From a bacterium (GTDB taxonomy: Bacteria; Cyanobacteriota; Vampirovibrionia; Gastranaerophilales; Gastranaerophilaceae), in assembly GCA_017652265.1 (NCBI GenBank), contig JAGCBH010000035.1, positions 1 through 64,000 of the forward strand: a stretch of 64,000 nt of DNA. Direction: 5' to 3'. The number at the start of each line of letters is the position of its first letter. Position 1 is the stretch's first letter. Of the stretch, positions 1 to 64,000 are shown in pieces. The notes beneath the pieces are model-generated. The model had not been told where the DNA came from and searched no databases. It was given only the letters and a program-made list of their open reading frames with translations. The translations under genes were made by a program, and so were the position numbers.

Positions 1-57
1 CTGACTAAAAAAGATCAGCAAAGAGAGATGGACAGAGCATCAAAAATAAGGTATTAG
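1..57 (+). CDS. C-terminal end of an upstream gene (partial)
   Basis: The first frame is open from base 1 and ends at a TAG at 55-57, giving 18 residues ending SKIRY. The next gene starts 3 bases later, so the two are probably co-transcribed. The fragment is too short to assign a family. Confidence 0.45.
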   Translation: MTKKDQQREMDRASKIRY

Positions 58-60
58 ATT

Positions 61-957
61 TTGAGAGTTGTTCTTTTGGGTAAAGGAATTATGTTGGCAG
101 GTATGATTGAGGGTTGTATAAATGCTCTCAATACCGATATTGTCGGAGTTTTGCGCTATGATAATCTCACGAAGAACCGTTTTCAGCTTGCCGTATCAGA
201 TTTTTTCTCTCATAGTGTTGAAGAAATACTGATAAAAAAATATGAATTGAATGAATTGCATTTTAATTCCACAAATTCTCCCGATTTCAGAGATTTTTTG
301 CTGAAAAATAATGTTGATATGGTTTTAGTAGGAACCTGGAGAGAAAAAATTTCTAAAAAAGTTTTTGCGGTGCCGCGTTTGGGGTTTGTGAATATTCATC
401 CGTCGCTTCTGCCAAAATACAGAGGGCCGAATCCATATTTACAGGTTATTAAAAATCGTGAGCCGTTTTCGGGGTTTACCTTTCATAAAATTGATGAAAA
501 TTTTGATACCGGTGAAATTCTCTATCAGGCAAGAGCCGAAATTCTGCCGTTTTATACATCTAAAGAATTGAGAGAAGCTACGGTTTTTGAAGTTAAAAAA
601 TCTCTGCCCGGTTTTTTGTATGAGTATGAAAACGGTGAAATAACGCCATTAAAACAGGATGAAAATTTGGCATCATACTATCCGAATATTGAACGTGAGG
701 ATATGATGTTAGATTTTGAGCGTGAAACGGCGGAAGAAATTGTAGCAAGAATAAAAGCATTGCATCCGTGGCTACCGTGTTATGTTACAACAAAAAGTGG
801 TTTTTACATCCCAAACCCGTATCATTTAAGCATTGAAAATGCTGACAACGAAACTCTTTCACTTGACGTAAAAAACAAACTAATCAAAGCAAAATGCAAA
901 GACGGCAAAGTTGTTGTTATGAAGAACGTTAAAAAGTATCGGAAATTTATGTACTAA
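61..957 (+). CDS. Formyltransferase family protein (Fmt/ArnA-like fold)
   Basis: A 298-residue protein with the N-terminal formyl_trans fold. It opens with a Rossmann-like strand (MRVVLLGKG) and carries the family hallmark HPSLLPKYRGPNP at about 118-130, which supplies the catalytic Asn-His-Asp environment, then FDTGEILYQ at about 148-156. The family transfers a formyl group from 10-formyl-THF to an amino group. The C-terminal half resembles the Fmt C-domain only loosely and the usual Fmt N-terminal GTP motif is absent, so this is probably a paralogue acting on a sugar or other metabolite rather than the initiator-tRNA enzyme. The start is TTG at 61, chosen because it keeps the first beta strand. 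It overlaps the converging minus-strand gene by 11 bp. Confidence 0.75.
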   Translation: MRVVLLGKGIMLAGMIEGCINALNTDIVGVLRYDNLTKNRFQLAVSDFFSHSVEEILIKKYELNELHFNSTNSPDFRDFLLKNNVDMVLVGTWREKISKKVFAVPRLGFVNIHPSLLPKYRGPNPYLQVIKNREPFSGFTFHKIDENFDTGEILYQARAEILPFYTSKELREATVFEVKKSLPGFLYEYENGEITPLKQDENLASYYPNIEREDMMLDFERETAEEIVARIKALHPWLPCYVTTKSGFYIPNPYHLSIENADNETLSLDVKNKLIKAKCKDGKVVVMKNVKKYRKFMY

Positions 958-1822
958 GCACCGGCCAAGGAAATTGACCAAGAAGGTCATATTCAAATTC
1001 GGCATCAGCGGCTTTTATTACATCTTTATTATATTCAATCATAGCTGCGCGTTCTGCAACGCTTTCTCGGCGTAATTTTTCCATACCAAGAGCCATTTTT
1101 CTTGCATCTCCGTACATTTGTTTTGCAATTTTGTTGCTTTTTAATTTTTCCAGAACTACACTTTCAAGTTCTTTATAGTCTTTAAGTATTTGTTGTTCTT
1201 TTAATGTTAAAGTTGCATTTTTGTCTTCTGCTTTTGCAAGAAGTGCAAGATAATCGTCATTCAGACGGAAGAAATTTTTATTTATTCCAACAAGTTCAAG
1301 AACTTCATTAGCTTTTATTGTATGTTCTTCTCTGGCTGTTGCCTGTCTTAAAACTCTGTTTGAAATAGGTCTTACATCTTTAAGAACAGGTTTAATAGTT
1401 TCAAAAGCAGGTTTTGCCAGTGCTATCATTTTTTTGTATGCGGCCATAACTTCCAAAATTGCTTCTGCCACAACTACTCTTGGGCCAAATTTATCTTTTA
1501 AACCTTTAGGCGTGAGTTGATGAGGTGCATATCTTTCTAAAAGTTCATATGCATCGTTTTCAATTGCAGCATTAATTTCTTTCGCAATGGCAGGATCATC
1601 ATAATGAAGTGTGCCATCCATATATCCTTTAAATTTTTCAAATAAGGATGATAGCTTAATATTTTTATTTGTATTACTTTTTGCAATAGCTCTAGGAATA
1701 AGGTGCGGATCATTAGGTAAATCTGTGTATACTTTTTTAAAATAGTCTGCTGCTAAATTTGCATATTGTCTTGTTTGTGTACTGCTTCGTGGTGTGATAC
1801 GTGCTCCTATTATTGATGGCAT
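947..1822 (-). CDS. Uncharacterised helical protein
   Basis: A 291-residue protein with a clear start (AAGGAG about 8 nt before the ATG). It has no signal peptide or membrane segment. It is rich in Ala, Lys and Glu and should be largely alpha-helical, especially residues 100-280. I recognise no family. It is on the same strand as and just downstream of the phage module, but its style (short disordered N-terminus, then helices) matches the other lineage-specific chromosomal proteins here. Whether it belongs to the phage unit is open. Confidence 0.6.
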   Translation of the reverse strand: MPSIIGARITPRSSTQTRQYANLAADYFKKVYTDLPNDPHLIPRAIAKSNTNKNIKLSSLFEKFKGYMDGTLHYDDPAIAKEINAAIENDAYELLERYAPHQLTPKGLKDKFGPRVVVAEAILEVMAAYKKMIALAKPAFETIKPVLKDVRPISNRVLRQATAREEHTIKANEVLELVGINKNFFRLNDDYLALLAKAEDKNATLTLKEQQILKDYKELESVVLEKLKSNKIAKQMYGDARKMALGMEKLRRESVAERAAMIEYNKDVIKAADAEFEYDLLGQFPWPVLST

Positions 1823-1903
1823 GATTTCTCCTTTTTATAATCTGATGTGTGGTTAAAATCATGTAAAAAAATAATTTGCTACTTTTGTAATAACTTCTTA
1901 ACA

Positions 1904-2137
1904 TTACTTAAAGGTTATCAGGCAATCATAAATTTTATCAATTTTGTCTTTCATTTCTGTTACCTGTTCTTTAAGGTCTTTGAAACTTCTTAAAGGGACA
2001 AATTTTTCTTCAATATTTTCAATTATTTCTCTGTGTTTTTTTTCTAATTGTTCCGGTGTTACAAAAATTTTGTGCTGAATAAAAAACATCATTATAACAA
2101 TAAGTATCGGTGAATATTCTAAAATTTTTTCTTCCAT
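1904..2137 (-). CDS. Small membrane-anchored coiled-coil phage protein
   Basis: A 77-residue protein with one hydrophobic segment at about residues 8-25 (rich in I, V, M and F) followed by a charged heptad-like helix (PEQLEKKHREI onwards). The start at 2137 is chosen because AAGGAG lies 7 nt upstream; a longer frame starting at 2167 overlaps the terminase. It directly follows the large terminase gene. The architecture (short N-terminal TM, long cytoplasmic or periplasmic helix) is common for holin-accessory or spanin-like phage proteins, but the exact role is not shown by sequence. Confidence 0.6.
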   Translation of the reverse strand: MEEKILEYSPILIVIMMFFIQHKIFVTPEQLEKKHREIIENIEEKFVPLRSFKDLKEQVTEMKDKIDKIYDCLITFK

Positions 2138-2148
2138 AATTTTCTCCT

Positions 2149-3438
2149 TTATAAAGTGATTGGCCAATAAAAGTCCACAAGGTAAGATGCGGCATCTATC
2201 GGGTGCATTAAGAATTTTAATTCGTGGGTTTGTTTTATTTGGTGATATGTCGGGATATCTATTTTGGAGGTACCTTCAATGTAGCGGAGGTTATAGATGT
2301 TGTAGAGCAATTTTTTGCATTTTTTGTCGACAAAAAGCGAAACAGTTCCGTCAGCTGATTTGATTTTTGAATTGAATGCCATAATTCTGTTTTTTATAGG
2401 CGGATTATAAGGTTTAATTTTTACGTCAATATCGTAGCCGTATTCAAGTAAAGCTTTTTTTATTATTACATAATTTGTGTATTCACTTGTGCAGCTTCTG
2501 TTGTCGCCTGAGGCATCTCCATTTATAATAATTTTGCCTTTGTGGTTCGGGTATCGTTGCAAAAATTCTTCTGTTGCTTTTTGAGTTGTTGTGTTTTCCA
2601 TAACTATTTCGTCAAAATAAAAAACTTTGTCATCAGTTTTATGCGCAAGAACCCACGACATAGGGTCAACGTTAAAGTCGCAGGAAAGGTGCAAATCAAG
2701 TTCCGGATGATATTTTATTTCCATAATGTTTTTATCAGAAAAATCTTTTATGACAAGTCCGCTGTTGTAGTCTCCGCTTTGTGCCAAAACAAAAATATTA
2801 TAGTAATTTTCATCATAAAGCTTTTTCATCTCTTCACAGTAACCCTGAGGCAGATAGATATTTTGGGTTGTCGGAGCAGTTATAAGGCGGTAATTTTCGG
2901 ATTTATTTTCCACAAAAGTTTTATAAACCCAGCCTTTTTGTAATTCGGGGTTTGTATGACCAAAAATTCTGTATCTGAAATTTTTCCAGTTTTTTCTGAT
3001 TTTTTGCCTCATACGTCCCAAAAGCATTTTGAATGTGTCATAAGGAATATCAGACATTTCTTCAATTTCTGCAAAACCAAGATTTAAGGACTTGAGTTTA
3101 TTGGGCTCTTCAAAACTTCTGAAAAGAATTTCGGAAGAATTTTTGAATAATAATTTTTGCAAAGTTGATGACCAGTCATAATCTTTACCCTGTGTGAAAC
3201 CCATATTATCAAGATGTTCAAAGTAGGTGTTTAGGGTTGTATCCCTTACAAGAGTATAAGTTTGGGCTCCTACAAGTCCCCTGATACCGGGAAATTTAAG
3301 GGCAAGGAGTATTCCTAGTAGTGAACCGGCAAAAGTTTTGCCGGAACCGTATCCGCCTTGATATACTGCCACATCAAGGGCATAGTCGTGCGGAATTTCT
3401 AAAAATTCCCTTTGGGCATTGAGTAAACTGTATTCCAA
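2149..3438 (-). CDS. Phage terminase large subunit (TerL)
   Basis: The packaging motor ATPase/nuclease of a tailed phage, 429 aa. Walker A is GGYGSGKT at residues 28-35 and Walker B is LGFAEIEEM at about 120-128. The C-terminal RNase H-like nuclease shows the expected acidic positions in SCDFNVDP, INGDASGD and HPIDAASY. It starts at TTG (3438), supported by GAGGAG just upstream and by the protein beginning close to the ATPase core. It is preceded by a truncated minor-head fragment and followed by a small membrane protein. All motor residues look intact, so it could be functional even if the element is incomplete. Confidence 0.92.
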   Translation of the reverse strand: MEYSLLNAQREFLEIPHDYALDVAVYQGGYGSGKTFAGSLLGILLALKFPGIRGLVGAQTYTLVRDTTLNTYFEHLDNMGFTQGKDYDWSSTLQKLLFKNSSEILFRSFEEPNKLKSLNLGFAEIEEMSDIPYDTFKMLLGRMRQKIRKNWKNFRYRIFGHTNPELQKGWVYKTFVENKSENYRLITAPTTQNIYLPQGYCEEMKKLYDENYYNIFVLAQSGDYNSGLVIKDFSDKNIMEIKYHPELDLHLSCDFNVDPMSWVLAHKTDDKVFYFDEIVMENTTTQKATEEFLQRYPNHKGKIIINGDASGDNRSCTSEYTNYVIIKKALLEYGYDIDVKIKPYNPPIKNRIMAFNSKIKSADGTVSLFVDKKCKKLLYNIYNLRYIEGTSKIDIPTYHQIKQTHELKFLMHPIDAASYLVDFYWPITL

Positions 3439-3449
3439 AATTTTCTCCT

Positions 3450-3707
3450 CTATTTTTCAATCAGAACATGGTTTCCGTTGATTGTAACCCATTTGCCGTC
3501 AGAAGCCGAATTGTTTGAATAATTCTTTTTTCTTGGCGAGGTTGAATTTTCGTTTTTTGTGATTTCTTTACTTTTTGTCATCAAATTTTCGGCAGGTGTT
3601 TCAGATAGAGTGTCGTGAACGAGTTTTGTAATTTCACTTCGGCTGTAAATATTTTCAAATTGTGCAGTTAGTTGATTAATGAGTGCTTGTTCAATTTCAT
3701 TTGTTTG
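3450..3707 (-). pseudogene. Remnant of a phage minor head protein (no start)
   Basis: An open frame of 85 codons between an in-frame TAA (3708-3710) and the TAG at 3450-3452. It has no ATG before codon 43 and no ribosome site. The C-terminus KWVTINGNHVLIEK resembles the tail end of phage minor-head/head-morphogenesis proteins, where a W-V-T-I-x-G-x-H-V pattern is common; that match is from memory and is moderate. It lies between the large terminase and the portal, where such a gene is expected. The missing front part ends at the left arm of the 17-bp inverted repeat, suggesting disruption. Confidence 0.5.
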
Positions 3708-3717
3708 TTATTTCAGG

Positions 3718-3734
3718 AGGTAAAATAAATTTTA
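3718..3734 (+). repeat. Left arm of a 17-bp inverted repeat
   Basis: AGGTAAAATAAATTTTA, a perfect inverted match to 4139-4155. The two arms bracket the LprI-like gene. It touches the broken minor-head frame on its outer side. No target-site duplication was seen. Confidence 0.6.
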
Positions 3735-4139
3735 ATTTTTTAAAATAAACAAGAATCCTTCAAGATACAATGCGCGTTCTTTTGCTAATGACATTGCGTT
3801 AGCATGGGCAATGTTAGTGTGTATTGTGCCGTCAAGATTAAAAATTATATCAAATATAGCTTGCTTTTCGGCATTATAATATTCTTCCCATTTTTTATTT
3901 GCTTGATTAAAAAGCTTTCTTTGTTCTTTATTTAATTTCTTATTGATTAACTTAATATTTTTTTGAATTTCTTTTTCCCATTTTAATCTTGCCTCCAATG
4001 TGCAATTATTCATGCCAGCAGTTGAATATTCCTTTTTCATACAGACAGAATATTCAATATCAATAGGATTTTCTTCTGCATTTGCAAGAGAAAAATTAAA
4101 CATGAATATTAAAATTAAAAATAAGAACATTTTTTTCAT
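3732..4139 (-). CDS. Secreted LprI/DUF1311-type protein (possible lysozyme inhibitor)
   Basis: A 135-residue protein with a classical signal peptide (MKKMFLFLILIFMFNFSLANA, cleaved near residue 21). The mature part has the DUF1311/LprI pattern: two cysteines, an AGMNNCT box, then LNKEQRKLFNQANKKWEEYY. Characterised relatives inhibit lysozyme or sit in the periplasm. It is the only signal-peptide gene inside the phage head operon and sits between portal and terminase. The two flanking 17-bp inverted arms suggest a small inserted cassette, and a lysozyme inhibitor would be a plausible lysogenic-conversion gene. Function is inferred from the family only. Confidence 0.7.
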   Translation of the reverse strand: MKKMFLFLILIFMFNFSLANAEENPIDIEYSVCMKKEYSTAGMNNCTLEARLKWEKEIQKNIKLINKKLNKEQRKLFNQANKKWEEYYNAEKQAIFDIIFNLDGTIHTNIAHANAMSLAKERALYLEGFLFILKN

Positions 4140-4155
4140 AAAATTTATTTTACCT
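4139..4155 (-). repeat. Right arm of a 17-bp inverted repeat
   Basis: The reverse complement of 3718-3734. Its inner end is the A of the LprI-like ATG, so the arm also forms the leader of that gene. Confidence 0.6.
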
Positions 4156-4198
4156 TTTTGATGTTTTTTTTCAACAAATTTACATAGTGCTTATAAAA

Positions 4199-4310
4199 AA
4201 AGGTGCCGTTTTTTAGTACATAGAATAAATAGGAACTAAAAGGGTAAACGGGGTAAACGTTTTTGTTTTCGGAGTAAGATATGAGAGAAGTTAAGATAAA
4301 CGGCACCGGA
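4199..4310. other. Structured non-coding gap between portal and LprI-like gene
   Basis: A 10-bp inverted repeat, GGTGCCGTTT (4202-4211) and AAACGGCACC (4298-4307), encloses 86 nt that contain a perfect 9-nt tandem repeat GGGTAAACG (4242-4250, 4251-4259). This is unusual in AT-rich intergenic DNA and could be a small RNA, a processing site or a protein-binding site. Confidence 0.4.
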
Positions 4311-4325
4311 AATAAGACCATTAGT

Positions 4326-5978
4326 TTATGAAAGGGTTTCTTTATCTTTCAGAAAATTATTTACATTTTCTATTCCGTACTGTTCAAGTGCAAATTTAAA
4401 ACACTCAATCCAGTTTATATTTTGTGCAATGACATCTACCTGAGCGAATGTCTGAACAACTTCAAACAGTTCTTTAAAGCGGCTCTTACGTTCAAATGTT
4501 GCCTTTCTGTCTCCGTAGCGGTAAATATAATTTGCACATCTGATATCGTCATCAATTTCTATAAAGACGGTTTTACCATCATCATTAACAGAGATTATTT
4601 CCTTACCCAGTTTGAAGTTTGCTATTATGTCAGCGGTTTTTTCAACAACAGGTATTATGATTTTACGATTGATGCTCTCTAAAATCATATTCAAACGGGA
4701 TTCCTGACCGCTTGCTGAGTAATTAAGTTCAGTTGCTGTTCGGGTTTGTGACTGAATGTTGCCTGACATATTTTTGAATATACCTGTTGCGCTTTCAATT
4801 GTATTTTTAAAGTAATTCAGAAAATCCCAGCCTACCATTGCTTTATCAAAGTTCAACGGTGTAGGAGTATTCGGCATTAAGGCCGCATCATATTCAATTA
4901 TTTTGCCCGGTTTAACATCCTGCTGGCCTCTGAAACATCCTTTCGGAGCAAGGTATGGAGGGTTCATCATTAAAGATAGGGCGTCAAGCTGTTTATTTAA
5001 AATTTCCGATGAAATTTCGTTTAAAACAAGTGCGACTCTGATAGGCGAAATTCCTCTGCCCGTTGACGGATTTTCAATGATATTTGCGTGAATAAAAGGA
5101 TTTATAACAAAAGGATTACTTTCAAATCTTATAATATGGCGTCTGCCCGCAACGGTTATAAACCAGTTCTTCAACAGTGTTCCGTCGGATAGTTCAATAT
5201 CCCCTAAAAATTCCAAAATTTCCAGTTTGTTGTTTTCAGAATTTTCATTTCTTTTTGTGTTTTTTGCCACCACTCCTTTCAGATCTTCCATTTTTTCAGC
5301 ATTAAGGCAGTTGTTTGATTTGTCCGAATATATTTCATCAGGGGTTCTGTATGAGCGGTAAATTTTTGAGCACCTGTCCCAATTTTCGGTATCGTTGCGG
5401 TCAAAAACAAAATCTTCGGGATGTATGTATTTTATTTTTGCGTTGTCATATACGACTTTTTCTTCTATAACAAAACCTTTTTGAGACGGATTTAACAATT
5501 TTTCTTCAAAAGTTTGCGGGCGTCGTATCCTTTTTAATTTTGTTTCCCAGCCGATAAAAAGAGTTGCTTCTCCGGCTTCAACAATTCCGTCAATTATTTT
5601 TTCAAGTTCGGATTCAAAATCCATTTCTTCAAAAGTTTTTACCAGCATGGCTTTTTGTTTATTAGCGAAAGCCTGTGATTTTTCTGTTGTACCGGAAACA
5701 TCAAACATTGATTCAGGATGAGAGTAGATGTTTTGAGTTATGTGTGCTTTGAGTGTCTGGGCAAGTTCGTAAATATTCGGCAAATTTATTTTTGCCGACC
5801 ATATACCGTCAATAGGTGCTGTTGCATTGTAAATTGCATTTCTGACAGATGATAAATCATTAAGTTGCCCCATTCTTTCGTTTTCATATCTGTCAAATTT
5901 TTTTGTAATTTTATTTACCAGGTAATTTTCGTCAATATTATTTGCATTTACGGTTAAATCTTCCGTTTCAAAGTGCAT
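4326..5978 (-). CDS. Phage portal (head-tail connector) protein, podovirus type
   Basis: A 550-residue protein resembling head-tail connector portals of short-tailed phages. The central part NPSTGRGISPIRVAL, then LSLMMNPPYLAPKG, then TATELNYSASGQESRLNM and the long helical C-terminus follow the portal pattern (clip, stem, wing and crown order). The start at 5978 is chosen because AAAGGAGG precedes it, and an upstream in-frame ATG lacks one. It overlaps the GNAT gene end by 11 bp, consistent with translational coupling. The portal forms the DNA entry ring with the terminase motor. Confidence 0.85.
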   Translation of the reverse strand: MHFETEDLTVNANNIDENYLVNKITKKFDRYENERMGQLNDLSSVRNAIYNATAPIDGIWSAKINLPNIYELAQTLKAHITQNIYSHPESMFDVSGTTEKSQAFANKQKAMLVKTFEEMDFESELEKIIDGIVEAGEATLFIGWETKLKRIRRPQTFEEKLLNPSQKGFVIEEKVVYDNAKIKYIHPEDFVFDRNDTENWDRCSKIYRSYRTPDEIYSDKSNNCLNAEKMEDLKGVVAKNTKRNENSENNKLEILEFLGDIELSDGTLLKNWFITVAGRRHIIRFESNPFVINPFIHANIIENPSTGRGISPIRVALVLNEISSEILNKQLDALSLMMNPPYLAPKGCFRGQQDVKPGKIIEYDAALMPNTPTPLNFDKAMVGWDFLNYFKNTIESATGIFKNMSGNIQSQTRTATELNYSASGQESRLNMILESINRKIIIPVVEKTADIIANFKLGKEIISVNDDGKTVFIEIDDDIRCANYIYRYGDRKATFERKSRFKELFEVVQTFAQVDVIAQNINWIECFKFALEQYGIENVNNFLKDKETLS

Positions 5979-6507
5979 TTGAACCTCCTTTTTCTTTGTT
6001 GAAAAGTACGTATATTTCAATATCCTGCGGCTTATTGTTTTTTAGAGTTTCGGATTTTAATAAAGCCTCTTTTTTAAATCCGCATTTTTTTAAAAGCCTT
6101 TTAATAAGGCTGTTTTGCGGGTAAATTAATGCTTTCAATTTCACAATTTTTAAGATACTGAAGCAGTATTGTTTAAAAATTTTTGCGGCAAGTAAAGCTG
6201 TTTTACCCCAGTATTTTCTTTTAAGGCAGATTAATACTTCGGCGCTGTGTATGTGGTTTTTATTTCCGACGATGTTTTCCAGAACAATAAATCCGCAAAA
6301 ATTGTTGTCCGACAAAATTACATAAAAGTAAGGTGATGTTTTTATAGTGTAATCTGTGAGTTTTTGCGGTGATGAGCGCAGAGGTGAAAAATCGTCTTCA
6401 AGATTTTCAATGTATTTGTTGTACAGCTCTGATATTTCAGCCAGGTATTCGGTATTTATAACCCTTTTGAATTTAATCGGTGATTTCTGCCCATAAGAAT
6501 TCAACAT
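5968..6507 (-). CDS. GNAT-like acetyltransferase embedded in the phage head operon
   Basis: A 179-residue protein with a GNAT-like layout: N-terminal acceptor part, central strands FYVILSDNNFCGFIVLENI, an acetyl-CoA-binding-like turn RKYWGKTALLAAKIF at about 107-121, and a C-terminal GFKKEALLKS strand. GNAT-type proteins occur beside portal genes in several short-tailed phages, where the role is not well established. A GGAG site lies about 7 nt before the ATG at 6507. It overlaps the upstream gene by 35 bp. Confidence 0.65.
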   Translation of the reverse strand: MLNSYGQKSPIKFKRVINTEYLAEISELYNKYIENLEDDFSPLRSSPQKLTDYTIKTSPYFYVILSDNNFCGFIVLENIVGNKNHIHSAEVLICLKRKYWGKTALLAAKIFKQYCFSILKIVKLKALIYPQNSLIKRLLKKCGFKKEALLKSETLKNNKPQDIEIYVLFNKEKGGSNAL

Positions 6508-6838
6508 AGGTATCTCCGCTTATGAAAGATTTGACTTTACCCGAACAAAGCGCTTGTCTTGCATCGTTCTGAAGCCCCAGCATGCCCTCTGCCTGCAGAC
6601 CGGTTATGTAACTTTCCGTTCTTGTTTTTTTATTGAAAGTTTTAAAAACAGATTTTTTTGAGAAAATAATTTCCGGTTTAAGCTTTTCCGCTTGGGTTAC
6701 TTTTGTTACTTTTACGGATTTTTTGGCTTCCTTAAGCATATTTTTGTAATCTTCTTCTATTTTTATTGCGATAAGCTCATCTAAAGATTTTCCTGTCATA
6801 AGCATCTCTTCTTTATCTTTGTTGCTTGGTTGTTTCAT
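6473..6838 (-). CDS. Unknown phage protein in packaging operon
   Basis: A 121-residue basic, helix-rich protein between the small terminase and the GNAT gene, overlapping the latter. The N-terminus (NKDKEEMLMTGKSLDELIAIK) and central Lys-rich helix could bind nucleic acid, but no family is recognised. Its position between TerS and portal suggests a packaging or head-assembly role. Confidence 0.6.
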   Translation of the reverse strand: MKQPSNKDKEEMLMTGKSLDELIAIKIEEDYKNMLKEAKKSVKVTKVTQAEKLKPEIIFSKKSVFKTFNKKTRTESYITGLQAEGMLGLQNDARQALCSGKVKSFISGDTYVEFLWAEITD

Positions 6839-6852
6839 TTTTTACCTTTCTT

Positions 6853-7284
6853 TTATATTTTTTCTTTGTCCAGATTTGAAATTGTGATTATTTTTGCTTC
6901 AGCGGCGGATTCTTCATGATCAGAATAAAAACCTATATGTTTGCACAGGTTTTCCAGTGCTTTGAGGCCTGTTGAAGTGTCCCTTAATTTCTTTTTACCT
7001 GTAGCTTCGCCGTCTTTGTCGGTTATATCTTCCTCTTCAAGTGAAAATTCAATAATTTGAAGCAATTTTTGTACTATGTAACCTTTTTCTACCCTTAAAG
7101 AATTTATTTGCGATAATAATTTTGATTTAATTGCAAGAATTATTTTCTTTTCGGAGAGCAGCCTGTTCGCGGTTTCACGAAGATTTTTTTCTGTATAACC
7201 TGCGTATTTGCAAGCCATTTCACCATCTAAAGTGCGAATATATTCTTCAATAAATTTTCTCTGCATTTGTGTAATGTTGTTCAT
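6853..7284 (-). CDS. Phage terminase small subunit (TerS, Terminase_2 family)
   Basis: About 143 residues. The N-terminus QRKFIEEYIRTLDG, AGYTEKN and NRLLSEKKI is the HTH-like DNA-recognition domain of Terminase_2 proteins; it is followed by a helical oligomerisation region and an acidic C-terminus. It recognises phage DNA and recruits TerL. I chose the ATG at 7284; a TTG at 7299 is possible and neither has a strong ribosome site. It is separated from TerL by about 3.4 kb, whereas the two are usually adjacent. Confidence 0.8.
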   Translation of the reverse strand: MNNITQMQRKFIEEYIRTLDGEMACKYAGYTEKNLRETANRLLSEKKIILAIKSKLLSQINSLRVEKGYIVQKLLQIIEFSLEEEDITDKDGEATGKKKLRDTSTGLKALENLCKHIGFYSDHEESAAEAKIITISNLDKEKI

Positions 7285-7299
7285 AGTACAATATTTCAA

Positions 7300-7437
7300 T
7301 TTCTTTACATAGTTTGATATTTTTGAATGTAGATAGTATAATAGTCATGCTATTTATATTTCGGCTAGTGTAAATCTTAACAGGGGGGAAATTTAAAAAA
7401 GACTTCCTGTTTTCTTTTTGCCTTTTTTTAGAAAGAT
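7300..7437 (-). other. Intergenic gap with nested inverted repeats in phage operon
   Basis: 138 bp between the gp4-like gene and TerS. On the minus strand it contains AACAGG...CCTGTT nested inside TAAATCTT...AAGATTTA, and a TATACT box nearer TerS. It may be an internal terminator/promoter splitting the operon. No -35 box was convincing. Confidence 0.35.
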
Positions 7438-8082
7438 TTAGTTTCGGAAAGTTTTAATACATGCCCCAAACCCAGCATCAACAGAGTATTTTGATACCAT
7501 GTTAGCAAGGGCATCTCTGTACATGCTGAGCCAGTAGCTAAATCTGATATGCTGAGGATTACCTTTTAAGCGCATGCAGGTTCCGTAAACCAAAACTGGT
7601 TCCGCAAACGGATCGGGAAGCAGAGTTTCGTCTGTTCCTGAGGTGAATTTTGTTTTTTCCGTACTGCCTGAAGATTTTACGTTGTTGTAGGTGTAATAAA
7701 TAACTTCAACAGTTTTTGTCTCAGTGAATTTCTTTGCAAAAATTATTTTATTGTCTTTGAAAGAGTAAATATTTTTACCTTCATATTTGCCGGCAAGAAT
7801 TAAACCTGCGTTATCGCAATATAGAAATGGAATATCGTCAATCAATAGTTGTGAAATTCTGCCGTTGATGGTATTTGTAATCTCTCTTGTATTTGCACTG
7901 AGAGTTAATTCGGCTTTTCTGATTAAAAAATTCCAGCGTTCGTAAAGACAAATTTCGGCATTAAGAACGTTAAGTATATTCATTATTTTCTTATGTTCAT
8001 TTTTTGTTAATTCTTCAAATGCGTTTACCGGCTTGTAATTAAGTTCTACCAGACATTTGTTTATAATTTCAAGATAGTTCAT
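7438..8082 (-). CDS. Phage head-completion/adaptor protein (P22 gp4 / T7 gp11-like)
   Basis: A 214-residue protein with the adaptor pattern: N-terminal helix pair (NYLEIINKCLVELNY), ERWNFLIRKAELTLSANT, a central beta region ending VEVIYYTY, and a C-terminal helical part. In short-tailed phages this ring binds under the portal after packaging. Start ATG 8082 has AAAGGAG upstream. It lies between scaffold and TerS, an order reversed compared with P22-type maps. Confidence 0.65.
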   Translation of the reverse strand: MNYLEIINKCLVELNYKPVNAFEELTKNEHKKIMNILNVLNAEICLYERWNFLIRKAELTLSANTREITNTINGRISQLLIDDIPFLYCDNAGLILAGKYEGKNIYSFKDNKIIFAKKFTETKTVEVIYYTYNNVKSSGSTEKTKFTSGTDETLLPDPFAEPVLVYGTCMRLKGNPQHIRFSYWLSMYRDALANMVSKYSVDAGFGACIKTFRN

Positions 8083-8153
8083 GATTTCTCCTTTGATTAA
8101 TACGGTAAAGTCCTGAGGGAGAAAATATCTCCCTCTGACTTTCCGCTGAAGTG

Positions 8154-8840
8154 CTAATGAATTAAGCCCTTACGTAATTGCTCCATAATAAGCGATTCAT
8201 ATTTAGCAAATTCATCTCCGCTCATTTGGCCGATTTGAGAACGGGTGAAAACCATATTGTTATCAGCAGCATTTGAATTTTGGGCATTTGCCGTTAATCT
8301 TTGCTTTGCGATTTTGTTCTCGTCATTCAATGTTTTTCCGTACTCAAGTTTTTGCAGATATCTGTCCACAGCACTTTTTTCAATTGCTTCAATTAATTCA
8401 GATATTTGCAAGAGTTCATCCTTGTCAAAATCAACGTTGGAATTTTTCAGATAATTAAATACCTCTTCTCTGCCCGGATTGTTAAAAAAGCCCGGCTTTG
8501 AATTTAAAAATTCGGTAAATCCGTCAGTTTCAATTTTTGCGTCGTTTGAAACAGAATCAGGTGTTTCGTTTTGATTAGTAATACTTCTGTACGCATTTTC
8601 TATTACTTCCGTCATCAGATTTTGTCCTTGTTGACGATCCACAAGACCTGTTTCCATCAGTGAACGAATGACATCAAGGTCTTTCTTTACTGCTTTTTCA
8701 ACTTCTGCATAAATAGTATCAGGAGTAGTTGCCGAATTTTCAGAAACGGTATTTTCATCTGAAGTTTCCGTATCGCCATTTGGACTCACGGCCTCGGATG
8801 ATACCCTTGAATTAAGTTTTTCGTTATCATTTTTGTCCAT
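8154..8840 (-). CDS. Putative phage scaffolding protein
   Basis: A 228-residue, acidic, low-complexity N-terminus (Ser/Thr/Asp/Glu-rich, residues 1-50) followed by helices and a conserved-looking C-terminus (SQIGQMSGDEFAKYES...). Scaffolds of P22/T7-like phages have this composition and end in a helix that contacts the coat. It lies close to the coat gene, with only the holin-like gene between them. Confidence 0.7.
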   Translation of the reverse strand: MDKNDNEKLNSRVSSEAVSPNGDTETSDENTVSENSATTPDTIYAEVEKAVKKDLDVIRSLMETGLVDRQQGQNLMTEVIENAYRSITNQNETPDSVSNDAKIETDGFTEFLNSKPGFFNNPGREEVFNYLKNSNVDFDKDELLQISELIEAIEKSAVDRYLQKLEYGKTLNDENKIAKQRLTANAQNSNAADNNMVFTRSQIGQMSGDEFAKYESLIMEQLRKGLIH

Positions 8841-8842
8841 TT

Positions 8843-9100
8843 TTATACCTCATGTTCGCTTTCGGATGGTTTATCCATATTCATAAATGCAACGGCAATT
8901 TCAATTGCGCTGTCTATAAAAACCGATAGTATGGCGCCCAAAAATCCTTTCAGATATATGGGAACAGGCAAATTTTTAATTACCAGCCCTATTGCTGCGG
9001 ATTTTTTTGTTTTACCGCTTTCGGTTTTAAGATTTTCTTCCGCCGTAAGCACAGCTTGTTTTGCTAATTCGGGTATTTTTTTAATTATTTTATTAATCAC
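8843..9100 (-). CDS. Holin-like small membrane protein
   Basis: An 85-residue protein with an N-terminal helical charged region (AEENLKTESGKTKKSAAIG) and hydrophobic stretches at about residues 37-72. The layout resembles LL-H-type phage holins (helix, then amphipathic and TM segments). It sits between scaffold and coat; the amidase is upstream in the same operon, so a lysis pair is plausible. Confidence 0.55.
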   Translation of the reverse strand: MINKIIKKIPELAKQAVLTAEENLKTESGKTKKSAAIGLVIKNLPVPIYLKGFLGAILSVFIDSAIEIAVAFMNMDKPSESEHEV

Positions 9101-9110
9101 AGTTCACTCC

Positions 9111-10019
9111 TTATGGTGTTGTAGAAGGTGTTTCAGAAGGAGCTTCTGTCGGTACGGATGTAGGTTCTGAACCGTTTGCCGTTGTGATAACCATTTTGGC
9201 TAATGCATTAGGAACAACTGTTTTTGCGCCATATAAGTATAAGCCTCTTACCAAATCAGAGAAGGAGTCTTTATCTCTCAAGGTTTCAATTTTTGCAAGC
9301 TGCGATGCAAAAGTGATGGCTTCGTTTGTACCTGCAAGAACGTAAAGAAGGTTGCTTGCAGCCGTCAGGTTTGTGCTTACCAAAACATCCATTCCCGCAA
9401 TTCTGCCGATAGCGCCCTCTCTTAAAGTTTCATCAGCAACTTTGTGTGCGCCGATGAATTCGCTGCTTTGGAGCAGATAGGATTCAACAAGAGGGTTAAT
9501 TACAACCCAAGGGCGCTGGCCGTTTGAAACGGCATTTGAATTTTTTAATTTCATGGCTAATTCTACAAAATATCCGTAAATTGTTGATTTGTTCAAAGAA
9601 ACAGGTGAATCTGTGCTTCCTACAATATTGCCGGAAGGGACATTTGTATGCTGACCTAATAAATATGCATCCTGAACCTCTTCAATAGCTTTACGTGCGC
9701 TTTCAAGGTGGGCTTCCAAGATATTTGTGTTTGCCTGAACTTTTGCAACGTCATTAATTTTAAAGGCAAAGAATTTTTGCTGATCAATAACCAAATCAGT
9801 TGAAGTCGGTTCAAGTTCACTGTAAGAAATGTCAGATGAACTTAATGTGGAAACTGAAACGGCGGCCGGTGAAATGATTTTTACGGTATCACCCTGAGCT
9901 GCGATTTCGCCTTCCCAGTTGCGGTTTACGCACTGAAGCATAACACAGTTTTTGTCAAGCATGTTGACCAATTTTTTACTCCAAATTTCAGGAATAAAAA
10001 CATCATAAGAGTTTGTCAT
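9111..10019 (-). CDS. Major capsid (coat) protein, HK97 fold
   Basis: A 302-residue protein starting FIPEIWSKKLVNMLDK, typical for coat proteins of P22/T7-type phages, followed by an E-loop-like stretch (VKIISPAAVSVS), a helical spine (HLESARKAIEEVQDAYLLG) and a P-domain/C-terminal core (WVVINPLVESYLL, FIGAHKVADETLREGAIGRIAGMDVLVS). The last about 20 residues are Pro/Thr/Ser/Glu-rich, an unusual tail that could be surface exposed. Its start is preceded by AGGAAAAG. Confidence 0.85.
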   Translation of the reverse strand: MTNSYDVFIPEIWSKKLVNMLDKNCVMLQCVNRNWEGEIAAQGDTVKIISPAAVSVSTLSSSDISYSELEPTSTDLVIDQQKFFAFKINDVAKVQANTNILEAHLESARKAIEEVQDAYLLGQHTNVPSGNIVGSTDSPVSLNKSTIYGYFVELAMKLKNSNAVSNGQRPWVVINPLVESYLLQSSEFIGAHKVADETLREGAIGRIAGMDVLVSTNLTAASNLLYVLAGTNEAITFASQLAKIETLRDKDSFSDLVRGLYLYGAKTVVPNALAKMVITTANGSEPTSVPTEAPSETPSTTP

Positions 10020-10083
10020 TTTCTTTTCCTTTCTTTCTCTTAAATGAAGTGATATATAAATTAAATGAGCGGATTATTGTCCT

Positions 10084-10180
10084 AGGCAGCGTAGCCACTT
10101 ATGGTTTGCGGAGAATGAGTTACCAAGTTAGTAATTCCCGCTCACGCATGCGAAACGGTAGTGGCGAAGAACTGCTTTTA
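10084..10180. repeat. Copy 1 of a structured interspersed repeat
   Basis: 97 bp with terminal arms GCAGCGTAGCCACT and AGTGGCGAAGAACTGC that can fold (GCCACT with AGTGGC). A related copy lies at 58745-58808. The shared ends are CAGCG-AGCCAC and GAACTGCTTTTA. This copy fills the gap between the neck-protein stop codon (10178-10180) and the coat gene leader, and it has an extra about 25 nt in the middle. Confidence 0.6.
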
Positions 10181-11704
10181 TTCGTCCATAAAGATTTCTC
10201 TGAATTGCATACCTATAATTCCGCAATTATCGGTAGCATTATGTCCCTCTATACAAATTTGAACGGCATAATTACTTTCTGATATTTCAACCTTCTCAAG
10301 GGTTTCGGAATTGATTGACCATATAGGAATTAAAGCGGCATCAATTCCCCATTTGCAGTAATCAGGCTCATCAGAATCATCATTTTTTGCCCACATAAGG
10401 TGCTCCAAGTTTACCGCGTAGATGTTTTCTACATCGTCAGGGTATCCGGAATCAAAATTTTTGTAAACAGAAAACGTAAATCTGTTGTCAAATTCATTAT
10501 CCAAAACCAGATAAAATTCGTCTATAAGTTTTCTTTTATGCGGATCTTTGAGAGCTAAAAACGGCGATTTCCACATAAATTCAATGGGATCTCCGCAAAA
10601 ATCCGTTCCGAAATCTTCCAGATAAATATGGCCCGTAGTATCAAAAGTTAAAATGTTGCCTTTGAAGATGCAGGCTCCCTTTATATTTTGAGGGACAATT
10701 CTTTTGTACCAAAGTTTCAAAACGTAATCATTAATCCATATTGTATTAAAGTAATTGTTATCGGTATAAGGAATGAAAAACCACATTTGATTTTTCTTTT
10801 CATAGTGAAGGCAAATGCTTTCAGAAATTCTTGTTTCGTCAAATTTGTCAAATTCCGGTTTTATTTTGCCCGAAATTTCACCTCCGACGTGAATTTGCAT
10901 TAAGACACCTGCTTCTTCAAGTGAAAAAATTCCGCCCGAGGAGAGAAAATATTGTCTGTTATCCACATTAACAAGAGTGTTGTGCGCTTTTGTACCTTTA
11001 TCCGCAAAAAGCTGAACGGCAAAATCATTGGCGGTTGTTCCGCTTAAAAGGTAAACCTGATTTTTTTTGTATATCGCAAGATAATCTTTATATTCACCCA
11101 AGGCTGTTATAACATCGGTGTTGGTGTGGAAGTCGTTGATGTAGCCGGCATCATTGGCGGTTGTGAAATCATCATATTTTCCAAGAGCAGAGTAATAAAG
11201 GGTTGAATTTTTTGCAACCCAGACGCGCCCTTTGTAGGTTGTTATTATGCCACCGGTTATGTAGTTAGCAAAAGAATCTTTTAAACTGCAGTCAACAACC
11301 GTATAATCGGAGTCATTTTTTATGTAATATAATCTGTCGGCTTCTGTCATTATTAAAAACCCGTTCAGAAAGTTTTTGAAAACTGGTTGTGTGCCGCTTA
11401 AGGTTAAATTTACAACAGAGGCGGTGTTGTTTTCATCATCGTAGACATAAATTTTCCCGCTGACAGTTGTGATAACAAGTTTGTAGCTATCTTTGTGCGT
11501 GAACTGGTGCAATCCCGTAATTTCTTCTTCATCGGTTACCGTGTAGTAAAGAGCGTTTCCGTTCTGCCTTTTGATACCGTTGGATTTTAGAAGCTCAACG
11601 TTTTTGGAGTCTTCCCAGTACATTCTTCTTGTATCAAGTCCAAGTTCTGTTTTCGTCAGAGATTGGTTAATCCCTCCTGATAAATTGTAGTAAGCTGTCT
11701 CCAT
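10178..11704 (-). CDS. Phage neck/tail stabilisation protein (P22 gp10-like beta-propeller)
   Basis: A 508-residue protein that begins METAYYNLSGGINQS and has repeated beta-strand blades with a YxV-D-DE pattern (GKIYVYDDENN, RLYYIKND, GRVWVAKNSTLYYS, YLAIYKKNQVYLLSG, RQYFLSSGGIFSL). This matches the packaged-DNA stabilisation/tail-hub family of short-tailed phages. It should plug the adaptor ring and seal the head. A GGGAGG site precedes the ATG. It starts 26 bp after the amidase gene ends. Confidence 0.75.
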   Translation of the reverse strand: METAYYNLSGGINQSLTKTELGLDTRRMYWEDSKNVELLKSNGIKRQNGNALYYTVTDEEEITGLHQFTHKDSYKLVITTVSGKIYVYDDENNTASVVNLTLSGTQPVFKNFLNGFLIMTEADRLYYIKNDSDYTVVDCSLKDSFANYITGGIITTYKGRVWVAKNSTLYYSALGKYDDFTTANDAGYINDFHTNTDVITALGEYKDYLAIYKKNQVYLLSGTTANDFAVQLFADKGTKAHNTLVNVDNRQYFLSSGGIFSLEEAGVLMQIHVGGEISGKIKPEFDKFDETRISESICLHYEKKNQMWFFIPYTDNNYFNTIWINDYVLKLWYKRIVPQNIKGACIFKGNILTFDTTGHIYLEDFGTDFCGDPIEFMWKSPFLALKDPHKRKLIDEFYLVLDNEFDNRFTFSVYKNFDSGYPDDVENIYAVNLEHLMWAKNDDSDEPDYCKWGIDAALIPIWSINSETLEKVEISESNYAVQICIEGHNATDNCGIIGMQFREIFMDE

Positions 11705-11730
11705 TTTTCCTCCCTAATCGTTTTAAATTT

Positions 11731-12219
11731 TTATATTCTGTTTAAATACCATCTGACTTTTGACCTAATAAAACTTCCGGCCTCATCCTTTGTGACCTCA
11801 GGATAAGGCGGAAGGTAGGTAATGTCTATTTTCCCAAAACTGGAGGTTTTAGGGTGCTTTTGACCAAATTCGTAGTGCGTCAAAAGCGTGTTTGGAGTTA
11901 AGATGATATTATATTTTTCTAAAAGTTCAGCGCAAAATCTGAATGTTTTTTCAATTTGAACATCTGTAATAGGATAATTTCCGACTGCAAGCGGGCTTTT
12001 GTAGCCGAACATTGCGCAAACCGCAATTCCTATGGAGCCGGAATTTCCTCCACCTGTATGCATTGCATATCGGCCGGGTTTGCATATTTCATTATCGGAT
12101 ACACGATATTTTCCGCAATAGATAAGACCTTTATTATCTATAAGGTAATGGTAATGTGTCAAATCACAATCGTTTGGGATGTATTTTCCGGCTGTCCAGT
12201 GTAAAATTATTCGTTTCAT
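11731..12219 (-). CDS. N-acetylmuramoyl-L-alanine amidase (phage endolysin)
   Basis: A 162-residue Amidase_2 domain. The zinc site is seen in LHWTAG (His7), THYHYLID, AMHTGGGN and THYEFG...HPKTSSFGKIDI. It cleaves the bond between MurNAc and L-Ala of peptidoglycan. It has no signal peptide, so release would need a holin; a holin-like gene lies downstream. Its start overlaps the HTH gene end by 4 bp (ATGA). Confidence 0.88.
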   Translation of the reverse strand: MKRIILHWTAGKYIPNDCDLTHYHYLIDNKGLIYCGKYRVSDNEICKPGRYAMHTGGGNSGSIGIAVCAMFGYKSPLAVGNYPITDVQIEKTFRFCAELLEKYNIILTPNTLLTHYEFGQKHPKTSSFGKIDITYLPPYPEVTKDEAGSFIRSKVRWYLNRI

Positions 12220-12449
12220 AATGCCTCATTCAGTTCTTTTATCTGTTTAAAGTAAACTTCGGGTGTCATTGCGCAAACGTATTTTAAAGCTGCGTGTGCT
12301 CTGTTTTTTGCTGCCAATTTAAGCAAAACCCTGCTAAGATAGGTTCTTACGGTGGCATAGTGGATTTTCATTTTTTGTCCGATTTCTTTATCGGAATACC
12401 CAAGTGTTACATACAGTATTGTGATAGTTTCTTGTGATGTAAGATTCAT
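12216..12449 (-). CDS. LuxR/GerE-type HTH regulator, first gene of phage operon
   Basis: A 77-residue single HTH domain: LTSQETITILYVTLGYSDKE, IGQKMKIHYATVRTYLSRVL and KLAAKNRAHAALKYV match the LuxR/GerE fold with its TVR recognition helix. There is no receiver or sensor domain. An AAGAGG site lies just upstream. It is the promoter-proximal gene of the phage unit and is translationally coupled to the amidase, so it could time lysis or late expression. Confidence 0.75.
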   Translation of the reverse strand: MNLTSQETITILYVTLGYSDKEIGQKMKIHYATVRTYLSRVLLKLAAKNRAHAALKYVCAMTPEVYFKQIKELNEAL

Positions 12450-12764
12450 CTTTTACCTCTTTTTTCATCAAGTAATACATTAACAAATAATATCCTCTGT
12501 AAATTAATAATACTTCCCTTTTTAAAGAAAGCAGGGGAAATAGGTATCTCCCCCAAAGATAATCGGATTTTATATGAAAAAAGTTTACTTTTATAAAAAT
12601 GTCAAATTTCAGCTATAGGATTAGTATACATATTTCAAATTTTTTGAAAAGTCGCCAAAACAGTTTCGTAGTAATTGTTTCGGCAATATCATGTCAGCGA
12701 ATATAACTACAAAAAAGACAGCCTTTAGATTTTTCTAAAGGCTGTCTTAATATTTAATGGTATC
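12450..12764. other. Intergenic region: start of phage unit and pnp terminator
   Basis: 315 bp holding the leader of the phage operon (with a small GGGGA/TCCCC inverted pair near 12530-12555 and TTGACA-like and TATACT-like boxes at poor spacing) and the pnp terminator. No att-like repeat was recognised by eye. Confidence 0.5.
12711..12750 (-). terminator. Rho-independent terminator of pnp
   Basis: A perfect 15-bp stem AAGACAGCCTTTAGA / TCTAAAGGCTGTCTT with a 4-nt loop, followed on the minus strand by six T. Confidence 0.9.
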
Positions 12765-14906
12765 TTAATTTAATTTTGCTTTATCTTCGTCGGTTACACC
12801 TTTAATAGTAAGGTTTACCCTGCCTTTTTCATCGATTTTGATAACCTTAACGATTACTTCATCCCCGATGTTGAGGTGTGGTTCAATTTGGTCTATTCTC
12901 TCGTTGCAAACCTGTGAAATATGAACCATACCATCTTTGCCCGGAGCAAGTTCAACAAATGCACCTATAGGTATAATTCTTACAACTTTACCTTTTACAA
13001 CCATGCCGACTTCAGGCTTGAAGGTGAGTTCGTTAATCATGCGTTTAGCGATTTCAGCACCTTCCTGATCATTAGAAGTGATAGTTACAACGCCTGAATC
13101 CTGAATATCAATTTCGGCGCCTGATGCATCAATGATGGCACGGATTTGTTTTCCGCCAGGTCCGATGACTGTTCCGATATCTTCAACAGGAATAGTCATT
13201 GTTGTAATGCTTGGAGCAAACGGTGACAAATGATCAGCCGGTTTTGTGATAACTTTTCTCATTTCACCTAAGATATGGAGTCTGCCTTCTTTGGCCTGAG
13301 CTAAAGCTCTGCGCAAAGTATCATTTGCAATACCTTTTGCCTTCATATCCATTTGAAGAGCGGTTATACCGTCATCATTACCGGTAACTTTAAAGTCCAT
13401 ATCACCCAAGAAGTCTTCAATACCCTGAATATCTGTTAAAACAACAGGTTCTCTGCCTTCTTCAGTAATCATACCCATTGCAACACCGCCTATCATACAT
13501 TTAACAGGAACACCGGCATTCATAAGTGCCATTGAAGAACCGCAGGTTGAACCCATTGAGGTTGAACCGTTTGATTCTAAGACATCAGATGTTACGCGAA
13601 TTGTATAACCAAATTCCTCTTGTGACGGCAATGCAGGAACATTAGCTCGTTCAGCAAGGTTTCCGTGACCGACTTCACGTCTGCCCGGACCTCTGAGTGC
13701 TTTAACTTCGCCTACTGAGAAGCCAGGGAAAATGTATTTGTGCATATATGTTTTTTCTGTTTCAGGATCAACACCGTCAATTTCCTGTTTCATACCGGGG
13801 CCGGCCAAGGTTGCAACAGAAAGTATTTGAGTTTGACCTCTTGTAAATACCGCGGAACCGTGAGCACGAGGAATAACACCGACTTCGCACCAAATTGGTC
13901 TTACTTCGGTTGGCTTACGACCGTCAGCACGGACACCTTCATCCAAAATCATTGCACGCATAATTTTCTTTTCTGCGTTTTTAAATTCTTCAGCAACAAA
14001 ATCTATGCCTGTTTCTTCAATGATTTGTTTGATGTAATGGTCATCAGGTAAAGCATCAACTTTTTCTTTTACAAGAGCTTTTGCTTCATCAAGTTTATTT
14101 TGACGATATTCTCTGTCAAAATTGTGATATGCATCAAAAATCATATCGTGAGCAGTTTCGTCAATAATTTTCTTTAATTCTGTCGTATCGTAAGGATTTA
14201 CAAATTCCTGTTTTTCAACACCGCATTCTTTTGCAAATGCAAGTTGTGCTTCGCATTGTTTTCTTATTTCAACCTGAGCAAATTCAACGGCGTTCATAAT
14301 GTCATCTTCGGTTACAAATTTGCAACCTGCTTCAACCATAATTACGCTGTCGTGAGTACCTGCAACAACAATATCCAGGTCTGATTTGTCAGCTTGTTGG
14401 TGAGTAGGGTTTGCAATCATATTGCCGTTTTCGTCTTTTGAAACACGAACGGCGCCGATAGGACCTTCAAAAGGTGTTCCGGCAAGCATTAAAGCGCAAG
14501 ATGCGCCCAGCATTGCCAATGTATCAGGCTGATTTTCCTGATCGTAGCTGAATAATTGTGCTACGATTTGTATATCGTTTCTGTAGCCTTTCGGGAACAG
14601 AGGTCTGATAGGACGGTCAATAAGACGTGAAATAAGGATAGCTTTATCACTTGCCTTACCTTCAGAACGGTTGTAACCGCCCGGGATACGTCCGATAGCA
14701 GACATTCTTTCTTCATAATCAATAAGCAGCGGGAAGAAATCTATACCGACACGTGGTTCTTTTGATACTACGCAATGTACAAATAACATTGTATCACCGC
14801 ATCTTACCGTAACGGAACCATTAGTGCTTTTAGCATACTTCCCGGTTTCAACGGTAACTTTTTTACCGCCGATTTCCAGTTCAAATTTCTTTGTTTCAGG
14901 TACCAT
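12765..14906 (-). CDS. pnp: Polyribonucleotide nucleotidyltransferase (PNPase)
   Basis: A 713-residue phosphorolytic 3'-5' exoribonuclease. Two RNase PH domains (about 1-220 and 310-540, with GRRE and the second-domain GSTSMGSTCGSSMA) are separated by an all-helical linker. A KH domain (IGPGGKQIRAIID at about 562-574) and a C-terminal S1 domain (GKVVRIIPIGAFVELAPGKDGMVHIS) follow. Length is standard. AGGAAAGG precedes the ATG. It is transcribed alone with its own terminator. Confidence 0.97.
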   Translation of the reverse strand: MVPETKKFELEIGGKKVTVETGKYAKSTNGSVTVRCGDTMLFVHCVVSKEPRVGIDFFPLLIDYEERMSAIGRIPGGYNRSEGKASDKAILISRLIDRPIRPLFPKGYRNDIQIVAQLFSYDQENQPDTLAMLGASCALMLAGTPFEGPIGAVRVSKDENGNMIANPTHQQADKSDLDIVVAGTHDSVIMVEAGCKFVTEDDIMNAVEFAQVEIRKQCEAQLAFAKECGVEKQEFVNPYDTTELKKIIDETAHDMIFDAYHNFDREYRQNKLDEAKALVKEKVDALPDDHYIKQIIEETGIDFVAEEFKNAEKKIMRAMILDEGVRADGRKPTEVRPIWCEVGVIPRAHGSAVFTRGQTQILSVATLAGPGMKQEIDGVDPETEKTYMHKYIFPGFSVGEVKALRGPGRREVGHGNLAERANVPALPSQEEFGYTIRVTSDVLESNGSTSMGSTCGSSMALMNAGVPVKCMIGGVAMGMITEEGREPVVLTDIQGIEDFLGDMDFKVTGNDDGITALQMDMKAKGIANDTLRRALAQAKEGRLHILGEMRKVITKPADHLSPFAPSITTMTIPVEDIGTVIGPGGKQIRAIIDASGAEIDIQDSGVVTITSNDQEGAEIAKRMINELTFKPEVGMVVKGKVVRIIPIGAFVELAPGKDGMVHISQVCNERIDQIEPHLNIGDEVIVKVIKIDEKGRVNLTIKGVTDEDKAKLN

Positions 14907-15062
14907 AATTTTCCTTTCCTGATTTTTTCGTCATACACTTCTAGTTTACGATTATGATTTTAGCACAAACAGACAAAAAATATTGCAAATTTGAAAGAAA
15001 AGTTGTAAAATTTCTTTGTCTTAATGACATAGTTTATTATTTTTACTAAAGGAGAGGACAAA

Positions 15063-15695
15063 ATGAAAGAAAATTTCAAAAAGTACCTTGTTGAATTTAT
15101 CGGTACATTTTTTCTAATGTTTACTGTAGGTTCAGTAGTATTATTGGGTGCAAACGGAGTAATCGGTGCAATAGCAATAGGTTTTGCTTTGATGATTATG
15201 GTTTATGCAGGCGGTTATGTTTCAGGCGGACATTACAACCCTGCGGTTTCGCTTGCTGCGGCTGTAAGCGGGGCTTTGGATAAAAAACAACTTTTGCAAT
15301 ATTGGGTTGCTCAGGCATTAGGTGCTTCTGCAGCTGCATTATTGGTATGCTTCTTGTCACCTGAAATCATTGAAAGTTCCTGCCCGTTCTCATTGCCGCA
15401 GATTGTAATCGGTGAATTTTTATTTACTTTTGCATTATGCTATGTGGTTTTGCAGACTGCAGTTGCAGAAAAAACTGCCGGAAATTGCTATTACGGACTT
15501 GCTATCGGTTCTACCGTTATGGTAGGTGCTGTTGCGGTTGGCGGAATTCTCTGCTTCGGTGCATTTAACCCTGCCGTTGCTTTAGGTTTGGGTATTTTGA
15601 ATGTTGCCTGCTGGGTAGCAATGGGTATAACAGTTGCAACAAACCTTATAGCGGCTGTTATTGCGGCTTTGACATACAAGTTTATTAACAAATAA
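15063..15695 (+). CDS. Aquaporin / MIP-family channel
   Basis: A 210-residue membrane protein with six hydrophobic segments and both NPA boxes (GGHYNPAVS at about 58-66, GAFNPAVALG at about 167-176), typical of the water/glycerol channel fold. It is close to AqpZ in length. The start has AAAGGAG. It is followed by a strong hairpin terminator. Whether it favours water or glycerol cannot be settled without the full selectivity-filter comparison. Confidence 0.9.
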   Translation: MKENFKKYLVEFIGTFFLMFTVGSVVLLGANGVIGAIAIGFALMIMVYAGGYVSGGHYNPAVSLAAAVSGALDKKQLLQYWVAQALGASAAALLVCFLSPEIIESSCPFSLPQIVIGEFLFTFALCYVVLQTAVAEKTAGNCYYGLAIGSTVMVGAVAVGGILCFGAFNPAVALGLGILNVACWVAMGITVATNLIAAVIAALTYKFINK

Positions 15696-15711
15696 AAGTT
15701 ATTAGCTAAAC

Positions 15712-15746
15712 AAAAATCCCGACATTAAAGAATGTCGGGATTTTTT
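15712..15746. terminator. Bidirectional terminator between aquaporin and PPi-PFK genes
   Basis: AAAAATCCCGACATT, short loop, AATGTCGGGATTTTTT. It serves converging transcripts. Confidence 0.92.
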
Positions 15747-15761
15747 ATGTGAATTTATTCT

Positions 15762-17444
15762 CTAAACTCCTATAGGAGTTTTTGCTCTTTCAAGTTGTAA
15801 TGTAACAGTTGTTCTGTCGCATACGCTTGATGGGCCAAAGTATTGTATAGCGCCAGGGAATAAGTATCTGTCATTCATTGCCCAGTCTTCACGATTGTCT
15901 TCAAGTTTTTTGAATACATTCCCGTTCAGATCAACAAGAGCTTTTTGAATAACAGGTTTCCATTCACCGTGGCGTTTTTCCATATTCATCATCATTGTAA
16001 GAGGAATACCGCCAGCAATCCATTTATCAGCGCTTTCGGTTAAATTTCTTACTGATGACAAATAACCTGTTAAGCCGAAACTGATTAATGCAAATGCATT
16101 ATAGCCCAATGAATAGCAATAGTCAGCGTCAAAGTTTGACGGGAAGGCACATCTTCCTTCATATCCGAAGAAGTGAGATTGAGCTGAGAATTTGCCTGAG
16201 TATGTTCCTTCCGATTTCATTTTTGCCAAACGTTCGGTAATCATTTCAATTAACAGTTTTTCCGTTTCAATTTTAGAAACCTGGACATTTCCGTGAGGGT
16301 CTCTGTCAGCAAGTAATTGTGATTTGATTAATGATGGTAAAGAACTGTAAACATTTGCATTTTCAGAACTTAATCTGCTTTCAACAAGTGAGAATTTATC
16401 ATTCATTGAGCTGGCATTTTGCAATTCTCCGCTTTTTTCAAGTTCAGCCATAATATCATTAAGGTTTGAAATCATTGATTTCATTTCAGGAATGAATTCA
16501 ATTAAACCTTCAGGAATAACTGCTATACCAAAATTTTTGCCCATTGAAGCACGACGGGAAATAATGTCTGTCATGTATGAAATAATGCTGTCTAAAGACA
16601 TTGATTTTTGTTCAACTTCTTCACTGATTAAAGTGATGTTTGGCTGAGTCTGAAGAGCTGCTTCCAAAGCTACGTGAGATGCGCTTCTGCCCATTATTTT
16701 AACGAAGTGCCAGTATTTCTTTGCTGAATTTGCATCACGTTCAATGTTTCCGATTAATTCGGCGTAAGTTTTGGTTGCCGTATCAAAACCGAATGAAATT
16801 TCGATTTGTTCATTCTTAAGGTCGCCGTCAATAGTTTTCGGGCAGCCGATAACCTGAATATCTGCGTTATTTTTAACAAACCATTCAGCTAAAAGTGCTG
16901 CGTTTGTATTTGAATCATCACCGCCGATAATTACAACTGCGGAAATATTTAAGTTTTTGCAAACGTTCCAAGATGATTGGAATTGTTCTTCAGTTTCAAG
17001 TTTTGTTCTGCCTGAACCTATAATGTCAAAACCGCCTGTGTTTCTGTAGTCGTGGATAAATTCTTCCGTTATTTCAACGTATTTACCTTCAATAATTCCT
17101 GAAGGTCCGCCTAAAAATCCGTAAAGTTTGTTGTTTGGATTTGCTGATTTTAAAGCATCAAAAAGTCCTGCGATTACGTTGTGTCCGCCCGGAGCCTGAC
17201 CGCCTGAAAGTATAACACCGACATTTACTTGAGGTGTTGATTTTACGTCAGGGGTCTTTTTGAATGTTATTTCAGGTTTTCCGTACGTATTAGGGAATAA
17301 ACCCTTTATCTGTTCCTGATCTCTTACGGATTGGGTAACATTGCCCGTAAGCATTTCAAGTGAATTTATACCGCCTGATAAACTTTCAGGAAGTTTTGGC
17401 TGATATTTTAATCTTTCAATGTGTAATTGTGATAAATTCGTCAT
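15762..17444 (-). CDS. pfp: PPi-dependent phosphofructokinase (long type)
   Basis: A 560-residue member of the long PPi-PFK clade. Key motifs are GVILSGGQAPGGHNV, GGDDSNTNAALL (the second Asp blocks ATP and favours PPi), PKTIDGDL and MGRSASHVALE. It phosphorylates fructose 6-phosphate reversibly using pyrophosphate. It lies convergent to the aquaporin gene and divergent from pgk, so glycolytic genes are neighbours. Start ATG 17444 has AAAGG upstream. Confidence 0.93.
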   Translation of the reverse strand: MTNLSQLHIERLKYQPKLPESLSGGINSLEMLTGNVTQSVRDQEQIKGLFPNTYGKPEITFKKTPDVKSTPQVNVGVILSGGQAPGGHNVIAGLFDALKSANPNNKLYGFLGGPSGIIEGKYVEITEEFIHDYRNTGGFDIIGSGRTKLETEEQFQSSWNVCKNLNISAVVIIGGDDSNTNAALLAEWFVKNNADIQVIGCPKTIDGDLKNEQIEISFGFDTATKTYAELIGNIERDANSAKKYWHFVKIMGRSASHVALEAALQTQPNITLISEEVEQKSMSLDSIISYMTDIISRRASMGKNFGIAVIPEGLIEFIPEMKSMISNLNDIMAELEKSGELQNASSMNDKFSLVESRLSSENANVYSSLPSLIKSQLLADRDPHGNVQVSKIETEKLLIEMITERLAKMKSEGTYSGKFSAQSHFFGYEGRCAFPSNFDADYCYSLGYNAFALISFGLTGYLSSVRNLTESADKWIAGGIPLTMMMNMEKRHGEWKPVIQKALVDLNGNVFKKLEDNREDWAMNDRYLFPGAIQYFGPSSVCDRTTVTLQLERAKTPIGV

Positions 17445-17496
17445 ATATTAACCTTTCTTTTTCTTTACCAACAATTTGATTATACAACAAAAATAC

Positions 17497-17524
17497 TTTA
17501 CAAAGATTTTTTTACTAATAATAT
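17497..17524 (+). promoter_or_regulatory. Promoter of pgk
   Basis: TTTACA (17497-17502), 16-bp spacer, TAATAT (17519-17524). The predicted start leaves a leader of about 25 nt carrying AAAGGAG. Confidence 0.55.
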
Positions 17525-17555
17525 TAAACATGTATGGTAACAAAAGGAGAGAATT

Positions 17556-18764
17556 ATGAAAAAATCCATTAAAGATCTGGGAGACATTAAAGGTAAAAGA
17601 GCCCTTGTGAGAGTTGATGTTAACGTTCCTCTTGACAAAGATAAAAATGTAACGGATGACACAAGAATTCAGGCCATCATGCCTACTGTAAAATTTTTGA
17701 AAGAAAAGGGTGCAAAGATTGTTCTTATGGCACACTTAGGCAGACCTCAAAAATTAAAAGAAGGTGAAACTTTGGCAGATTTGTCATTAGCACCTGTTGC
17801 AAAATATATGTCTAAACTTATGGGTGAAGAAGTTGTATTCATTCCGTCAGTAGAAGAAGCTATGCCCTATGTTGAAAAACTTCAGGACGGTCAGGTAGCA
17901 TTACTTGAAAACATTCGTTATTATAAAGCAGAAGAAGCAAAAGATGACGACATGACTTTTGCTGAACAGCTTGCAAAATTGGGTGATTTTTATGTAAACG
18001 ATGCTTTCGGTGCAGCTCACAGAAATCATACTTCAACATCTAAACTTGCAAAAATTGTTAAACCTGCCGTATCGGATTTATTGATGGAAAAAGAAATCAG
18101 ATGCTTATCTCAGGCGCTTGATAATCCGACAAGACCGTTTACTGCTATTGTAGGCGGCGCTAAGGTTTCTTCAAAAATCGGAGTTCTTGAAAATCTGCTT
18201 GATAAAGTTGATAACATGATTATTGGCGGAGGTATGGCTTATACATTTGTAAAAGCTAACGGCGGTAAAATCGGAAATTCAATTTGTGAAGACGATCAAC
18301 TTGAAGTTGCTCTTGCTATTGAAAAGAAAGCAAAAGAAAAAGGCGTTAAACTTGTTATGGCAACAGATGTTCTTGTAACTGATGATTTTTCAGGCAACGG
18401 AACAAATAAATTCGTTAAAATCAACGAAATACCTGACGGATTTGAAGGTGTTGATGCCGGTGAAGAATCCAGAAAAGCTTTTGCGGAAGTTATTAAATCT
18501 TCAAAAACAATTCTTATGAACGGCCCTGTAGGTGCTTTTGAAAATCCTAAATTCGCCGAAGGTACGAAGGCTGTTTTACAGGCGGTTGTTGAAGCAACCA
18601 AAAACGGTGCAACATCAGTTATTGGCGGTGGTGATTCTGTTTCTGCTGCTAAGAAATTCTTTAAAGCCGAAGACTTTACACACGTTTCAACGGGCGGCGG
18701 TGCATCATTGGAATTTATTGAAGGAAAAATACTTCCGGGTGTTGCTGCTCTTGATGATAAGTAA
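17556..18764 (+). CDS. pgk: Phosphoglycerate kinase
   Basis: A 402-residue enzyme converting 1,3-bisphosphoglycerate and ADP to 3-phosphoglycerate and ATP. It shows RVDVNVPLD, AHLGRP, FVNDAFG-like YVNDAFGAAHR, AIVGGAKVSSKI and the C-terminal GGGDSVSAAKKF. It is complete and of normal length, monocistronic, with an AAAGGAG site and a hairpin terminator downstream. Confidence 0.97.
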   Translation: MKKSIKDLGDIKGKRALVRVDVNVPLDKDKNVTDDTRIQAIMPTVKFLKEKGAKIVLMAHLGRPQKLKEGETLADLSLAPVAKYMSKLMGEEVVFIPSVEEAMPYVEKLQDGQVALLENIRYYKAEEAKDDDMTFAEQLAKLGDFYVNDAFGAAHRNHTSTSKLAKIVKPAVSDLLMEKEIRCLSQALDNPTRPFTAIVGGAKVSSKIGVLENLLDKVDNMIIGGGMAYTFVKANGGKIGNSICEDDQLEVALAIEKKAKEKGVKLVMATDVLVTDDFSGNGTNKFVKINEIPDGFEGVDAGEESRKAFAEVIKSSKTILMNGPVGAFENPKFAEGTKAVLQAVVEATKNGATSVIGGGDSVSAAKKFFKAEDFTHVSTGGGASLEFIEGKILPGVAALDDK

Positions 18765-18787
18765 TTCAGATATTTTAAAATGCGAAA

Positions 18788-18822
18788 AACGGCCTCTGCT
18801 AAAAGCGGGGGCTGTTTTGTTA
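18788..18822 (+). terminator. Terminator of pgk
   Basis: AACGGCCTCTGC, AAAA loop, GCGGGGGCTGTT pair throughout with several G-U pairs, followed by a short T-rich stretch. Confidence 0.7.
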
Positions 18823-18860
18823 AAATTAGTAAAAAATATAGGCGTATTTCGTTATTTGTA

Positions 18861-18888
18861 TTGAATTTTTTTTTTGTTCCTATATAAT
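18861..18888 (+). promoter_or_regulatory. Sigma70-like promoter of the 195-aa gene
   Basis: TTGAAT (18861-18866), 16-bp T-rich spacer, TATAAT (18883-18888). Confidence 0.7.
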
Positions 18889-18923
18889 CGCAAGTAGTAT
18901 TACAGATTTATGAGGTGAATGAC

Positions 18924-19511
18924 GTGAGTACAATGATGGCAGAAGGCGTAGGAAAAAGAATAGTTGATGCTTTGAAAATGCAAAGTGAACTTGAAATTAT
19001 TGATAAAACACAGATGGAGATGTCCGGTAATGTTCAGCCGCAGGATGCAATAAATACCGTTGCTGATGTGAATAATGTTCCGTCTGACAGTGAAACAATA
19101 AATTCCGAGTTGCAACAAACGATCCAATCTGCGGCATTTTCTGCTCAGGCTCCTGTTAATTCAATGAATTTTGGCACAGTTCCACAGATTTCTGATTTCC
19201 AAAATGCTGAAACTCCTGCCAATGTCGCTGTTTTGAAACAGTTAATTGCTCAATTACCAAGCGGTGTTTCCCGTCAGGCTGGTGCTCTTGTTATAAAACA
19301 AACCATGGAAGCTCTTGGAATTTCAATGAAAAGCGTTTTACAGGAAGCTCAACAGCTTCAGGAAGGTTATAATCTTTCAGCAAGAGAATGTCAGAGTGCC
19401 ATCCTTGATTGCAGAAAACAGATAAATAACCTTGAACTTCAGGCGCAAAATTATCAAAAACAGGCAAATTCTCTGAATGAAATCATAAGCTTATTTGTTC
19501 AGATTAATTAG
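18924..19511 (+). CDS. Uncharacterised coiled-coil protein
   Basis: 195 residues from GTG 18924, chosen because GAGG lies 8 nt upstream. Earlier in-frame codons are too close to the ribosome site and ATG 18933 is the alternative. There is no signal peptide. Residues 1-30 are helical, 30-95 Gln/Asn/Ser-rich and probably disordered, and the C-terminal third is a coiled coil (CRKQINNLELQAQNYQKQ). It is one of five signal-less proteins clustered at 18.9-22.1 kb. Family unknown. Confidence 0.7.
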   Translation: MSTMMAEGVGKRIVDALKMQSELEIIDKTQMEMSGNVQPQDAINTVADVNNVPSDSETINSELQQTIQSAAFSAQAPVNSMNFGTVPQISDFQNAETPANVAVLKQLIAQLPSGVSRQAGALVIKQTMEALGISMKSVLQEAQQLQEGYNLSARECQSAILDCRKQINNLELQAQNYQKQANSLNEIISLFVQIN

Positions 19512-19834
19512 CGGTAAGAGAATGAACTTTGAATATCTTTGTCAAGAGTTCCTCTTATAGATTCCATTTCTGTTTCAGCCATTTTCAGTTGAGCTTTATA
19601 TGCAGCCATTCTGGTATCTAACTGTTGCTCTAAAGCGTGCATTTTGTTCTGCCGTTCCTGAAGTGTTTTAACTATCGGTGAACTAGGGTCGTAATCATTA
19701 CCAACCTGTAGCAGGTCACTGTTTGAAGTAACCAAACTTGCTTTAGTTTGAGTTATAAGCATAATTTTGTATTCTAAATCACTTTTGAATTGCAAAAGAT
19801 ACTGCATTCTCATTACTGAAGTTAATAGACCCAT
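19508..19834 (-). CDS. Small coiled-coil protein
   Basis: A 108-residue all-helical protein beginning MGLLTSVMRMQYLLQFK, with a heptad stretch KTLQERQNKMHALEQQLDT and KMAETEMESIRG. The size and amphipathic coil resemble chaperone- or needle-type small proteins of type III export systems, but there is no specific match. It overlaps the end of the converging 195-aa gene by 4 bp. Confidence 0.65.
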   Translation of the reverse strand: MGLLTSVMRMQYLLQFKSDLEYKIMLITQTKASLVTSNSDLLQVGNDYDPSSPIVKTLQERQNKMHALEQQLDTRMAAYKAQLKMAETEMESIRGTLDKDIQSSFSYR

Positions 19835-19866
19835 ACTACACCTTTTCCCTATTTAATTTTTTTGAG

Positions 19867-20139
19867 TTACCTTGTTTCATTGAGCTTAGAGCCTTTTAAG
19901 AATGTATGTTCGTTGTTTTTGGCTATAAGCTGCTCCATTTTGGCAAGCTGATGTTTGTGATAGTTTAGTCTGTATTGTGCCATTTTTAACTTTTTTCTCA
20001 TTGTTAAAAATTCTTGGATACAGCCTATGATATATTCAGACATTGCTTTCATAGGAGATTTTCTTATGAAGTAGTTCTTTGAATATTCCAAGAAATCTAT
20101 CAGTCTTCTCATATTCATTACTAAAGTATCTTGAAGCAT
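19867..20139 (-). CDS. Small basic helical protein
   Basis: 90 residues, strongly helical and basic (MRRLIDFLEYSKNYFIRK, LTMRKKLKMAQYRLNYHKHQ). It sits 32 bp upstream of the 108-aa gene on the same strand and is probably co-transcribed. An AAGGAAAC site precedes the ATG. Family unknown. Confidence 0.6.
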   Translation of the reverse strand: MLQDTLVMNMRRLIDFLEYSKNYFIRKSPMKAMSEYIIGCIQEFLTMRKKLKMAQYRLNYHKHQLAKMEQLIAKNNEHTFLKGSKLNETR

Positions 20140-20307
20140 GGTGTTTCCTTCTACCTTAGACTACAAATATATAAAAACCCGAACATCTAAAATATTGCGC
20201 TTTACTGATTAACATGTTACAAGTTCTTAACATTTTGAAGTCATAAGTTTGTTACATGCAATATATCGGTAAAAATTCCGAAAAACTTTAATTAAATTTA
20301 CAAAAAT

Positions 20308-21120
20308 TTACTGAATATTGCTGACGGCTTTGCTATCGCTTTCAATAGAATCTTTAAGCATCTTTTTAACAACATCGCCCTGAGTATCAAGCATTTTGCA
20401 TACGGTTTCAATATTTCTTACTTTGTTTGTAAGAATTGTATCGGCGTTAGTTGTTACGTTTCCCGTAATTCTCTGATAAGCGCCCAATGCGGCAGATGAT
20501 GTACCCTGCATCAGGTTTCCCATAACAAGAGCCGGAAGCCCGTATTCACCTAAGTATGGAGCTGCAGATTGCATAATTCCGCCCCAACCGGCAATTAATC
20601 CCGCAACAGGAAGAACTAAGTTTTTGGCAAATCCATATCCGCTTGCTGTTCCTATTCCGTATGATGTTGCGGATGCTACGTTTGCGATACTGCTTGCAAT
20701 ACCTGAAGCTCCGCCCGTAATATATCCGTTATTGGTTCCCCAACCGCTGATAGATGCTGCTCCGCCTGTATAGTATCCTGAGTTCCAAATTGGTGATGCA
20801 CCGCCCGGAAATCCTGAATAATTGTACATAGAGTCAACACCAAAAGCGCTTCCGCCTGAGTTCGGTGAAAAGTATGAAGTACCTGCGACGTTCATGATTT
20901 CAGACGAACCGAATGTCGTTGCGAAATTTGACGGTGAAAATAGTGTTGCCAAATTATACAAAAAACCGCCGGTGCCTTCCCATCCTGTTCCGTTTCCTGT
21001 GCCGGAAACGGTGATATCTCTTAATTTATCGTAAGTTTCCCATAACTGAGCCTTGGCTGTTGAGCCGGCGGAACTGAATTTGTTTGCTATTACCAAATAA
21101 CTGTCATTCTTGTAAGACAT
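20308..21120 (-). CDS. Gly/Ser/Asn-rich uncharacterised protein
   Basis: A 270-residue protein with no signal peptide. Residues 40-160 are Gly/Ser/Asn/Tyr-rich (GTGNGTGWEGTGG, WNSGYYTGGAASISGWG), residues about 165-200 are moderately hydrophobic, and the C-terminus is helical (TNKVRNIETVCKMLDTQGDV). The composition suggests a self-assembling or surface structure. It is in the same orientation as its neighbours on both sides. Unknown family. Confidence 0.65.
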   Translation of the reverse strand: MSYKNDSYLVIANKFSSAGSTAKAQLWETYDKLRDITVSGTGNGTGWEGTGGFLYNLATLFSPSNFATTFGSSEIMNVAGTSYFSPNSGGSAFGVDSMYNYSGFPGGASPIWNSGYYTGGAASISGWGTNNGYITGGASGIASSIANVASATSYGIGTASGYGFAKNLVLPVAGLIAGWGGIMQSAAPYLGEYGLPALVMGNLMQGTSSAALGAYQRITGNVTTNADTILTNKVRNIETVCKMLDTQGDVVKKMLKDSIESDSKAVSNIQ

Positions 21121-21147
21121 ATTAACCTCTTTATAATTTGTTTAATA

Positions 21148-22149
21148 CTAGTTACTGAAAGTTTTGAACGTGCTTTCAACGTTTTTCTTAATAACGGCAG
21201 CAACGGCTTCCATTTCTGTTGTAAGAGCCTTTTGCTCCGTATCAAGCTGTCTGAGTCTCAATTCAAGAGTTCTGTCTTCTTGTTGAATTATCTCAGTTTT
21301 AGCGTTGATATCCTGAATTGATTTTTCATATTGTGCCTTTTTGTAATTGTATTGATTCATGGCATCGTTGTATGCTGCATCATCGGTTATTGTTTCAGTA
21401 TCAACCATAAATGTAGCTGATGAATTTTCATACGAAATTGATTCTACTCTGCCTTCATTATCAAATTCTACAAAAGCATTTTCTGTTGCAGAGATTTTTT
21501 GTTCAAGATAAGCTGCATAATAAGTATTCAAATTTATCTGCTGTTCTGTCGGATGAGCCGGATCTTTGCCGGATTCACCACTTGCCAACAATTCCTGTTC
21601 CGTTGCAAAATAAGTTTTGCCGTAGGATGTGTAGTAATAAATGTTGCCGGTTGTACTTGCTATAACGTCATCCGGATTATCCTTTTTGATTTGTTCAAGC
21701 GCTAAATCCAAAGTTTCATCTGCCCCAGCGGTATAAAGTGTTAATTCGCTATTACCTACATAAGCAGGTGTATATGGAGGCGTATATGGTGGGGAATATG
21801 GCGGATTGAGTCTTACCTGCGGATTAGCTTTGGTATTTCTTATGCCGGTATAAACATCAACATAGCGATAGTGCGTAACTAAGTAGTTGTAGTCGGAAGA
21901 ACCACTGATAGGAGTCATGTCTTCAATTGCTTCCGTTACAAAACCGTCATTATAAGTGTACTGAACTTTCGTGTAGTCCTGAGTACTAGGTGCTGTCGGA
22001 ACTTCCAGTGCCAAATACTGGTTAAATGCGTCTGCGCTTTGGTTAGCCAAAGCCGTTCTTTCCTGGTTTATTTGTTGTCCTTCATATTCTACGTTTGTTT
22101 TACGTGCCGTAAGTGCCAAATATCTGGCTTGTGAAGCTGCCATACCCAT
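21148..22149 (-). CDS. Uncharacterised protein with filament-like N- and C-terminal helices
   Basis: A 333-residue protein. The N-terminus MGMAASQARYLALTARKTN and the following QQINQERTALANQSADA form an amphipathic helix, and the C-terminus is another long helix (LRQLDTEQKALTTEMEAVAA). The middle is beta-rich, with a Pro-Tyr repeat (PPYSPPYTPPYTP, about 124-136). The helix-variable-helix plan resembles axial proteins of flagella or type III systems, but this is a resemblance of plan, not a proven homology. It has a strong AAGGAG site and is first in a minus-strand run. Confidence 0.65.
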   Translation of the reverse strand: MGMAASQARYLALTARKTNVEYEGQQINQERTALANQSADAFNQYLALEVPTAPSTQDYTKVQYTYNDGFVTEAIEDMTPISGSSDYNYLVTHYRYVDVYTGIRNTKANPQVRLNPPYSPPYTPPYTPAYVGNSELTLYTAGADETLDLALEQIKKDNPDDVIASTTGNIYYYTSYGKTYFATEQELLASGESGKDPAHPTEQQINLNTYYAAYLEQKISATENAFVEFDNEGRVESISYENSSATFMVDTETITDDAAYNDAMNQYNYKKAQYEKSIQDINAKTEIIQQEDRTLELRLRQLDTEQKALTTEMEAVAAVIKKNVESTFKTFSN

Positions 22150-22419
22150 AGGTGTATCTCCTTCTTATTATTTAATTTACTACTCTACCGATTTGTTCTT
22201 AATGACGTTTTTTAAAAAGTCAACATATTACGAAAACATTATAAACCCTATGTTGCCTTAATTCTTCAAAGGTTATTAGAAATTCATAATTTTGATGTAA
22301 GTAATTTTCAAAAAATCATACAAACGGATGAGTAAACATTTCTTAACATAATATTTTTTAAGAGCAATTTTGGCTCAAAAAATTTTTTTATATAAGTATA
22401 CAAGGATAAAGGGGAAAAT

Positions 22420-23460
22420 ATGTCCTGGGGATATTTTGGTTTAATCGCAGCTGGAGATTTTATGAACGGAATGAGTTACGCTATCGGAGGATATCGTCAT
22501 CACCGTTGCGATTGTCCTCCTCCTCGTCCGTTGTTTTTCCACCGCGGTCCGGCACATTATTTAGGTTTCAGACATACACCGTGTTATGATTTTTACGGCC
22601 CGGGGCCTGACAGATTTGATTTCTTCGATGAACCTCTTCCGTATGGTTACAGAAGACCTTATTGCGGTTATGGTCCGTATAGACCTTCTGGTATATATAG
22701 AGCAGGCTATGAGCTTGGTGAGCTAATAGGTTATTATGCGGATGGAGGAAGATCCGCAAACTATTCAAATGACTACAGCGATTACGGTTATTACGGTAAT
22801 CGTAATGATTATAGCGGTTACAGAGATTATAGCGGTTATGCAAATTATGAATATAGAGGTAGTTATGAAAGATTAAATATAAATCCAAATTCTGGTAGCA
22901 GCACAGCGCGTACAAATACTGCGTCAGGCGTAACGGCAGGATCTCAAAGAGCAGGAACAAGCAGTTCTTCATCTTCAGGAAACAGCAGATATGAATATGG
23001 AAATTATCCTAAGATGGAGGCACTTGGGCGTGCGGCGGCTGACACAAGACTTGAAGCAATAGGCGGTGGCGGAACCGGTTGGTCATGTTCGTCAGCATCA
23101 TTTGCAAACGATATAACATATGCAACAAAAGGAACATCAAGACTTTTAGACGCAACTGTTGCCAAAATACGTAAAACTGATCCTAATTTTACATTGTTGA
23201 TAACTTCAGCATTAGGAACAGCAACATCCCCACATAAAAAGAATATAACTTGCAGCCACTATAATCCGAATAACGTAAAACTTGATTTTGGCGGTGCGCT
23301 GAATAAAACTCAGGCGGATGCTGTTGCGGCAAAACTCATGTCAACAGGATATTACCAATTTGCTAATGTAGAATATAACGGTGGTAGCAGCGGAACATAT
23401 CATATAGATGCAATGTTTAAGCCTGATGCTCTTGCGAGAGCCAGAAACGGCGAAATATAA
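22420..23460 (+). CDS. Tyr/Gly-rich protein with possible M15-like peptidase domain
   Basis: A 346-residue protein. Residues 20-160 are rich in Tyr, Gly, Arg, Pro and Asn (DYSDYGYYGNRNDYSGYRDY), then a Ser/Thr linker. The C-terminal about 120 residues look folded: LLITSALG, SHYNPNNVKLDFGG, a helix, GTYHIDAMF. The pattern SHxxx...D...HxD recalls the zinc ligands of D-Ala-D-Ala (M15-like) peptidases, with a two-residue insertion, so this is a weak assignment. There is no signal peptide. A purine-rich AAGGGG site precedes the start. Confidence 0.6.
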   Translation: MSWGYFGLIAAGDFMNGMSYAIGGYRHHRCDCPPPRPLFFHRGPAHYLGFRHTPCYDFYGPGPDRFDFFDEPLPYGYRRPYCGYGPYRPSGIYRAGYELGELIGYYADGGRSANYSNDYSDYGYYGNRNDYSGYRDYSGYANYEYRGSYERLNINPNSGSSTARTNTASGVTAGSQRAGTSSSSSSGNSRYEYGNYPKMEALGRAAADTRLEAIGGGGTGWSCSSASFANDITYATKGTSRLLDATVAKIRKTDPNFTLLITSALGTATSPHKKNITCSHYNPNNVKLDFGGALNKTQADAVAAKLMSTGYYQFANVEYNGGSSGTYHIDAMFKPDALARARNGEI

Positions 23461-23512
23461 ACTTTTGCACAAAATTAATATTTCTGCATGATGATTTTTT
23501 TAAAATTATCAT

Positions 23513-23524
23513 TATAATTTTGGT
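23513..23524 (+). promoter_or_regulatory. Leaderless promoter, secreted 209-aa gene
   Basis: TATAAT at 23513-23518 is followed by 6 nt and ATG 23525. There is no Shine-Dalgarno. Confidence 0.6.
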
Positions 23525-24154
23525 ATGAAGAAGTTAGCGGTAGTATTTTTAATAACTTTGTTATGCTCTAATTTTGCATACGCAGGCAAGCCTGTTATTG
23601 AAAGTGGTAAGGGCTATGTCGGGGAGCTGCCTGTTTTAGGCAAAAAAATTGAAGATGAAAAAACGGAAAGCGAAACCAAGCCTCAGTATGAAAAAGTTAA
23701 AGAATTTACAACAAAAGAAGAGATAAAAAATATACCAAGAGATGATCCTGCTTTTGTTAATATTATTCTCAAGGCAGATAAAAATACCCAGTATATCAAT
23801 GACATAAACGATTTACTGCCGATGCTTGAAAAAATTTATGACATGATAGAAGATGACGTTGATGTTCAGAAATTTGTTGCAACAACGTACTTCTTCAATA
23901 AAAATGTTGAATGTCTGCGGGAAAAATACGAAAACAGACCGGAATTTTATTTTATATCGTTCCAAAAACTTCTGGAAACGGATTTGCATATCCAAACTGT
24001 TGCAAACCTGAGAGCTGAAGCGGTTAAAAATACACCGTATATGGCATTCGGGGGCGATGGCAAAATTTATAATTCCGTAAATATTCAGGATCAATTATCT
24101 TATCTGCTTAAAGAAATTGAAGAAACCATAATGGCTATCAAAAATGTTTATTAA
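23525..24154 (+). CDS. Secreted protein of unknown function
   Basis: 209 residues with a clear signal peptide (MKKLAVVFLITLLCSNFAYA, cleavage after Ala20). The mature part is charged and helical with a Lys/Glu-rich stretch at 40-65. It is probably periplasmic. No family is recognised. It overlaps the end of the converging amber-interrupted gene by 4 bp. Confidence 0.65.
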   Translation: MKKLAVVFLITLLCSNFAYAGKPVIESGKGYVGELPVLGKKIEDEKTESETKPQYEKVKEFTTKEEIKNIPRDDPAFVNIILKADKNTQYINDINDLLPMLEKIYDMIEDDVDVQKFVATTYFFNKNVECLREKYENRPEFYFISFQKLLETDLHIQTVANLRAEAVKNTPYMAFGGDGKIYNSVNIQDQLSYLLKEIEETIMAIKNVY

Positions 24155-24756
24155 TCACCGCAAGTATTGCACTTATGATTTAAGACATGATGTTTCTGAT
24201 GTTTTTTGCATACTTCACACCTCTCTTTGGCATCTTGTTTGCCAAAAGTATTTATATAAGGATCTTTAGGGCAGGCTTTTTTATTCAGTTTGCAGTATCT
24301 TATGTCCCGTTTTGTTAATTTTACAACTTCTCTGAATTTTGAACGCTGAAGCGGGCAGAGAATTTTTACGAATTTTTTGTCATATTTTTTGTGAATTTTG
24401 CGGATTTGTTTGCGCGTTTTTTTGACGACTTTTTGCTGGGATTTAAATTCACTGCAGGTGCAGTCACTTTTTACAAGTTCTCTCAATTTTTGTTTTTCAG
24501 CTCTGTAATTTTTTCTTAAATCACCAAGCTCCGCATCTCGTTGTTTATCAAGTTCCGCTTTAATTTCACGTTGTTCTTTTGAAAGGGACAAAACATTATC
24601 AAGGGTATTTTTTTCAGAGCGGATTTTTTCCATTAATTCCATACATTTCAAATCAGTTTCTACATCGTATTTACCCTATCCGCAATATGCCGATGCAATA
24701 CTGATATTTGTGAAAATTAATGTTATTATAGCTCCCGATACCAAAAATTTTTTCAT
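24151..24756 (-). pseudogene. Secreted Cys/Lys-rich protein interrupted by an in-frame TAG
   Basis: Reading from ATG 24756 gives a good signal peptide (MKKFLVSGAIITLIF to about residue 23) and then TAG at codon 27 (24676-24678). The same frame continues without another stop for about 175 codons to TAA 24151-24153. The part after the stop is a Lys-rich helical domain with several Cys (CTCSEF, CPLQRSKF, CEVCKKH, CNTCGD), loosely like periplasmic CpxP/Spy-type helical proteins. A GGGGGA site supports the upstream ATG. TAG is an ordinary stop elsewhere in the window, so this is either a fresh nonsense mutation, a sequencing error or readthrough. Confidence 0.75.
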
Positions 24757-24815
24757 TTAATCCCCCGTTTCATTACAATAATACATAAAAAATTGTAAAA
24801 GTACAAATATTATAG

Positions 24816-24827
24816 TAAAATCTGGGT
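24816..24827 (+). promoter_or_regulatory. Leaderless promoter of mini-RNase III operon
   Basis: TTGTAA, 17 bp, TAAAAT (24816-24821), then 6 nt to ATG 24828. Confidence 0.6.
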
Positions 24828-25187
24828 ATGGAAGAAATCGGTTTAAGACATTATGCATATGTGGGTGATGCCGTTTGGGAACTGTTTGTCAGAGAACGCA
24901 CCGTTTTTATGACGCCTAATGCGGAAAAATTGCATAAATACTCAACCGATAGGGTAAAAGCTGATTTTCAGGCTGATTTATTAGATAAATTGGAAGATTG
25001 TTTAAACGATGAAGAAAAAGAACTTGCACGCAGAGGACGGAATTTACCTATTCCTGTTGCAAGACGTTCAAATCAGACAGAATACAGAAAAGCTACCGCA
25101 TTTGAAACATTAATAGGTTGGTGGTATTTTAATAACAAGGAACGTTTAAATGAAGTTTTAAAAAAACTTGAAACGGAGGTTAAATAA
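24828..25187 (+). CDS. mrnC: Mini-ribonuclease III
   Basis: A 119-residue RNase III catalytic domain lacking a dsRNA-binding domain. It shows YVGDAVWELFVRE (signature), RRGRN, and YRKATAFETLIGWWYF with the metal-binding Glu. In Bacillus and cyanobacteria this enzyme trims 23S rRNA ends. It is the first gene of a same-strand series with the two-component system 21 bp downstream. Confidence 0.88.
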   Translation: MEEIGLRHYAYVGDAVWELFVRERTVFMTPNAEKLHKYSTDRVKADFQADLLDKLEDCLNDEEKELARRGRNLPIPVARRSNQTEYRKATAFETLIGWWYFNNKERLNEVLKKLETEVK

Positions 25188-25208
25188 AGCTTCTAGGCTT
25201 TAAAAATT

Positions 25209-25916
25209 ATGGCTGATTTTAAGAAAAGAATTTTAATAGTAGATGATGATGATGAAATTCGCGATTTGCTTGAGTTTGATATAAGAGCAAGCGGTTATTT
25301 TGTTGATACTGCAAAAGACGGGCTTGAGGGACTGAACAAAGTTTTAAATAACACCTATGACCTTGTTTTGCTTGATGTTATGATGCCTAAAATGAACGGA
25401 TTTGACGTTTGTAAGACCATTCGTCAGGCGAAATTGGCTATTCCTGTACTTATGCTGACCGCAAAAGGTACAATTTATGATAAAACCGAAGGCTTTGACT
25501 GCGGGGCTGATGATTATCTTGTAAAGCCGTTTGATATTCAGGAAGTTTTGTTGAGAATACGTGCGCTGCTGAGGCGAAACGTTATGAACGAAAATAACAA
25601 TGTTGGTGATGAAATAACTTCTGTCGGAGATATTCAAATAATGCCGGATACTCTTGAGGCGATTATCATAAATAAAAGAGTTAAATTGACTCCGACTGAG
25701 TTTGAAATTTTATACTGCCTGATGCAGCACTTTAATAATCCTGTTACACTGGCGACTCTGCTTGATGAAGTATGGGGTTATGCAAGTGATGAGGATGTTC
25801 GTATGCTGAGAGTTCACGTTGGCGGTTTAAGAAATAAAATTGAACCGGATACTAAAAATCCTAAATATTTGCATACGGTAACAAATGTAGGTTATAAGTT
25901 AACACCGTTTGCATAA
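25209..25916 (+). CDS. OmpR-family response regulator
   Basis: 235 residues. Receiver domain 5-120 with the acidic pair DDDDE, phospho-Asp in LVLLDVMMPKMNG (about 56), Thr in MLTAKG and Lys in LVKPFD. Winged-helix trans_reg_C domain about 135-233 (LTPTEFEILYCLM, RMLRVHVGGLRNKI, VGYKLTP). It pairs with the kinase 11 bp downstream. The pattern is near RpaA/RpaB-like regulators of cyanobacteria, but that affiliation is a guess. Confidence 0.93.
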   Translation: MADFKKRILIVDDDDEIRDLLEFDIRASGYFVDTAKDGLEGLNKVLNNTYDLVLLDVMMPKMNGFDVCKTIRQAKLAIPVLMLTAKGTIYDKTEGFDCGADDYLVKPFDIQEVLLRIRALLRRNVMNENNNVGDEITSVGDIQIMPDTLEAIIINKRVKLTPTEFEILYCLMQHFNNPVTLATLLDEVWGYASDEDVRMLRVHVGGLRNKIEPDTKNPKYLHTVTNVGYKLTPFA

Positions 25917-25927
25917 AAGGTTAAAAA

Positions 25928-27463
25928 ATGAAAAAAATAAATTTCACACGGCTTAAAAGAAAAATCATTTTGACATTCAGATTCAGACGATTAAAAATTG
26001 TGGAAGAAAGTCTGATAGTTCTTTTAATTGCAGTTTTAATACCACTTACTATCGGCGGATTTGTTATAAGCAACATAAACCAGCACGTTGTAAGAGCTCA
26101 GCTTAAGGAAAATGCCGGTTTAATTGCTGAGATGGTATCAACCGAAATAGATTTTTTAACAAGCTATGAGGAAGAAATTGCGGAAAGAAACGGTGTTGAA
26201 ACTACGACTCTTACGGATTTGAAATATCTTAATGATAAACTTTTTAAATCTATTGAGCAAAATAAGCGTCAGATATACATAATTGACAATAAAAATGAAA
26301 TTGTTGCTTCTCACAATTATGCGAAAGAAACTTTTGATCTGGCAGTTTCGCAATTGCCTAAAAATGTTGTAAAGTATGATATTCCTACGACATACGGAAA
26401 AATCAAAAATGAACCGCTTATTTATTTAAAGAAGCATTCGCCTGAAGTTACCATTATTGTTAACACTCCGAAAACATTGACGGATGCGACTATTAATAAA
26501 AGCCGTCTGAAAATAATTTCCATGATTTTATTTGCGGCGTTCCTTATTTTTGCAATAGGCGGACTTCATGCGTACTATATTTATATCAACATAAGGCAGT
26601 TGTTTAAAGGAATTATGGCTGTAACAAAGGGTAACTATAAGCGTCAGATTAGGCTTTTAAAAAGCGCTTTTACGCCGTATGAAATCGTGTTTTTAGCGTC
26701 AGAATTTAACCAGATGGCTCATGAAATCAACAAAACATATATTCAGCTTGATAAAAATAACAAAGAGCTGAATACTATGAACGAATTTCAGAAAAATTTG
26801 ATTGATACGGTAAGTCACGAATTAAGGACTCCGCTCACAAGTATTCAAGGGTATACATCGAGACTTTTAAGGCAGGATATAGTTATAGATGAGGAAACCA
26901 GGATAAAATCACTTAAAGTTATAAGGGAACAAACAGAACGTCTGAGCAGAATGATAGAGGATTTGCTTACTGTTCCGGATATTGATCATTTCAGATTAAA
27001 AACTCATGTTGATAAAGTTTGGCTTCATGAAATAATTGAGGAATCTTTGTTGCTTATAAAATCAAAAGATAAGAATGAAATTGTTATAAATATGTCCGAA
27101 GATTTTCCTCAGGTGTACGCGGATAGAGGCCGATTAATTCAGGTATTTACGAATTTGCTTGAAAATGCGGTTAAATATTCCGTTCCGGATAGTGAAATTA
27201 TGATAGAGGGTTTGGTTCAGGATAATATTCCGCTTATTAATGTCCGCAATAAGTGCGATAAGATACCTGAAGAAAAATTGTACAAATTATTTGAAAAATT
27301 TGTCCGTCTTGACGATAATACAACCAGAACAACCCGCGGTACAGGGTTAGGTTTGTTTATTGTAAAGGCGCTTGTTGAAGCAATGAACGGTGAGATCAAA
27401 GCGTTTTCCGATGATGAATGGGGATTTACGGCTCAGATAAAATTTAAACCCGTTGAGGAATAA
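25928..27463 (+). CDS. Sensor histidine kinase
   Basis: 511 residues. TM1 at about 26-50, an extracytoplasmic sensor of about 145 residues, TM2 at about 198-222, a HAMP-like linker, HisKA with VSHELRTPLTSIQGY (phospho-His near 297), then HATPase_c with FTNLLENAVKYS (N box) and GTGLGLFIVKALVEAM (G2 box). It forms a pair with the preceding regulator. The signal is unknown. Its stop overlaps the next start (TAATG). Confidence 0.93.
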   Translation: MKKINFTRLKRKIILTFRFRRLKIVEESLIVLLIAVLIPLTIGGFVISNINQHVVRAQLKENAGLIAEMVSTEIDFLTSYEEEIAERNGVETTTLTDLKYLNDKLFKSIEQNKRQIYIIDNKNEIVASHNYAKETFDLAVSQLPKNVVKYDIPTTYGKIKNEPLIYLKKHSPEVTIIVNTPKTLTDATINKSRLKIISMILFAAFLIFAIGGLHAYYIYINIRQLFKGIMAVTKGNYKRQIRLLKSAFTPYEIVFLASEFNQMAHEINKTYIQLDKNNKELNTMNEFQKNLIDTVSHELRTPLTSIQGYTSRLLRQDIVIDEETRIKSLKVIREQTERLSRMIEDLLTVPDIDHFRLKTHVDKVWLHEIIEESLLLIKSKDKNEIVINMSEDFPQVYADRGRLIQVFTNLLENAVKYSVPDSEIMIEGLVQDNIPLINVRNKCDKIPEEKLYKLFEKFVRLDDNTTRTTRGTGLGLFIVKALVEAMNGEIKAFSDDEWGFTAQIKFKPVEE

Positions 27464-27897
27464 TGATGAAAAGAGTTCTTGCTTTACTTAAAAATATTCC
27501 CGCAAATGAAATTCCTGTAGGTGCAATAATCGTTAAAGACGGTGAAATAATAGCCAGTGCTCATAATTTGAAAGAAACTTTAAATGATGTGACGGCTCAT
27601 GCAGAAATTCTTGCGATAAGAGAGGCAGAGCGCAGACTTGCAAATTGGCGGCTGGAGGGGTGTGAGTTGTATGTTAATCTTGAGCCTTGTCCTATGTGTG
27701 CAACGGCAATTATAAACAGTCGGATTTCGGCGGTTTATTTTGGTTCTTATGATACTCAATTCGGTGCTTTGGGTTCTGCCATGGATATGAGAAAAATTTA
27801 TAACTCACAGTTAAAAGTTTATGGCGGTATTATGGAAAATGAGTGTGATGAAATTTTAAAAAGATATTTTGCCCGTATGAGAGGTGAAAATGCCTGA
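27463..27897 (+). CDS. tadA: tRNA adenosine deaminase-like (TadA) enzyme
   Basis: 144 residues of the cytidine/deoxycytidylate deaminase fold. The zinc site is seen in HAEILAIREAE and PCPMCATAI, and the TadA-like GSAMDMRK segment is present. It should convert A34 to inosine in tRNA-Arg. The N-terminal helix is a little shorter than usual. It is coupled to the kinase (1-nt overlap) and overlaps the next gene by 8 bp. Confidence 0.88.
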   Translation: MMKRVLALLKNIPANEIPVGAIIVKDGEIIASAHNLKETLNDVTAHAEILAIREAERRLANWRLEGCELYVNLEPCPMCATAIINSRISAVYFGSYDTQFGALGSAMDMRKIYNSQLKVYGGIMENECDEILKRYFARMRGENA

Positions 27898-28627
27898 TAT
27901 AAAAGAATTGCTTGATGATTTGGCGCAGAAATACGAAACAGAAGATTTTATAAAAGATGATCCGATACAGTTTCCGCACAAGTACAAAAGACGTGAAGAT
28001 ATTGAAATTGCCGCATTTTTGGCATCATTGTTTGCATACGGAAAGCGGGAAGTTTTTATACGAAAATTAGATATTTTGTTTTCTTATATGGGGAAAAGTC
28101 CGTATGATTACATTTCGAAAGGTGCTTTTGACCTGAATGGCCTGAATTACAGATTTTTTAAAACGGCGGATATCGATGCGTTTTTAAAAGTTTTGCACAT
28201 TCTTTATACTAATGACGGCGGACTTTCCGCTCTTTTTGAAAAAGGTTATAAATCGGGCAGTTTAATGCAATATGTTTGCGACTATTTTTATTCTCACGCT
28301 CCGAAAACTGCAGGTGGCGGCTTTTATTTCGGGATTCCTAATCCTGCTAACGGCGGTGCTATGAAAAGGATGTGGATGTTTTTAAGGTGGATGGTAAGAA
28401 AACCGCCCGTTGATCTTGGAATTTGGAATTTTATTCCGGCATCTGAACTTAAAATTCCTGTTGATACGCACGTTGCAAGAATCTCAAGAGAACTTGGACT
28501 TTTGAAACGAAACTCAAATGACAATAGAGCGGTTGAGGAACTCAGCGAAGTATTGTCGGAGTTTTCTCCCAATGACCCTGTTAAATATGACTTTGCACTG
28601 TTTGGGTACGGCGTGAATAATAAGTAG
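27890..28627 (+). CDS. DUF2400/TIGR02757 family protein
   Basis: 245 residues from ATG 27890 (GAGGTGAAA upstream). Family marks are the N-terminal KYETEDFIKDDPIQFPHKY and the C-terminal PVDTHVARISRELGLL. The latter resembles the HhH-GPD DNA-glycosylase region (VDTHVxR), so a nucleic-acid role is possible, but the family is uncharacterised to my knowledge. It uses a TAG stop. Confidence 0.8.
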   Translation: MPDIKELLDDLAQKYETEDFIKDDPIQFPHKYKRREDIEIAAFLASLFAYGKREVFIRKLDILFSYMGKSPYDYISKGAFDLNGLNYRFFKTADIDAFLKVLHILYTNDGGLSALFEKGYKSGSLMQYVCDYFYSHAPKTAGGGFYFGIPNPANGGAMKRMWMFLRWMVRKPPVDLGIWNFIPASELKIPVDTHVARISRELGLLKRNSNDNRAVEELSEVLSEFSPNDPVKYDFALFGYGVNNK

Positions 28628-28706
28628 CCTTTTTAGTTGATTTTTGGCTTTTTCTGTTGCATTTATGCCTTTTACTTCTATAATTAATAATGAAAAGGAA
28701 ATTTTA

Positions 28707-30053
28707 ATGTTTGATATTGGTGAAATAGTTGTTAATTGGATTATAATAGCGATTTTGTTATTGTTGAACGGATATTTTGTGGCAGCCGAATTTGCTTATG
28801 TCCGTATAAGAAAAACAAGAATTGAAGAATTGACGGAACAAGGCAATTTTGATGCTAAATTAGCGCTGGAAACCTTGAAAGATATGGATGAATTTATTGC
28901 AGCCGTTCAGGTTGGCGTAACTGTTGCAAGTATCGGAATAGGTTGGGTTGGCGAACTTACGATAGCCAAAATGCTCGCTCCTGTTCTTACATTTTTACCG
29001 CAGGGCGTTCAGACAGTTGCAACGCACACTATTTCTGTTGTTTTGGCATTTTTAATGATAACATTTTTACACGTTTTAATCGGTGAACAAGTGCCAAAAT
29101 GTATTGCGCTTCAGTATCCTGAAAAAGTGTCACTTCAAACGGCAAAATCAATGAGATTTGTGATTTGGTTGTGCAAGCCGTTTGTTTGGCTTTTGACAAA
29201 GACAGGTGCGGTTATATTGAAACTGTTTAAAATTGAACATGTAACCGGAACCCGTCTTGCTCATTCAATTGACGAAATTGATATGCTTATAAACGCAAGT
29301 TATGATGGTGGTATGTTAAATGAAACCGAAAAAGATATGCTTCATAATGTTGTTAAATTCTCTGATTTGAACGCAAAAGAAGTTATGATACCGCGAACGG
29401 ATATGGCTTGTGTTACAACGGAAATGACGTTAGATGAGATTAATCAGTTTGCGGCAGAAAACCAATACACAAGATATCCGATTTACGAAGAGGACATTGA
29501 CCATATTATTGGTTTTATTCATGTAAAAGATTTGTATGAATGCTCTTTAAAAGATGAAGAAACGGATTTGAAATCGCTGATTCGCCCGATTTTAATGGTG
29601 CCTGAAACAATTACGATGGATAAACTTGTACTTGAATTTAAGGAACGCAAAGCTCAGATTGCCATCGTTGTTGATGAATTTGGGGGAACATCAGGTCTTA
29701 TAACCTTGGAAGATTTGCTTGAAGAAATTTTCGGTGATGTTCAGGATGAGTTTGACGAAGAAGAAGAATTTGAAATTAAAAAAGTCGGCGAAGATACGTA
29801 TTTGGTTGATGCAATGATGCGGCTAGACGACTTTTGTGAATTTTTTGAGATAGAAGAAAAAGACGTTGATGATGAAGATATAGATACAGTAGCAGGTCTT
29901 GTTGTTAAGCTTTTAGGTCGTCTTGCAAATGAGAACGATAAAGTCAACTTTCAAAACCTTTTGTTTATTGTAAAAGAAACCGATGGCGCAAGGATTTCGA
30001 TGCTTGTTGTGAAAAAGCTCCCTGTTGCAGTTGAAACCGAAAAACAAGATTAA
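28707..30053 (+). CDS. CorC/HlyC-type (CNNM/DUF21) membrane protein
   Basis: 448 residues from ATG 28707 (AAAAGGAAA upstream). DUF21 membrane domain (four segments, GYFVAAEFAYVRIRKTRI), a pair of CBS domains (VMIPRTDMACV, YPIYEEDIDHIIGFIHVKDL, VVDEFGGTSGLITLEDLLEEI), and a C-terminal transporter-associated CorC_HlyC domain. Such proteins are linked to Mg/Co homeostasis. It ends the series starting with mrnC. Confidence 0.92.
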   Translation: MFDIGEIVVNWIIIAILLLLNGYFVAAEFAYVRIRKTRIEELTEQGNFDAKLALETLKDMDEFIAAVQVGVTVASIGIGWVGELTIAKMLAPVLTFLPQGVQTVATHTISVVLAFLMITFLHVLIGEQVPKCIALQYPEKVSLQTAKSMRFVIWLCKPFVWLLTKTGAVILKLFKIEHVTGTRLAHSIDEIDMLINASYDGGMLNETEKDMLHNVVKFSDLNAKEVMIPRTDMACVTTEMTLDEINQFAAENQYTRYPIYEEDIDHIIGFIHVKDLYECSLKDEETDLKSLIRPILMVPETITMDKLVLEFKERKAQIAIVVDEFGGTSGLITLEDLLEEIFGDVQDEFDEEEEFEIKKVGEDTYLVDAMMRLDDFCEFFEIEEKDVDDEDIDTVAGLVVKLLGRLANENDKVNFQNLLFIVKETDGARISMLVVKKLPVAVETEKQD

Positions 30054-30219
30054 GCGTTATTGTAAAGAAATGTAAAAACGAATTTAAAATAGCCTGTAAT
30101 GTGTATCGTTATTGGTTGTATACCAATTTTTGTTTTTTAACACAGACAATTATATCTTTTTTAAATACTTTATAGATACATAAGAGTTTTTATTGTACTA
30201 AAAAAGAAAGGATGTAATT

Positions 30220-30750
30220 ATGAGTGGCGAATTTGATATTCATAGTCTGGAATTTTATAAAATAATGGCACAAGCAAAAGCCGACTTGGATAAAAACGGA
30301 GATGTGGATACGGATGAAGAACAAAGTATTTTTAATGATTATATGGCACGTTTTGAAAGGGATGGTCAGGCCGGAATAACCAATGAAGATGTGTTCATTT
30401 ACCGCGGAGAAGTTACAAATACTGATGAGGATAGAGCTAAAGAGCAGCGACTGATGGAATTAAATGAACATTATGATAAGTTATCTATACAGGATAGAAT
30501 TGAATGTGTAAATTTGAAGCGTTGGTATATAGACAAAGTAAATAATATGGATGATTTCCGTTCAGATGCATGGAATGCAATAGAATATTTGTATGAGCTT
30601 GCAGAAAAGCGTGAACAAGAACATCAAGCGTTAACAGGCAATGAAAATGCAGTTGATTTATATAGTGTAGATAAAAAATATCAAGCATCACTTTTTATTG
30701 AATCTTATAACAAATATTATCCTCCTAAGGATTCTACTGAAGCTGAGTAA
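30220..30750 (+). CDS. Small EF-hand-containing protein
   Basis: 176 residues, no signal peptide. Residues 22-33, DLDKNGDVDTDE, form a textbook EF-hand loop (D1, D3, N5, G6, V8, D9, E12). The rest is acidic and helical, with a run of charged residues at about 70-140. It probably binds calcium. It is monocistronic with an AAAGG site and a hairpin terminator. Confidence 0.75.
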   Translation: MSGEFDIHSLEFYKIMAQAKADLDKNGDVDTDEEQSIFNDYMARFERDGQAGITNEDVFIYRGEVTNTDEDRAKEQRLMELNEHYDKLSIQDRIECVNLKRWYIDKVNNMDDFRSDAWNAIEYLYELAEKREQEHQALTGNENAVDLYSVDKKYQASLFIESYNKYYPPKDSTEAE

Positions 30751-30791
30751 TTATTATTTTTGAAATATTTTATATACATATAGATATGTAG

Positions 30792-30818
30792 GGTGCGTCG
30801 TTTGACGCACCTTATTTG
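30792..30818 (+). terminator. Terminator after the EF-hand gene
   Basis: GGTGCGTC...GACGCACC stem with a short loop, followed by TTATTT. Confidence 0.75.
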
Positions 30819-30905
30819 TGCACATTGGTATTTTAACTGTTAATAAATAATTAATTTTCTCATATTTCATAGTTTTTTGTATTATATTATTTTTAGGAGA
30901 TACTT

Positions 30906-31946
30906 ATGCAATACAAAGATTACTATGAGATTTTGGGTGTAAAGCGTGAAGCAACGGATGCTGAAATTAAGTCAGCATACCGTAAACTGGCGCGCAAATA
31001 TCATCCTGATGTTAATAAAACAAAAGAAGCTGAGGCTAAATTTAAAGATATAAATGAAGCCTATGAGGTACTTTCCGACAAACAAAAACGCTCCCGTTAC
31101 GACAGTTTGGGTTCAAACTGGCAGGGCGGTGCCGAATATACTCCGCCTCCGGGGTTTGAAAACTTTGGTTTTGGCGGATTTCAAAACGGCGGATTTCAGC
31201 AGTTTGAATTCGGTTCAGGCGAAATGGGCGGATTTTCCGACTTTTTCAGTTCATTATTCGGCGATATGATGGCGCAGGGTGGCGGATATACTCAGGGACA
31301 GCAGTTCGGCGGGTTTGATTTTTCCGAACGCCCAAAGAGACGTACTTCTCGTCGTACCGCAATGGAAAATGCGCCGGATTTGGATATTACAAAAAATCTG
31401 AATATAACGGTAAATGATCTGATGTCAGGCAAAACAATCCCTGTTACATATACAGAGATGTCAAAATGTACTCAATGTAACGGCGGCGGTTATTGTCCGA
31501 CTTGCGGCGGAACAGGGTATATTTCAACTCCTAGAACGATTAAAGTAAAACTTCCCAAAAATGCTATGCCGGGACAAAAAATCAGGGTTAAAGGCGAAGG
31601 GAAAGCGGATGCGTACGGCCATAAAGGCGATTTGTATCTGATAATTGCAATTAAGGATTCGGAATATGAAGCTGACGGAACGGATTTGGTTAAATACGTT
31701 GAAATTACGCCAGCTCAGGCGGTTTTGGGTACAAAAAAAGAAATATCAACTCCGCATGGAAAAATTACGATTACAATTCCGGAAAAAACATCGAGCGGTC
31801 AGACTTTGCGGCTTAAAAAGCTAGGCTTGCCAGATAAAAATAATGGTTTTGGCAATTTAAACGTAAAAATAAAAATTGTAATACCGAAAAATCTGACGAA
31901 TGAGCAAATTGATTTGTATAAAAAACTTGCTCAACTTGACGGATAA
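30906..31946 (+). CDS. DnaJ-like co-chaperone with half-size zinc site
   Basis: 346 residues. The J domain is at 4-68 with HPD (KYHPDVNK). A Gly/Phe/Gln-rich linker follows (80-140), then a peptide-binding C-terminal region. Only two CxxC motifs are present (CTQCNGGG and CPTCGG), where canonical DnaJ has four. It stimulates Hsp70 ATPase; no dnaK is in the window. The start has TTAGGAGA upstream. Confidence 0.9.
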
Positions 31947-31948
31947 CC

Positions 31949-32611
31949 TTATTTTTGCGAAAACTCATAACTTTCGGAAACATATTCCATAATGAGTCTG
32001 TCGGAGACTTTTTCGTCAAGCGTAATTGAAATCCAATATTTTTTATTCATGTGGTATGCAGGGTAAATTCCTTTGCTTTTGCATAATTCCGGGATTTTTT
32101 TGTGGTCAATTTTCAGGTTTATAACTTCAATAAAACCGCTCAGTTTCGGGTTTAAATTTTTATAATCCGTATCCAAAATGCCCGCATACCATTTTTTGCT
32201 TGCAGGATTTCTGAAAATACCGCAGTCCGAATATTTTGGCCATAAAAATTCAGGTTTGTCGCCGTAGATTTCCGTGATTAAAGAAGAAATTCTGTTTGTC
32301 TGCGGCAGAATGAAATCATTTTTTATAAAGCACTTATCTCTTATCTCAAGTAGTATTTCCTCATAAGCGGATTTGATTTCCTGAGCGAATCCGCCTGCTT
32401 TGCTTTCAACATTCAAAAGCAGATACTCATCTTTTGTTTCGTTGTCATAGACTTTTGATGTCATACCGCCGTCAGAATCTATGACTATTATTGCTTTAAA
32501 AGCATTTTCATAAAAATCCTTTTCCAGATAATACAAATTCTTATCCTGAGAAAACCCATAATTTTTAAGTTTGTTTATATCAACAGAATAGCCTTTAAAT
32601 AAATTTTTCAT
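31949..32611 (-). CDS. MmcQ/YjbR family protein
   Basis: 220 residues from ATG 32611. The C-terminal half carries the YjbR fold (PEFLWPKYSDCGIFRNPASKKWYAGI, then HMNKKYWISITLDEKVSD). The N-terminal half (FYENAFKAIIVIDSDGG) is an extension seen in larger family members. Function is unclear in the family. It starts 10 bp after rfbA ends, so it is probably co-transcribed. Confidence 0.8.
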   Translation of the reverse strand: MKNLFKGYSVDINKLKNYGFSQDKNLYYLEKDFYENAFKAIIVIDSDGGMTSKVYDNETKDEYLLLNVESKAGGFAQEIKSAYEEILLEIRDKCFIKNDFILPQTNRISSLITEIYGDKPEFLWPKYSDCGIFRNPASKKWYAGILDTDYKNLNPKLSGFIEVINLKIDHKKIPELCKSKGIYPAYHMNKKYWISITLDEKVSDRLIMEYVSESYEFSQK

Positions 32612-32621
32612 AACTTTAATA

Positions 32622-33503
32622 TCATATCCGGCTGCAGATTTGTTTTTCAAGGGCCTTTCTTACATAATTGCAATAATCATTGTTATACTTTTCAATAGAT
32701 TTTAGAATTTCACTGTCGTCAATGAAACCTTCTTTGCAGGCGATTTCTTCAACGCAGGCAAGTTTCTTACCGGTTTTCTGCTCAATTTCATGAACAAATT
32801 TACTTGCTTCAAGCATTGATTCATGTGTGCCTGTATCCAGCCAAACGTATGATTTATCAAGAATTTGCATATCCAAAAGTCCTTTTGCAAGATAAATTTT
32901 GTTCAAATCAGTGATTTCAAGTTCTCCTCTTGCTGACGGTGTGAGATTTTTTGCAAAATCACATACCCGATTATCATAAAAATATAACCCTGTAACCGCA
33001 TAATTTGATTTTGGATGAGCAGGTTTTTCTTCCAGTGAGATTACTCTGTTATTGTCGTCAATTTCAGCAACCCCAAAGCGTTCAGGATCATCAACGGGGT
33101 AACCGAAAACGGTAGCACCTCGATTAGATTTTTTGGCATTTTTTAAAACTTGTGATAAATTTTTACCATAAAAAATGTTGTCGCCCAAAATAAGAACAAC
33201 ATCATCGCCGTTTATAAAATCTTCCGCAATAATGAAAGCATCGGCGATACCTCTTTGAACATATTGGATTTTGTATTGAATATTCATTCCCAGGCGTTTG
33301 CCGTCACCCAAAACTCTTTTAAAGTTTTCGTAATCGGCTTCGTTTGTAATGACAAGAATATCCTTAATATCCGCCATCATCAAAGTTGCAAGCGGATAAT
33401 AAATCATCGGTTTATCATAAATCGGGAGCAAAATCTTTGATATAGATAACGATGACGGGTAAAGTCTTGTCCCTGCGCCTCCTGCGAGAATAATTCCTTT
33501 CAT
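32622..33503 (-). CDS. rfbA: Glucose-1-phosphate thymidylyltransferase
   Basis: 293 residues. The nucleotidyltransferase signature GGAGTRLYP, the metal site LGDNIFYG and VSLEEKPAHPKSNYAVTGLYFYD identify RmlA/RfbA. It makes dTDP-glucose for rhamnose and other surface sugars. The rest of the rml pathway is not in this window. GAGGAAC precedes the ATG. Confidence 0.95.
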   Translation of the reverse strand: MKGIILAGGAGTRLYPSSLSISKILLPIYDKPMIYYPLATLMMADIKDILVITNEADYENFKRVLGDGKRLGMNIQYKIQYVQRGIADAFIIAEDFINGDDVVLILGDNIFYGKNLSQVLKNAKKSNRGATVFGYPVDDPERFGVAEIDDNNRVISLEEKPAHPKSNYAVTGLYFYDNRVCDFAKNLTPSARGELEITDLNKIYLAKGLLDMQILDKSYVWLDTGTHESMLEASKFVHEIEQKTGKKLACVEEIACKEGFIDDSEILKSIEKYNNDYCNYVRKALEKQICSRI

Positions 33504-33734
33504 ACTTGTTCCTCATTTTCTGCGAATAGTCTAGCATATTGATAATTGAGTGTCAATTTTGAAGGCGGGTCAGGGATGCAATGTATCGTTTTTGTTACAA
33601 ATTGTAAATATTTTTCAAATATGGTACATTTAAACGATGAAAGCGGTCAAAAAAGTGGCATATTAATATTAGGAGATTTAGCAACTTGATATTTGAATTT
33701 GCCTGAGGATATTAGTTATACAGAAAGGCGCAAT

Positions 33735-35360
33735 ATGCAGAACAATCTTCAATTTCAAAACGACATAGAAAAACTGATTGAAATTCTGCCTCCGAAAATA
33801 AAAAACACTTTGGATACAGAAAAGATGGCAGACGTGATTGAAATTGTGCTTGATTTGGGAAGAACTCCCGAAATACGCCATTCTGACGGAGTTATTGAAT
33901 ATTTACCCGCTGATATTGTAAATGAAGAAGATATCAAATACATAACAGACAAAGTTCAGGAATTCACCTCAGACAATCGTTCAGGAATCCCCGGTACTCT
34001 CCACAGAATCAGCGCCATCCGAAACCGTCAGGGTAAAATAATAGGACTTACTTGCCGTATAGGACGTGTCGTCACAGGAACAATAGCCTGCATAAAAGAT
34101 ATATGTATGCAAAACAAAAGTATATTGTTCTTAGGCCCTCCGGGAGTCGGAAAAACAACAAAACTGCGTGAGTTGTCAAGACTTGTTGCTGATGATCTTA
34201 AAAAGCGTGTCATAGTTGTTGATACATCAAACGAAATTGCAGGCGACGGTGACACTCCGCATCCCGCAGTCGGGCATGCAAGAAGAATGCAGGTTCGCCA
34301 GCCTGAATTCCAAAAAGACATAATGATTGAGGCGGTTGAAAATCACACACCGGAAGTTATCGTAGTCGATGAAATTGGTACGGAAGCCGAAGCGCAGGCT
34401 GCCAGAACCATTGCGGAACGTGGTGTCATCTTGATTGCAACCGCCCATGGTAATACTTTAGAAAATTTAATTAAGAACCCGACATTATCGGATTTGGTCG
34501 GCGGGATTCAGTCAGTTACTTTGGGTGATGATGAAGCCCGCCGACGTGCATGTCAAAAAACGGTTTTAGAGAGAGAAAAACAGCCGACTTTTGATATTGT
34601 TATTGAAATTTTAGACAGAAATACTCTTGCAGTTTATAAAAATACGGCGGAGGCTGTTGATTATATTCTGAGAGGCTGGCCTATAAAGCCTGAAATAAGA
34701 AAAATTGATAAAACCTATGATGAAGAGGAGACTGAGCCCAAGCAGGAAAATAATTCCATAATAGAAGAAATTAATAAACTTGAGCAAAAAATCCCCCCTA
34801 TGCATCAGGAGCCCTCAGATAGTTTAAAATTCGGGTTTTCCAGGCAAAAATATGTAGAAGAAGTCAAAAATATAAAAAGAATTTATCTTTATGCGGTTTC
34901 CAGAAGTATCGTTGAAAAGGTTATTGAGCGTCTTAATCTTAATATTGAACTTACGCGCAACATAGAAGAAGCTGATATTGTTATTGCGCACAAAAACTTT
35001 GCCAAAGGCGGTGCAAAAATTTTGAGTCTTGCAAATGATTACAGGATAAGAATTTTCTACATAAAAACAAATTCTATGCCGCAAATTCAAAAAGTTCTTA
35101 AAGAAGCACTTGATATAACGGAAAGCGCGCAGACGATTACAGGGTATTATGATGAAGTTGAAATAGCGCTGGAAGAAGCTAAAAATGCCATAAATAAAAT
35201 ACTTGAAGGTGCTAAAAATATTGAATTAAAACCTCAAAATCAGCAAATCAGAAAACTTCAGCATGAACTTGTCGAACAGTATAATTTGACTGGCAAAAGT
35301 GTTGGTGAGGGAACGGAACGTAGATTACGTATCGTCGGTGGCGAAGATTTTAAAGAATAG
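33735..35360 (+). CDS. Ycf45-like R3H/AAA ATPase
   Basis: 541 residues from ATG 33735 (GAAAGG upstream). The SpoIIIAA/Ycf45-type AAA domain has Walker A GPPGVGKTTKLRELS (about 137-151), VVDTSNEIAGDGDTPHPAVG and the Walker B region VIVVDEIGTEAEA. The C-terminal R3H-like part includes HKNFAKGGAKI. Homologues are conserved in cyanobacteria and some plastids and bind single-stranded nucleic acid or assist RNA handling; the role is not settled. It is one of the best taxonomic clues in the window. Confidence 0.88.
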   Translation: MQNNLQFQNDIEKLIEILPPKIKNTLDTEKMADVIEIVLDLGRTPEIRHSDGVIEYLPADIVNEEDIKYITDKVQEFTSDNRSGIPGTLHRISAIRNRQGKIIGLTCRIGRVVTGTIACIKDICMQNKSILFLGPPGVGKTTKLRELSRLVADDLKKRVIVVDTSNEIAGDGDTPHPAVGHARRMQVRQPEFQKDIMIEAVENHTPEVIVVDEIGTEAEAQAARTIAERGVILIATAHGNTLENLIKNPTLSDLVGGIQSVTLGDDEARRRACQKTVLEREKQPTFDIVIEILDRNTLAVYKNTAEAVDYILRGWPIKPEIRKIDKTYDEEETEPKQENNSIIEEINKLEQKIPPMHQEPSDSLKFGFSRQKYVEEVKNIKRIYLYAVSRSIVEKVIERLNLNIELTRNIEEADIVIAHKNFAKGGAKILSLANDYRIRIFYIKTNSMPQIQKVLKEALDITESAQTITGYYDEVEIALEEAKNAINKILEGAKNIELKPQNQQIRKLQHELVEQYNLTGKSVGEGTERRLRIVGGEDFKE

Positions 35361-35503
35361 CTGATTTTGATTAAGTATTGTAAATACTATATTATTTGAT
35401 TTTCAGAAATATTTCTGAAATATGCAGTTATATTTGGCAATTTTTAGTTACTTTTTGTTTTTATATATAGGTAAGGAAAATATGAAAATGAAAGGTGGAT
35501 TGT

Positions 35504-36067
35504 ATGACAATGGAATCGGTTAATGGTTTACAAAATTTTGCGGCAGTATCTCAGGTAAAAGGAGATAATAAGCAGCTATACAGGATAAGACATAATAATT
35601 TGGAACGTACTCCTGAAGAAGATACATTTGTTTCTTCGGCTTCGCAAACAGATAAACCTGCAGTATCGGAGTACATGTCATATCGGGATATTGAAAAACT
35701 TCGTGAATCAATAGAATATAGTCGTCCGTCAGGTATGTTAAGAAATTATACTATGGATAGTTTAAACGAAAATTCTCAATTTGAGGAAGAATTATCTTTG
35801 AAAGTTTCAAATAAGTTGACCGGTCGTAAAATTGAAGGCAAAATTTATGACCAATCGGCTGACTTAAATATTAAATCAAGTGCGATGAATACCAGAAAAG
35901 GCTCAGTAAAAGGCAAAATTGGCGATTGTGAAGTTAATTTGAAATTCGTTGAATCTGATGACCATAAAGGCATAAAACTTGAAGGAAAAATCGATGATGT
36001 TAATTATTTACCAATAATTTCTTTATTAGTAAATGATAATATTGATGCATCGGAACCTTTTGTATAA
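35504..36067 (+). CDS. Uncharacterised protein
   Basis: 187 residues from ATG 35504 (AAAGGTGG upstream). Disordered N-terminal 60 residues, then a beta-rich C-terminus (EEELSLKVSNKLTGRKIEGKI...). No signal peptide. A hairpin terminator follows. No family recognised. Confidence 0.6.
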   Translation: MTMESVNGLQNFAAVSQVKGDNKQLYRIRHNNLERTPEEDTFVSSASQTDKPAVSEYMSYRDIEKLRESIEYSRPSGMLRNYTMDSLNENSQFEEELSLKVSNKLTGRKIEGKIYDQSADLNIKSSAMNTRKGSVKGKIGDCEVNLKFVESDDHKGIKLEGKIDDVNYLPIISLLVNDNIDASEPFV

Positions 36068-36095
36068 GGTATTAGGCATATTCAAAAATTTTTAT

Positions 36096-36126
36096 AATAG
36101 CGGTATTTTTATATCGCTATTTTTTA
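36096..36126 (+). terminator. Hairpin terminator
   Basis: AATAGCG / CGCTATT stem followed by TTTTTATT. Confidence 0.65.
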
Positions 36127-36948
36127 TTCTTTAACTCCGCCTAACAGAATGTCGTTTATGAAATATTTTTTGCCCGCAATGAACAATGCCATGACCGGTA
36201 TTGTGCATATTGTTGCGCAGGCAAGCAATTCGCCCCATTGAGTAAGTTCTCTGAAACTTCCTTTATATATTGCGAGCCCGACAGGTAATGTTCTTAGATT
36301 TTCTGTGTTTGTAACTATTAAAGGCCACATAAAGCTGTTCCAGGTGCTAACGAATGTGAAAATTCCCAAAGTTATCAGCATAGGAACGGCAAGCGGCATT
36401 ACGATCTTAAAAAATGTCTGAAAATAGTTACAGCCGTCAATTTTTGATGCGTCTTCAAGCTCTTTCGGGAATGTGAGAAAATACTGTCTCATCATAAAAA
36501 TTCCGAATCCGCCGAACATTGCAGGTAAAATTAGTGCCCAATATGTATTAATAAGATGCAGTTCTCTCATCATAAAAAACAACGGAATTATATTTACCTG
36601 AGGCGGTACCATCATTGTTATCAGAATAATCAGAAATAATATATCTCTGAATTTAAAGTTCATTTTAGCAAAAGCGTATCCTGCCAAAGTGCAAAATACA
36701 ACTTGTCCTAATGTCGCCACACTTGCGACAAAAAGACTATTTAAAAAATATCTGAACACAGGAATATCGTTTAAAAGATTTTTGTAATTATCCAATGTCA
36801 GATTTAAATAAAATAATTTTCCGGGATTGTTGAAAAAATCAGCATTATGGGCAAAAGATAAGTTAACCATCGCAAAAAACGGATAGAGCATTGTGAATGC
36901 GCATATAATTAATACCAGATACCCGAAAAATACTTTTAAATTTCTCAT
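36124..36948 (-). CDS. Carbohydrate ABC-transporter permease (MalG/UgpE type), orphan
   Basis: 274 residues from ATG 36948. Six TM segments and the EAA loop EDASKIDGCNYFQTFFKI (binds the ATPase) are present. It resembles the second permease of CUT1 systems. The partner permease, binding protein and ATPase are absent from the surroundings. A perfect leaderless promoter drives it. Confidence 0.88.
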   Translation of the reverse strand: MRNLKVFFGYLVLIICAFTMLYPFFAMVNLSFAHNADFFNNPGKLFYLNLTLDNYKNLLNDIPVFRYFLNSLFVASVATLGQVVFCTLAGYAFAKMNFKFRDILFLIILITMMVPPQVNIIPLFFMMRELHLINTYWALILPAMFGGFGIFMMRQYFLTFPKELEDASKIDGCNYFQTFFKIVMPLAVPMLITLGIFTFVSTWNSFMWPLIVTNTENLRTLPVGLAIYKGSFRELTQWGELLACATICTIPVMALFIAGKKYFINDILLGGVKE

Positions 36949-36954
36949 AAGTAA

Positions 36955-36983
36955 ATTATATACGAACTTTATTTTATTGTAAA
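36955..36983 (-). promoter_or_regulatory. Leaderless promoter of the ABC permease
   Basis: TATAAT (36955-36960), 17-bp spacer, TTTACA (36978-36983), and 6 nt from -10 to ATG 36948. It overlaps the divergent ferredoxin promoter. Confidence 0.7.
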
Positions 36984-37002
36984 TTTGTGGCAAAATGTGT
37001 AT

Positions 37003-37281
37003 ATGGCGAAGTTGAAAGATTATACAAAAGAAATAAGCAAATGCTCAAAATGCGGTCTTTGTCAGACGGTTTGTCCTGTGTTTCAAAAAACGCTGAATGA
37101 ATGCGATGGCGCCAGAGGTAAAATGGTTATGCTTGAAGGTGTTTTGAACGGCGCCATAAAAATTGACGATAAAATGCTGTTTTACTTTAAAAAATGCGAT
37201 GGTTGCAACTTTTGTGAATCTGCATGTCCTGCTGGAATTAAGATAAAAGAAATTTTTAATTGTGTAATAGAAAATTTATGA
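37003..37281 (+). CDS. Small 2x[4Fe-4S] ferredoxin-like protein (GlcF/LutA-type N-terminus)
   Basis: 92 residues from ATG 37003, which sits 6 nt after CAAAAT (36991-36996). Two clusters are seen, CSKCGLCQTVCPVF and CDGCNFCESACPAGI. The order and spacing match the N-terminal iron-sulfur part of glycolate/lactate-dehydrogenase subunits (GlcF/LutA), but the CCG domains are missing. It may be a stand-alone electron carrier or a remnant. Confidence 0.8.
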   Translation: MAKLKDYTKEISKCSKCGLCQTVCPVFQKTLNECDGARGKMVMLEGVLNGAIKIDDKMLFYFKKCDGCNFCESACPAGIKIKEIFNCVIENL

Positions 37282-39027
37282 TACCCGTCTAATCATTTCC
37301 TGCGCAGTTTCGCAGTCAGGGAAAAGGTCTGTTATGATGTATAATTTTTCCAGAGCTTTGTCTTTTTCGCCCAATTTTTCGTAGCATTGGGCTATGTATA
37401 AAAGCAGATTTAAGTTATCGCCGTTTTCATCAATAATTTTTTGGAAAAGATTAGCCGCAACCTGCCATTCACCAAGTTCAAAATAGGTAAGTGCAAGCAG
37501 GTTTTCAATTTCAAGCGTAGGTTTAAGTTCATACGCTCTTATAAGATAGCGTTTAGCTTCTTCAAAATCTTTCTTTGCATAATTGGCTTTTGCTGCGATA
37601 TACATATAAAAATTGTTTTCAGGCGTCATTTCAATTGCTTTTTCAACAAGCTTAATTGCTTCATCATATTCATTAAGTAAAATCTTATTTAATCCGGCAA
37701 ACGCAAATATTGAAGCATCTTCTGAATCCATGGAAAGCGCCTTTTCATACATTTCATCCGCTTTTTTAAAATCTGTTGTGGCGTGCAGGAAATTTGCGTA
37801 CTCAAAAATTATAGAACAGTCATCGGGAGCAAGTTCCAGCGCCTTTTCAAACTCTGTTTTTGCATAATCAAATTGTTTGCGCGCCAAATATACAACCCCT
37901 AAATCTTTGTACGCCTTTGCGTAATTTTCATCAATAATTATAACTTTTCTCAGGTATTTTTCGGCATTATCCAAATCATTGACGGCAGCGCAAATCTGGG
38001 CATATTCAAAATAAATGTCAGCGGAAATATTACCCTGAGTTATCAATTTTTCATATACCATTTTTGCAGCGCCGTATTGCGCCGTTAATGAGTACATCTG
38101 TGCCAGTTTTTGCAAGATATTTACGGATTTAGGGTTCAAAACCGCAAGGTGTGCAAGGATAACTATTGCCTGATCATACATCCCAAGTTTTTCAAAACAG
38201 CAGGCTGCATTGTACTGGTACGTTGAAACCTGCGGGTTACGGGTAATAAGGACTTTATAAAGTTTAATGGCATTTGCATATTTTTCCTGCTGAACCATAA
38301 GGGCGGCAAAAGCAATTAGGTAATTGTCTTTAGGCTCAAGATCATAAGCCTTTGTTAAATATTCTTCCGCTTCTTCATACTTATCTTCGCATTGTAAAAG
38401 AGATGCCAGATTGTAGTATGAAACGGATTCTTCAGGGGCAATTTCTATTGCTTTTTCAAAGCATTTTCTTGCTTCTTCGTTTTTGTCGCAAGCCGTGTAG
38501 CAGGTACCCAGATTGTTGTATAGCTGTGCCTGTTCAGGGTTTAATTCAAGCGCTTTTTTAACATTTCCGATAGCGTTCTCAAAATCATTAAGCGCCATGT
38601 AGGCTGTGCCGATTATGTAATAAACGGAATAATCATCTTTTAAATCTTCAGGAAGTTTTTTCATCAAATCAAGTGCTTCTTTTTGCTTATCTTCCTGAAT
38701 GTACAGTACCGCAAGGTTTTTATATGCATCAACGTAATTTTCTCTCAGTTTGATAACTTCAAGATATGCGTGTTCCGCTTCCGGAAAATCATTCAGATTA
38801 TCATAGCAATTTGCAAGATAAAACCAGCTTAAAGCGTCATCAGGGTTATATTTTACAACTGTTTCAAAGGCTTTTCTGCCTTCGTTGTAATCTTCAAGAT
38901 TTACGTAACACAGTCCTAATAATTTAAGGTTGTCCGTATCTCTTTCGTTGTCTTTTATTATCGTTAAAAGTTCGTCTTTAGCTGCTTTATAATCGTTGTT
39001 TTCAATAAGTTCTTCAATATTGCTCAT
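37276..39027 (-). CDS. TPR-repeat protein
   Basis: 583 residues composed almost entirely of tetratricopeptide repeats (about 16; typical unit ALSWFYLANCYDNLNDFPEA). There is no signal peptide or TM segment. Such proteins scaffold complexes, often in pilus, secretion or O-GlcNAc contexts. Overlaps the end of the ferredoxin gene by 6 bp. Confidence 0.85.
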   Translation of the reverse strand: MSNIEELIENNDYKAAKDELLTIIKDNERDTDNLKLLGLCYVNLEDYNEGRKAFETVVKYNPDDALSWFYLANCYDNLNDFPEAEHAYLEVIKLRENYVDAYKNLAVLYIQEDKQKEALDLMKKLPEDLKDDYSVYYIIGTAYMALNDFENAIGNVKKALELNPEQAQLYNNLGTCYTACDKNEEARKCFEKAIEIAPEESVSYYNLASLLQCEDKYEEAEEYLTKAYDLEPKDNYLIAFAALMVQQEKYANAIKLYKVLITRNPQVSTYQYNAACCFEKLGMYDQAIVILAHLAVLNPKSVNILQKLAQMYSLTAQYGAAKMVYEKLITQGNISADIYFEYAQICAAVNDLDNAEKYLRKVIIIDENYAKAYKDLGVVYLARKQFDYAKTEFEKALELAPDDCSIIFEYANFLHATTDFKKADEMYEKALSMDSEDASIFAFAGLNKILLNEYDEAIKLVEKAIEMTPENNFYMYIAAKANYAKKDFEEAKRYLIRAYELKPTLEIENLLALTYFELGEWQVAANLFQKIIDENGDNLNLLLYIAQCYEKLGEKDKALEKLYIITDLFPDCETAQEMIRRVS

Positions 39028-39033
39028 AATAAG

Positions 39034-39062
39034 ATTTTAGTATAAATGTTTAGTGCTGTCCA
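39034..39062 (-). promoter_or_regulatory. Leaderless promoter of the TPR gene
   Basis: TAAAAT (39034-39039), 17 bp, TGGACA (39057-39062). The -10 box ends 6 nt before ATG 39027. Confidence 0.6.
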
Positions 39063-40453
39063 GCAATTTTTTCATTTTTATAGGCGAAAAATGCAAATGT
39101 AAAACAGGTCAGCCCGAACATAACACCTATCATCATTGTGTAATGAAATGCGTTTAAAAAGGCGGTATTATAAACAAGATTTTGAGCAAGTCCTGTTGCT
39201 TTAAATCCGGAAAATGCCGTTATGGTTATTGCAACACCCAAAATTTGTCCCATATTGCGGGAAAGTGAAAGTATTCCGCTTGCGATACCAAGTTCGCTTT
39301 TGTGAATTTTTGCAAGAATTGCATTATTAGACGGCGACTGAAAGAGCCCGTTACCAATTCCCATAAATCCGTACGTGCAAACGATTGCAAGTGTTGAGGT
39401 GGCTTCGTTAAATGTAATAAATATCAAAAGCGAAATGACATATATCATTACTCCGCAACGCGTAATTATTTTACTTCCATGTTTACCTGCGTATCTTCCG
39501 GCTAATGGTGCTGTTATTGATAATAAGGATGCATATGATAAAATTACCATACCTGTTTTCATAGGATTATAGTTCAGAATTTCCTGCATGTAAAAAGGTA
39601 AAAGAACGCTGTCTGTGAACATTGTCATATAAGACAACATTACGGCTGCACTGCCAAAGGTGAATTCTTTTATCTTAAAAAGTTTAAAATCAATCATAGG
39701 ATAATCAATTTTATGATCTCTGATGTAGAACATAATTCCGAAAATTAGAGCGATTATGCCCAGCAGGAGAATTTTTAACGATGACCACCCCCAAACTTTT
39801 CCCTGTGAAATCGCTAATAACAAAGAAAAAATTGAAACCGTAAAATAAACAAATCCTTTGTAATCAAATTTGAAATTATTTTGTTTGAATACGTGGGAAG
39901 GCAAAAGTCTGTACGCATAAATTGCACCAAACAAGGCAACTGGGATACTTGGTAAAAATATTGCGTGCCATCCGCAGTAATGAAGAAGAATACCGCTGAA
40001 TGCAGGTCCCATTAATGCTCCCAGAGCAACAATTCCGCCATTTAGTCCAAGAGCTTTTCCTCGTCTTGCTCCTTTAAAAATGGTGGCAATTATGGCCGAT
40101 GCGTTTGATATCATTATTGATGCACCAAGAGCTTCTATGCATCTGAATAAAATCAGCCATCCGAAGCTCTGTGCTGTATAATTTAAAAAAGCTCCCAATG
40201 CAAAGAGTCCGAAACCTGTCGCATAAAGTTTGTTTTTCGGTAAAATGTCGCCAAGTTTACCAAAAAATGGAAGAAGAACAGTTAAAGTGAGCATATAAGC
40301 GATTATTACCCACTGTATTTGTGTCATGCTAACTGATAAATCCTGCGACATTGAATAAAGTGCCAAATTTACGGTGGTTGAGTCAAACATTCCCAAAAAA
40401 TTACCAATTACCGTAACAACAAATATAGTCCACTTTATATTCTTTATTGTCAT
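39050..40453 (-). CDS. MFS drug-exporter (EmrB/QacA, DHA2-like)
   Basis: 467 residues from ATG 40453 with about 14 hydrophobic segments. Family marks are FDSTTVNLALYSMS in TM1, LGDILPKNKLY in loop 2-3, and LMGPAFSGIL (motif C). It is probably an H+-coupled exporter of drugs or metabolites. A perfect 14-bp palindrome lies in its promoter. Confidence 0.9.
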   Translation of the reverse strand: MTIKNIKWTIFVVTVIGNFLGMFDSTTVNLALYSMSQDLSVSMTQIQWVIIAYMLTLTVLLPFFGKLGDILPKNKLYATGFGLFALGAFLNYTAQSFGWLILFRCIEALGASIMISNASAIIATIFKGARRGKALGLNGGIVALGALMGPAFSGILLHYCGWHAIFLPSIPVALFGAIYAYRLLPSHVFKQNNFKFDYKGFVYFTVSIFSLLLAISQGKVWGWSSLKILLLGIIALIFGIMFYIRDHKIDYPMIDFKLFKIKEFTFGSAAVMLSYMTMFTDSVLLPFYMQEILNYNPMKTGMVILSYASLLSITAPLAGRYAGKHGSKIITRCGVMIYVISLLIFITFNEATSTLAIVCTYGFMGIGNGLFQSPSNNAILAKIHKSELGIASGILSLSRNMGQILGVAITITAFSGFKATGLAQNLVYNTAFLNAFHYTMMIGVMFGLTCFTFAFFAYKNEKIAGQH

Positions 40454-40459
40454 ACACAA

Positions 40460-40482
40460 ATTTTATCACGAAAAATTTTTCG
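40460..40482 (-). promoter_or_regulatory. Leaderless promoter with palindromic operator, MFS gene
   Basis: TAAAAT (40460-40465) ends 6 nt from ATG 40453. CGAAAAATTTTTCG (40469-40482) is a perfect palindrome in the spacer, a good repressor site. Confidence 0.6.
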
Positions 40483-40566
40483 CTGGACAAAATTAATTTG
40501 ATATTGTATAATTTCAGTGCTTCCTAAGATTAGTCCTTGTTGTTTTATAGCAATGAGGTATTTATT

Positions 40567-41181
40567 ATGGCAAAAATTACAACGGCTGCAGGCAGCCTTG
40601 CAGCTGCAGGTTCATCTGTTTTGGGCTCTTTATTGGGAGGTGCGCTTGGTGCGGAGAAAAAACCGTATGATTCGGTTATTTCCGTTAACGGTAATGATGT
40701 AGCATCAAGCAAAGTCAAAAATCATAAGGTTTCCACAAGTTATAATATGTCGAAAGACGAAAAGAATCTGCTTGATTATACAAATCAACATTTGTTGTCA
40801 GGTTTGAAAAACATCAATGTATTTTCTGATAATGTAAGACAGAATATTCAAAAACAACTGGATGCTTATAAACTAAGCGGAATCAAAACAATTAATGATA
40901 CCTATACTCCGATGTTTAATGAATTGAAATCCGATGTAGTATCACGCTTTGGAAATCTTGATAATTCGACATTTATAGATAATTTGAATTCTATAGAAAA
41001 AAACAGGGCGGAAGCTATTTCTTCTTTAACTCAGGAAATTCTGGCGAAACAAAATGAACTCTATGAGCAGGAAATGACTAACAGATATAATTATCTTAAT
41101 TCTCTTGCGTCAACAAATGAACAGTTATATTCAAACATATTGAAATTTTTGGATATTGCAAATACATCTGCACGCAGATAA
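40567..41181 (+). CDS. Uncharacterised protein, possible phage ejection/virion-like
   Basis: 204 residues from ATG 40567 (GAGG upstream). It has a Gly/Ala-rich N-terminus (GSSVLGSLLGGALGAEKKP), then long helices with SRFGNLDNSTFIDNLNSIEK and NRYNYLNSLASTNEQ. The Gly/Ala start and coiled, RFGNLD-containing helical body recall internal/ejection proteins of short-tailed phages, judged from memory only. It is far from the phage module and between unrelated genes, with its own terminator. Confidence 0.45.
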   Translation: MAKITTAAGSLAAAGSSVLGSLLGGALGAEKKPYDSVISVNGNDVASSKVKNHKVSTSYNMSKDEKNLLDYTNQHLLSGLKNINVFSDNVRQNIQKQLDAYKLSGIKTINDTYTPMFNELKSDVVSRFGNLDNSTFIDNLNSIEKNRAEAISSLTQEILAKQNELYEQEMTNRYNYLNSLASTNEQLYSNILKFLDIANTSARR

Positions 41182-41182
41182 A

Positions 41183-41224
41183 AAATTAGGGCAGTTTAGA
41201 TTCTAAACTGCCCTAATTTTGTTT
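41183..41224. terminator. Strong terminator after the 204-aa gene
   Basis: AATTAGGGCAGTTTAGA, TTCTAAACTGCCCTAATTTT: a long stem plus T-run. It works on both strands. Confidence 0.85.
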
Positions 41225-41237
41225 AATATTTTAAAAA

Positions 41238-42017
41238 TTAGTATTTGTCTTCCAATACTGCAGCAGCAGCCGGAGTTGCAGGCATTATTTTGTCATCATA
41301 AATTACAATAGGATAAATATCCGTTATAGAATCAGATGTAAGTGTGCAATTTGTTGATGTGATATGTAAATTAAATTTCGCAGGCATAACTTCATCCTGG
41401 TTATCACAAGTTATAATCTGATTAGGGCCTTTTGGGCCATTGACATCAATAAATGCCTGGCAGTATTTCCCTGAGTAATCAATAGGTGAAGATGCAGGAG
41501 AACCTATGTATACCGGTTTACCTGCAGCATAACAACGTCTGCTGGTCGGAAAATTTATAATCAAGTGAGCCAAACCGTCTTTTAAAACGTAAGTCTCCGT
41601 AGTTGCCTGGAGAGCGAATTCACCCGGTTGTGAAATACCAGGAACAAGTGCGCCCGCTTCTTTGTCTGTTTGATTTTTACCAACTGCCCATGATGAGTCT
41701 GTCGGAATTTTTATTGTCCAGGTAGAATTCAGCCTGCGTGCGCCTACGTTATCTTCAAGGATTTTACCGGTCATTGATTGAGAACGTTCGTTTGCAGATT
41801 TAGTACCCACACTTGAGGCGTCCATACCATCTGTTGCGCCAAGCGTCAATGCCTGTGCTATCGTTGAATATGCTTTCTTATATGTTGCGGCAAACTGTTT
41901 TGAACTCGTTTTTCCGGTCAAAGACGGAATTGTTATTGCTGCCACTATGCCGATAATTGACAACGAAAGCAATATTTCTGCCATAGTAAATGCTCTCTTT
42001 TGATTTCCGTAGTTCAT
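41238..42017 (-). CDS. Type IV pilin/pseudopilin-like protein
   Basis: 259 residues. The N-terminus RAFTMAEILLSLSIIGIVAA is a type III signal with the conserved Glu five residues after the predicted cleavage site (before Phe), then a hydrophobic helix. The globular C-terminus is beta-rich with four Cys. Such proteins form pilus or type II secretion pseudopili. No prepilin peptidase is in the window; a GspF/PilC gene is at 56.4 kb. Confidence 0.88.
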   Translation of the reverse strand: MNYGNQKRAFTMAEILLSLSIIGIVAAITIPSLTGKTSSKQFAATYKKAYSTIAQALTLGATDGMDASSVGTKSANERSQSMTGKILEDNVGARRLNSTWTIKIPTDSSWAVGKNQTDKEAGALVPGISQPGEFALQATTETYVLKDGLAHLIINFPTSRRCYAAGKPVYIGSPASSPIDYSGKYCQAFIDVNGPKGPNQIITCDNQDEVMPAKFNLHITSTNCTLTSDSITDIYPIVIYDDKIMPATPAAAAVLEDKY

Positions 42018-42077
42018 ACTCTCAATATCCTTTCTTTTTCTTTTATTATATTAGATTTTTTCTAATCTTTCAAGTGT

Positions 42078-43946
42078 TTATGTAAAACTGAATGTGTTTT
42101 TTGAACGGGATTTTTTCTTTTTCTCCTGTTTCTCTTTTTTGACCTTAGTCACAGTCTTTTTATTCTTCTTCTTATGTTCATCAATTTTTGCAACTTCTTT
42201 ATCTTCACAGAAGAACATTGTCATTGTATTATTATATTTGTTTGTAATGTGTGCATAATCAAATATAATAACTCCTCCCAAATTCATCTTTTTGGCCATG
42301 TGCAGCTGTCTTATCAAATCGTCTGAACTCCCGCCTATGAATGTGACAAAAATACCCGCATATAATTTTGTATTTGGATTAATTGCGGCCATAACTTTAT
42401 TTATGGAATTTGCGGCTGTTTTGCTGTCGCATGTCAAAAACAACGGAGTAATACCGTCTATTATGCCTGTATTTGACCACTCTTTCCAGTCCTGAAGTTT
42501 TGTTGTTAAAGCACTAAGTCTGTCCGGAAATATTACAGCAGTGAGATAAATATTATTTTTACGGCATATTTCGCTTATATTTTTTACTGTTTCCGTTACG
42601 GCATTGCGTCTGTAATTCCCCCAGTTAACAAGTTGTTCCTGGCTGTTGTGAATATCTGCGGGGTCAATACTGTATTTTTGTTTGAATTCATTTCTGGCAT
42701 ACTTTGTAAATCCCCAGGAATTCATCTCTGAAACTGATTGAGGATATCTTATGTAATCAAGATTTATTCCGTCAGGATGGTATGTTTCGGCGATTTCTTC
42801 AACCAAATCAGTGAGAAATTTTTTAACATCAGGATTTGCCGGATCCAGAAAATATCCGTTATGCTCTGTTACCGCTTTTGACGGATAAACAGAGTCGGTG
42901 TCTTTTTTTATTTTGTTTCCCCATTCAGGGTTTAAAAACAGAATATTTTGCGGGTTCATCTGCGGGTTTTCGTTTCCGATATAGAAAGTTTCAAACCAGA
43001 TGTGGAGTTTGATTTTTTGTTTTTTGCATTCTTCAGACCAAGCCGCTAAAGGATCGTAACCCGTAAAGTTTTCGTTTTGAGGGATAAATCCGTTCGTTGC
43101 CATTACTTTACTTGGGTAAATTGTACGCCCGTGATAAAAAGTTTCAAGAAAAACTGTGTCTATACCTAATGATTTGAGGTGTTTTACAGTACTTTTAACT
43201 TCCTGTGCATTTCTTTGGTATGGTCTGAGCCATACGCCTTTCATCTCATCAGGGTTAAAAGGTATTGTGCATCTCAAAGCGTCATTTGCCGCATCAATTG
43301 CAAGAGCTACATTCTTTTTGGCAGATTGCGGATTTCTCTTGGCTTTTTTTATGTATTTTTTTGCATCAGTTATATAGATGCCTGGAGCGTGAGATTCAAA
43401 CTGAGGGTTGTTTTTGGAATAATACTGAATAATTTGTTCTGTTTCTTCCAGTTTGTTTTCTGCCTGATAAATGTAACTTTCGCTTGTATCATAAGTATAA
43501 ATTATTTCACCTTCAATATCTACATAAACTTTTGTTCCGACTTTTATTGTACTGTTTATCCAATTTTTAGCTTTTCCGTGTCCGCTTATTACAAAGCCGT
43601 CTGGCGGTATCGGCGAATTTGCTCCCGAAAGTTCCACAACCGTATTGCCGATTACAATAGCTTCGGAACCGTATTCGTTTGTACAGGTACTTTTTCCGTA
43701 TGCGGAAGTGTATATTATAAGCTGATTTGTACCCCTTGAACCAGGCATATTTATACCTTCTTTATTGGTTTTTGCAGTAGGGTCAAAGTTATTTATTCGG
43801 TACTGAGAGCCCGAATAAATAACTTCATCTTTTTTGGCTACATAAGGGTAGTATCCTGCGGGTAATGTTTTGATATCATCAGCCAGTATTGGTGAGGCTG
43901 TCCAAAACACCAAAAAACAAATTATACACGTTAATATTTTTTTCAT
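42078..43946 (-). CDS. Secreted GHL10-family glycosidase
   Basis: 622 residues. Signal peptide (1-22), an N-terminal domain of about 120 residues with NQLIIYTSAYG and GFVISGHGKAKNW, a helical linker, then a GHL10 (DUF187-like) TIM barrel from about 235 (GVWLRPYQRN, IWFETFYIGNEN, DGINLDYIRYP). The Lys-rich tail is unusual. It probably acts on cell-wall or glycan substrates. It overlaps the start codon of the upstream TPR gene by 1 nt (ATGA-type coupling). Confidence 0.85.
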   Translation of the reverse strand: MKKILTCIICFLVFWTASPILADDIKTLPAGYYPYVAKKDEVIYSGSQYRINNFDPTAKTNKEGINMPGSRGTNQLIIYTSAYGKSTCTNEYGSEAIVIGNTVVELSGANSPIPPDGFVISGHGKAKNWINSTIKVGTKVYVDIEGEIIYTYDTSESYIYQAENKLEETEQIIQYYSKNNPQFESHAPGIYITDAKKYIKKAKRNPQSAKKNVALAIDAANDALRCTIPFNPDEMKGVWLRPYQRNAQEVKSTVKHLKSLGIDTVFLETFYHGRTIYPSKVMATNGFIPQNENFTGYDPLAAWSEECKKQKIKLHIWFETFYIGNENPQMNPQNILFLNPEWGNKIKKDTDSVYPSKAVTEHNGYFLDPANPDVKKFLTDLVEEIAETYHPDGINLDYIRYPQSVSEMNSWGFTKYARNEFKQKYSIDPADIHNSQEQLVNWGNYRRNAVTETVKNISEICRKNNIYLTAVIFPDRLSALTTKLQDWKEWSNTGIIDGITPLFLTCDSKTAANSINKVMAAINPNTKLYAGIFVTFIGGSSDDLIRQLHMAKKMNLGGVIIFDYAHITNKYNNTMTMFFCEDKEVAKIDEHKKKNKKTVTKVKKEKQEKKKKSRSKNTFSFT

Positions 43947-44584
43947 TATTTTCTGCCTTTGCCGTGATATTCAGGGTTTTCTTCCGGCATGTTCCTTATT
44001 TTTTCTGCCAAAAAACTTTTTGAGTTGTCTTTTTCATAGGCAATTTCATAGAACTTTTTGGCGTTACACAAATCTCCCAATTTTTCGTAAATTGTCCCTA
44101 ATTTATAATTTATGTCGTATGTATTATAACCGTTTTCATATGCATTTGTAAAGTATCTTAATCCCCTTTTGAAGTCTCTGCGCTTGAAAAAATAATCTCC
44201 GACAAGATAGTTTGTTTCAGGATTATTTTCATCCAGGTTCATGGATTGGGCAAAATAAGATTTTGCAAGCATGTTACGGTCTTCCAAATCGTATATGTAT
44301 GCGGTACGATTTAGAGAATGTATATCTTTCGGGCTTATTTTGAGTATTATATAGTAATCTTTTAATGCGGCATGCAGGAGTTTTTTCTTAGTATTTTTGT
44401 CTGATTCTTTTATTGCATTATTAATGTAGTTACCCGCTTCCGTTTTTAATTCTGCCGTATTGTATTTTGAATAATCAAACAAATAGTCGTGAAACTCCAC
44501 CCCTCCGGTTTTTGTATTGGAGCATAATGACGGCGAAGCGGTAAATATAACTGATAATAACGCTATGACAATTCTTTTAATCAT
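43946..44584 (-). CDS. Secreted TPR protein
   Basis: 212 residues from ATG 44584: signal peptide IVIALLSVIFTASPSLCS, then about four TPR units (KYNTAELKTEAGNYINNAIK..., AKSYFAQSMNLDEN, LRYFTNAYENGYNTYDINYK). Start is 1 nt past the stop of the gene before it, so the run 44897-42078 is probably one operon of envelope proteins. Confidence 0.8.
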   Translation of the reverse strand: MIKRIVIALLSVIFTASPSLCSNTKTGGVEFHDYLFDYSKYNTAELKTEAGNYINNAIKESDKNTKKKLLHAALKDYYIILKISPKDIHSLNRTAYIYDLEDRNMLAKSYFAQSMNLDENNPETNYLVGDYFFKRRDFKRGLRYFTNAYENGYNTYDINYKLGTIYEKLGDLCNAKKFYEIAYEKDNSKSFLAEKIRNMPEENPEYHGKGRK

Positions 44585-44585
44585 A

Positions 44586-44897
44586 TTACAGATCGTAGAA
44601 ACTAGGTTCCATATCAATATTGTGTTCTAAGAAGTCAGCTTCAATTGCCGGATCAATATAAACGTAAGCATTGTATAATGCTCTTAAAATTTTGTTTTTA
44701 ATAACTTTTTTGTTCGGATAATCACTTTTAATGCCCACTGCCTTATCATGTTCATGAGTGGCAATGTTAATTAAGGTATCAGAGTATCCGTTCGTTTTAA
44801 GGAAATCCGATGAATATGTATCGCTTGTTGAAATATAAGCAAATGCAGGAATTGCAAATGCTGAAAGTAAAACTGTTAAGAATAATTTATTTCTCAT
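44586..44897 (-). CDS. Small secreted protein
   Basis: 103 residues with signal peptide (MRNKLFLTVLLSAFAIPAFA). The mature part has a short helical motif, with no family recognised. AGGAGTT precedes the ATG. Confidence 0.65.
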   Translation of the reverse strand: MRNKLFLTVLLSAFAIPAFAYISTSDTYSSDFLKTNGYSDTLINIATHEHDKAVGIKSDYPNKKVIKNKILRALYNAYVYIDPAIEADFLEHNIDMEPSFYDL

Positions 44898-44976
44898 ATA
44901 TAAAACTCCTGGATTTTAATTATACTTCTTTATTCGGTATTATACAACAGTATTATAAAAACTTAATATTCTTTTG

Positions 44977-46041
44977 TCATGAATTAAACAGATGATTTTT
45001 TATTTCCGTTTCCAGCCTGTCTAAAAGTTTTTCTTCTTTAACTTTTGCGATAATCTGTCCTTTTTTGAATATTAATCCTTCTCCGATGCCGCCTGCGATA
45101 CCAAAATCGGCTTCTCTGGCTTCACCCGGACCGTTGACGGCACAACCCATAACAGCAATTGTTATCGGTTTATCAATATTTTTGAACCGTTCTTCCACCT
45201 GCTTTGCAAGTGAAATCAGGTCAATTTGCGTTCTTCCGCATGTCGGGCACGAAATAAAATTAACCCCATGTTTCCTTAAATTCAGAGATTTTAATATTTC
45301 GTATCCTGCAAGCACTTCTTCTACCGGATCTTCTGTCAGTGATACTCTTATCGTGTCGCCGATGCCTTCTGCAAGCAATGTACCTATGCCTACTGCTGAT
45401 TTTACAAGTCCGCCTTTTAAAGTTCCCGTTTCGGTTACTCCAAGGTGCAACGGATAAGGTATTTTCTCTGCAATAAGCCTGTACGCATCAATTGTTGTGA
45501 GAACATCGGAAGATTTCAAGGAAACTTTTATAAGTCCGAAATCCAGATCTTCAAGAATTTTTATGTGCGAAAGGGCGCTTTCAACAAGTTTTTCGGATAG
45601 TGAAAGTTCGTTATTATCAACAAGTTTTTTTTCTAAAGAGCCTGCATTTACGCCTATTCTGATAGGAATTTTTTGCTGTTTTGCTAGTTTTACAACTGCT
45701 TCAACGTTTTCACGTTTCCCGATATTTCCGGGATTTAAACGAAGGGCCTGAACTCCCGAATTTATGGCCTGAATTGCAAGTTTATAGTCAAAATGAATGT
45801 CCGCAATAACAGGAATTTTTACCTGTTTAACAATATCTTTTATTGCAAATGCGGCATCATTATCCAATACGGCAAGTCTTATTATTTCGCAGCCCGCATC
45901 AGTTAATTCTTCAATTTGGCGGACAGTTTTTTTTATGTCGCGTGTGTCGGTGTTACACATTGATTGTACTGAAATCGGAGCATTATTTCCTATTTCAACA
46001 CTGCCGATTTTAAATCCTATTGACTTTCTTTGTTTAATCAT
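44977..46041 (-). CDS. ispG: 4-hydroxy-3-methylbut-2-en-1-yl diphosphate synthase
   Basis: 354 residues, complete. TIM barrel with APISVQSMCNTDTRD, RLNPGNIG, then the C-terminal 4Fe-4S domain with FISCPTCGRTQID and GCAVNGPGEA (cysteine ligands). It is the last-but-one step of the MEP isoprenoid pathway. Leaderless start. Confidence 0.96.
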   Translation of the reverse strand: MIKQRKSIGFKIGSVEIGNNAPISVQSMCNTDTRDIKKTVRQIEELTDAGCEIIRLAVLDNDAAFAIKDIVKQVKIPVIADIHFDYKLAIQAINSGVQALRLNPGNIGKRENVEAVVKLAKQQKIPIRIGVNAGSLEKKLVDNNELSLSEKLVESALSHIKILEDLDFGLIKVSLKSSDVLTTIDAYRLIAEKIPYPLHLGVTETGTLKGGLVKSAVGIGTLLAEGIGDTIRVSLTEDPVEEVLAGYEILKSLNLRKHGVNFISCPTCGRTQIDLISLAKQVEERFKNIDKPITIAVMGCAVNGPGEAREADFGIAGGIGEGLIFKKGQIIAKVKEEKLLDRLETEIKNHLFNS

Positions 46042-46047
46042 AATATT

Positions 46048-46053
46048 ATTTTA
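46048..46053 (-). promoter_or_regulatory. Leaderless -10 box of ispG
   Basis: TAAAAT ends 6 nt before ATG 46041 on the minus strand. Confidence 0.5.
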
Positions 46054-46074
46054 GCATAAAAAGGGAGATGATTC

Positions 46075-46806
46075 ATGAAGATAGCGGTTATTTCGGATAT
46101 CCATGCAAATTTACACGCACTTACATCTGTTATTTTGGATTTTCAGGATAGAGATGTTGACAGAGTTTTTGCTCTGGGCGATTATGCAATGGCTGGTGCT
46201 CAGCCTGTTGAAACAATGCAATTCGTGCTCACACAACCTTGGGAAATGATTCAGGGAAATACCGATGAATTAATCGCAAATTATAATGATGAAATTTACG
46301 AACTTGTAAAAGGTAATTTCCCTGTAATGGGAGAAGCGCTAAAGTATGATGTCAGCGTTCTGCCGTTAAAGTACAAAGAATTTCTAAAAAATTTACCGAA
46401 AGAAAAAATACTTACAGTTGAGGGAGTAAAAATTCATCTTGTACATGGATCACCAAGAAAAAATAATGAAAATATTTTCCCGAATTTGCCTTTAGAATTG
46501 GTAGAAGAAATGTGTGCATCAACGGATGCAAATTTAATTCTTTGCGGTCATACACACGTACCTTGCGGTTACCAGTTAACAAGTAAAAAAACGGTTATAA
46601 ACGTAGGCAGTGTCGGGCGTTCAATGACTGATGATGCTATGCCTTGCTATCTTTTACTTGACGTAAAAAATGGTGAATTTACGGCAGAACACATTTTTGT
46701 TGATTATGACAGAGATACTGTTGCTGAAATCGTTCGAAATCATAATTTTGAAGGAGCTGATAAATTAGCTAAGATGCTTTATAACACCAAGGAACGCCAC
46801 ATATAA
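46075..46806 (+). CDS. Calcineurin-like metallophosphoesterase
   Basis: 243 residues with all metal motifs: SDIHANLHA (D8, H10), GDYAM, GNTDE, HGSPR, GHTHVP and NVGSVGR. It resembles small bacterial phosphoesterases such as YfcE or diadenosine tetraphosphatase-like enzymes, but the substrate is not clear. GGGAGATGA precedes the start, divergent from ispG. Confidence 0.9.
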   Translation: MKIAVISDIHANLHALTSVILDFQDRDVDRVFALGDYAMAGAQPVETMQFVLTQPWEMIQGNTDELIANYNDEIYELVKGNFPVMGEALKYDVSVLPLKYKEFLKNLPKEKILTVEGVKIHLVHGSPRKNNENIFPNLPLELVEEMCASTDANLILCGHTHVPCGYQLTSKKTVINVGSVGRSMTDDAMPCYLLLDVKNGEFTAEHIFVDYDRDTVAEIVRNHNFEGADKLAKMLYNTKERHI

Positions 46807-46834
46807 AAAAAAGACCTTCCGTATTGGAGAGGTC
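46805..46834 (-). terminator. Minus-strand terminator
   Basis: GACCTCTCC ... GGAAGGTC stem (one bulge) followed on the minus strand by eight T. It supports a minus-strand transcript from the small gene upstream. Confidence 0.55.
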
Positions 46835-46993
46835 AAGGTTGGTTATTTTGGTTATGTTATTGGTATTGTTTATAGTTTTCGTATTGTTACTATAAAAAAG
46901 AAAGGGAGTTTTGTACTATTTCTAATAACCCTCAAGAAAAATTATTGCTTTTTTTGCTTATTATTTTTACAAAACTTAACATTTAAGGTGGTT

Positions 46994-47146
46994 TTATTCT
47001 TCGTTAAAATCTTCCACCCATACGATCGTTGTTGAGTTTTCGTTATTTTTGAAAGGGTTATAGTGGTAGGGTGTTTTTGGAGTGATAAGTTTATCGTAAA
47101 ATTTTATTTTTTGTCGGAGAAATCTTGTATAAGTTAATAGTTTCAT
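46994..47146 (-). CDS. Small protein of 50 residues
   Basis: ATG 47146 to TAA 46994-46996; AGGA about 8 nt upstream. The protein is basic at the N-terminus (MKLLTYTRFLRQKIKFYDK) and ends WVEDFNEE. It is followed by a minus-strand terminator 160 bp on. It has no known family. Call rests on layout, not similarity. Confidence 0.4.
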   Translation of the reverse strand: MKLLTYTRFLRQKIKFYDKLITPKTPYHYNPFKNNENSTTIVWVEDFNEE

Positions 47147-47285
47147 AATTTCGTATCCTGCTTTTTCTATATTATCCTGTTGGGGAAATATAAAATAATT
47201 CCCATAAAGTGTAATCTTTTGGCGGCATGTTATACTGATGTAAATAATTAATACCGGTAATCTTTAAAAAAAAGTTTTTTAAAGT

Positions 47286-47291
47286 TATAAT
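47286..47291 (+). promoter_or_regulatory. Leaderless -10 box of AsmA/TamB-like gene
   Basis: TATAAT ends 7 nt before GTG 47299. Confidence 0.5.
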
Positions 47292-47298
47292 TGTCTCA

Positions 47299-50200
47299 GT
47301 GAAGAGAATATATCGTATTATTTTATCTTTATTTATCGGAATATTGGGGATTTGTATTTTATATTTTGCAATTATACCCGCCGTTTTGATGAGCAATTTT
47401 TTTATAGGAAAACTTTCATCCGTAATACATAAAAAAACGGGCTTTGAATTGAATTTATCCGATTATGAGGTTAAGCCTGAGGTATTTCCGCTTGGTTATT
47501 CGGTAAAAACGGGTAATATTCTTCTTGAAAACAAAAAATACAATGAAGTTATAAAAGTTGATAAATTCAATGCAAAAATAAGAACATTACCTCTATTTAT
47601 CGGACTTATAAGTGTCAATAACGGCATGGCGGGTGATACTTACGTTGTTATAAATCAGGATTATACGGAAACCGTTATGAGCCCGAAATTATTGAAAAAA
47701 TTAAAGCGTGTTAGACTGAAAGATTTCAATCTTTCAGGAATGGAGCTTGATATTTCGGGACAAAAATATTTCGGTAATATTAAAATCAATATTGGCAGTG
47801 CCAAGTTTTATGAAGTTAATTTATCCAGAAGAATTAATCTGGATACTGATATAGCGCTTTTATACGGAGATGATGCCGGTTATATTTCTCTCAGTACGGA
47901 TTTGAAACTGCCTCTAAAATATAAGAATATAAAAAGCACTTTTCTCAAATCAAATGTAAATAATCTGAGGCTGGAAATATTTTCAAAATTTATCAATAAA
48001 ATTTACGATGAAATAGAAGCTACAGCGGGAACTATATCCGCAACCGTTGACAAAGATGGCGAAACGTATATGGTTGTTAATTCCTTGTGCGATAATATTA
48101 AAATTAATTTTAAAGATGATAAACCGCCGATATATCTGACAAAACCATTAACATTCAAAAGCAATATGATTTTTGCTGATAACAAACTTGATATTAAAAC
48201 AATGAAAGTCTTATCGGAGCTTATTAAAGGTGAAATGTACGGATATATTGATTTATCGGATATGAAAAATATTAAAAATACTTTGACAGTGTCAATTGAT
48301 AAATCGGATTTATCTGAGGCGGTAAATCTTTTGCCTCCGTTAAAAGATACAATAGAAGAATTTGATTTAAGCGAATTAAAGAAAAATGTTGTATCCGGTA
48401 AGATTTTGGGCCATCTTGATATTGACGGTGATCTGATGACTCCGGATGTGACAGGGAATATTCTGGTTTCTGATTTGTACGTTGTAAAACCTATTAAAAA
48501 TGCCCGGAAAGCAACTGTCAAGCTTTTATTTAATGGTGATAATATGACGCTGGATACCTTTGTTCCTACTGCGTATAAAGAATATGTCAGGGCAAAGGGA
48601 AATTTTAATTTATATGGTGACAAAAGATGTCTTTTGAATGTCAAATCAACCGAAAATATTGATTTGGAAACTGCTCAAACTATTGTAAATCCGCTTCAGG
48701 ATGTTTTAAAACTGTATTTTGGACCTGTTCCTGTTATGAAAATCAACGGGATCGGTAATATTGACATAAATGTCAGCGGGAATCGTGCCGAACCAAATAT
48801 TACAGGCGCTTTCAATTTCCGCAGTGGTACGGCCTCTTTTGTTGAGATGCCAGATATTGTTGTGAAAAATATGGAGGGTAAGCTATCTTTTTCAGGTGAG
48901 GATACTCTGTTTGAAACAAAAAATGCTACGTTAAATTCTCGGCCGGTAAATATTAAAGGTGCTTGCAGTTTGTACGGCAAATTTGATTTTAGTGCCGATA
49001 CGGTATCACAAAATCTGGCAACTGTATTTTCTGAAATAAAAGACAGTCCTATGCTGGATGTATTTAAAATATATTTTGAAAAATTGAACAAGGTCAGCGG
49101 AACCGGTGATGTCAAACTTCGAATATATGGTAATTTAAAAAATGTTCATGATATGAAAATCAACAAGAATACGTTTGTTGATACTGATTTGACACTTAAT
49201 TCCGCAGGAATTAAAATTAAGGATTTGCCTGTGGAACTTTCTAATATTTTTGGCCCTGTATCCTTAAAAAGAGAAGACTTACTGCTTAATTTATATGCGG
49301 TAATCAATAAATCAAAAATCTATATTGACGGCAAAATCAGAGGGGATAATGCGGATATTGCCGTAAAAGGGGATGATTTCAGGGTAATAGATCTTACAAT
49401 GCTGCTGCCTGCTGATATCCAGAGGACAATTCTGACATTTTTGAAATCGGATGATTTTATAAACTTTTTGCCGACTCTTTATACTGATTTCAAGCTTAAA
49501 TACTCGGGCGGTGTAAAAAATATTAATTACGATAATATATTTTTAGACGGCAAATTGACTTCTGCCAATAAGCAGTTTAAAGATGTAAAATATTTATTAA
49601 ATCATTCTGATTTAAAATTTACGGATTTTATTTTGAATTTAGATAGCCTGAATTTGAAAACCGGCGGAGCTGTTTATAACTTGTTTTCTCCAAAACGTTC
49701 GGTTTCGGCTATTTTTAATCTGAAAGATTTTGATTTGGAAAACATAAATGTTGATACTTTAAAACATGCGGGATTATTTGCTTCATACGCAGATGATATT
49801 GAGCAGATGAGCGGTAAAATTAATGTGGCGATGCGCGTTCAGAATAACAATTTAAATGGTAATTGTAACCTTGAAAATATTAAAATCGGTTCGGGTAGGA
49901 AATTTAATGAAATTCTGAGCGGTAAACTGAATTTCAGAAACAATGTGTTATATGCGGATAAAGTGAATGCAAGGATTTATGAGATGCCGGTAATGCTTGA
50001 CGGCCATGCAGGTTTTTCCGGTAACCGATTATCAAATTACAATTTTAATTTAATGGCCAAACCGGTTCAGGACTTTCTGGATGAAACATTTAATAAAAAC
50101 GCACTTTATCCTGTTAAGGTTAAAGGTAATGTTTCGGTTAATACAAAGGTAACGGGCTCAGGTAATAATCTGGGTATAAAATCGGATGTGCTTTTAGATA

Positions 50201-51723
50201 AAGATGCGTCTTTATACTATCTTGGGGCAACTATAGGTGATAAATCGGATGCGGTTAAGATTAATTCCGATATAGCGATAGGGCCAAAAGAAATAAAAAT
50301 TAATGACATAAATTATAACAAAGTTGTTCAGTCGTTGAATGATAAGGAAAGTACCATTCCTGTTTTAAAAGTTAGCGGAGCTATAGATACTCAAAAAGAT
50401 AATGTACTGAAGTTCAACAATCTGAAAATCAAGTCATTGCTTCCTGTAGATGCCAAGATTTTCAATATAATTTTCAGGAAACCGTTTGTAAAAGAGGGCG
50501 TGTTTACTTCGGATTTGATACTTAACGGAACATCATTGAAGCCGGAAGTTCTGGGTAAACTGGACATATCTTCGGTTAGTCTCCCATTTTTTGAAAGTAA
50601 CATCAACAGTATAAATATGAATTTTACACCTAAACATATTAATGTTGTTTCCAAAGGTGATGTTGTAACCAATGAAGTTGATATATCGGCAAGATTAAAG
50701 AATGATTTTACTCTGCCGTTTGTTGCGGAAGATGTAAATGTCCACCTCGCAGAGCTTGATTTGGGGCAAATTCATAATAAATTTAAAAATATTGAAGAAA
50801 CGAATTTTAAAATTCATAATGAGCTTTTTGAATTTCAGCCGTTTGATTATACAAATTTTATAATTCATAATTCTACGCTCACTGCCGACAGAATTGTGAT
50901 AGATAAAATTGAAGCACAGAATTTTTCGGGCAATGTTGAAATAGATAAAGACAAAGTTTTAAATGTTAAAAACTTCAGATTTAATATGGCTGACGGAAGT
51001 GTTGACGGTAACATTACCCACCGTTATGACGACAATAAACTCAGTTTGGTTATGAATTTGAACCAGGCGGATGCTGCAAACATAGCCGAAACACTTTTTA
51101 ATCTTAAAGGACAAATATACGGTCTTGCAAACGGTAAAATAAGTCTGAACTGTAATGCGGAAAATGAGAAAGTTTGTCTGTCAACATTATCCGGTGACGG
51201 TTATTTTGATATTCAAAACGGAAAAATGCCTAAATTAGGATCACTTGAATATTTACTTAAGGCAGGAAACCTTATCAATAGAGGTCTTACCGGTTTAACG
51301 ATAAATGGCGTAATTGATTTGTTGTCACCGTTAAAATCAGGTGAATTTAAAAATATTAAAGGCGATTTCAAAATTACGGATGGTGTAGCTGATGATATAA
51401 ATATCTATTCTAACGGGAAAGATTTAAACCTGTATATTACGGGAAATTATAATTTAGATAATTCAATTGCGGATTTCAGAGTATTTGGCAGTCTTTCAAA
51501 AGAAGTAACAACAATGATTAACAAAGTGAAAAACCTTTCGTTGAATACATTGCTTAAGACAATACCTATGGTAAATCGTGAAAAAGAAAATGAGTTTTCC
51601 GATGAGATAGCCAAAATACCTATGTCAAACGAAATAAACAATATCTACAGATTTTTCATGGTAATAATCAACGGAGATATTAATGAAAGCGGGTTTGTAA
51701 AATCATTCGAATGGGTTGATTAA
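47299..51723 (+). CDS. Giant AsmA/TamB-like envelope protein
   Basis: 1474 residues, starting at GTG. An N-terminal membrane anchor (IILSLFIGILGICILYFAII) precedes a long beta-rich region of repeating strands and a C-terminal AsmA_2-like domain (GDGYFDIQNGKMPKLGSLEYLL..., ITDGVADDINIYSNGKDLNL). The family forms periplasmic bridges that move lipids to the outer membrane, which fits a double-membrane cell. It is one of the largest genes in the window. Confidence 0.85.
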   Translation: MKRIYRIILSLFIGILGICILYFAIIPAVLMSNFFIGKLSSVIHKKTGFELNLSDYEVKPEVFPLGYSVKTGNILLENKKYNEVIKVDKFNAKIRTLPLFIGLISVNNGMAGDTYVVINQDYTETVMSPKLLKKLKRVRLKDFNLSGMELDISGQKYFGNIKINIGSAKFYEVNLSRRINLDTDIALLYGDDAGYISLSTDLKLPLKYKNIKSTFLKSNVNNLRLEIFSKFINKIYDEIEATAGTISATVDKDGETYMVVNSLCDNIKINFKDDKPPIYLTKPLTFKSNMIFADNKLDIKTMKVLSELIKGEMYGYIDLSDMKNIKNTLTVSIDKSDLSEAVNLLPPLKDTIEEFDLSELKKNVVSGKILGHLDIDGDLMTPDVTGNILVSDLYVVKPIKNARKATVKLLFNGDNMTLDTFVPTAYKEYVRAKGNFNLYGDKRCLLNVKSTENIDLETAQTIVNPLQDVLKLYFGPVPVMKINGIGNIDINVSGNRAEPNITGAFNFRSGTASFVEMPDIVVKNMEGKLSFSGEDTLFETKNATLNSRPVNIKGACSLYGKFDFSADTVSQNLATVFSEIKDSPMLDVFKIYFEKLNKVSGTGDVKLRIYGNLKNVHDMKINKNTFVDTDLTLNSAGIKIKDLPVELSNIFGPVSLKREDLLLNLYAVINKSKIYIDGKIRGDNADIAVKGDDFRVIDLTMLLPADIQRTILTFLKSDDFINFLPTLYTDFKLKYSGGVKNINYDNIFLDGKLTSANKQFKDVKYLLNHSDLKFTDFILNLDSLNLKTGGAVYNLFSPKRSVSAIFNLKDFDLENINVDTLKHAGLFASYADDIEQMSGKINVAMRVQNNNLNGNCNLENIKIGSGRKFNEILSGKLNFRNNVLYADKVNARIYEMPVMLDGHAGFSGNRLSNYNFNLMAKPVQDFLDETFNKNALYPVKVKGNVSVNTKVTGSGNNLGIKSDVLLDKDASLYYLGATIGDKSDAVKINSDIAIGPKEIKINDINYNKVVQSLNDKESTIPVLKVSGAIDTQKDNVLKFNNLKIKSLLPVDAKIFNIIFRKPFVKEGVFTSDLILNGTSLKPEVLGKLDISSVSLPFFESNINSINMNFTPKHINVVSKGDVVTNEVDISARLKNDFTLPFVAEDVNVHLAELDLGQIHNKFKNIEETNFKIHNELFEFQPFDYTNFIIHNSTLTADRIVIDKIEAQNFSGNVEIDKDKVLNVKNFRFNMADGSVDGNITHRYDDNKLSLVMNLNQADAANIAETLFNLKGQIYGLANGKISLNCNAENEKVCLSTLSGDGYFDIQNGKMPKLGSLEYLLKAGNLINRGLTGLTINGVIDLLSPLKSGEFKNIKGDFKITDGVADDINIYSNGKDLNLYITGNYNLDNSIADFRVFGSLSKEVTTMINKVKNLSLNTLLKTIPMVNREKENEFSDEIAKIPMSNEINNIYRFFMVIINGDINESGFVKSFEWVD

Positions 51724-52443
51724 TTATTTACCCAGTTGTTCTTTATATTTGAACAACAATTCTTCAAGTTCTTTCCTTGATTTAATATCAGGTTGTATTT
51801 TTTTTGCAAGTTGTAATTCTTTTTCAGCATCAGGTCCGAAGTTGTTTTCTTCAAGTAATACAGCATAATCGTAGTGAGCTCTTGCGTTGTTGCGGCCATG
51901 CTTTATTGCCATTTGGCAATTTTTTCTGGCAGTGATAAAATCTCCCAGACGCCCATGTGCTGCGCATAGTTCCGTATAGCCTGTTGTATCGGTAGGTCTT
52001 CTTGCAACATAGGAATTCATCAAAGGTATAATTGGCTCTACATTGCCATATGCCATATTAATACGGATAAATTTCAAAAAAGCTTCTCTGTTGGTAGGAT
52101 CTTTTTTGAGTACCAGATAGTATGATTTTGCGGCATTTGAGTAATCTGCCAAAAGATAAAAAACATTGCCCAGGTAATTATATGCTTTTTCTTCAGCATT
52201 TTTTTGTTTCATAAGTTCCGGATGCTGAACAACATATGTATATACAACTTTGGCATTTTCGTATTGGCCGATGTCTTGTTTTATTTTCCCGCTCGCAAGA
52301 AGAATCGCAGCGTTGTTATTCTTCATACCTATGTTATACACCATAGGATAAACAAATCTGTCGGCAACATTGTTTCTGATTTTTTCAACCAGCATCAGAG
52401 ACAGTAACAATAAAATAATTAAATAAATAATTCTCTTAATCAT
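51724..52443 (-). CDS. Membrane-anchored TPR protein
   Basis: 239 residues: N-terminal TM (IIYLIILLLLSLMLVEKI) and about four TPR units. It is convergent to the AsmA-like gene with 0-bp gap. It probably acts as a scaffold at the inner membrane. Confidence 0.8.
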   Translation of the reverse strand: MIKRIIYLIILLLLSLMLVEKIRNNVADRFVYPMVYNIGMKNNNAAILLASGKIKQDIGQYENAKVVYTYVVQHPELMKQKNAEEKAYNYLGNVFYLLADYSNAAKSYYLVLKKDPTNREAFLKFIRINMAYGNVEPIIPLMNSYVARRPTDTTGYTELCAAHGRLGDFITARKNCQMAIKHGRNNARAHYDYAVLLEENNFGPDAEKELQLAKKIQPDIKSRKELEELLFKYKEQLGK

Positions 52444-52449
52444 AGGCGA

Positions 52450-52478
52450 ATTGTATCATATTTTTTTTATAAAATCAA
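52450..52478 (-). promoter_or_regulatory. Leaderless promoter, TPR gene
   Basis: TACAAT (52450-52455), 17 bp, TTGATT (52473-52478). -10 ends 6 nt before ATG 52443. Confidence 0.65.
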
Positions 52479-53650
52479 ATATCTGATTTTACAAATCCGA
52501 CCTGAATAATATCTTTTCCGAATTTATTTTCAAGTTTGTCTATACATTTTGTCAGATTATCTTTTTTATAATCTGTCAGATTATCTGAAAAAAGACTTGC
52601 CTGCTCTTCCGAACGGCTTGTAAGTTTCTCAAAAAACACTCCTGTGCTTCTGTAAACAATTTCCGGAGAGTATATTTTTTCAAAAAGGTCAAAGATGATT
52701 TTTGAAATTTCAAGTTCAAAATCAAGGGGCTTTTCGCAGATATATTTTTTCGAAAACACTCTGAAATCTTTTGTTCTCAGCATAACACCTATTATTGAAG
52801 TTTTTAGATTGTGTCTGCGTAGTTTTACGCAAGCTCTGTGAATGTGGTAATTTATTGAATTTTTTATAAAATCTTCATCTGAGGTGAATTTTTTCATAGC
52901 CGATGTTTGCTGAATTGATTTTGGGGCTTCAACGATGTTTGTAGGCGGAGAAACATTTTCTCCCATAAGTTCATGTTTAAGTTCAATTCCTCGTATTCCC
53001 ATTAAACTGTTTAAAAATTCATCGCTTTTATTTACAAGTTCTTTTGCCGTTAATATCCCGTTTTTTCTCATTAAAATCGTGAGCTGTCGTCCGATACCCC
53101 ATATATCGTCAACGGATGTATTTCTTAATTCTTCTTTTAAGTTTTCTTTGCCGATGTAATGAATTCCGCCTTCAATTTTTTTTGCTTTATCGGATGCAAG
53201 TTTTGCAAGGGTTTTGGATGAACTTATCCCTATTGAAACGGGAATATCAATTTTTTCTGCAATTTCATTTCTTATAAATCGGGCAATTTCAACAGGATTT
53301 TTCTTGTATAAGCGTTCCAGGCCGGTTAAATCCACAAAAGCTTCATCTATGGAATAAACGTCAACAATGGGAGAGTATTCTCTTAATAAGTCCATTACTT
53401 TATGAGAGATTTCACTATATAATTCGTGATTTCCCGAAAGATAAATTGCATCGGGAAATTCCTTTTTCGCCATAAAGTAAGGCATCCCCATTTTTATACC
53501 CATTTGTTTTGCTTCTTTTGAGCGTGCAACTACGCATCCGTCACGATTTGAAAGGACACAGACGGGTTTCATTTTTAAATTTTTATTAACGGATTGTTCA
53601 CAGGATACAAAGAATGAATCACAATCCACCAGTGCGATTACGGATTCCAT
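52475..53650 (-). CDS. umuC: Y-family DNA polymerase (UmuC-like)
   Basis: 391 residues. DCDSFFVSCEQ (metal Asp), VLSNRDGCVVARSKEAK, SIDEAFVDLTG and the little-finger domain match UmuC rather than DinB. It performs translesion synthesis. No umuD partner is seen nearby. It has a leaderless promoter and no visible LexA box. Confidence 0.88.
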   Translation of the reverse strand: MESVIALVDCDSFFVSCEQSVNKNLKMKPVCVLSNRDGCVVARSKEAKQMGIKMGMPYFMAKKEFPDAIYLSGNHELYSEISHKVMDLLREYSPIVDVYSIDEAFVDLTGLERLYKKNPVEIARFIRNEIAEKIDIPVSIGISSSKTLAKLASDKAKKIEGGIHYIGKENLKEELRNTSVDDIWGIGRQLTILMRKNGILTAKELVNKSDEFLNSLMGIRGIELKHELMGENVSPPTNIVEAPKSIQQTSAMKKFTSDEDFIKNSINYHIHRACVKLRRHNLKTSIIGVMLRTKDFRVFSKKYICEKPLDFELEISKIIFDLFEKIYSPEIVYRSTGVFFEKLTSRSEEQASLFSDNLTDYKKDNLTKCIDKLENKFGKDIIQVGFVKSDI

Positions 53651-53656
53651 TACAAA

Positions 53657-53685
53657 AGTATATGATTAATCGGATATAAAATCAA
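53657..53685 (-). promoter_or_regulatory. Leaderless promoter of umuC
   Basis: TATACT (53657-53662), 17 bp, TTGATT (53680-53685); -10 is 6 nt from ATG 53650. Confidence 0.65.
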
Positions 53686-53691
53686 ACCTGT

Positions 53692-53720
53692 TTGCCCGAT
53701 ATTATAATTTTTGTTAATAT
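53692..53720 (+). promoter_or_regulatory. Leaderless promoter of aroA
   Basis: TTGCCC (53692-53697), 17 bp, TAATAT (53715-53720), then 6 nt to ATG 53727. Confidence 0.6.
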
Positions 53721-53726
53721 AGTTTT

Positions 53727-55004
53727 ATGAATACGGTTTTTCCAAATAAGAAAGGGTTACGCGGAACAATAGCAATACCTGCGGATAAATCTTTATCGCA
53801 CAGGGCGGTTATGCTTTTATCTTTGGCAAAAGGTAAAGCGGTAATTAAAAATTTCTCATCTGCCGAAGATCCCAAATCCACTCTGAATTTGTTTGCAAAT
53901 CTTGGTGTGGATTATAAATATATTAATGAAAAAACTCTGGAAATCAATTCCTGTGAGGGGTTGAGATGTGCTGATATTCCTCTTGATTGCGGGAATTCAG
54001 GTACGACAATGCGTCTTGCTTCGGGTATTTTGTGTGCACAAAATTTTAATTCCGTCTTAACAGGTGACGAAAGCCTTTCCAAAAGGCCAATGAAGCGCAT
54101 AATAGAGCCGTTAGAGCTTATGGGGGCTCGGATAACTTCTGAAAACGGCTGTGCACCTCTTTATATAAGGGGCGGGAAACTGCATTCTGTCAATTATATT
54201 TCAAAACTTGCATCAGCGCAGGTTAAGTCGGCGGTTTTGCTGGCGGGTATCCAAACAGACGGAGAAACAATTTTTACAGAGTCATATAAATCCAGAAATC
54301 ATACCGAATTAATGCTGAAATATCTTGATGCCGATATTGAGACGGCTGATAACAAAACGGTTGTGCGCAAATCTCAATTAATTCCTAAAGATATTGAGAT
54401 TGCGGGCGATATATCGTCAGCGGCATTTTTTATTGCAGCAGCTCTTATTGTTCCGAATTCAGATATAGTTATTAAAAATGTCGGTTTAAATCCTACAAGA
54501 ACGGGAGTTATAGATGTTGTAAAACAGATGGGCGGAAATCTGGAAATTATTGATATGCGTGAAATTTCAGGTGAACCTGTAGGTGATTTGCGGGTGTGTT
54601 ATTCTCCGGATATGAAAGGAGCGGAAATTAAAGGCGATATTATACCCCGCCTCATTGATGAGATACCTGTTATTGCAGTATTGGCTTCGCAGGCTGAGGG
54701 TAAAACGGTTGTTCGAGATGCTCAGGATTTGAGAAATAAAGAAAGCGACAGAATTTCGGCACTGTGCAATGAGCTTAAAAAGACGGGTATTGAAATCAAA
54801 GAACTATCAGACGGTTTTGAAATTATCGGTAAAAATAAAATCAGTGGCGGTTGTGAACTGGACTCTCATAAAGATCACCGTCTTGCGATGAGTTTTTACG
54901 TTGCCGGACTTGCTGCGGAAGAAGAAATTAATATAAAAGACTTTGATTGCATTAATATTTCTCTGCCGGAATTTTTACCGTTGATATCAAGCTTGATGTA
55001 TTAG
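53727..55004 (+). CDS. aroA: 3-phosphoshikimate 1-carboxyvinyltransferase (EPSP synthase)
   Basis: 425 residues with DKSLSHRAVMLLSLA, LDCGNSGTTMRLASG, DESLSKRPM and the C-terminal DHRLAMSFYVAGLAA. It joins PEP to shikimate-3-phosphate in aromatic synthesis. It lies close to trpB of the same metabolic area. Confidence 0.95.
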   Translation: MNTVFPNKKGLRGTIAIPADKSLSHRAVMLLSLAKGKAVIKNFSSAEDPKSTLNLFANLGVDYKYINEKTLEINSCEGLRCADIPLDCGNSGTTMRLASGILCAQNFNSVLTGDESLSKRPMKRIIEPLELMGARITSENGCAPLYIRGGKLHSVNYISKLASAQVKSAVLLAGIQTDGETIFTESYKSRNHTELMLKYLDADIETADNKTVVRKSQLIPKDIEIAGDISSAAFFIAAALIVPNSDIVIKNVGLNPTRTGVIDVVKQMGGNLEIIDMREISGEPVGDLRVCYSPDMKGAEIKGDIIPRLIDEIPVIAVLASQAEGKTVVRDAQDLRNKESDRISALCNELKKTGIEIKELSDGFEIIGKNKISGGCELDSHKDHRLAMSFYVAGLAAEEEINIKDFDCINISLPEFLPLISSLMY

Positions 55005-55019
55005 GTAAACTTAACAAAT

Positions 55020-55047
55020 TTGATAATTGTCAAATATTAATTATAAT
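55020..55047 (+). promoter_or_regulatory. Near-leaderless promoter of FliI-like gene
   Basis: TTGATA (55020-55025), 16 bp, TATAAT (55042-55047), then 8 nt to ATG 55056. Confidence 0.65.
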
Positions 55048-55055
55048 TTTAGAGT

Positions 55056-56402
55056 ATGGCGGAACTTGATATAACAAGATTAAAAAAACTGGAAGAGCGT
55101 GTTCATGAAAAACTTGAAGACACTACATTGTTTCAGTTTAAAGGTACTGTTTCCAAACTTCTAGGGTTAACGGTTGAAGTTAAGCTTCCGGGGTTGAAAA
55201 TAGGCGATTTATGCTACATTGAAACGAATACGGGTGAACTTAAGCCTGCTGAAGTATCCGCCTTTAGAGGTGAAGTAGCACAGTTATTGCTGTTATTGGA
55301 TGGTAACGGTATAGGTCAGGGTAGTCTTGTAACTTCAACCGGTGCGCCTATAACTATTCCGGTGGGTGATTTTTTGCTTGGAAGACTTATTGATCCGATG
55401 GGTATCCCGCTTGACGGAAAACCGTTAGATTTGTCAGGAGCTACCTGGCGTTCTATTGAGGGGCCGCCGCCGGGGCCGTTTGAGCGTCCTATAATTTCCG
55501 AACAGTTTTCAACCGGAGTTCGTGCGATAGATTCCTGTCTTACAATGGGATGCGGTCAGCGTCTTGGTCTTTTTGCGGGTTCTGGTGTCGGTAAAAGTAC
55601 CCTGCTTGGTATGATTGCAAGAAATTCGGATGCAGACGTTAACGTAGTTGCGCTGATAGGAGAACGTGGCCGTGAAGTTAAAGAGTTCATTGAAGATTCT
55701 TTGGGTGTTGAGGGTATGAAACGCTCGGTTGTTGTCTGTGCAACAGGTGATAAACCGCCTTTAATCCGTCAAAAATGTTTACTTGCAGCAACTGCAGTAT
55801 GCGAATATTTCAGGGATCAGGGGAAAAAGGTTTTTCTTATGACGGATACCGTTACACGTTGCGCAATGGCGGGGCGTGAAGTAGGTTTATCACTTGGCGA
55901 ACCTCCTACAATGAAAGGTTATCCGCCTTCTATATTTTCATGGCTGCAAAAAGTTCTTGAGCGTGCCGGCAACAGTGAAAAAGGCTCTATTACCGCTTTA
56001 TATACAGTTTTGATGGAAGGCGATGATATTACAGACCCGATAGTTGATATTGTAAGAGGTATTGTTGACGGTCACATTTTCTTATCCAGAAAAGTCGCCG
56101 AAAGTAACCATTATCCTGCGATTGATGTTTTGGGAAGTATTTCCCGTCTTATGGCTGTTGTTGCGTCACCTGAACATAAGGCGGCGGCGGCCAAAATGAG
56201 AACTTTGATGTCAATGTATCGAGAAAATAAAGATTTAATTGATGTCGGTATGTATCAGCCGGGAACAAACCCGAAACTTGATGTTGCAATTCAAATGATG
56301 CCTCAGATAAATGCCTTTTTACAGCAGAAAACATCGGATTTGGTTTCTATGGATACAACAATATCAACACTTATAAATATGATGAAGGATATTGAGATTT
56401 AA
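55056..56402 (+). CDS. Type III export ATPase (FliI/YscN/SctN family)
   Basis: 448 residues. F1-like fold with Walker A AGSGVGKSTLLG near 174, GERGREVKEFIED, the Walker B region VFLMTDTVTRCAMAGREVG and SLGEPPTMKGYPPS (signature of the type III ATPases), ending with the C-terminal helical domain. It would power export through a flagellar or injectisome-like gate. No other flagellar or secretion gene is adjacent: it lies between aroA and gspF/pilC. Confidence 0.93.
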   Translation: MAELDITRLKKLEERVHEKLEDTTLFQFKGTVSKLLGLTVEVKLPGLKIGDLCYIETNTGELKPAEVSAFRGEVAQLLLLLDGNGIGQGSLVTSTGAPITIPVGDFLLGRLIDPMGIPLDGKPLDLSGATWRSIEGPPPGPFERPIISEQFSTGVRAIDSCLTMGCGQRLGLFAGSGVGKSTLLGMIARNSDADVNVVALIGERGREVKEFIEDSLGVEGMKRSVVVCATGDKPPLIRQKCLLAATAVCEYFRDQGKKVFLMTDTVTRCAMAGREVGLSLGEPPTMKGYPPSIFSWLQKVLERAGNSEKGSITALYTVLMEGDDITDPIVDIVRGIVDGHIFLSRKVAESNHYPAIDVLGSISRLMAVVASPEHKAAAAKMRTLMSMYRENKDLIDVGMYQPGTNPKLDVAIQMMPQINAFLQQKTSDLVSMDTTISTLINMMKDIEI

Positions 56403-57440
56403 TTACAGTGCCAAAAGGCTTCCGTAAACGGTACTGAGTACAGAATACGCAAAATATCCGACAGCACAACCGATTAAAACAAGTAAGGTCGGCTCCAGAA
56501 GTTTTAGTATTGAAGTTATTGCCATTTCAAGCTTAAGATTTATTGTGTTGCTTATATCAAAAAAAACTTTATCCAGATTACCGGATACATCACCGGATTC
56601 TATTTTCATTATTAAATCATTCGGGAAAAGGCCTGTTGTGCCGAATAGTTTTGCAATAGGCTTTTGAGATACCAGTGCCGAACACTTGATAAACTTATCA
56701 CGCATAAAAGTATTAGGAATTGCATCGGCAGAAAGAATTATTGCCTGCGTAATCGGTATTCCTGCTTTGTAAGAAATTGCCAGTAATCTTGAGAAAGTTG
56801 ACAGGTTGTAATATTTTATTGCGGCTCCGAATAAAGGTAATTTTAAACCTTTTTCGGTAGTGAAACTCTGAATTAAATTTCTGGACATGAAAAATAATGC
56901 AACCGATATAACTCCTATAATTGCCGAAATATTTATAAAACTTTCCATTCCGAATGACGCAATTTTCAGACTGCTTGCATCTCCGGTCATTGAAGCCGTA
57001 AATGCTGCAAGTTTCGGTTGTATAACGCATACAAGCAATATTACAGACAAGATTAACAATACCAGCAGAAATGCAGGATATGAACACGACCTTATTACGG
57101 TAGATTTGAATTCCCGTTGTCGTAAGAGTAAATCGTTTATATCCTTTAAAATCTGTGGTAATTCTCCGGTTTGAACGCCGACGGAGATAAGGTTACAGTA
57201 TGCCGCTCCCAAAGTTTTCTTGAACTTGAGTATTGTATCGGTAAAATTAACTCCCGCCGCTCCCTCTTTTAAAATCAGGTTTATAATTCTTCTAATCTGA
57301 ACATTATTTGTGTATTCCGCCATTTGAAAAAGTGCTGTATTCAGCGGAATAGAGGCATCCAAATAGTTGCTGAAAGCTCCGAAAAGCTCAATTTTATCGT
57401 TTAGTGATAAAGCAGGTAAGTCATATTGTTTTGATTTCAT
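56403..57440 (-). CDS. GspF/PilC-type platform protein
   Basis: 345 residues with two T2SSF domains and hydrophobic segments around 118-140 and near the C-terminus, and FKSTVIRSCSYPAFLLVLL and KLPLFGAAIKYYNLSTFSRLL. It is the inner-membrane platform of type IV pili or type II secretion. Converges on the FliI-like gene with no gap. Leaderless. Confidence 0.9.
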   Translation of the reverse strand: MKSKQYDLPALSLNDKIELFGAFSNYLDASIPLNTALFQMAEYTNNVQIRRIINLILKEGAAGVNFTDTILKFKKTLGAAYCNLISVGVQTGELPQILKDINDLLLRQREFKSTVIRSCSYPAFLLVLLILSVILLVCVIQPKLAAFTASMTGDASSLKIASFGMESFINISAIIGVISVALFFMSRNLIQSFTTEKGLKLPLFGAAIKYYNLSTFSRLLAISYKAGIPITQAIILSADAIPNTFMRDKFIKCSALVSQKPIAKLFGTTGLFPNDLIMKIESGDVSGNLDKVFFDISNTINLKLEMAITSILKLLEPTLLVLIGCAVGYFAYSVLSTVYGSLLAL

Positions 57441-57446
57441 AACCGA

Positions 57447-57475
57447 ATTATATATTATTTTTATTGTTTTATCAA
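57447..57475 (-). promoter_or_regulatory. Leaderless promoter of gspF/pilC-like gene
   Basis: TATAAT (57447-57452), 17 bp, TTGATA (57470-57475); -10 box 6 nt from ATG 57440. This is the clearest example in the window. Confidence 0.75.
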
Positions 57476-58668
57476 CAATTGAATTTGCTTAAAACAAATT
57501 CAATATCCTTGTCCCCTCTGCCTGATAAATTTATGAGCATGTCTTTATATTTTCCTGTTTTGGCCAGTTTAAGTCCGTACGCTACCGCGTGAGAACTTTC
57601 AAGTGCAGGAATTATACCTTCGGCTTTTGATAATTCATAAAACGCATTTATTGCCTCATTATCGTCTATAACATCATATTTTACACGCCCGATTTCTGCC
57701 AGATAACAATGTTTAGGGCCTACTCCGGGATAATCAAGTCCGCTTGCGACAGAATAGGCATTGGTAATTTTGCCGTCAGCATCTTGTAAAACTTTGCATT
57801 TGAATCCGTGAATTATTCCGTCTTTGCCGAAATTCATACTTGCGGCGTTATCTCCTGCGGCGGAACTTCTTCCCAAAGGCTCAACTCCGTATATGTCAAC
57901 GCTTTCATCTTCTATAAATCCACTGAATAACCCGATGGCATTTGAGCCTCCGCCTACGCACGCGATTATGCAGTCGGGAAGCTTACCTGCCTGTTTTAAA
58001 AACTGTTCTCTTGCTTCGCGGCCGATAACAGACTGAAAATATTCAATTATCATAGGGAAAGGATAAGGCCCTACAGCCGAACCTATTGCGTACATTGCAG
58101 TATTATATTCTTTTAAATAAGCGTTAAATGATGCGTCAACCGCTTCTTTAAGAGTTTTAGTTCCGTCAGAGACGGGTACTATATTGGCACCAAGAATTTT
58201 CATTCTTTCAACATTCGGTTTTTCTTTTACTATATCTATTTCGCCCATATAAATATCACATTCAAGTCCGGTAATGGCTGCTGCTGTTGCAATTGCAACT
58301 CCGTGCTGTCCGGCTCCTGTTTCCGCAATAAGTTTTGATTTTCCCATTCTTTTTGCAAGCAGTGCTTCACCTAAAGAATGGTTTATTTTGTGTGCGCCTG
58401 TATGGTTCAAGTCTTCTCTTTTTAAATAAATTCCGCAGTTATACTTAGCAGACAGATTTTTTGCGTAATATACAGGGCTTGGACGGCCTGCGTAATTTTC
58501 AAGTAAATCATTGAGTTCATCGTTGAATTCTTTTTCTTTTATGCAGTTTAAAAAAGTTTCAGCTATTTTTTGAAATTCTTTTTTAAGCTCATTAGGTACA
58601 AATTGTCCCCCGTAATTGCCGTAAAAACCTTCGCTGTCAGGCATGATATTAATTTTACCGAACCCCAT
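57472..58668 (-). CDS. trpB: Tryptophan synthase beta chain
   Basis: 398 residues, PLP enzyme. Key regions: [31 protein letters not shown] (Lys binds PLP), [10 protein letters not shown]-like [13 protein letters not shown] and [10 protein letters not shown]. Start at ATG 58668 with AGGAGGC upstream. trpA is not adjacent. The leader holds a structured repeat. Confidence 0.96.
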
Positions 58669-58744
58669 AAAGCCTCCTGATATTTTTCTTTGTCCGAGAA
58701 ACTTTTGCGATAAGGTACTTGAGCAAAAGTTTTGAGTGGCGTAT

Positions 58745-58808
58745 TAGACAGCGCAGCCACGTACGGTTCGCGGTTCAGCGGAGCGGAGGTGGCTGAGAAC
58801 TGCTTTTA
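58745..58808. repeat. Copy 2 of the structured interspersed repeat
   Basis: 64 bp with the arms CAGCGCAGCCAC and GAGGTGGCTGAGAACTGC; GCCAC can pair with GTGGC. It shares the ends with copy 1 at 10084-10180. On the minus strand it lies in the trpB leader. Confidence 0.6.
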
Positions 58809-59064
58809 CTTTTATATTTTAGTGTTATTTTGCGCATATAAGTGTATTTTTTACAATCAACTTTACAAAAATTTACACAGAAAATTGGGTATAAAATGGG
58901 TAATTTGAGCACGCTATTTTACTGTGTGTTTAAATATTTAGTTAAAAATACAAAAAAATAATAAAGTTTTTTATCTTTAGATAAATATTTTTAAAAATGT
59001 GTTTACATTTGCTTAATATTTTGCATTTTTTAGGCAATTTTTGTTTTGAGGGTGTTTTATTATT

Positions 59065-59093
59065 TTGTATATCTGTTAAAATCAGTGTATACC
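59065..59093 (+). promoter_or_regulatory. Promoter of the tandem membrane-protein operon
   Basis: TTGTAT (59065-59070), 17 bp, TATACC (59088-59093), about 36 bp before ATG 59129. Confidence 0.5.
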
Positions 59094-59128
59094 CAACCCC
59101 TTAAAATATTGGATGTGTGTAGTAATTT

Positions 59129-60763
59129 ATGATAACAAGACTTGAAACAAGCGAAATATCAAATAGAAACAATGCATTAACCCGTGTTGATAAGAAAGCT
59201 GTGCCTGACAAACAGGCTCCTAACTTCAAAGGTGCGGGGGATATCGTTGTTAATCTTTTGCAGCATTGTGAAAAATTCCCTATGCTGAATGTTTCTGTTT
59301 TGGATTTATCAACTGCAATTGTTCCAAGAAGTATAATTGAAACATTTTCAGGTCCTAAAGTTGAAAATGAAAACGGAAAAAAGCGCCGTAAAGCAAATGT
59401 ATTGGCTGGTGCGGAAGCGTTTAGACGTGAAAGCTCAGGGCTTTTAATTAACTGCTTATTACCGGGCTTTGTTGTAGCAGGTGTTGCAAAACTTATACAG
59501 AGACCTATTTTAGGCAAAGAATTCAAAGGCAGCAAACTGTCTAATGTTTGGGCAGATAGTCAGGCATTGGATAAGATATCAAAATACTATGTCGGTGCAA
59601 ACGGAACGGAAGAAGAAAAAATCTTTAATGCGTTCAGAAATATGTTATCAGATCTTTCCGGTGCTGACGGTAATGTTGCTAAAAACGGACTTACCGAATT
59701 CAAGTCAGTTACCGATATTGATAAATATGCACGCCGCATGACAGATTGCGTAATGAACAGTTCTGATGCTAACCTCAAGAAAACAATTAAAGAAATATAC
59801 AGAGGACTTGTTGGCGAAACTCACATGAGTGAACACATCAAGTTTAACGGAGATGAAAAATTCTTATCTTCTAACCTTGAATCTCTGACGGATGACGCAA
59901 TCAGAGTTGTCAGAGAAATGCACAAACACAACATAAAAGAAGAAAAAGATGTTGTTAAATACATTTCTAAAGCTAAAAAACTTGTAAAAGCAAAAAGTTT
60001 AGGCGGTATGGCAATAATTTTACCGCTTGCAATTGCTGCTCAGCCTATTAACAGATGGATTACAAGAAGAACGGCCGGCGGTATGCGCGGAGCACCGATT
60101 TATGATGAATTTAAAGATAAAGAAAGAAATGAAGAAAAGGGTGTTAAACTTTCTCCTAAAGAGAAGTCAGCACTTTTAAGACAAAAACTTGTTTCTATAT
60201 CTTCTATGATAGGTGTTGCATTACTTTCAATGTCTAAATTCCCAAGCATGGCAATGCTTGAATTCAAAGGTATATTCCCGTCAATGGATATGGCAAGAAT
60301 AGTTTCTACATCAACGTTTGCAAGCAGAATGGCAACTTCTGAAGACAAACATGAGTTGAAATTATCTACCGCTCGTGATATAACTACCTTTGCAAGCATG
60401 TATTTCTTAGGTGATTATGCTGCAAAAGGAATTGCAACATTAATAGAAAAACATAACCCGAATGTATCATTATTACACAGATTTAAAGAAGTTCCGCAGG
60501 ATGCAAATGTCTTCAAGAAATTCCTGAACTGGGCTAAGAATACAAGTCTTAAATCATCTGATGAACTGGCAACGAAACAATTGAAGAACTTACGTTCTTG
60601 GTGTCAGGCAGGCAACATAGTATTCTCATTAATTCTCTTGGGTTTACTTGTACCGATGTTAACAGTAAGCAAAGCCCGTGCAGGACGTAATAACGATATT
60701 CAAAACGCACAAAACAATAACAATGAAGGAATACAAACCCAAAATATAGGAAAAGCCGCATGA
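59129..60763 (+). CDS. Uncharacterised membrane protein, first of a related tandem pair
   Basis: 544 residues. No signal peptide; a short N-terminal NFKGAGD motif, hydrophobic stretches at about 110-125, 290-310 and 345-370 and near 500, and conserved AAQPINRWITRRTAGG and MLEFKGIFPSMD. The latter two recur in the next gene. Asn/Gln-rich tail. Family unknown; probably lineage-specific. It overlaps the next gene by 4 bp (ATGA). Confidence 0.75.
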   Translation: MITRLETSEISNRNNALTRVDKKAVPDKQAPNFKGAGDIVVNLLQHCEKFPMLNVSVLDLSTAIVPRSIIETFSGPKVENENGKKRRKANVLAGAEAFRRESSGLLINCLLPGFVVAGVAKLIQRPILGKEFKGSKLSNVWADSQALDKISKYYVGANGTEEEKIFNAFRNMLSDLSGADGNVAKNGLTEFKSVTDIDKYARRMTDCVMNSSDANLKKTIKEIYRGLVGETHMSEHIKFNGDEKFLSSNLESLTDDAIRVVREMHKHNIKEEKDVVKYISKAKKLVKAKSLGGMAIILPLAIAAQPINRWITRRTAGGMRGAPIYDEFKDKERNEEKGVKLSPKEKSALLRQKLVSISSMIGVALLSMSKFPSMAMLEFKGIFPSMDMARIVSTSTFASRMATSEDKHELKLSTARDITTFASMYFLGDYAAKGIATLIEKHNPNVSLLHRFKEVPQDANVFKKFLNWAKNTSLKSSDELATKQLKNLRSWCQAGNIVFSLILLGLLVPMLTVSKARAGRNNDIQNAQNNNNEGIQTQNIGKAA

Positions 60764-62313
60764 ATATAAATAGTGTATCAGCAAAAATTGAAAATAAGAG
60801 AACAGCAAAACCGCAGCCGAATTTCGGTAACGGTATAGACACTGTTCTGCGCTTTTTAGATACCAACAAAGCTTGGGGTGCTGTCGGTGTTGATGTAGGT
60901 TCTATGGTAATTCCAAGGACAGCAGTTGACTTTTCAAGAGGTATAGATGCCGGACTTGAAACCGGAGGCAGAGAATCTTCAAGTTCGTTAAACCATGCTT
61001 CTGTAGGTTTGTATGGTGCAGGTGCAGGTGCTTTAATTGCTACAGCTTTTAATCCGAAATATGGTGTAAAATTTAACAAAATTTTTGCCGGCGATAAGCT
61101 TTTGGATAATTTTGGCGAAGCGTGGAGTGAAAATAAAGAATTAAGACCGTTCCTGGAACATGTTGTTGATTCTATTGAAGGTTTTAACCCTTCAAATGTT
61201 AATGCTACTGCCGAAGGCTGGGTAGGTATTCCGAAAGATACTCAGAAAATCATTGTAGACAGACTTGAAAAAGAAATAAGAGAATCCGGTGAATTCAAAA
61301 TCAATAAAGAAACCGAAAAATTCATACACAATATCATTACTTCAACAACCGGTGCTGAAGCAGAAATCAGATTAAAAGGAATCAAAACCGCTGTTGACGG
61401 ACTTGAATTGAAAAATGTTCTTGAAAATATTTATTCTGTTTCAAAAACATTCCTGCAGGAAAAAGTTGTTGAAAACCCGACCGAATTTCTCAAATCAATG
61501 AAAAGATTTAATAAATACCGTTCTCTTGCAGGACTTGGTATTGCTTCTGCTATCGGTATGTCAATTCAGCCGATTAACAGATATTTAACCAAGAAAAGAA
61601 CCGGAAGTGATGATTTTGTAGGCGGCGGTGAAAAAGATAATTCTACAAGATTTAAAGTAACCAAAGTTCTTGCAGCAGTTGCATTCCTGATAGGTGCATT
61701 TGCTACTATCAGTACAAAACCTGCAGAAATATTGAGTAAAATCCAGTACAAAGGTATGGTACCTACACTTGATCAGTTTAAGGCTGTTTACGGTCTTACT
61801 ATTTGTTCAAGATTCTTATCTGCAAGAAACGGTAATGAACTTGGTGAATCTGCAAGAAAAGACACTCTCGGCTTTATAAGCTGGTTGTTGCTCGGAAACG
61901 TTGTTGCTAAAGGCGTTGCAAAATGGCTTGATAAAGACTTGATAAATTATCATCCTGGTAAAGGTATATTAAAAGCCAATATCAAGACAAGAGATGAAGT
62001 TCTTCTTGAAGCTCTGCGAGGACATGGTATCTCTGTTGTTGAAAACGGAAAAGCACTCAAGTTCAGCGAATTAATCAAGAAGTTGCCTAAGGCTGATAAG
62101 ATAACCAGAAGAAAACTCTGGAAGTTGAACGGTGCTCAATTTGCCGGCTACTTATTCTCCGGCTTGATACTTGGTTTCGGTATTCCGAAGATGAATAAAT
62201 ATATCACAAATAATAAGGAAGCTAAGAAAAAAGCGGCTCTTGAAGCACAAGCAGAAGCAGCAAAAAATGTTATGTTGAAACCTGAAGCTGAAGAAGTTGC
62301 AAACGCTGCATAA
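60760..62313 (+). CDS. Uncharacterised membrane protein, second of tandem pair
   Basis: 517 residues. N-terminal NFGNGIDTVLRFLDTNKAWG, hydrophobic stretches near 85-95, 255-270, 305-325 and 475-490, SIQPINRYLTKKRTG and KIQYKGMVPTLDQFKA match the corresponding boxes of the preceding gene, so the two are paralogues. Ala/Glu-rich tail. No enzyme motifs seen. Confidence 0.75.
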   Translation: MNINSVSAKIENKRTAKPQPNFGNGIDTVLRFLDTNKAWGAVGVDVGSMVIPRTAVDFSRGIDAGLETGGRESSSSLNHASVGLYGAGAGALIATAFNPKYGVKFNKIFAGDKLLDNFGEAWSENKELRPFLEHVVDSIEGFNPSNVNATAEGWVGIPKDTQKIIVDRLEKEIRESGEFKINKETEKFIHNIITSTTGAEAEIRLKGIKTAVDGLELKNVLENIYSVSKTFLQEKVVENPTEFLKSMKRFNKYRSLAGLGIASAIGMSIQPINRYLTKKRTGSDDFVGGGEKDNSTRFKVTKVLAAVAFLIGAFATISTKPAEILSKIQYKGMVPTLDQFKAVYGLTICSRFLSARNGNELGESARKDTLGFISWLLLGNVVAKGVAKWLDKDLINYHPGKGILKANIKTRDEVLLEALRGHGISVVENGKALKFSELIKKLPKADKITRRKLWKLNGAQFAGYLFSGLILGFGIPKMNKYITNNKEAKKKAALEAQAEAAKNVMLKPEAEEVANAA

Positions 62314-62338
62314 TATACTATGAAAATATTATGATAAA

Positions 62339-62370
62339 AGGGGCGGATTGATTTTAATCAATCCGCCCCT
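62339..62370. terminator. Terminator between tandem genes and min operon
   Basis: AGGGGCGGATTGATT / AATCAATCCGCCCCT, a 15-bp perfect inverted repeat. On the minus strand it is followed by CTTTTATC, so it best serves minE. Confidence 0.8.
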
Positions 62371-62392
62371 CTCTTAATTATTTGAAACCTAA

Positions 62393-62911
62393 TTAATCTT
62401 CTGTTTTTTCTTCCGTTTCTTCTGAAGTTTCCGTTTCTTCTGAAGTTTCAGTTTCTTCTTCAACAGGTTCATCTGTTTGTTCTTCTTCTGAGGTTTCTTC
62501 AGAATCTTCAGATGTTTCCGCTTTTTTTGATTTGCGTTTTTTAGGCTTTTCTTCGTCTTCCGAATCTTCCTCATTATCTTCGGAAGTTTTATTGTCACTT
62601 TCTTGAAGTGCTTTTTCAATATCTTCTTCAGATTTTGCTCTCAAAACCGGGATAGAAAGCATCAGAGCCATTTGTTCGCCCTCTTGCTCAAAATTCAGTT
62701 CAAGTGCTTCTTTATCCATTTCAACGTATTTTGATAACAAATCAATTAATTCAGAACGCATGCGCTCCAATAATTGCGGATTGAGGTTCGTTCTGTCCTG
62801 CATTAAAACAACACGTAATCTGTTGCATGCAGTATCTTTTGAAGTTTCTTCGGCATCAGTCTTGCGGAAGAAACCTATAACTTTATTATAAATATCTGCA
62901 AATAAATCCAT
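62393..62911 (-). CDS. minE: Cell-division topological factor MinE with long acidic tail
   Basis: 172 residues. The N-terminal about 90 residues match MinE (FRKTDAEETSKDTACNRLRVVLMQDR, then the dimerisation core LLERMRSELIDLLSKYVE...). From residue about 105 there is an extra Glu/Ser/Thr/Lys-rich tail with SEETETSEETE-type repeats, almost doubling the normal length. MinE stimulates MinD ATPase and sets the division site. Coupled to minD by 1-nt overlap. Confidence 0.9.
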   Translation of the reverse strand: MDLFADIYNKVIGFFRKTDAEETSKDTACNRLRVVLMQDRTNLNPQLLERMRSELIDLLSKYVEMDKEALELNFEQEGEQMALMLSIPVLRAKSEEDIEKALQESDNKTSEDNEEDSEDEEKPKKRKSKKAETSEDSEETSEEEQTDEPVEEETETSEETETSEETEEKTED

Positions 62912-63729
62912 TATTGTTTCTCCTTACCGACAAGACCTGCAAAAAACTTTTTTACTTTGGCGACCATGCTTGTCTCAGCCTCCAAATCTAAATATGGAAC
63001 TTCTTCCCCTAAAATTCTCTGTGCAACATTTTTATATGCGCGTCCCGCTAATGATTTTTCATCATTTACAATAGGTTCACCTTTGTTAGTTGATGTAATA
63101 ATTCCTGTATCTTCAGGAATTATACCGATTAATTTTGCGCTCAGAATTTCAACAACGTCATCAACGCTCATCATGTCGTTTGTTTTTACTAAATTCGGAC
63201 GAACACGGTTAATTAGAAGTCTGTAAGATTTTATTTCTTCTTTTGCTTCCAGTAAACCAATTATTCTGTCTGCGTCTCTGACAGCGGACATTTCAGGCGT
63301 TGTAACAACTATAGCTTCAGATGCGCCTGCAACGGCATTTTGGAAGCCTTGCTCAATACCTGCAGGGCAGTCTACAAGAATAAAATCATAATCTTCTTTC
63401 AACTGATCGCAGATATCCTTAAGCTGCTCTTCTGTAACCGCTGATTTATCACGCGTTTGTGCTGCAGCTAACAGGCAAAGATTAGGATTTTTCTTATCCT
63501 TAACAAGAGCCTGTTTAAGTTTGCATCTTTCCTCTACAACATCAACGATTGTATAAACAATCCTGTTTTCTAATCCTAACAGCAAATCCAGGTTTCTTAA
63601 GCCTAAATCTGTGTCAATCATAACCACTTTTTTACCTGCTCGGGCAAGTGCCGTACCAATATTGGCATTTGTGGTTGTTTTTCCTACTCCCCCTTTTCCG
63701 GAGGTAATTACAATAACTCGACCGGTCAT
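62911..63729 (-). CDS. minD: Septum-site determining ATPase MinD
   Basis: 272 residues. Deviant Walker A GKGGVGKTT (10-18), switch regions VDCPAGIEQGF and the C-terminal amphipathic helix AKVKKFFAGLVGK that binds membrane. It oscillates with MinE and recruits MinC. The gene begins 9 bp after minC ends. Confidence 0.96.
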   Translation of the reverse strand: MTGRVIVITSGKGGVGKTTTNANIGTALARAGKKVVMIDTDLGLRNLDLLLGLENRIVYTIVDVVEERCKLKQALVKDKKNPNLCLLAAAQTRDKSAVTEEQLKDICDQLKEDYDFILVDCPAGIEQGFQNAVAGASEAIVVTTPEMSAVRDADRIIGLLEAKEEIKSYRLLINRVRPNLVKTNDMMSVDDVVEILSAKLIGIIPEDTGIITSTNKGEPIVNDEKSLAGRAYKNVAQRILGEEVPYLDLEAETSMVAKVKKFFAGLVGKEKQ

Positions 63730-63738
63730 TATTTCTCC

Positions 63739-64000
63739 TTATTTGTTAATCATCTTGTGTATTATTATGTTGTTGCCGTCAACACTTGCAACCTCAGGTA
63801 TGTAAGTGTCTGACTTTTGAATATACGGAATATTATCTCCGTCAGGACGTCTGGCAAAAACGTCTGCTATTCTCAATTGTATTGCATTCATGCTTAACGC
63901 ACGAATTTTTGCAAATCTGTTTCCTTCAATTCCGGCGTGTGCGATACCGCCCAAAACTCCCCAAACGGTAATATCACCTACGGCTTTAATTTCTGAGCCG
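63739..64000 (-). CDS. minC: Septum-site determining protein MinC, C-terminal part (runs off window)
   Basis: 86 residues visible, open to the window edge. The beta-helix domain shows VGDITVWGVLGGIAHAGIEG and IQLRIADVF, the MinD-binding face. It completes a minCDE operon. The N-terminal domain lies outside. Confidence 0.9.
   Translation of the reverse strand, partial: GSEIKAVGDITVWGVLGGIAHAGIEGNRFAKIRALSMNAIQLRIADVFARRPDGDNIPYIQKSDTYIPEVASVDGNNIIIHKMINK

What the first reader, a model, noticed from the sequence alone, without database searches (positions are those of the whole stretch)
1904..12449. Compact phage head/packaging module without tail, integration or control genes
The module has both terminase subunits, portal, adaptor, scaffold, coat, gp10-like plug, holin-like protein and amidase, but no integrase, repressor, replication, tail needle or tailspike gene. 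pnp and a formyltransferase-like gene flank it tightly. The core motor and coat genes look intact. It could be a decaying prophage, a satellite, or a domesticated particle similar in logic to gene-transfer agents.
Basis: partly seen in the sequence, partly recalled or inferred. Interest (0 to 1): 0.62.

Follow-up and report, generated by a model that had tools for sequence, protein, structure and literature searches.

The report
Domesticated phage particle with tagged toxins
Gut bacteria of the order Gastranaerophilales carry, as an inherited chromosomal gene set, a stripped-down phage particle, and their genomes hold toxin-like genes bearing the tail that a phage scaffold protein uses to bind its capsid, which suggests a home-made particle that may carry toxins, and perhaps DNA, to neighbouring cells.

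Summary
The module is real and intact. It is neither a decaying prophage nor a satellite. It lies in a Candidatus Gastranaerophilales genome. The same genes in the same order occur in 6/6 congeners; TerL is in 33/33 species of another genus, and the coat (at least 65% identity) in about 114 of 286 order genomes, nearly always single-copy, between host genes such as dnaE/terC or radical-SAM/secA. No integrase was seen. TerL, portal and coat are under purifying selection like pnp. (1) There is a stub tail: the 'gp10-like plug' folds as a podovirus tail nozzle. (2) The portal-TerL gap is a cargo slot. There, and at scattered loci in module-bearing genomes only, lie proteins with enzyme or toxin domains (class-3 lipase, GH108 lysozyme, DUF6973, PBECR nuclease) fused to one or two copies of the scaffold's C-terminal tail, the segment that in P22 binds coat, usually beside immunity-like genes. 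The window's slot holds LprI, a lysozyme-inhibitor homologue that elsewhere sits directly upstream of tagged lysozymes, and a cargo remnant. Best reading: a vertically inherited, GTA-like podovirus-derived particle that loads polymorphic toxins through a scaffold-derived tag. Loading, DNA content and delivery are inferred, not shown.

The parts
12216..12449 (-). hth: 77-aa LuxR/GerE-type helix-turn-helix protein, first gene, candidate regulator
   Evidence: PF00196 4.5e-10; same first position in relatives
11731..12219 (-). N-acetylmuramoyl-L-alanine amidase (endolysin)
   Evidence: PF01510 9.9e-14; phrog_5867 endolysin 5.1e-31
   Evidence: AF2 mean pLDDT 77.9; Foldseek: phage Pa223 tail TM 0.74, P22 gp10 0.64, Sf6 gp8 0.64
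9111..10019 (-). major coat protein, P22 type
   Evidence: PF11651 2e-7; phrog_267 4.8e-47; dN/dS among congeners 0.044
8843..9100 (-). holin-like 85-aa membrane protein
   Evidence: phrog_6918 holin 1.8e-6
8154..8840 (-). scaffold-like protein; its C-terminal ~32 aa (about 8157-8260) is the tag shared with effectors
   Evidence: position next to coat; tag HMM; 38 orthologues end in FTREQIGKMSxxEFxxxExxIMxQLxxGLI
7438..8082 (-). head-tail adaptor / tail protein
   Evidence: phrog_6013 3.2e-7, phrog_394 0.0024 tail proteins
6853..7299 (-). terminase small subunit
   Evidence: PF03592 1.3e-13
6473..6838 (-). o121, conserved protein of unknown role
   Evidence: conserved in place in most loci
5968..6507 (-). 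GNAT acetyltransferase-like protein
   Evidence: PF13302 2.1e-9; conserved in place
4326..6020 (-). portal / connector
   Evidence: PF23899 SU10_portal 1.5e-14; phrog_332 2.3e-37
3732..4139 (-). cargo slot: LprI lysozyme-inhibitor homologue with signal peptide, probably an orphan immunity gene
   Evidence: PF07007 1.1e-9; LprI genes directly upstream of GH108-tag effectors in L202 and L205
3450..3707 (-). cargo slot: remnant of an effector C-terminus, open stretch ending ...DGKWVTINGNHVLIEK, no start found
   Evidence: sequence and translation; identical last 16 aa to tagged lipase L198_4
2149..3438 (-). terminase large subunit; ATPase (GGYGSGKT) and nuclease-type (DFNVDP, GDASGD) motifs present
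   Evidence: PF04466 2.7e-20; phrog_2 2.7e-30; dN/dS 0.019
1904..2167 (-). h87: one TM segment plus coiled coil, last conserved gene, holin/spanin-like by look only
   Evidence: conserved just after TerL in most loci

Best explanation
The block encodes a host-domesticated, podovirus-derived particle passed on vertically with the chromosome of one Gastranaerophilales family. Coat, scaffold-like protein and portal build a procapsid, TerS/TerL pack DNA, adaptor and nozzle close it as a stub tail, and holin plus amidase lyse the producer, perhaps switched on by the LuxR-type HTH protein. Effector proteins encoded in the portal-TerL slot and at scattered chromosomal loci carry one or two copies of the scaffold's C-terminal coat-binding tail and so are enclosed during assembly. 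Released particles bring toxins (lipases, lysozymes, nucleases), and probably host DNA, to neighbours; sisters are protected by immunity proteins encoded beside the effectors. Shown by sequence: the module, its fixation, vertical history and selection, the nozzle fold, the shared tag, its restriction to genomes with the capsid, the effector domains and the immunity-like partners. Inferred: that the tag loads cargo, that particles form, what DNA they hold, that delivery occurs. In the window genome the slot is decayed to an immunity gene plus a cargo remnant, while one intact tagged lipase lies on contig C27.
For: Vertical and fixed: TerL in 7/7 genus genomes, 33/33 of a second genus; coat at least 65% in about 114/286 order genomes, confined to one family, best outside it 48-59%; presence clustered on the PNP tree, 4 changes minimum; TerL/coat vs PNP distances r = 0.85/0.76 within the family; module TerLs on one side of a branch apart from free phages, SH-aLRT 94. 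Conserved 13-gene order, host-gene flanks. dN/dS TerL 0.019, portal 0.024, coat 0.044 vs pnp 0.039. TerL-h87 split from the rest in L067/L069 genomes, as expected of domesticated not mobile genes. Nozzle fold. Tag: 22 non-scaffold hits among 1163 ORFs, all in the module's cargo slots; extra tagged ORFs in 14/16 module-bearing and 0/8 module-free family genomes; order-wide every genome with the tag has the coat or TerL. Effector domains: Lipase_3, GH108, DUF6973, PBECR1, LPD3, lipase fold incl. a T6SS lipase effector, invariant catalytic residues. Immunity-like neighbours: LprI beside lysozymes, small multi-TM proteins beside lipases. P22 scaffold C-terminal helix-turn-helix binds coat (PMC9965877) and is the standard engineered cargo handle (PMC9962691).
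Against: No particle, packaged DNA or toxicity has been seen. No receptor-binding protein was found, so delivery is unexplained. Some slot effectors lack the tag (L044, L059, L063). One genus lacks nozzle, h87 and mostly GNAT/holin while keeping the rest, which does not fit a single injection mechanism. Neighbourhoods differ between genera, so the block has moved at least a few times. PNP is one marker; topologies agree only in part. All genomes are MAGs. dS is near saturation for many pairs.
Confidence: 0.62

Rival explanations
1. A plain gene-transfer agent: the particle serves DNA transfer, and the tagged enzymes are internal virion proteins that help DNA cross the recipient's wall and membrane, as muralytic ejection proteins do, not weapons.
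For: TerS, TerL and portal are the most constrained genes. Many tagged domains are lysozymes or lipases. The slot lies inside the head operon.
Against: Nuclease domains (PBECR1, LPD3) would not help DNA entry. Effectors are variable, dispersed and multiplied, with different neighbours per type, LprI beside lysozymes among them, the pattern of polymorphic toxin/immunity pairs. Orphan immunity genes and remnants occur, as in the window.
Confidence: 0.2
2. A protein-delivery or killing particle in which DNA packaging is secondary or lost in places: a capsid-based toxin carrier.
For: Many genomes carry several tagged proteins. One genus lacks the nozzle. In family f6 coat, tagged scaffold, amidase and a toxin-like gene lie together without portal or terminase beside them.
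Against: TerL and portal are kept under strong constraint in the main clade. f6 genomes may encode terminase elsewhere (G028 does). The nozzle search had no positive control.
Confidence: 0.15
3. A group of related defective prophages or satellites recurrently inserted, with moron toxins.
For: Flanks differ between genera and for this window. Related complete phages or prophages exist (L093-L096, L163).
Against: Single copy in all species of whole genera. No integrase or att-like repeats seen. Purifying selection. Free phages are outside the module TerL branch, with portal only about 30% identical.
Confidence: 0.03

Closest known systems
Gene transfer agents (RcGTA, BaGTA, BhGTA; viriforms, PMC9662315)
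   Same: Phage-derived head and packaging genes kept under selection, vertically inherited, no replication or integration genes, genes partly dispersed
   Different: Podovirus-type nozzle and P22-type coat; different phylum; carries a tagged toxin repertoire; DNA transfer untested
MuF polymorphic toxins of temperate phages (PMC5576092; Bxa, PMC11699363)
   Same: Toxins encoded next to the portal, thought to ride in the phage head, with immunity neighbours; a few MuF-like proteins occur here too
   Different: The sorting element is a copy of the scaffold's C-terminal tail, not a MuF domain; carried by a domesticated module; effectors also encoded far from the particle genes
P22 virus-like particles with engineered scaffold-fusion cargo (PMC9962691, PMC9965877)
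   Same: Cargo joined to the coat-binding C-terminal helix-turn-helix of the scaffold
   Different: There an engineered system; here it appears to be natural, and the tag lies within or after the enzyme with a further C-terminal motif
T4 internal proteins and Alt with capsid-targeting sequence (own knowledge)
   Same: Proteins sorted into a head by a short signal and injected
   Different: Active phage; unrelated signal; no toxin/immunity variety
P22-like and T7-like podoviruses
   Same: Coat, portal, adaptor, nozzle and terminase types
   Different: No needle, spike, ejection, replication or integration genes in the module; nearest cultured-phage TerL 26% identity

Membership tests
Gene transfer agent (viriform) | Phage-derived structural and packaging genes on the chromosome, kept under purifying selection | tested here: met
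Gene transfer agent (viriform) | Vertical inheritance with the host | tested here: met
Gene transfer agent (viriform) | No self-replication or integration genes in the cluster | tested here: met
   ORFs in fully bounded relatives accounted for; the left side of the window itself ends with the contig
Gene transfer agent (viriform) | Particles package pieces of host DNA and transfer them | not testable with these tools
   needs particles; only intact TerS, TerL and portal seen
Polymorphic toxin system | Variable toxin domains joined to a constant trafficking element | tested here: met
   lipase, GH108, DUF6973, PBECR1, LPD3 with the same tag; toxicity itself untested
Polymorphic toxin system | Adjacent immunity genes | tested here: inconclusive
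   LprI beside lysozymes, small multi-TM proteins beside lipases; function untested
MuF polymorphic toxin | N-terminal MuF domain (PF04233 or relatives) | tested here: not met
   Most effectors have no MuF match; only L055_13 weakly (0.0027) and two look MuF-like by motif
Intact or defective temperate prophage | Integrase, att sites, regulation and replication genes, sporadic presence | tested here: not met
Phage satellite (PICI, P4) | Own replication/integration and dependence on a helper's structural genes | tested here: not met
   Has its own head genes and no integrase

The most novel reading that the evidence does not exclude
Bacteria have turned a short-tailed phage head into a capsid-based toxin carrier: the phage scaffold's coat-binding tail has been copied onto many unrelated enzymes as a natural cargo tag, making a dispersed, polymorphic set of capsid-loaded effectors, a delivery system apart from tailocins, eCIS, T6SS and ordinary GTAs.
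Probability: 0.45. Interest if true: 0.92.

Novelty: new variant of a known kind. Interest (0 to 1): 0.8.

Why it matters
If true, this would be a new GTA-like lineage in the Cyanobacteriota, in uncultured gut bacteria, with a podovirus-type particle, and to our knowledge the first natural use of a scaffold-derived tag to load proteins into a phage capsid. It would tie GTAs to interbacterial competition, give the 'phage head carries toxins' hypothesis a sorting signal that can be tested with coat, scaffold and tag alone, and offer a natural counterpart of the P22 cargo technology. No prior description was found in the open-access library searched; most subscription journals are not in it.

Tried and rejected
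att-like repeats: only short, low-identity direct repeats, no pair bounding the module. tRNA as integration site: none in the window. The tag in cultured phages: no match at E up to 1, although one uncultured relative (L096) has it on its own scaffold. Is c7, downstream of h87 in 32 loci, part of the particle? A window homologue lies elsewhere (21148-22149) and Pfam gave nothing, so it was taken as a host gene and left. PDB sequence search for the nozzle: nothing; the fold search solved it. A Nat Commun 2026 gut capsid-DNA paper (PMC12946183) names GTA activity in other taxa; its main text does not mention Gastranaerophilales, Melainabacteria or Cyanobacteria.

Full report
What is there. The window is G000:C17:1-64000; relatives are titled Candidatus Gastranaerophilales or Melainabacteria, with some MAGs mislabelled. 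The block 1904-12449 is one strand of genes in the order hth - amidase - nozzle - coat - holin - scaffold - adaptor - TerS - o121 - GNAT - portal - [LprI + remnant] - TerL - h87. All frames are open. TerL shows ATPase and nuclease motifs by eye (GGYGSGKT, DFNVDP, GDASGD).

It has a stub tail. With 25 homologues, AlphaFold gave the 508-aa 'plug' a model with mean pLDDT 77.9. Its best PDB matches are short-tailed phage nozzles: Pa223 (TM 0.74), P22 gp10 (0.64), Sf6 gp8 (0.64), T7 gp12. The adaptor matches tail families weakly. No needle, spike or fibre was found.

It is domesticated. TerL occurs in all 7 genus genomes and 22 of 39 relatives, and in 33/33 species of a second genus, nearly always one module-type copy. 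Coat at 65% identity or more is in about 114 of 286 order genomes, my count from the listed rows, all in one family; outside it the best is 48-59%. Presence on the PNP tree needs at least 4 changes in the family. TerL and coat distances follow PNP (Mantel r 0.85 and 0.76 in the family; 6 and 3 shared splits of 12). Module TerLs sit on one side of a branch (SH-aLRT 94) from free phages, whose portal is about 30% and coat 32-41% identical. The nearest cultured-phage TerL is 26% identical. dN/dS among congeners is 0.019 (TerL), 0.024 (portal), 0.033 (TerS), 0.044 (coat) and 0.039 (pnp), with many dS values high.

Its place. Congeners have the block near dnaE and terC-miaB-mgtC. Most other loci have radical-SAM + c18 upstream and c7 then often secA downstream. 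L052 and L053 have c7 then terC, an intermediate arrangement. The window has pnp and fmt. So the block has stayed put within clades and changed neighbours a few times. In L067 and L069, TerL-h87 remain by c7 while the rest lies on another contig.

The cargo slot. Portal-TerL holds no ORF of 60 aa or more in 25 of 43 loci and 1-6 in the others. An HMM of the scaffold's last 36 residues (38 loci) found 22 further ORFs among 1163, all in the module's variable slots, up to E 1.9e-30 with two tags per protein. In P22 this end of the scaffold is a helix-turn-helix bound to the coat's inner face (PMC9965877), and fusing proteins to it is a common way to load P22 particles (PMC9962691). That the tag here does the same is inference by homology of position and role; no structural comparison of the tag was run.

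Tagged effectors elsewhere. A search of 39 genomes found tags outside the scaffold in 14 of 16 module-bearing family genomes and in 0 of 8 without it (Fisher 6e-5, not corrected for kinship). Order-wide, 120 of 286 genomes have a tag at E up to 0.001 and each also has the coat, or in one case (G133) TerL; most of those hits include the scaffold itself, so this contingency is partly trivial. Nineteen fetched regions show the build [enzyme]-[tag]-[tag]-[WVTINGNHVLI or YVxxYTRSDGTxVxGYYR end] in most cases. Domains: Lipase_3, GH108 lysozyme, DUF6973, PBECR1, LPD3, and a phage tail-lysozyme match. One slot lipase (L028) was modelled (mean pLDDT 68) and matches class-3 lipases and a T6SS lipase effector; Ser114, Asp158 and His195 are invariant in 11 homologues. 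About 41 non-scaffold tagged proteins are in hand (43, of which L096_16 and L161_8 are scaffolds by position).

Partners. LprI-family genes lie directly upstream of GH108-tag genes in G012 and G013 (L202, L205). Small multi-TM proteins lie divergently beside tagged lipases (L197, L198, L200, L201), others beside DUF6973 effectors, and a secreted c46 protein beside the tail-lysozyme-like effector. These look like immunity genes; none was tested.

The window. Its slot has LprI (3732-4139) and an open stretch 3450-3707 with no start, ending DGKWVTINGNHVLIEK, the same last 16 residues as the tagged lipase L198_4. So the local cargo has decayed and left an immunity-like gene, while a tagged lipase stands intact on contig C27 (L196_5).

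Mechanism and doubt. Likely steps: induction, procapsid assembly with tagged effectors, DNA packaging, nozzle closure, lysis, delivery. Only the genes are shown. A genus without nozzle (no positive control) and f6 genomes with coat, tagged scaffold, amidase and toxin-like gene but no terminase beside them hint that protein delivery could stand without DNA delivery there. It works like a GTA and like a polymorphic toxin system; membership in the GTAs cannot be claimed until packaging and transfer are shown.

Noticed in passing
L040, L043, L047, L073, L044, L086: A sub-clade lacks the nozzle gene (and mostly GNAT, holin or h87) yet keeps coat, scaffold, portal and terminase; nozzle not found elsewhere in five genomes, without a positive control.
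   Followed up: partly
L162 (G028), L164 (G033): In another family of the order, coat, tagged scaffold, amidase and (in L162) toxin-like proteins lie together without terminase or portal beside them; L162_11 and L162_20 share a long part but have different C-terminal domains.
   Followed up: partly
L157:15684-16406, L160, L207: Several tagged DUF6973/lysozyme proteins and a second scaffold-portal set (L207) sit near variant modules in G039 and G014.
   Followed up: no
window 21148-22149 and downstream of h87 in 32 loci: c7 family (starts MGLAASQARFLxIT), a host family without Pfam match, often between the module and secA.
   Followed up: no
L163 (G004:C1), G160:C7:52491-58081, G133:C18: Module-bearing genomes that also hold a related prophage-like copy with TerL 58-64% identical, in G160 only about 20 kb away.
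   Followed up: partly
L055:8304-9320, L160:12733-13575: MuF-like proteins with a C-terminal serum-amyloid-A (lipocone) domain in or beside the module.
   Followed up: no
L061, L065: TerL plus neighbouring cargo genes stand in tandem repeats of about 3.6 kb in L061; may be an assembly artefact.
   Followed up: no
L024, L042, L045, L051, L052: Contigs titled Fusobacterium, Heliobacteriaceae, Brachyspira or Clostridiaceae carry the Gastranaerophilales module and are probably mislabelled MAGs.
   Followed up: no
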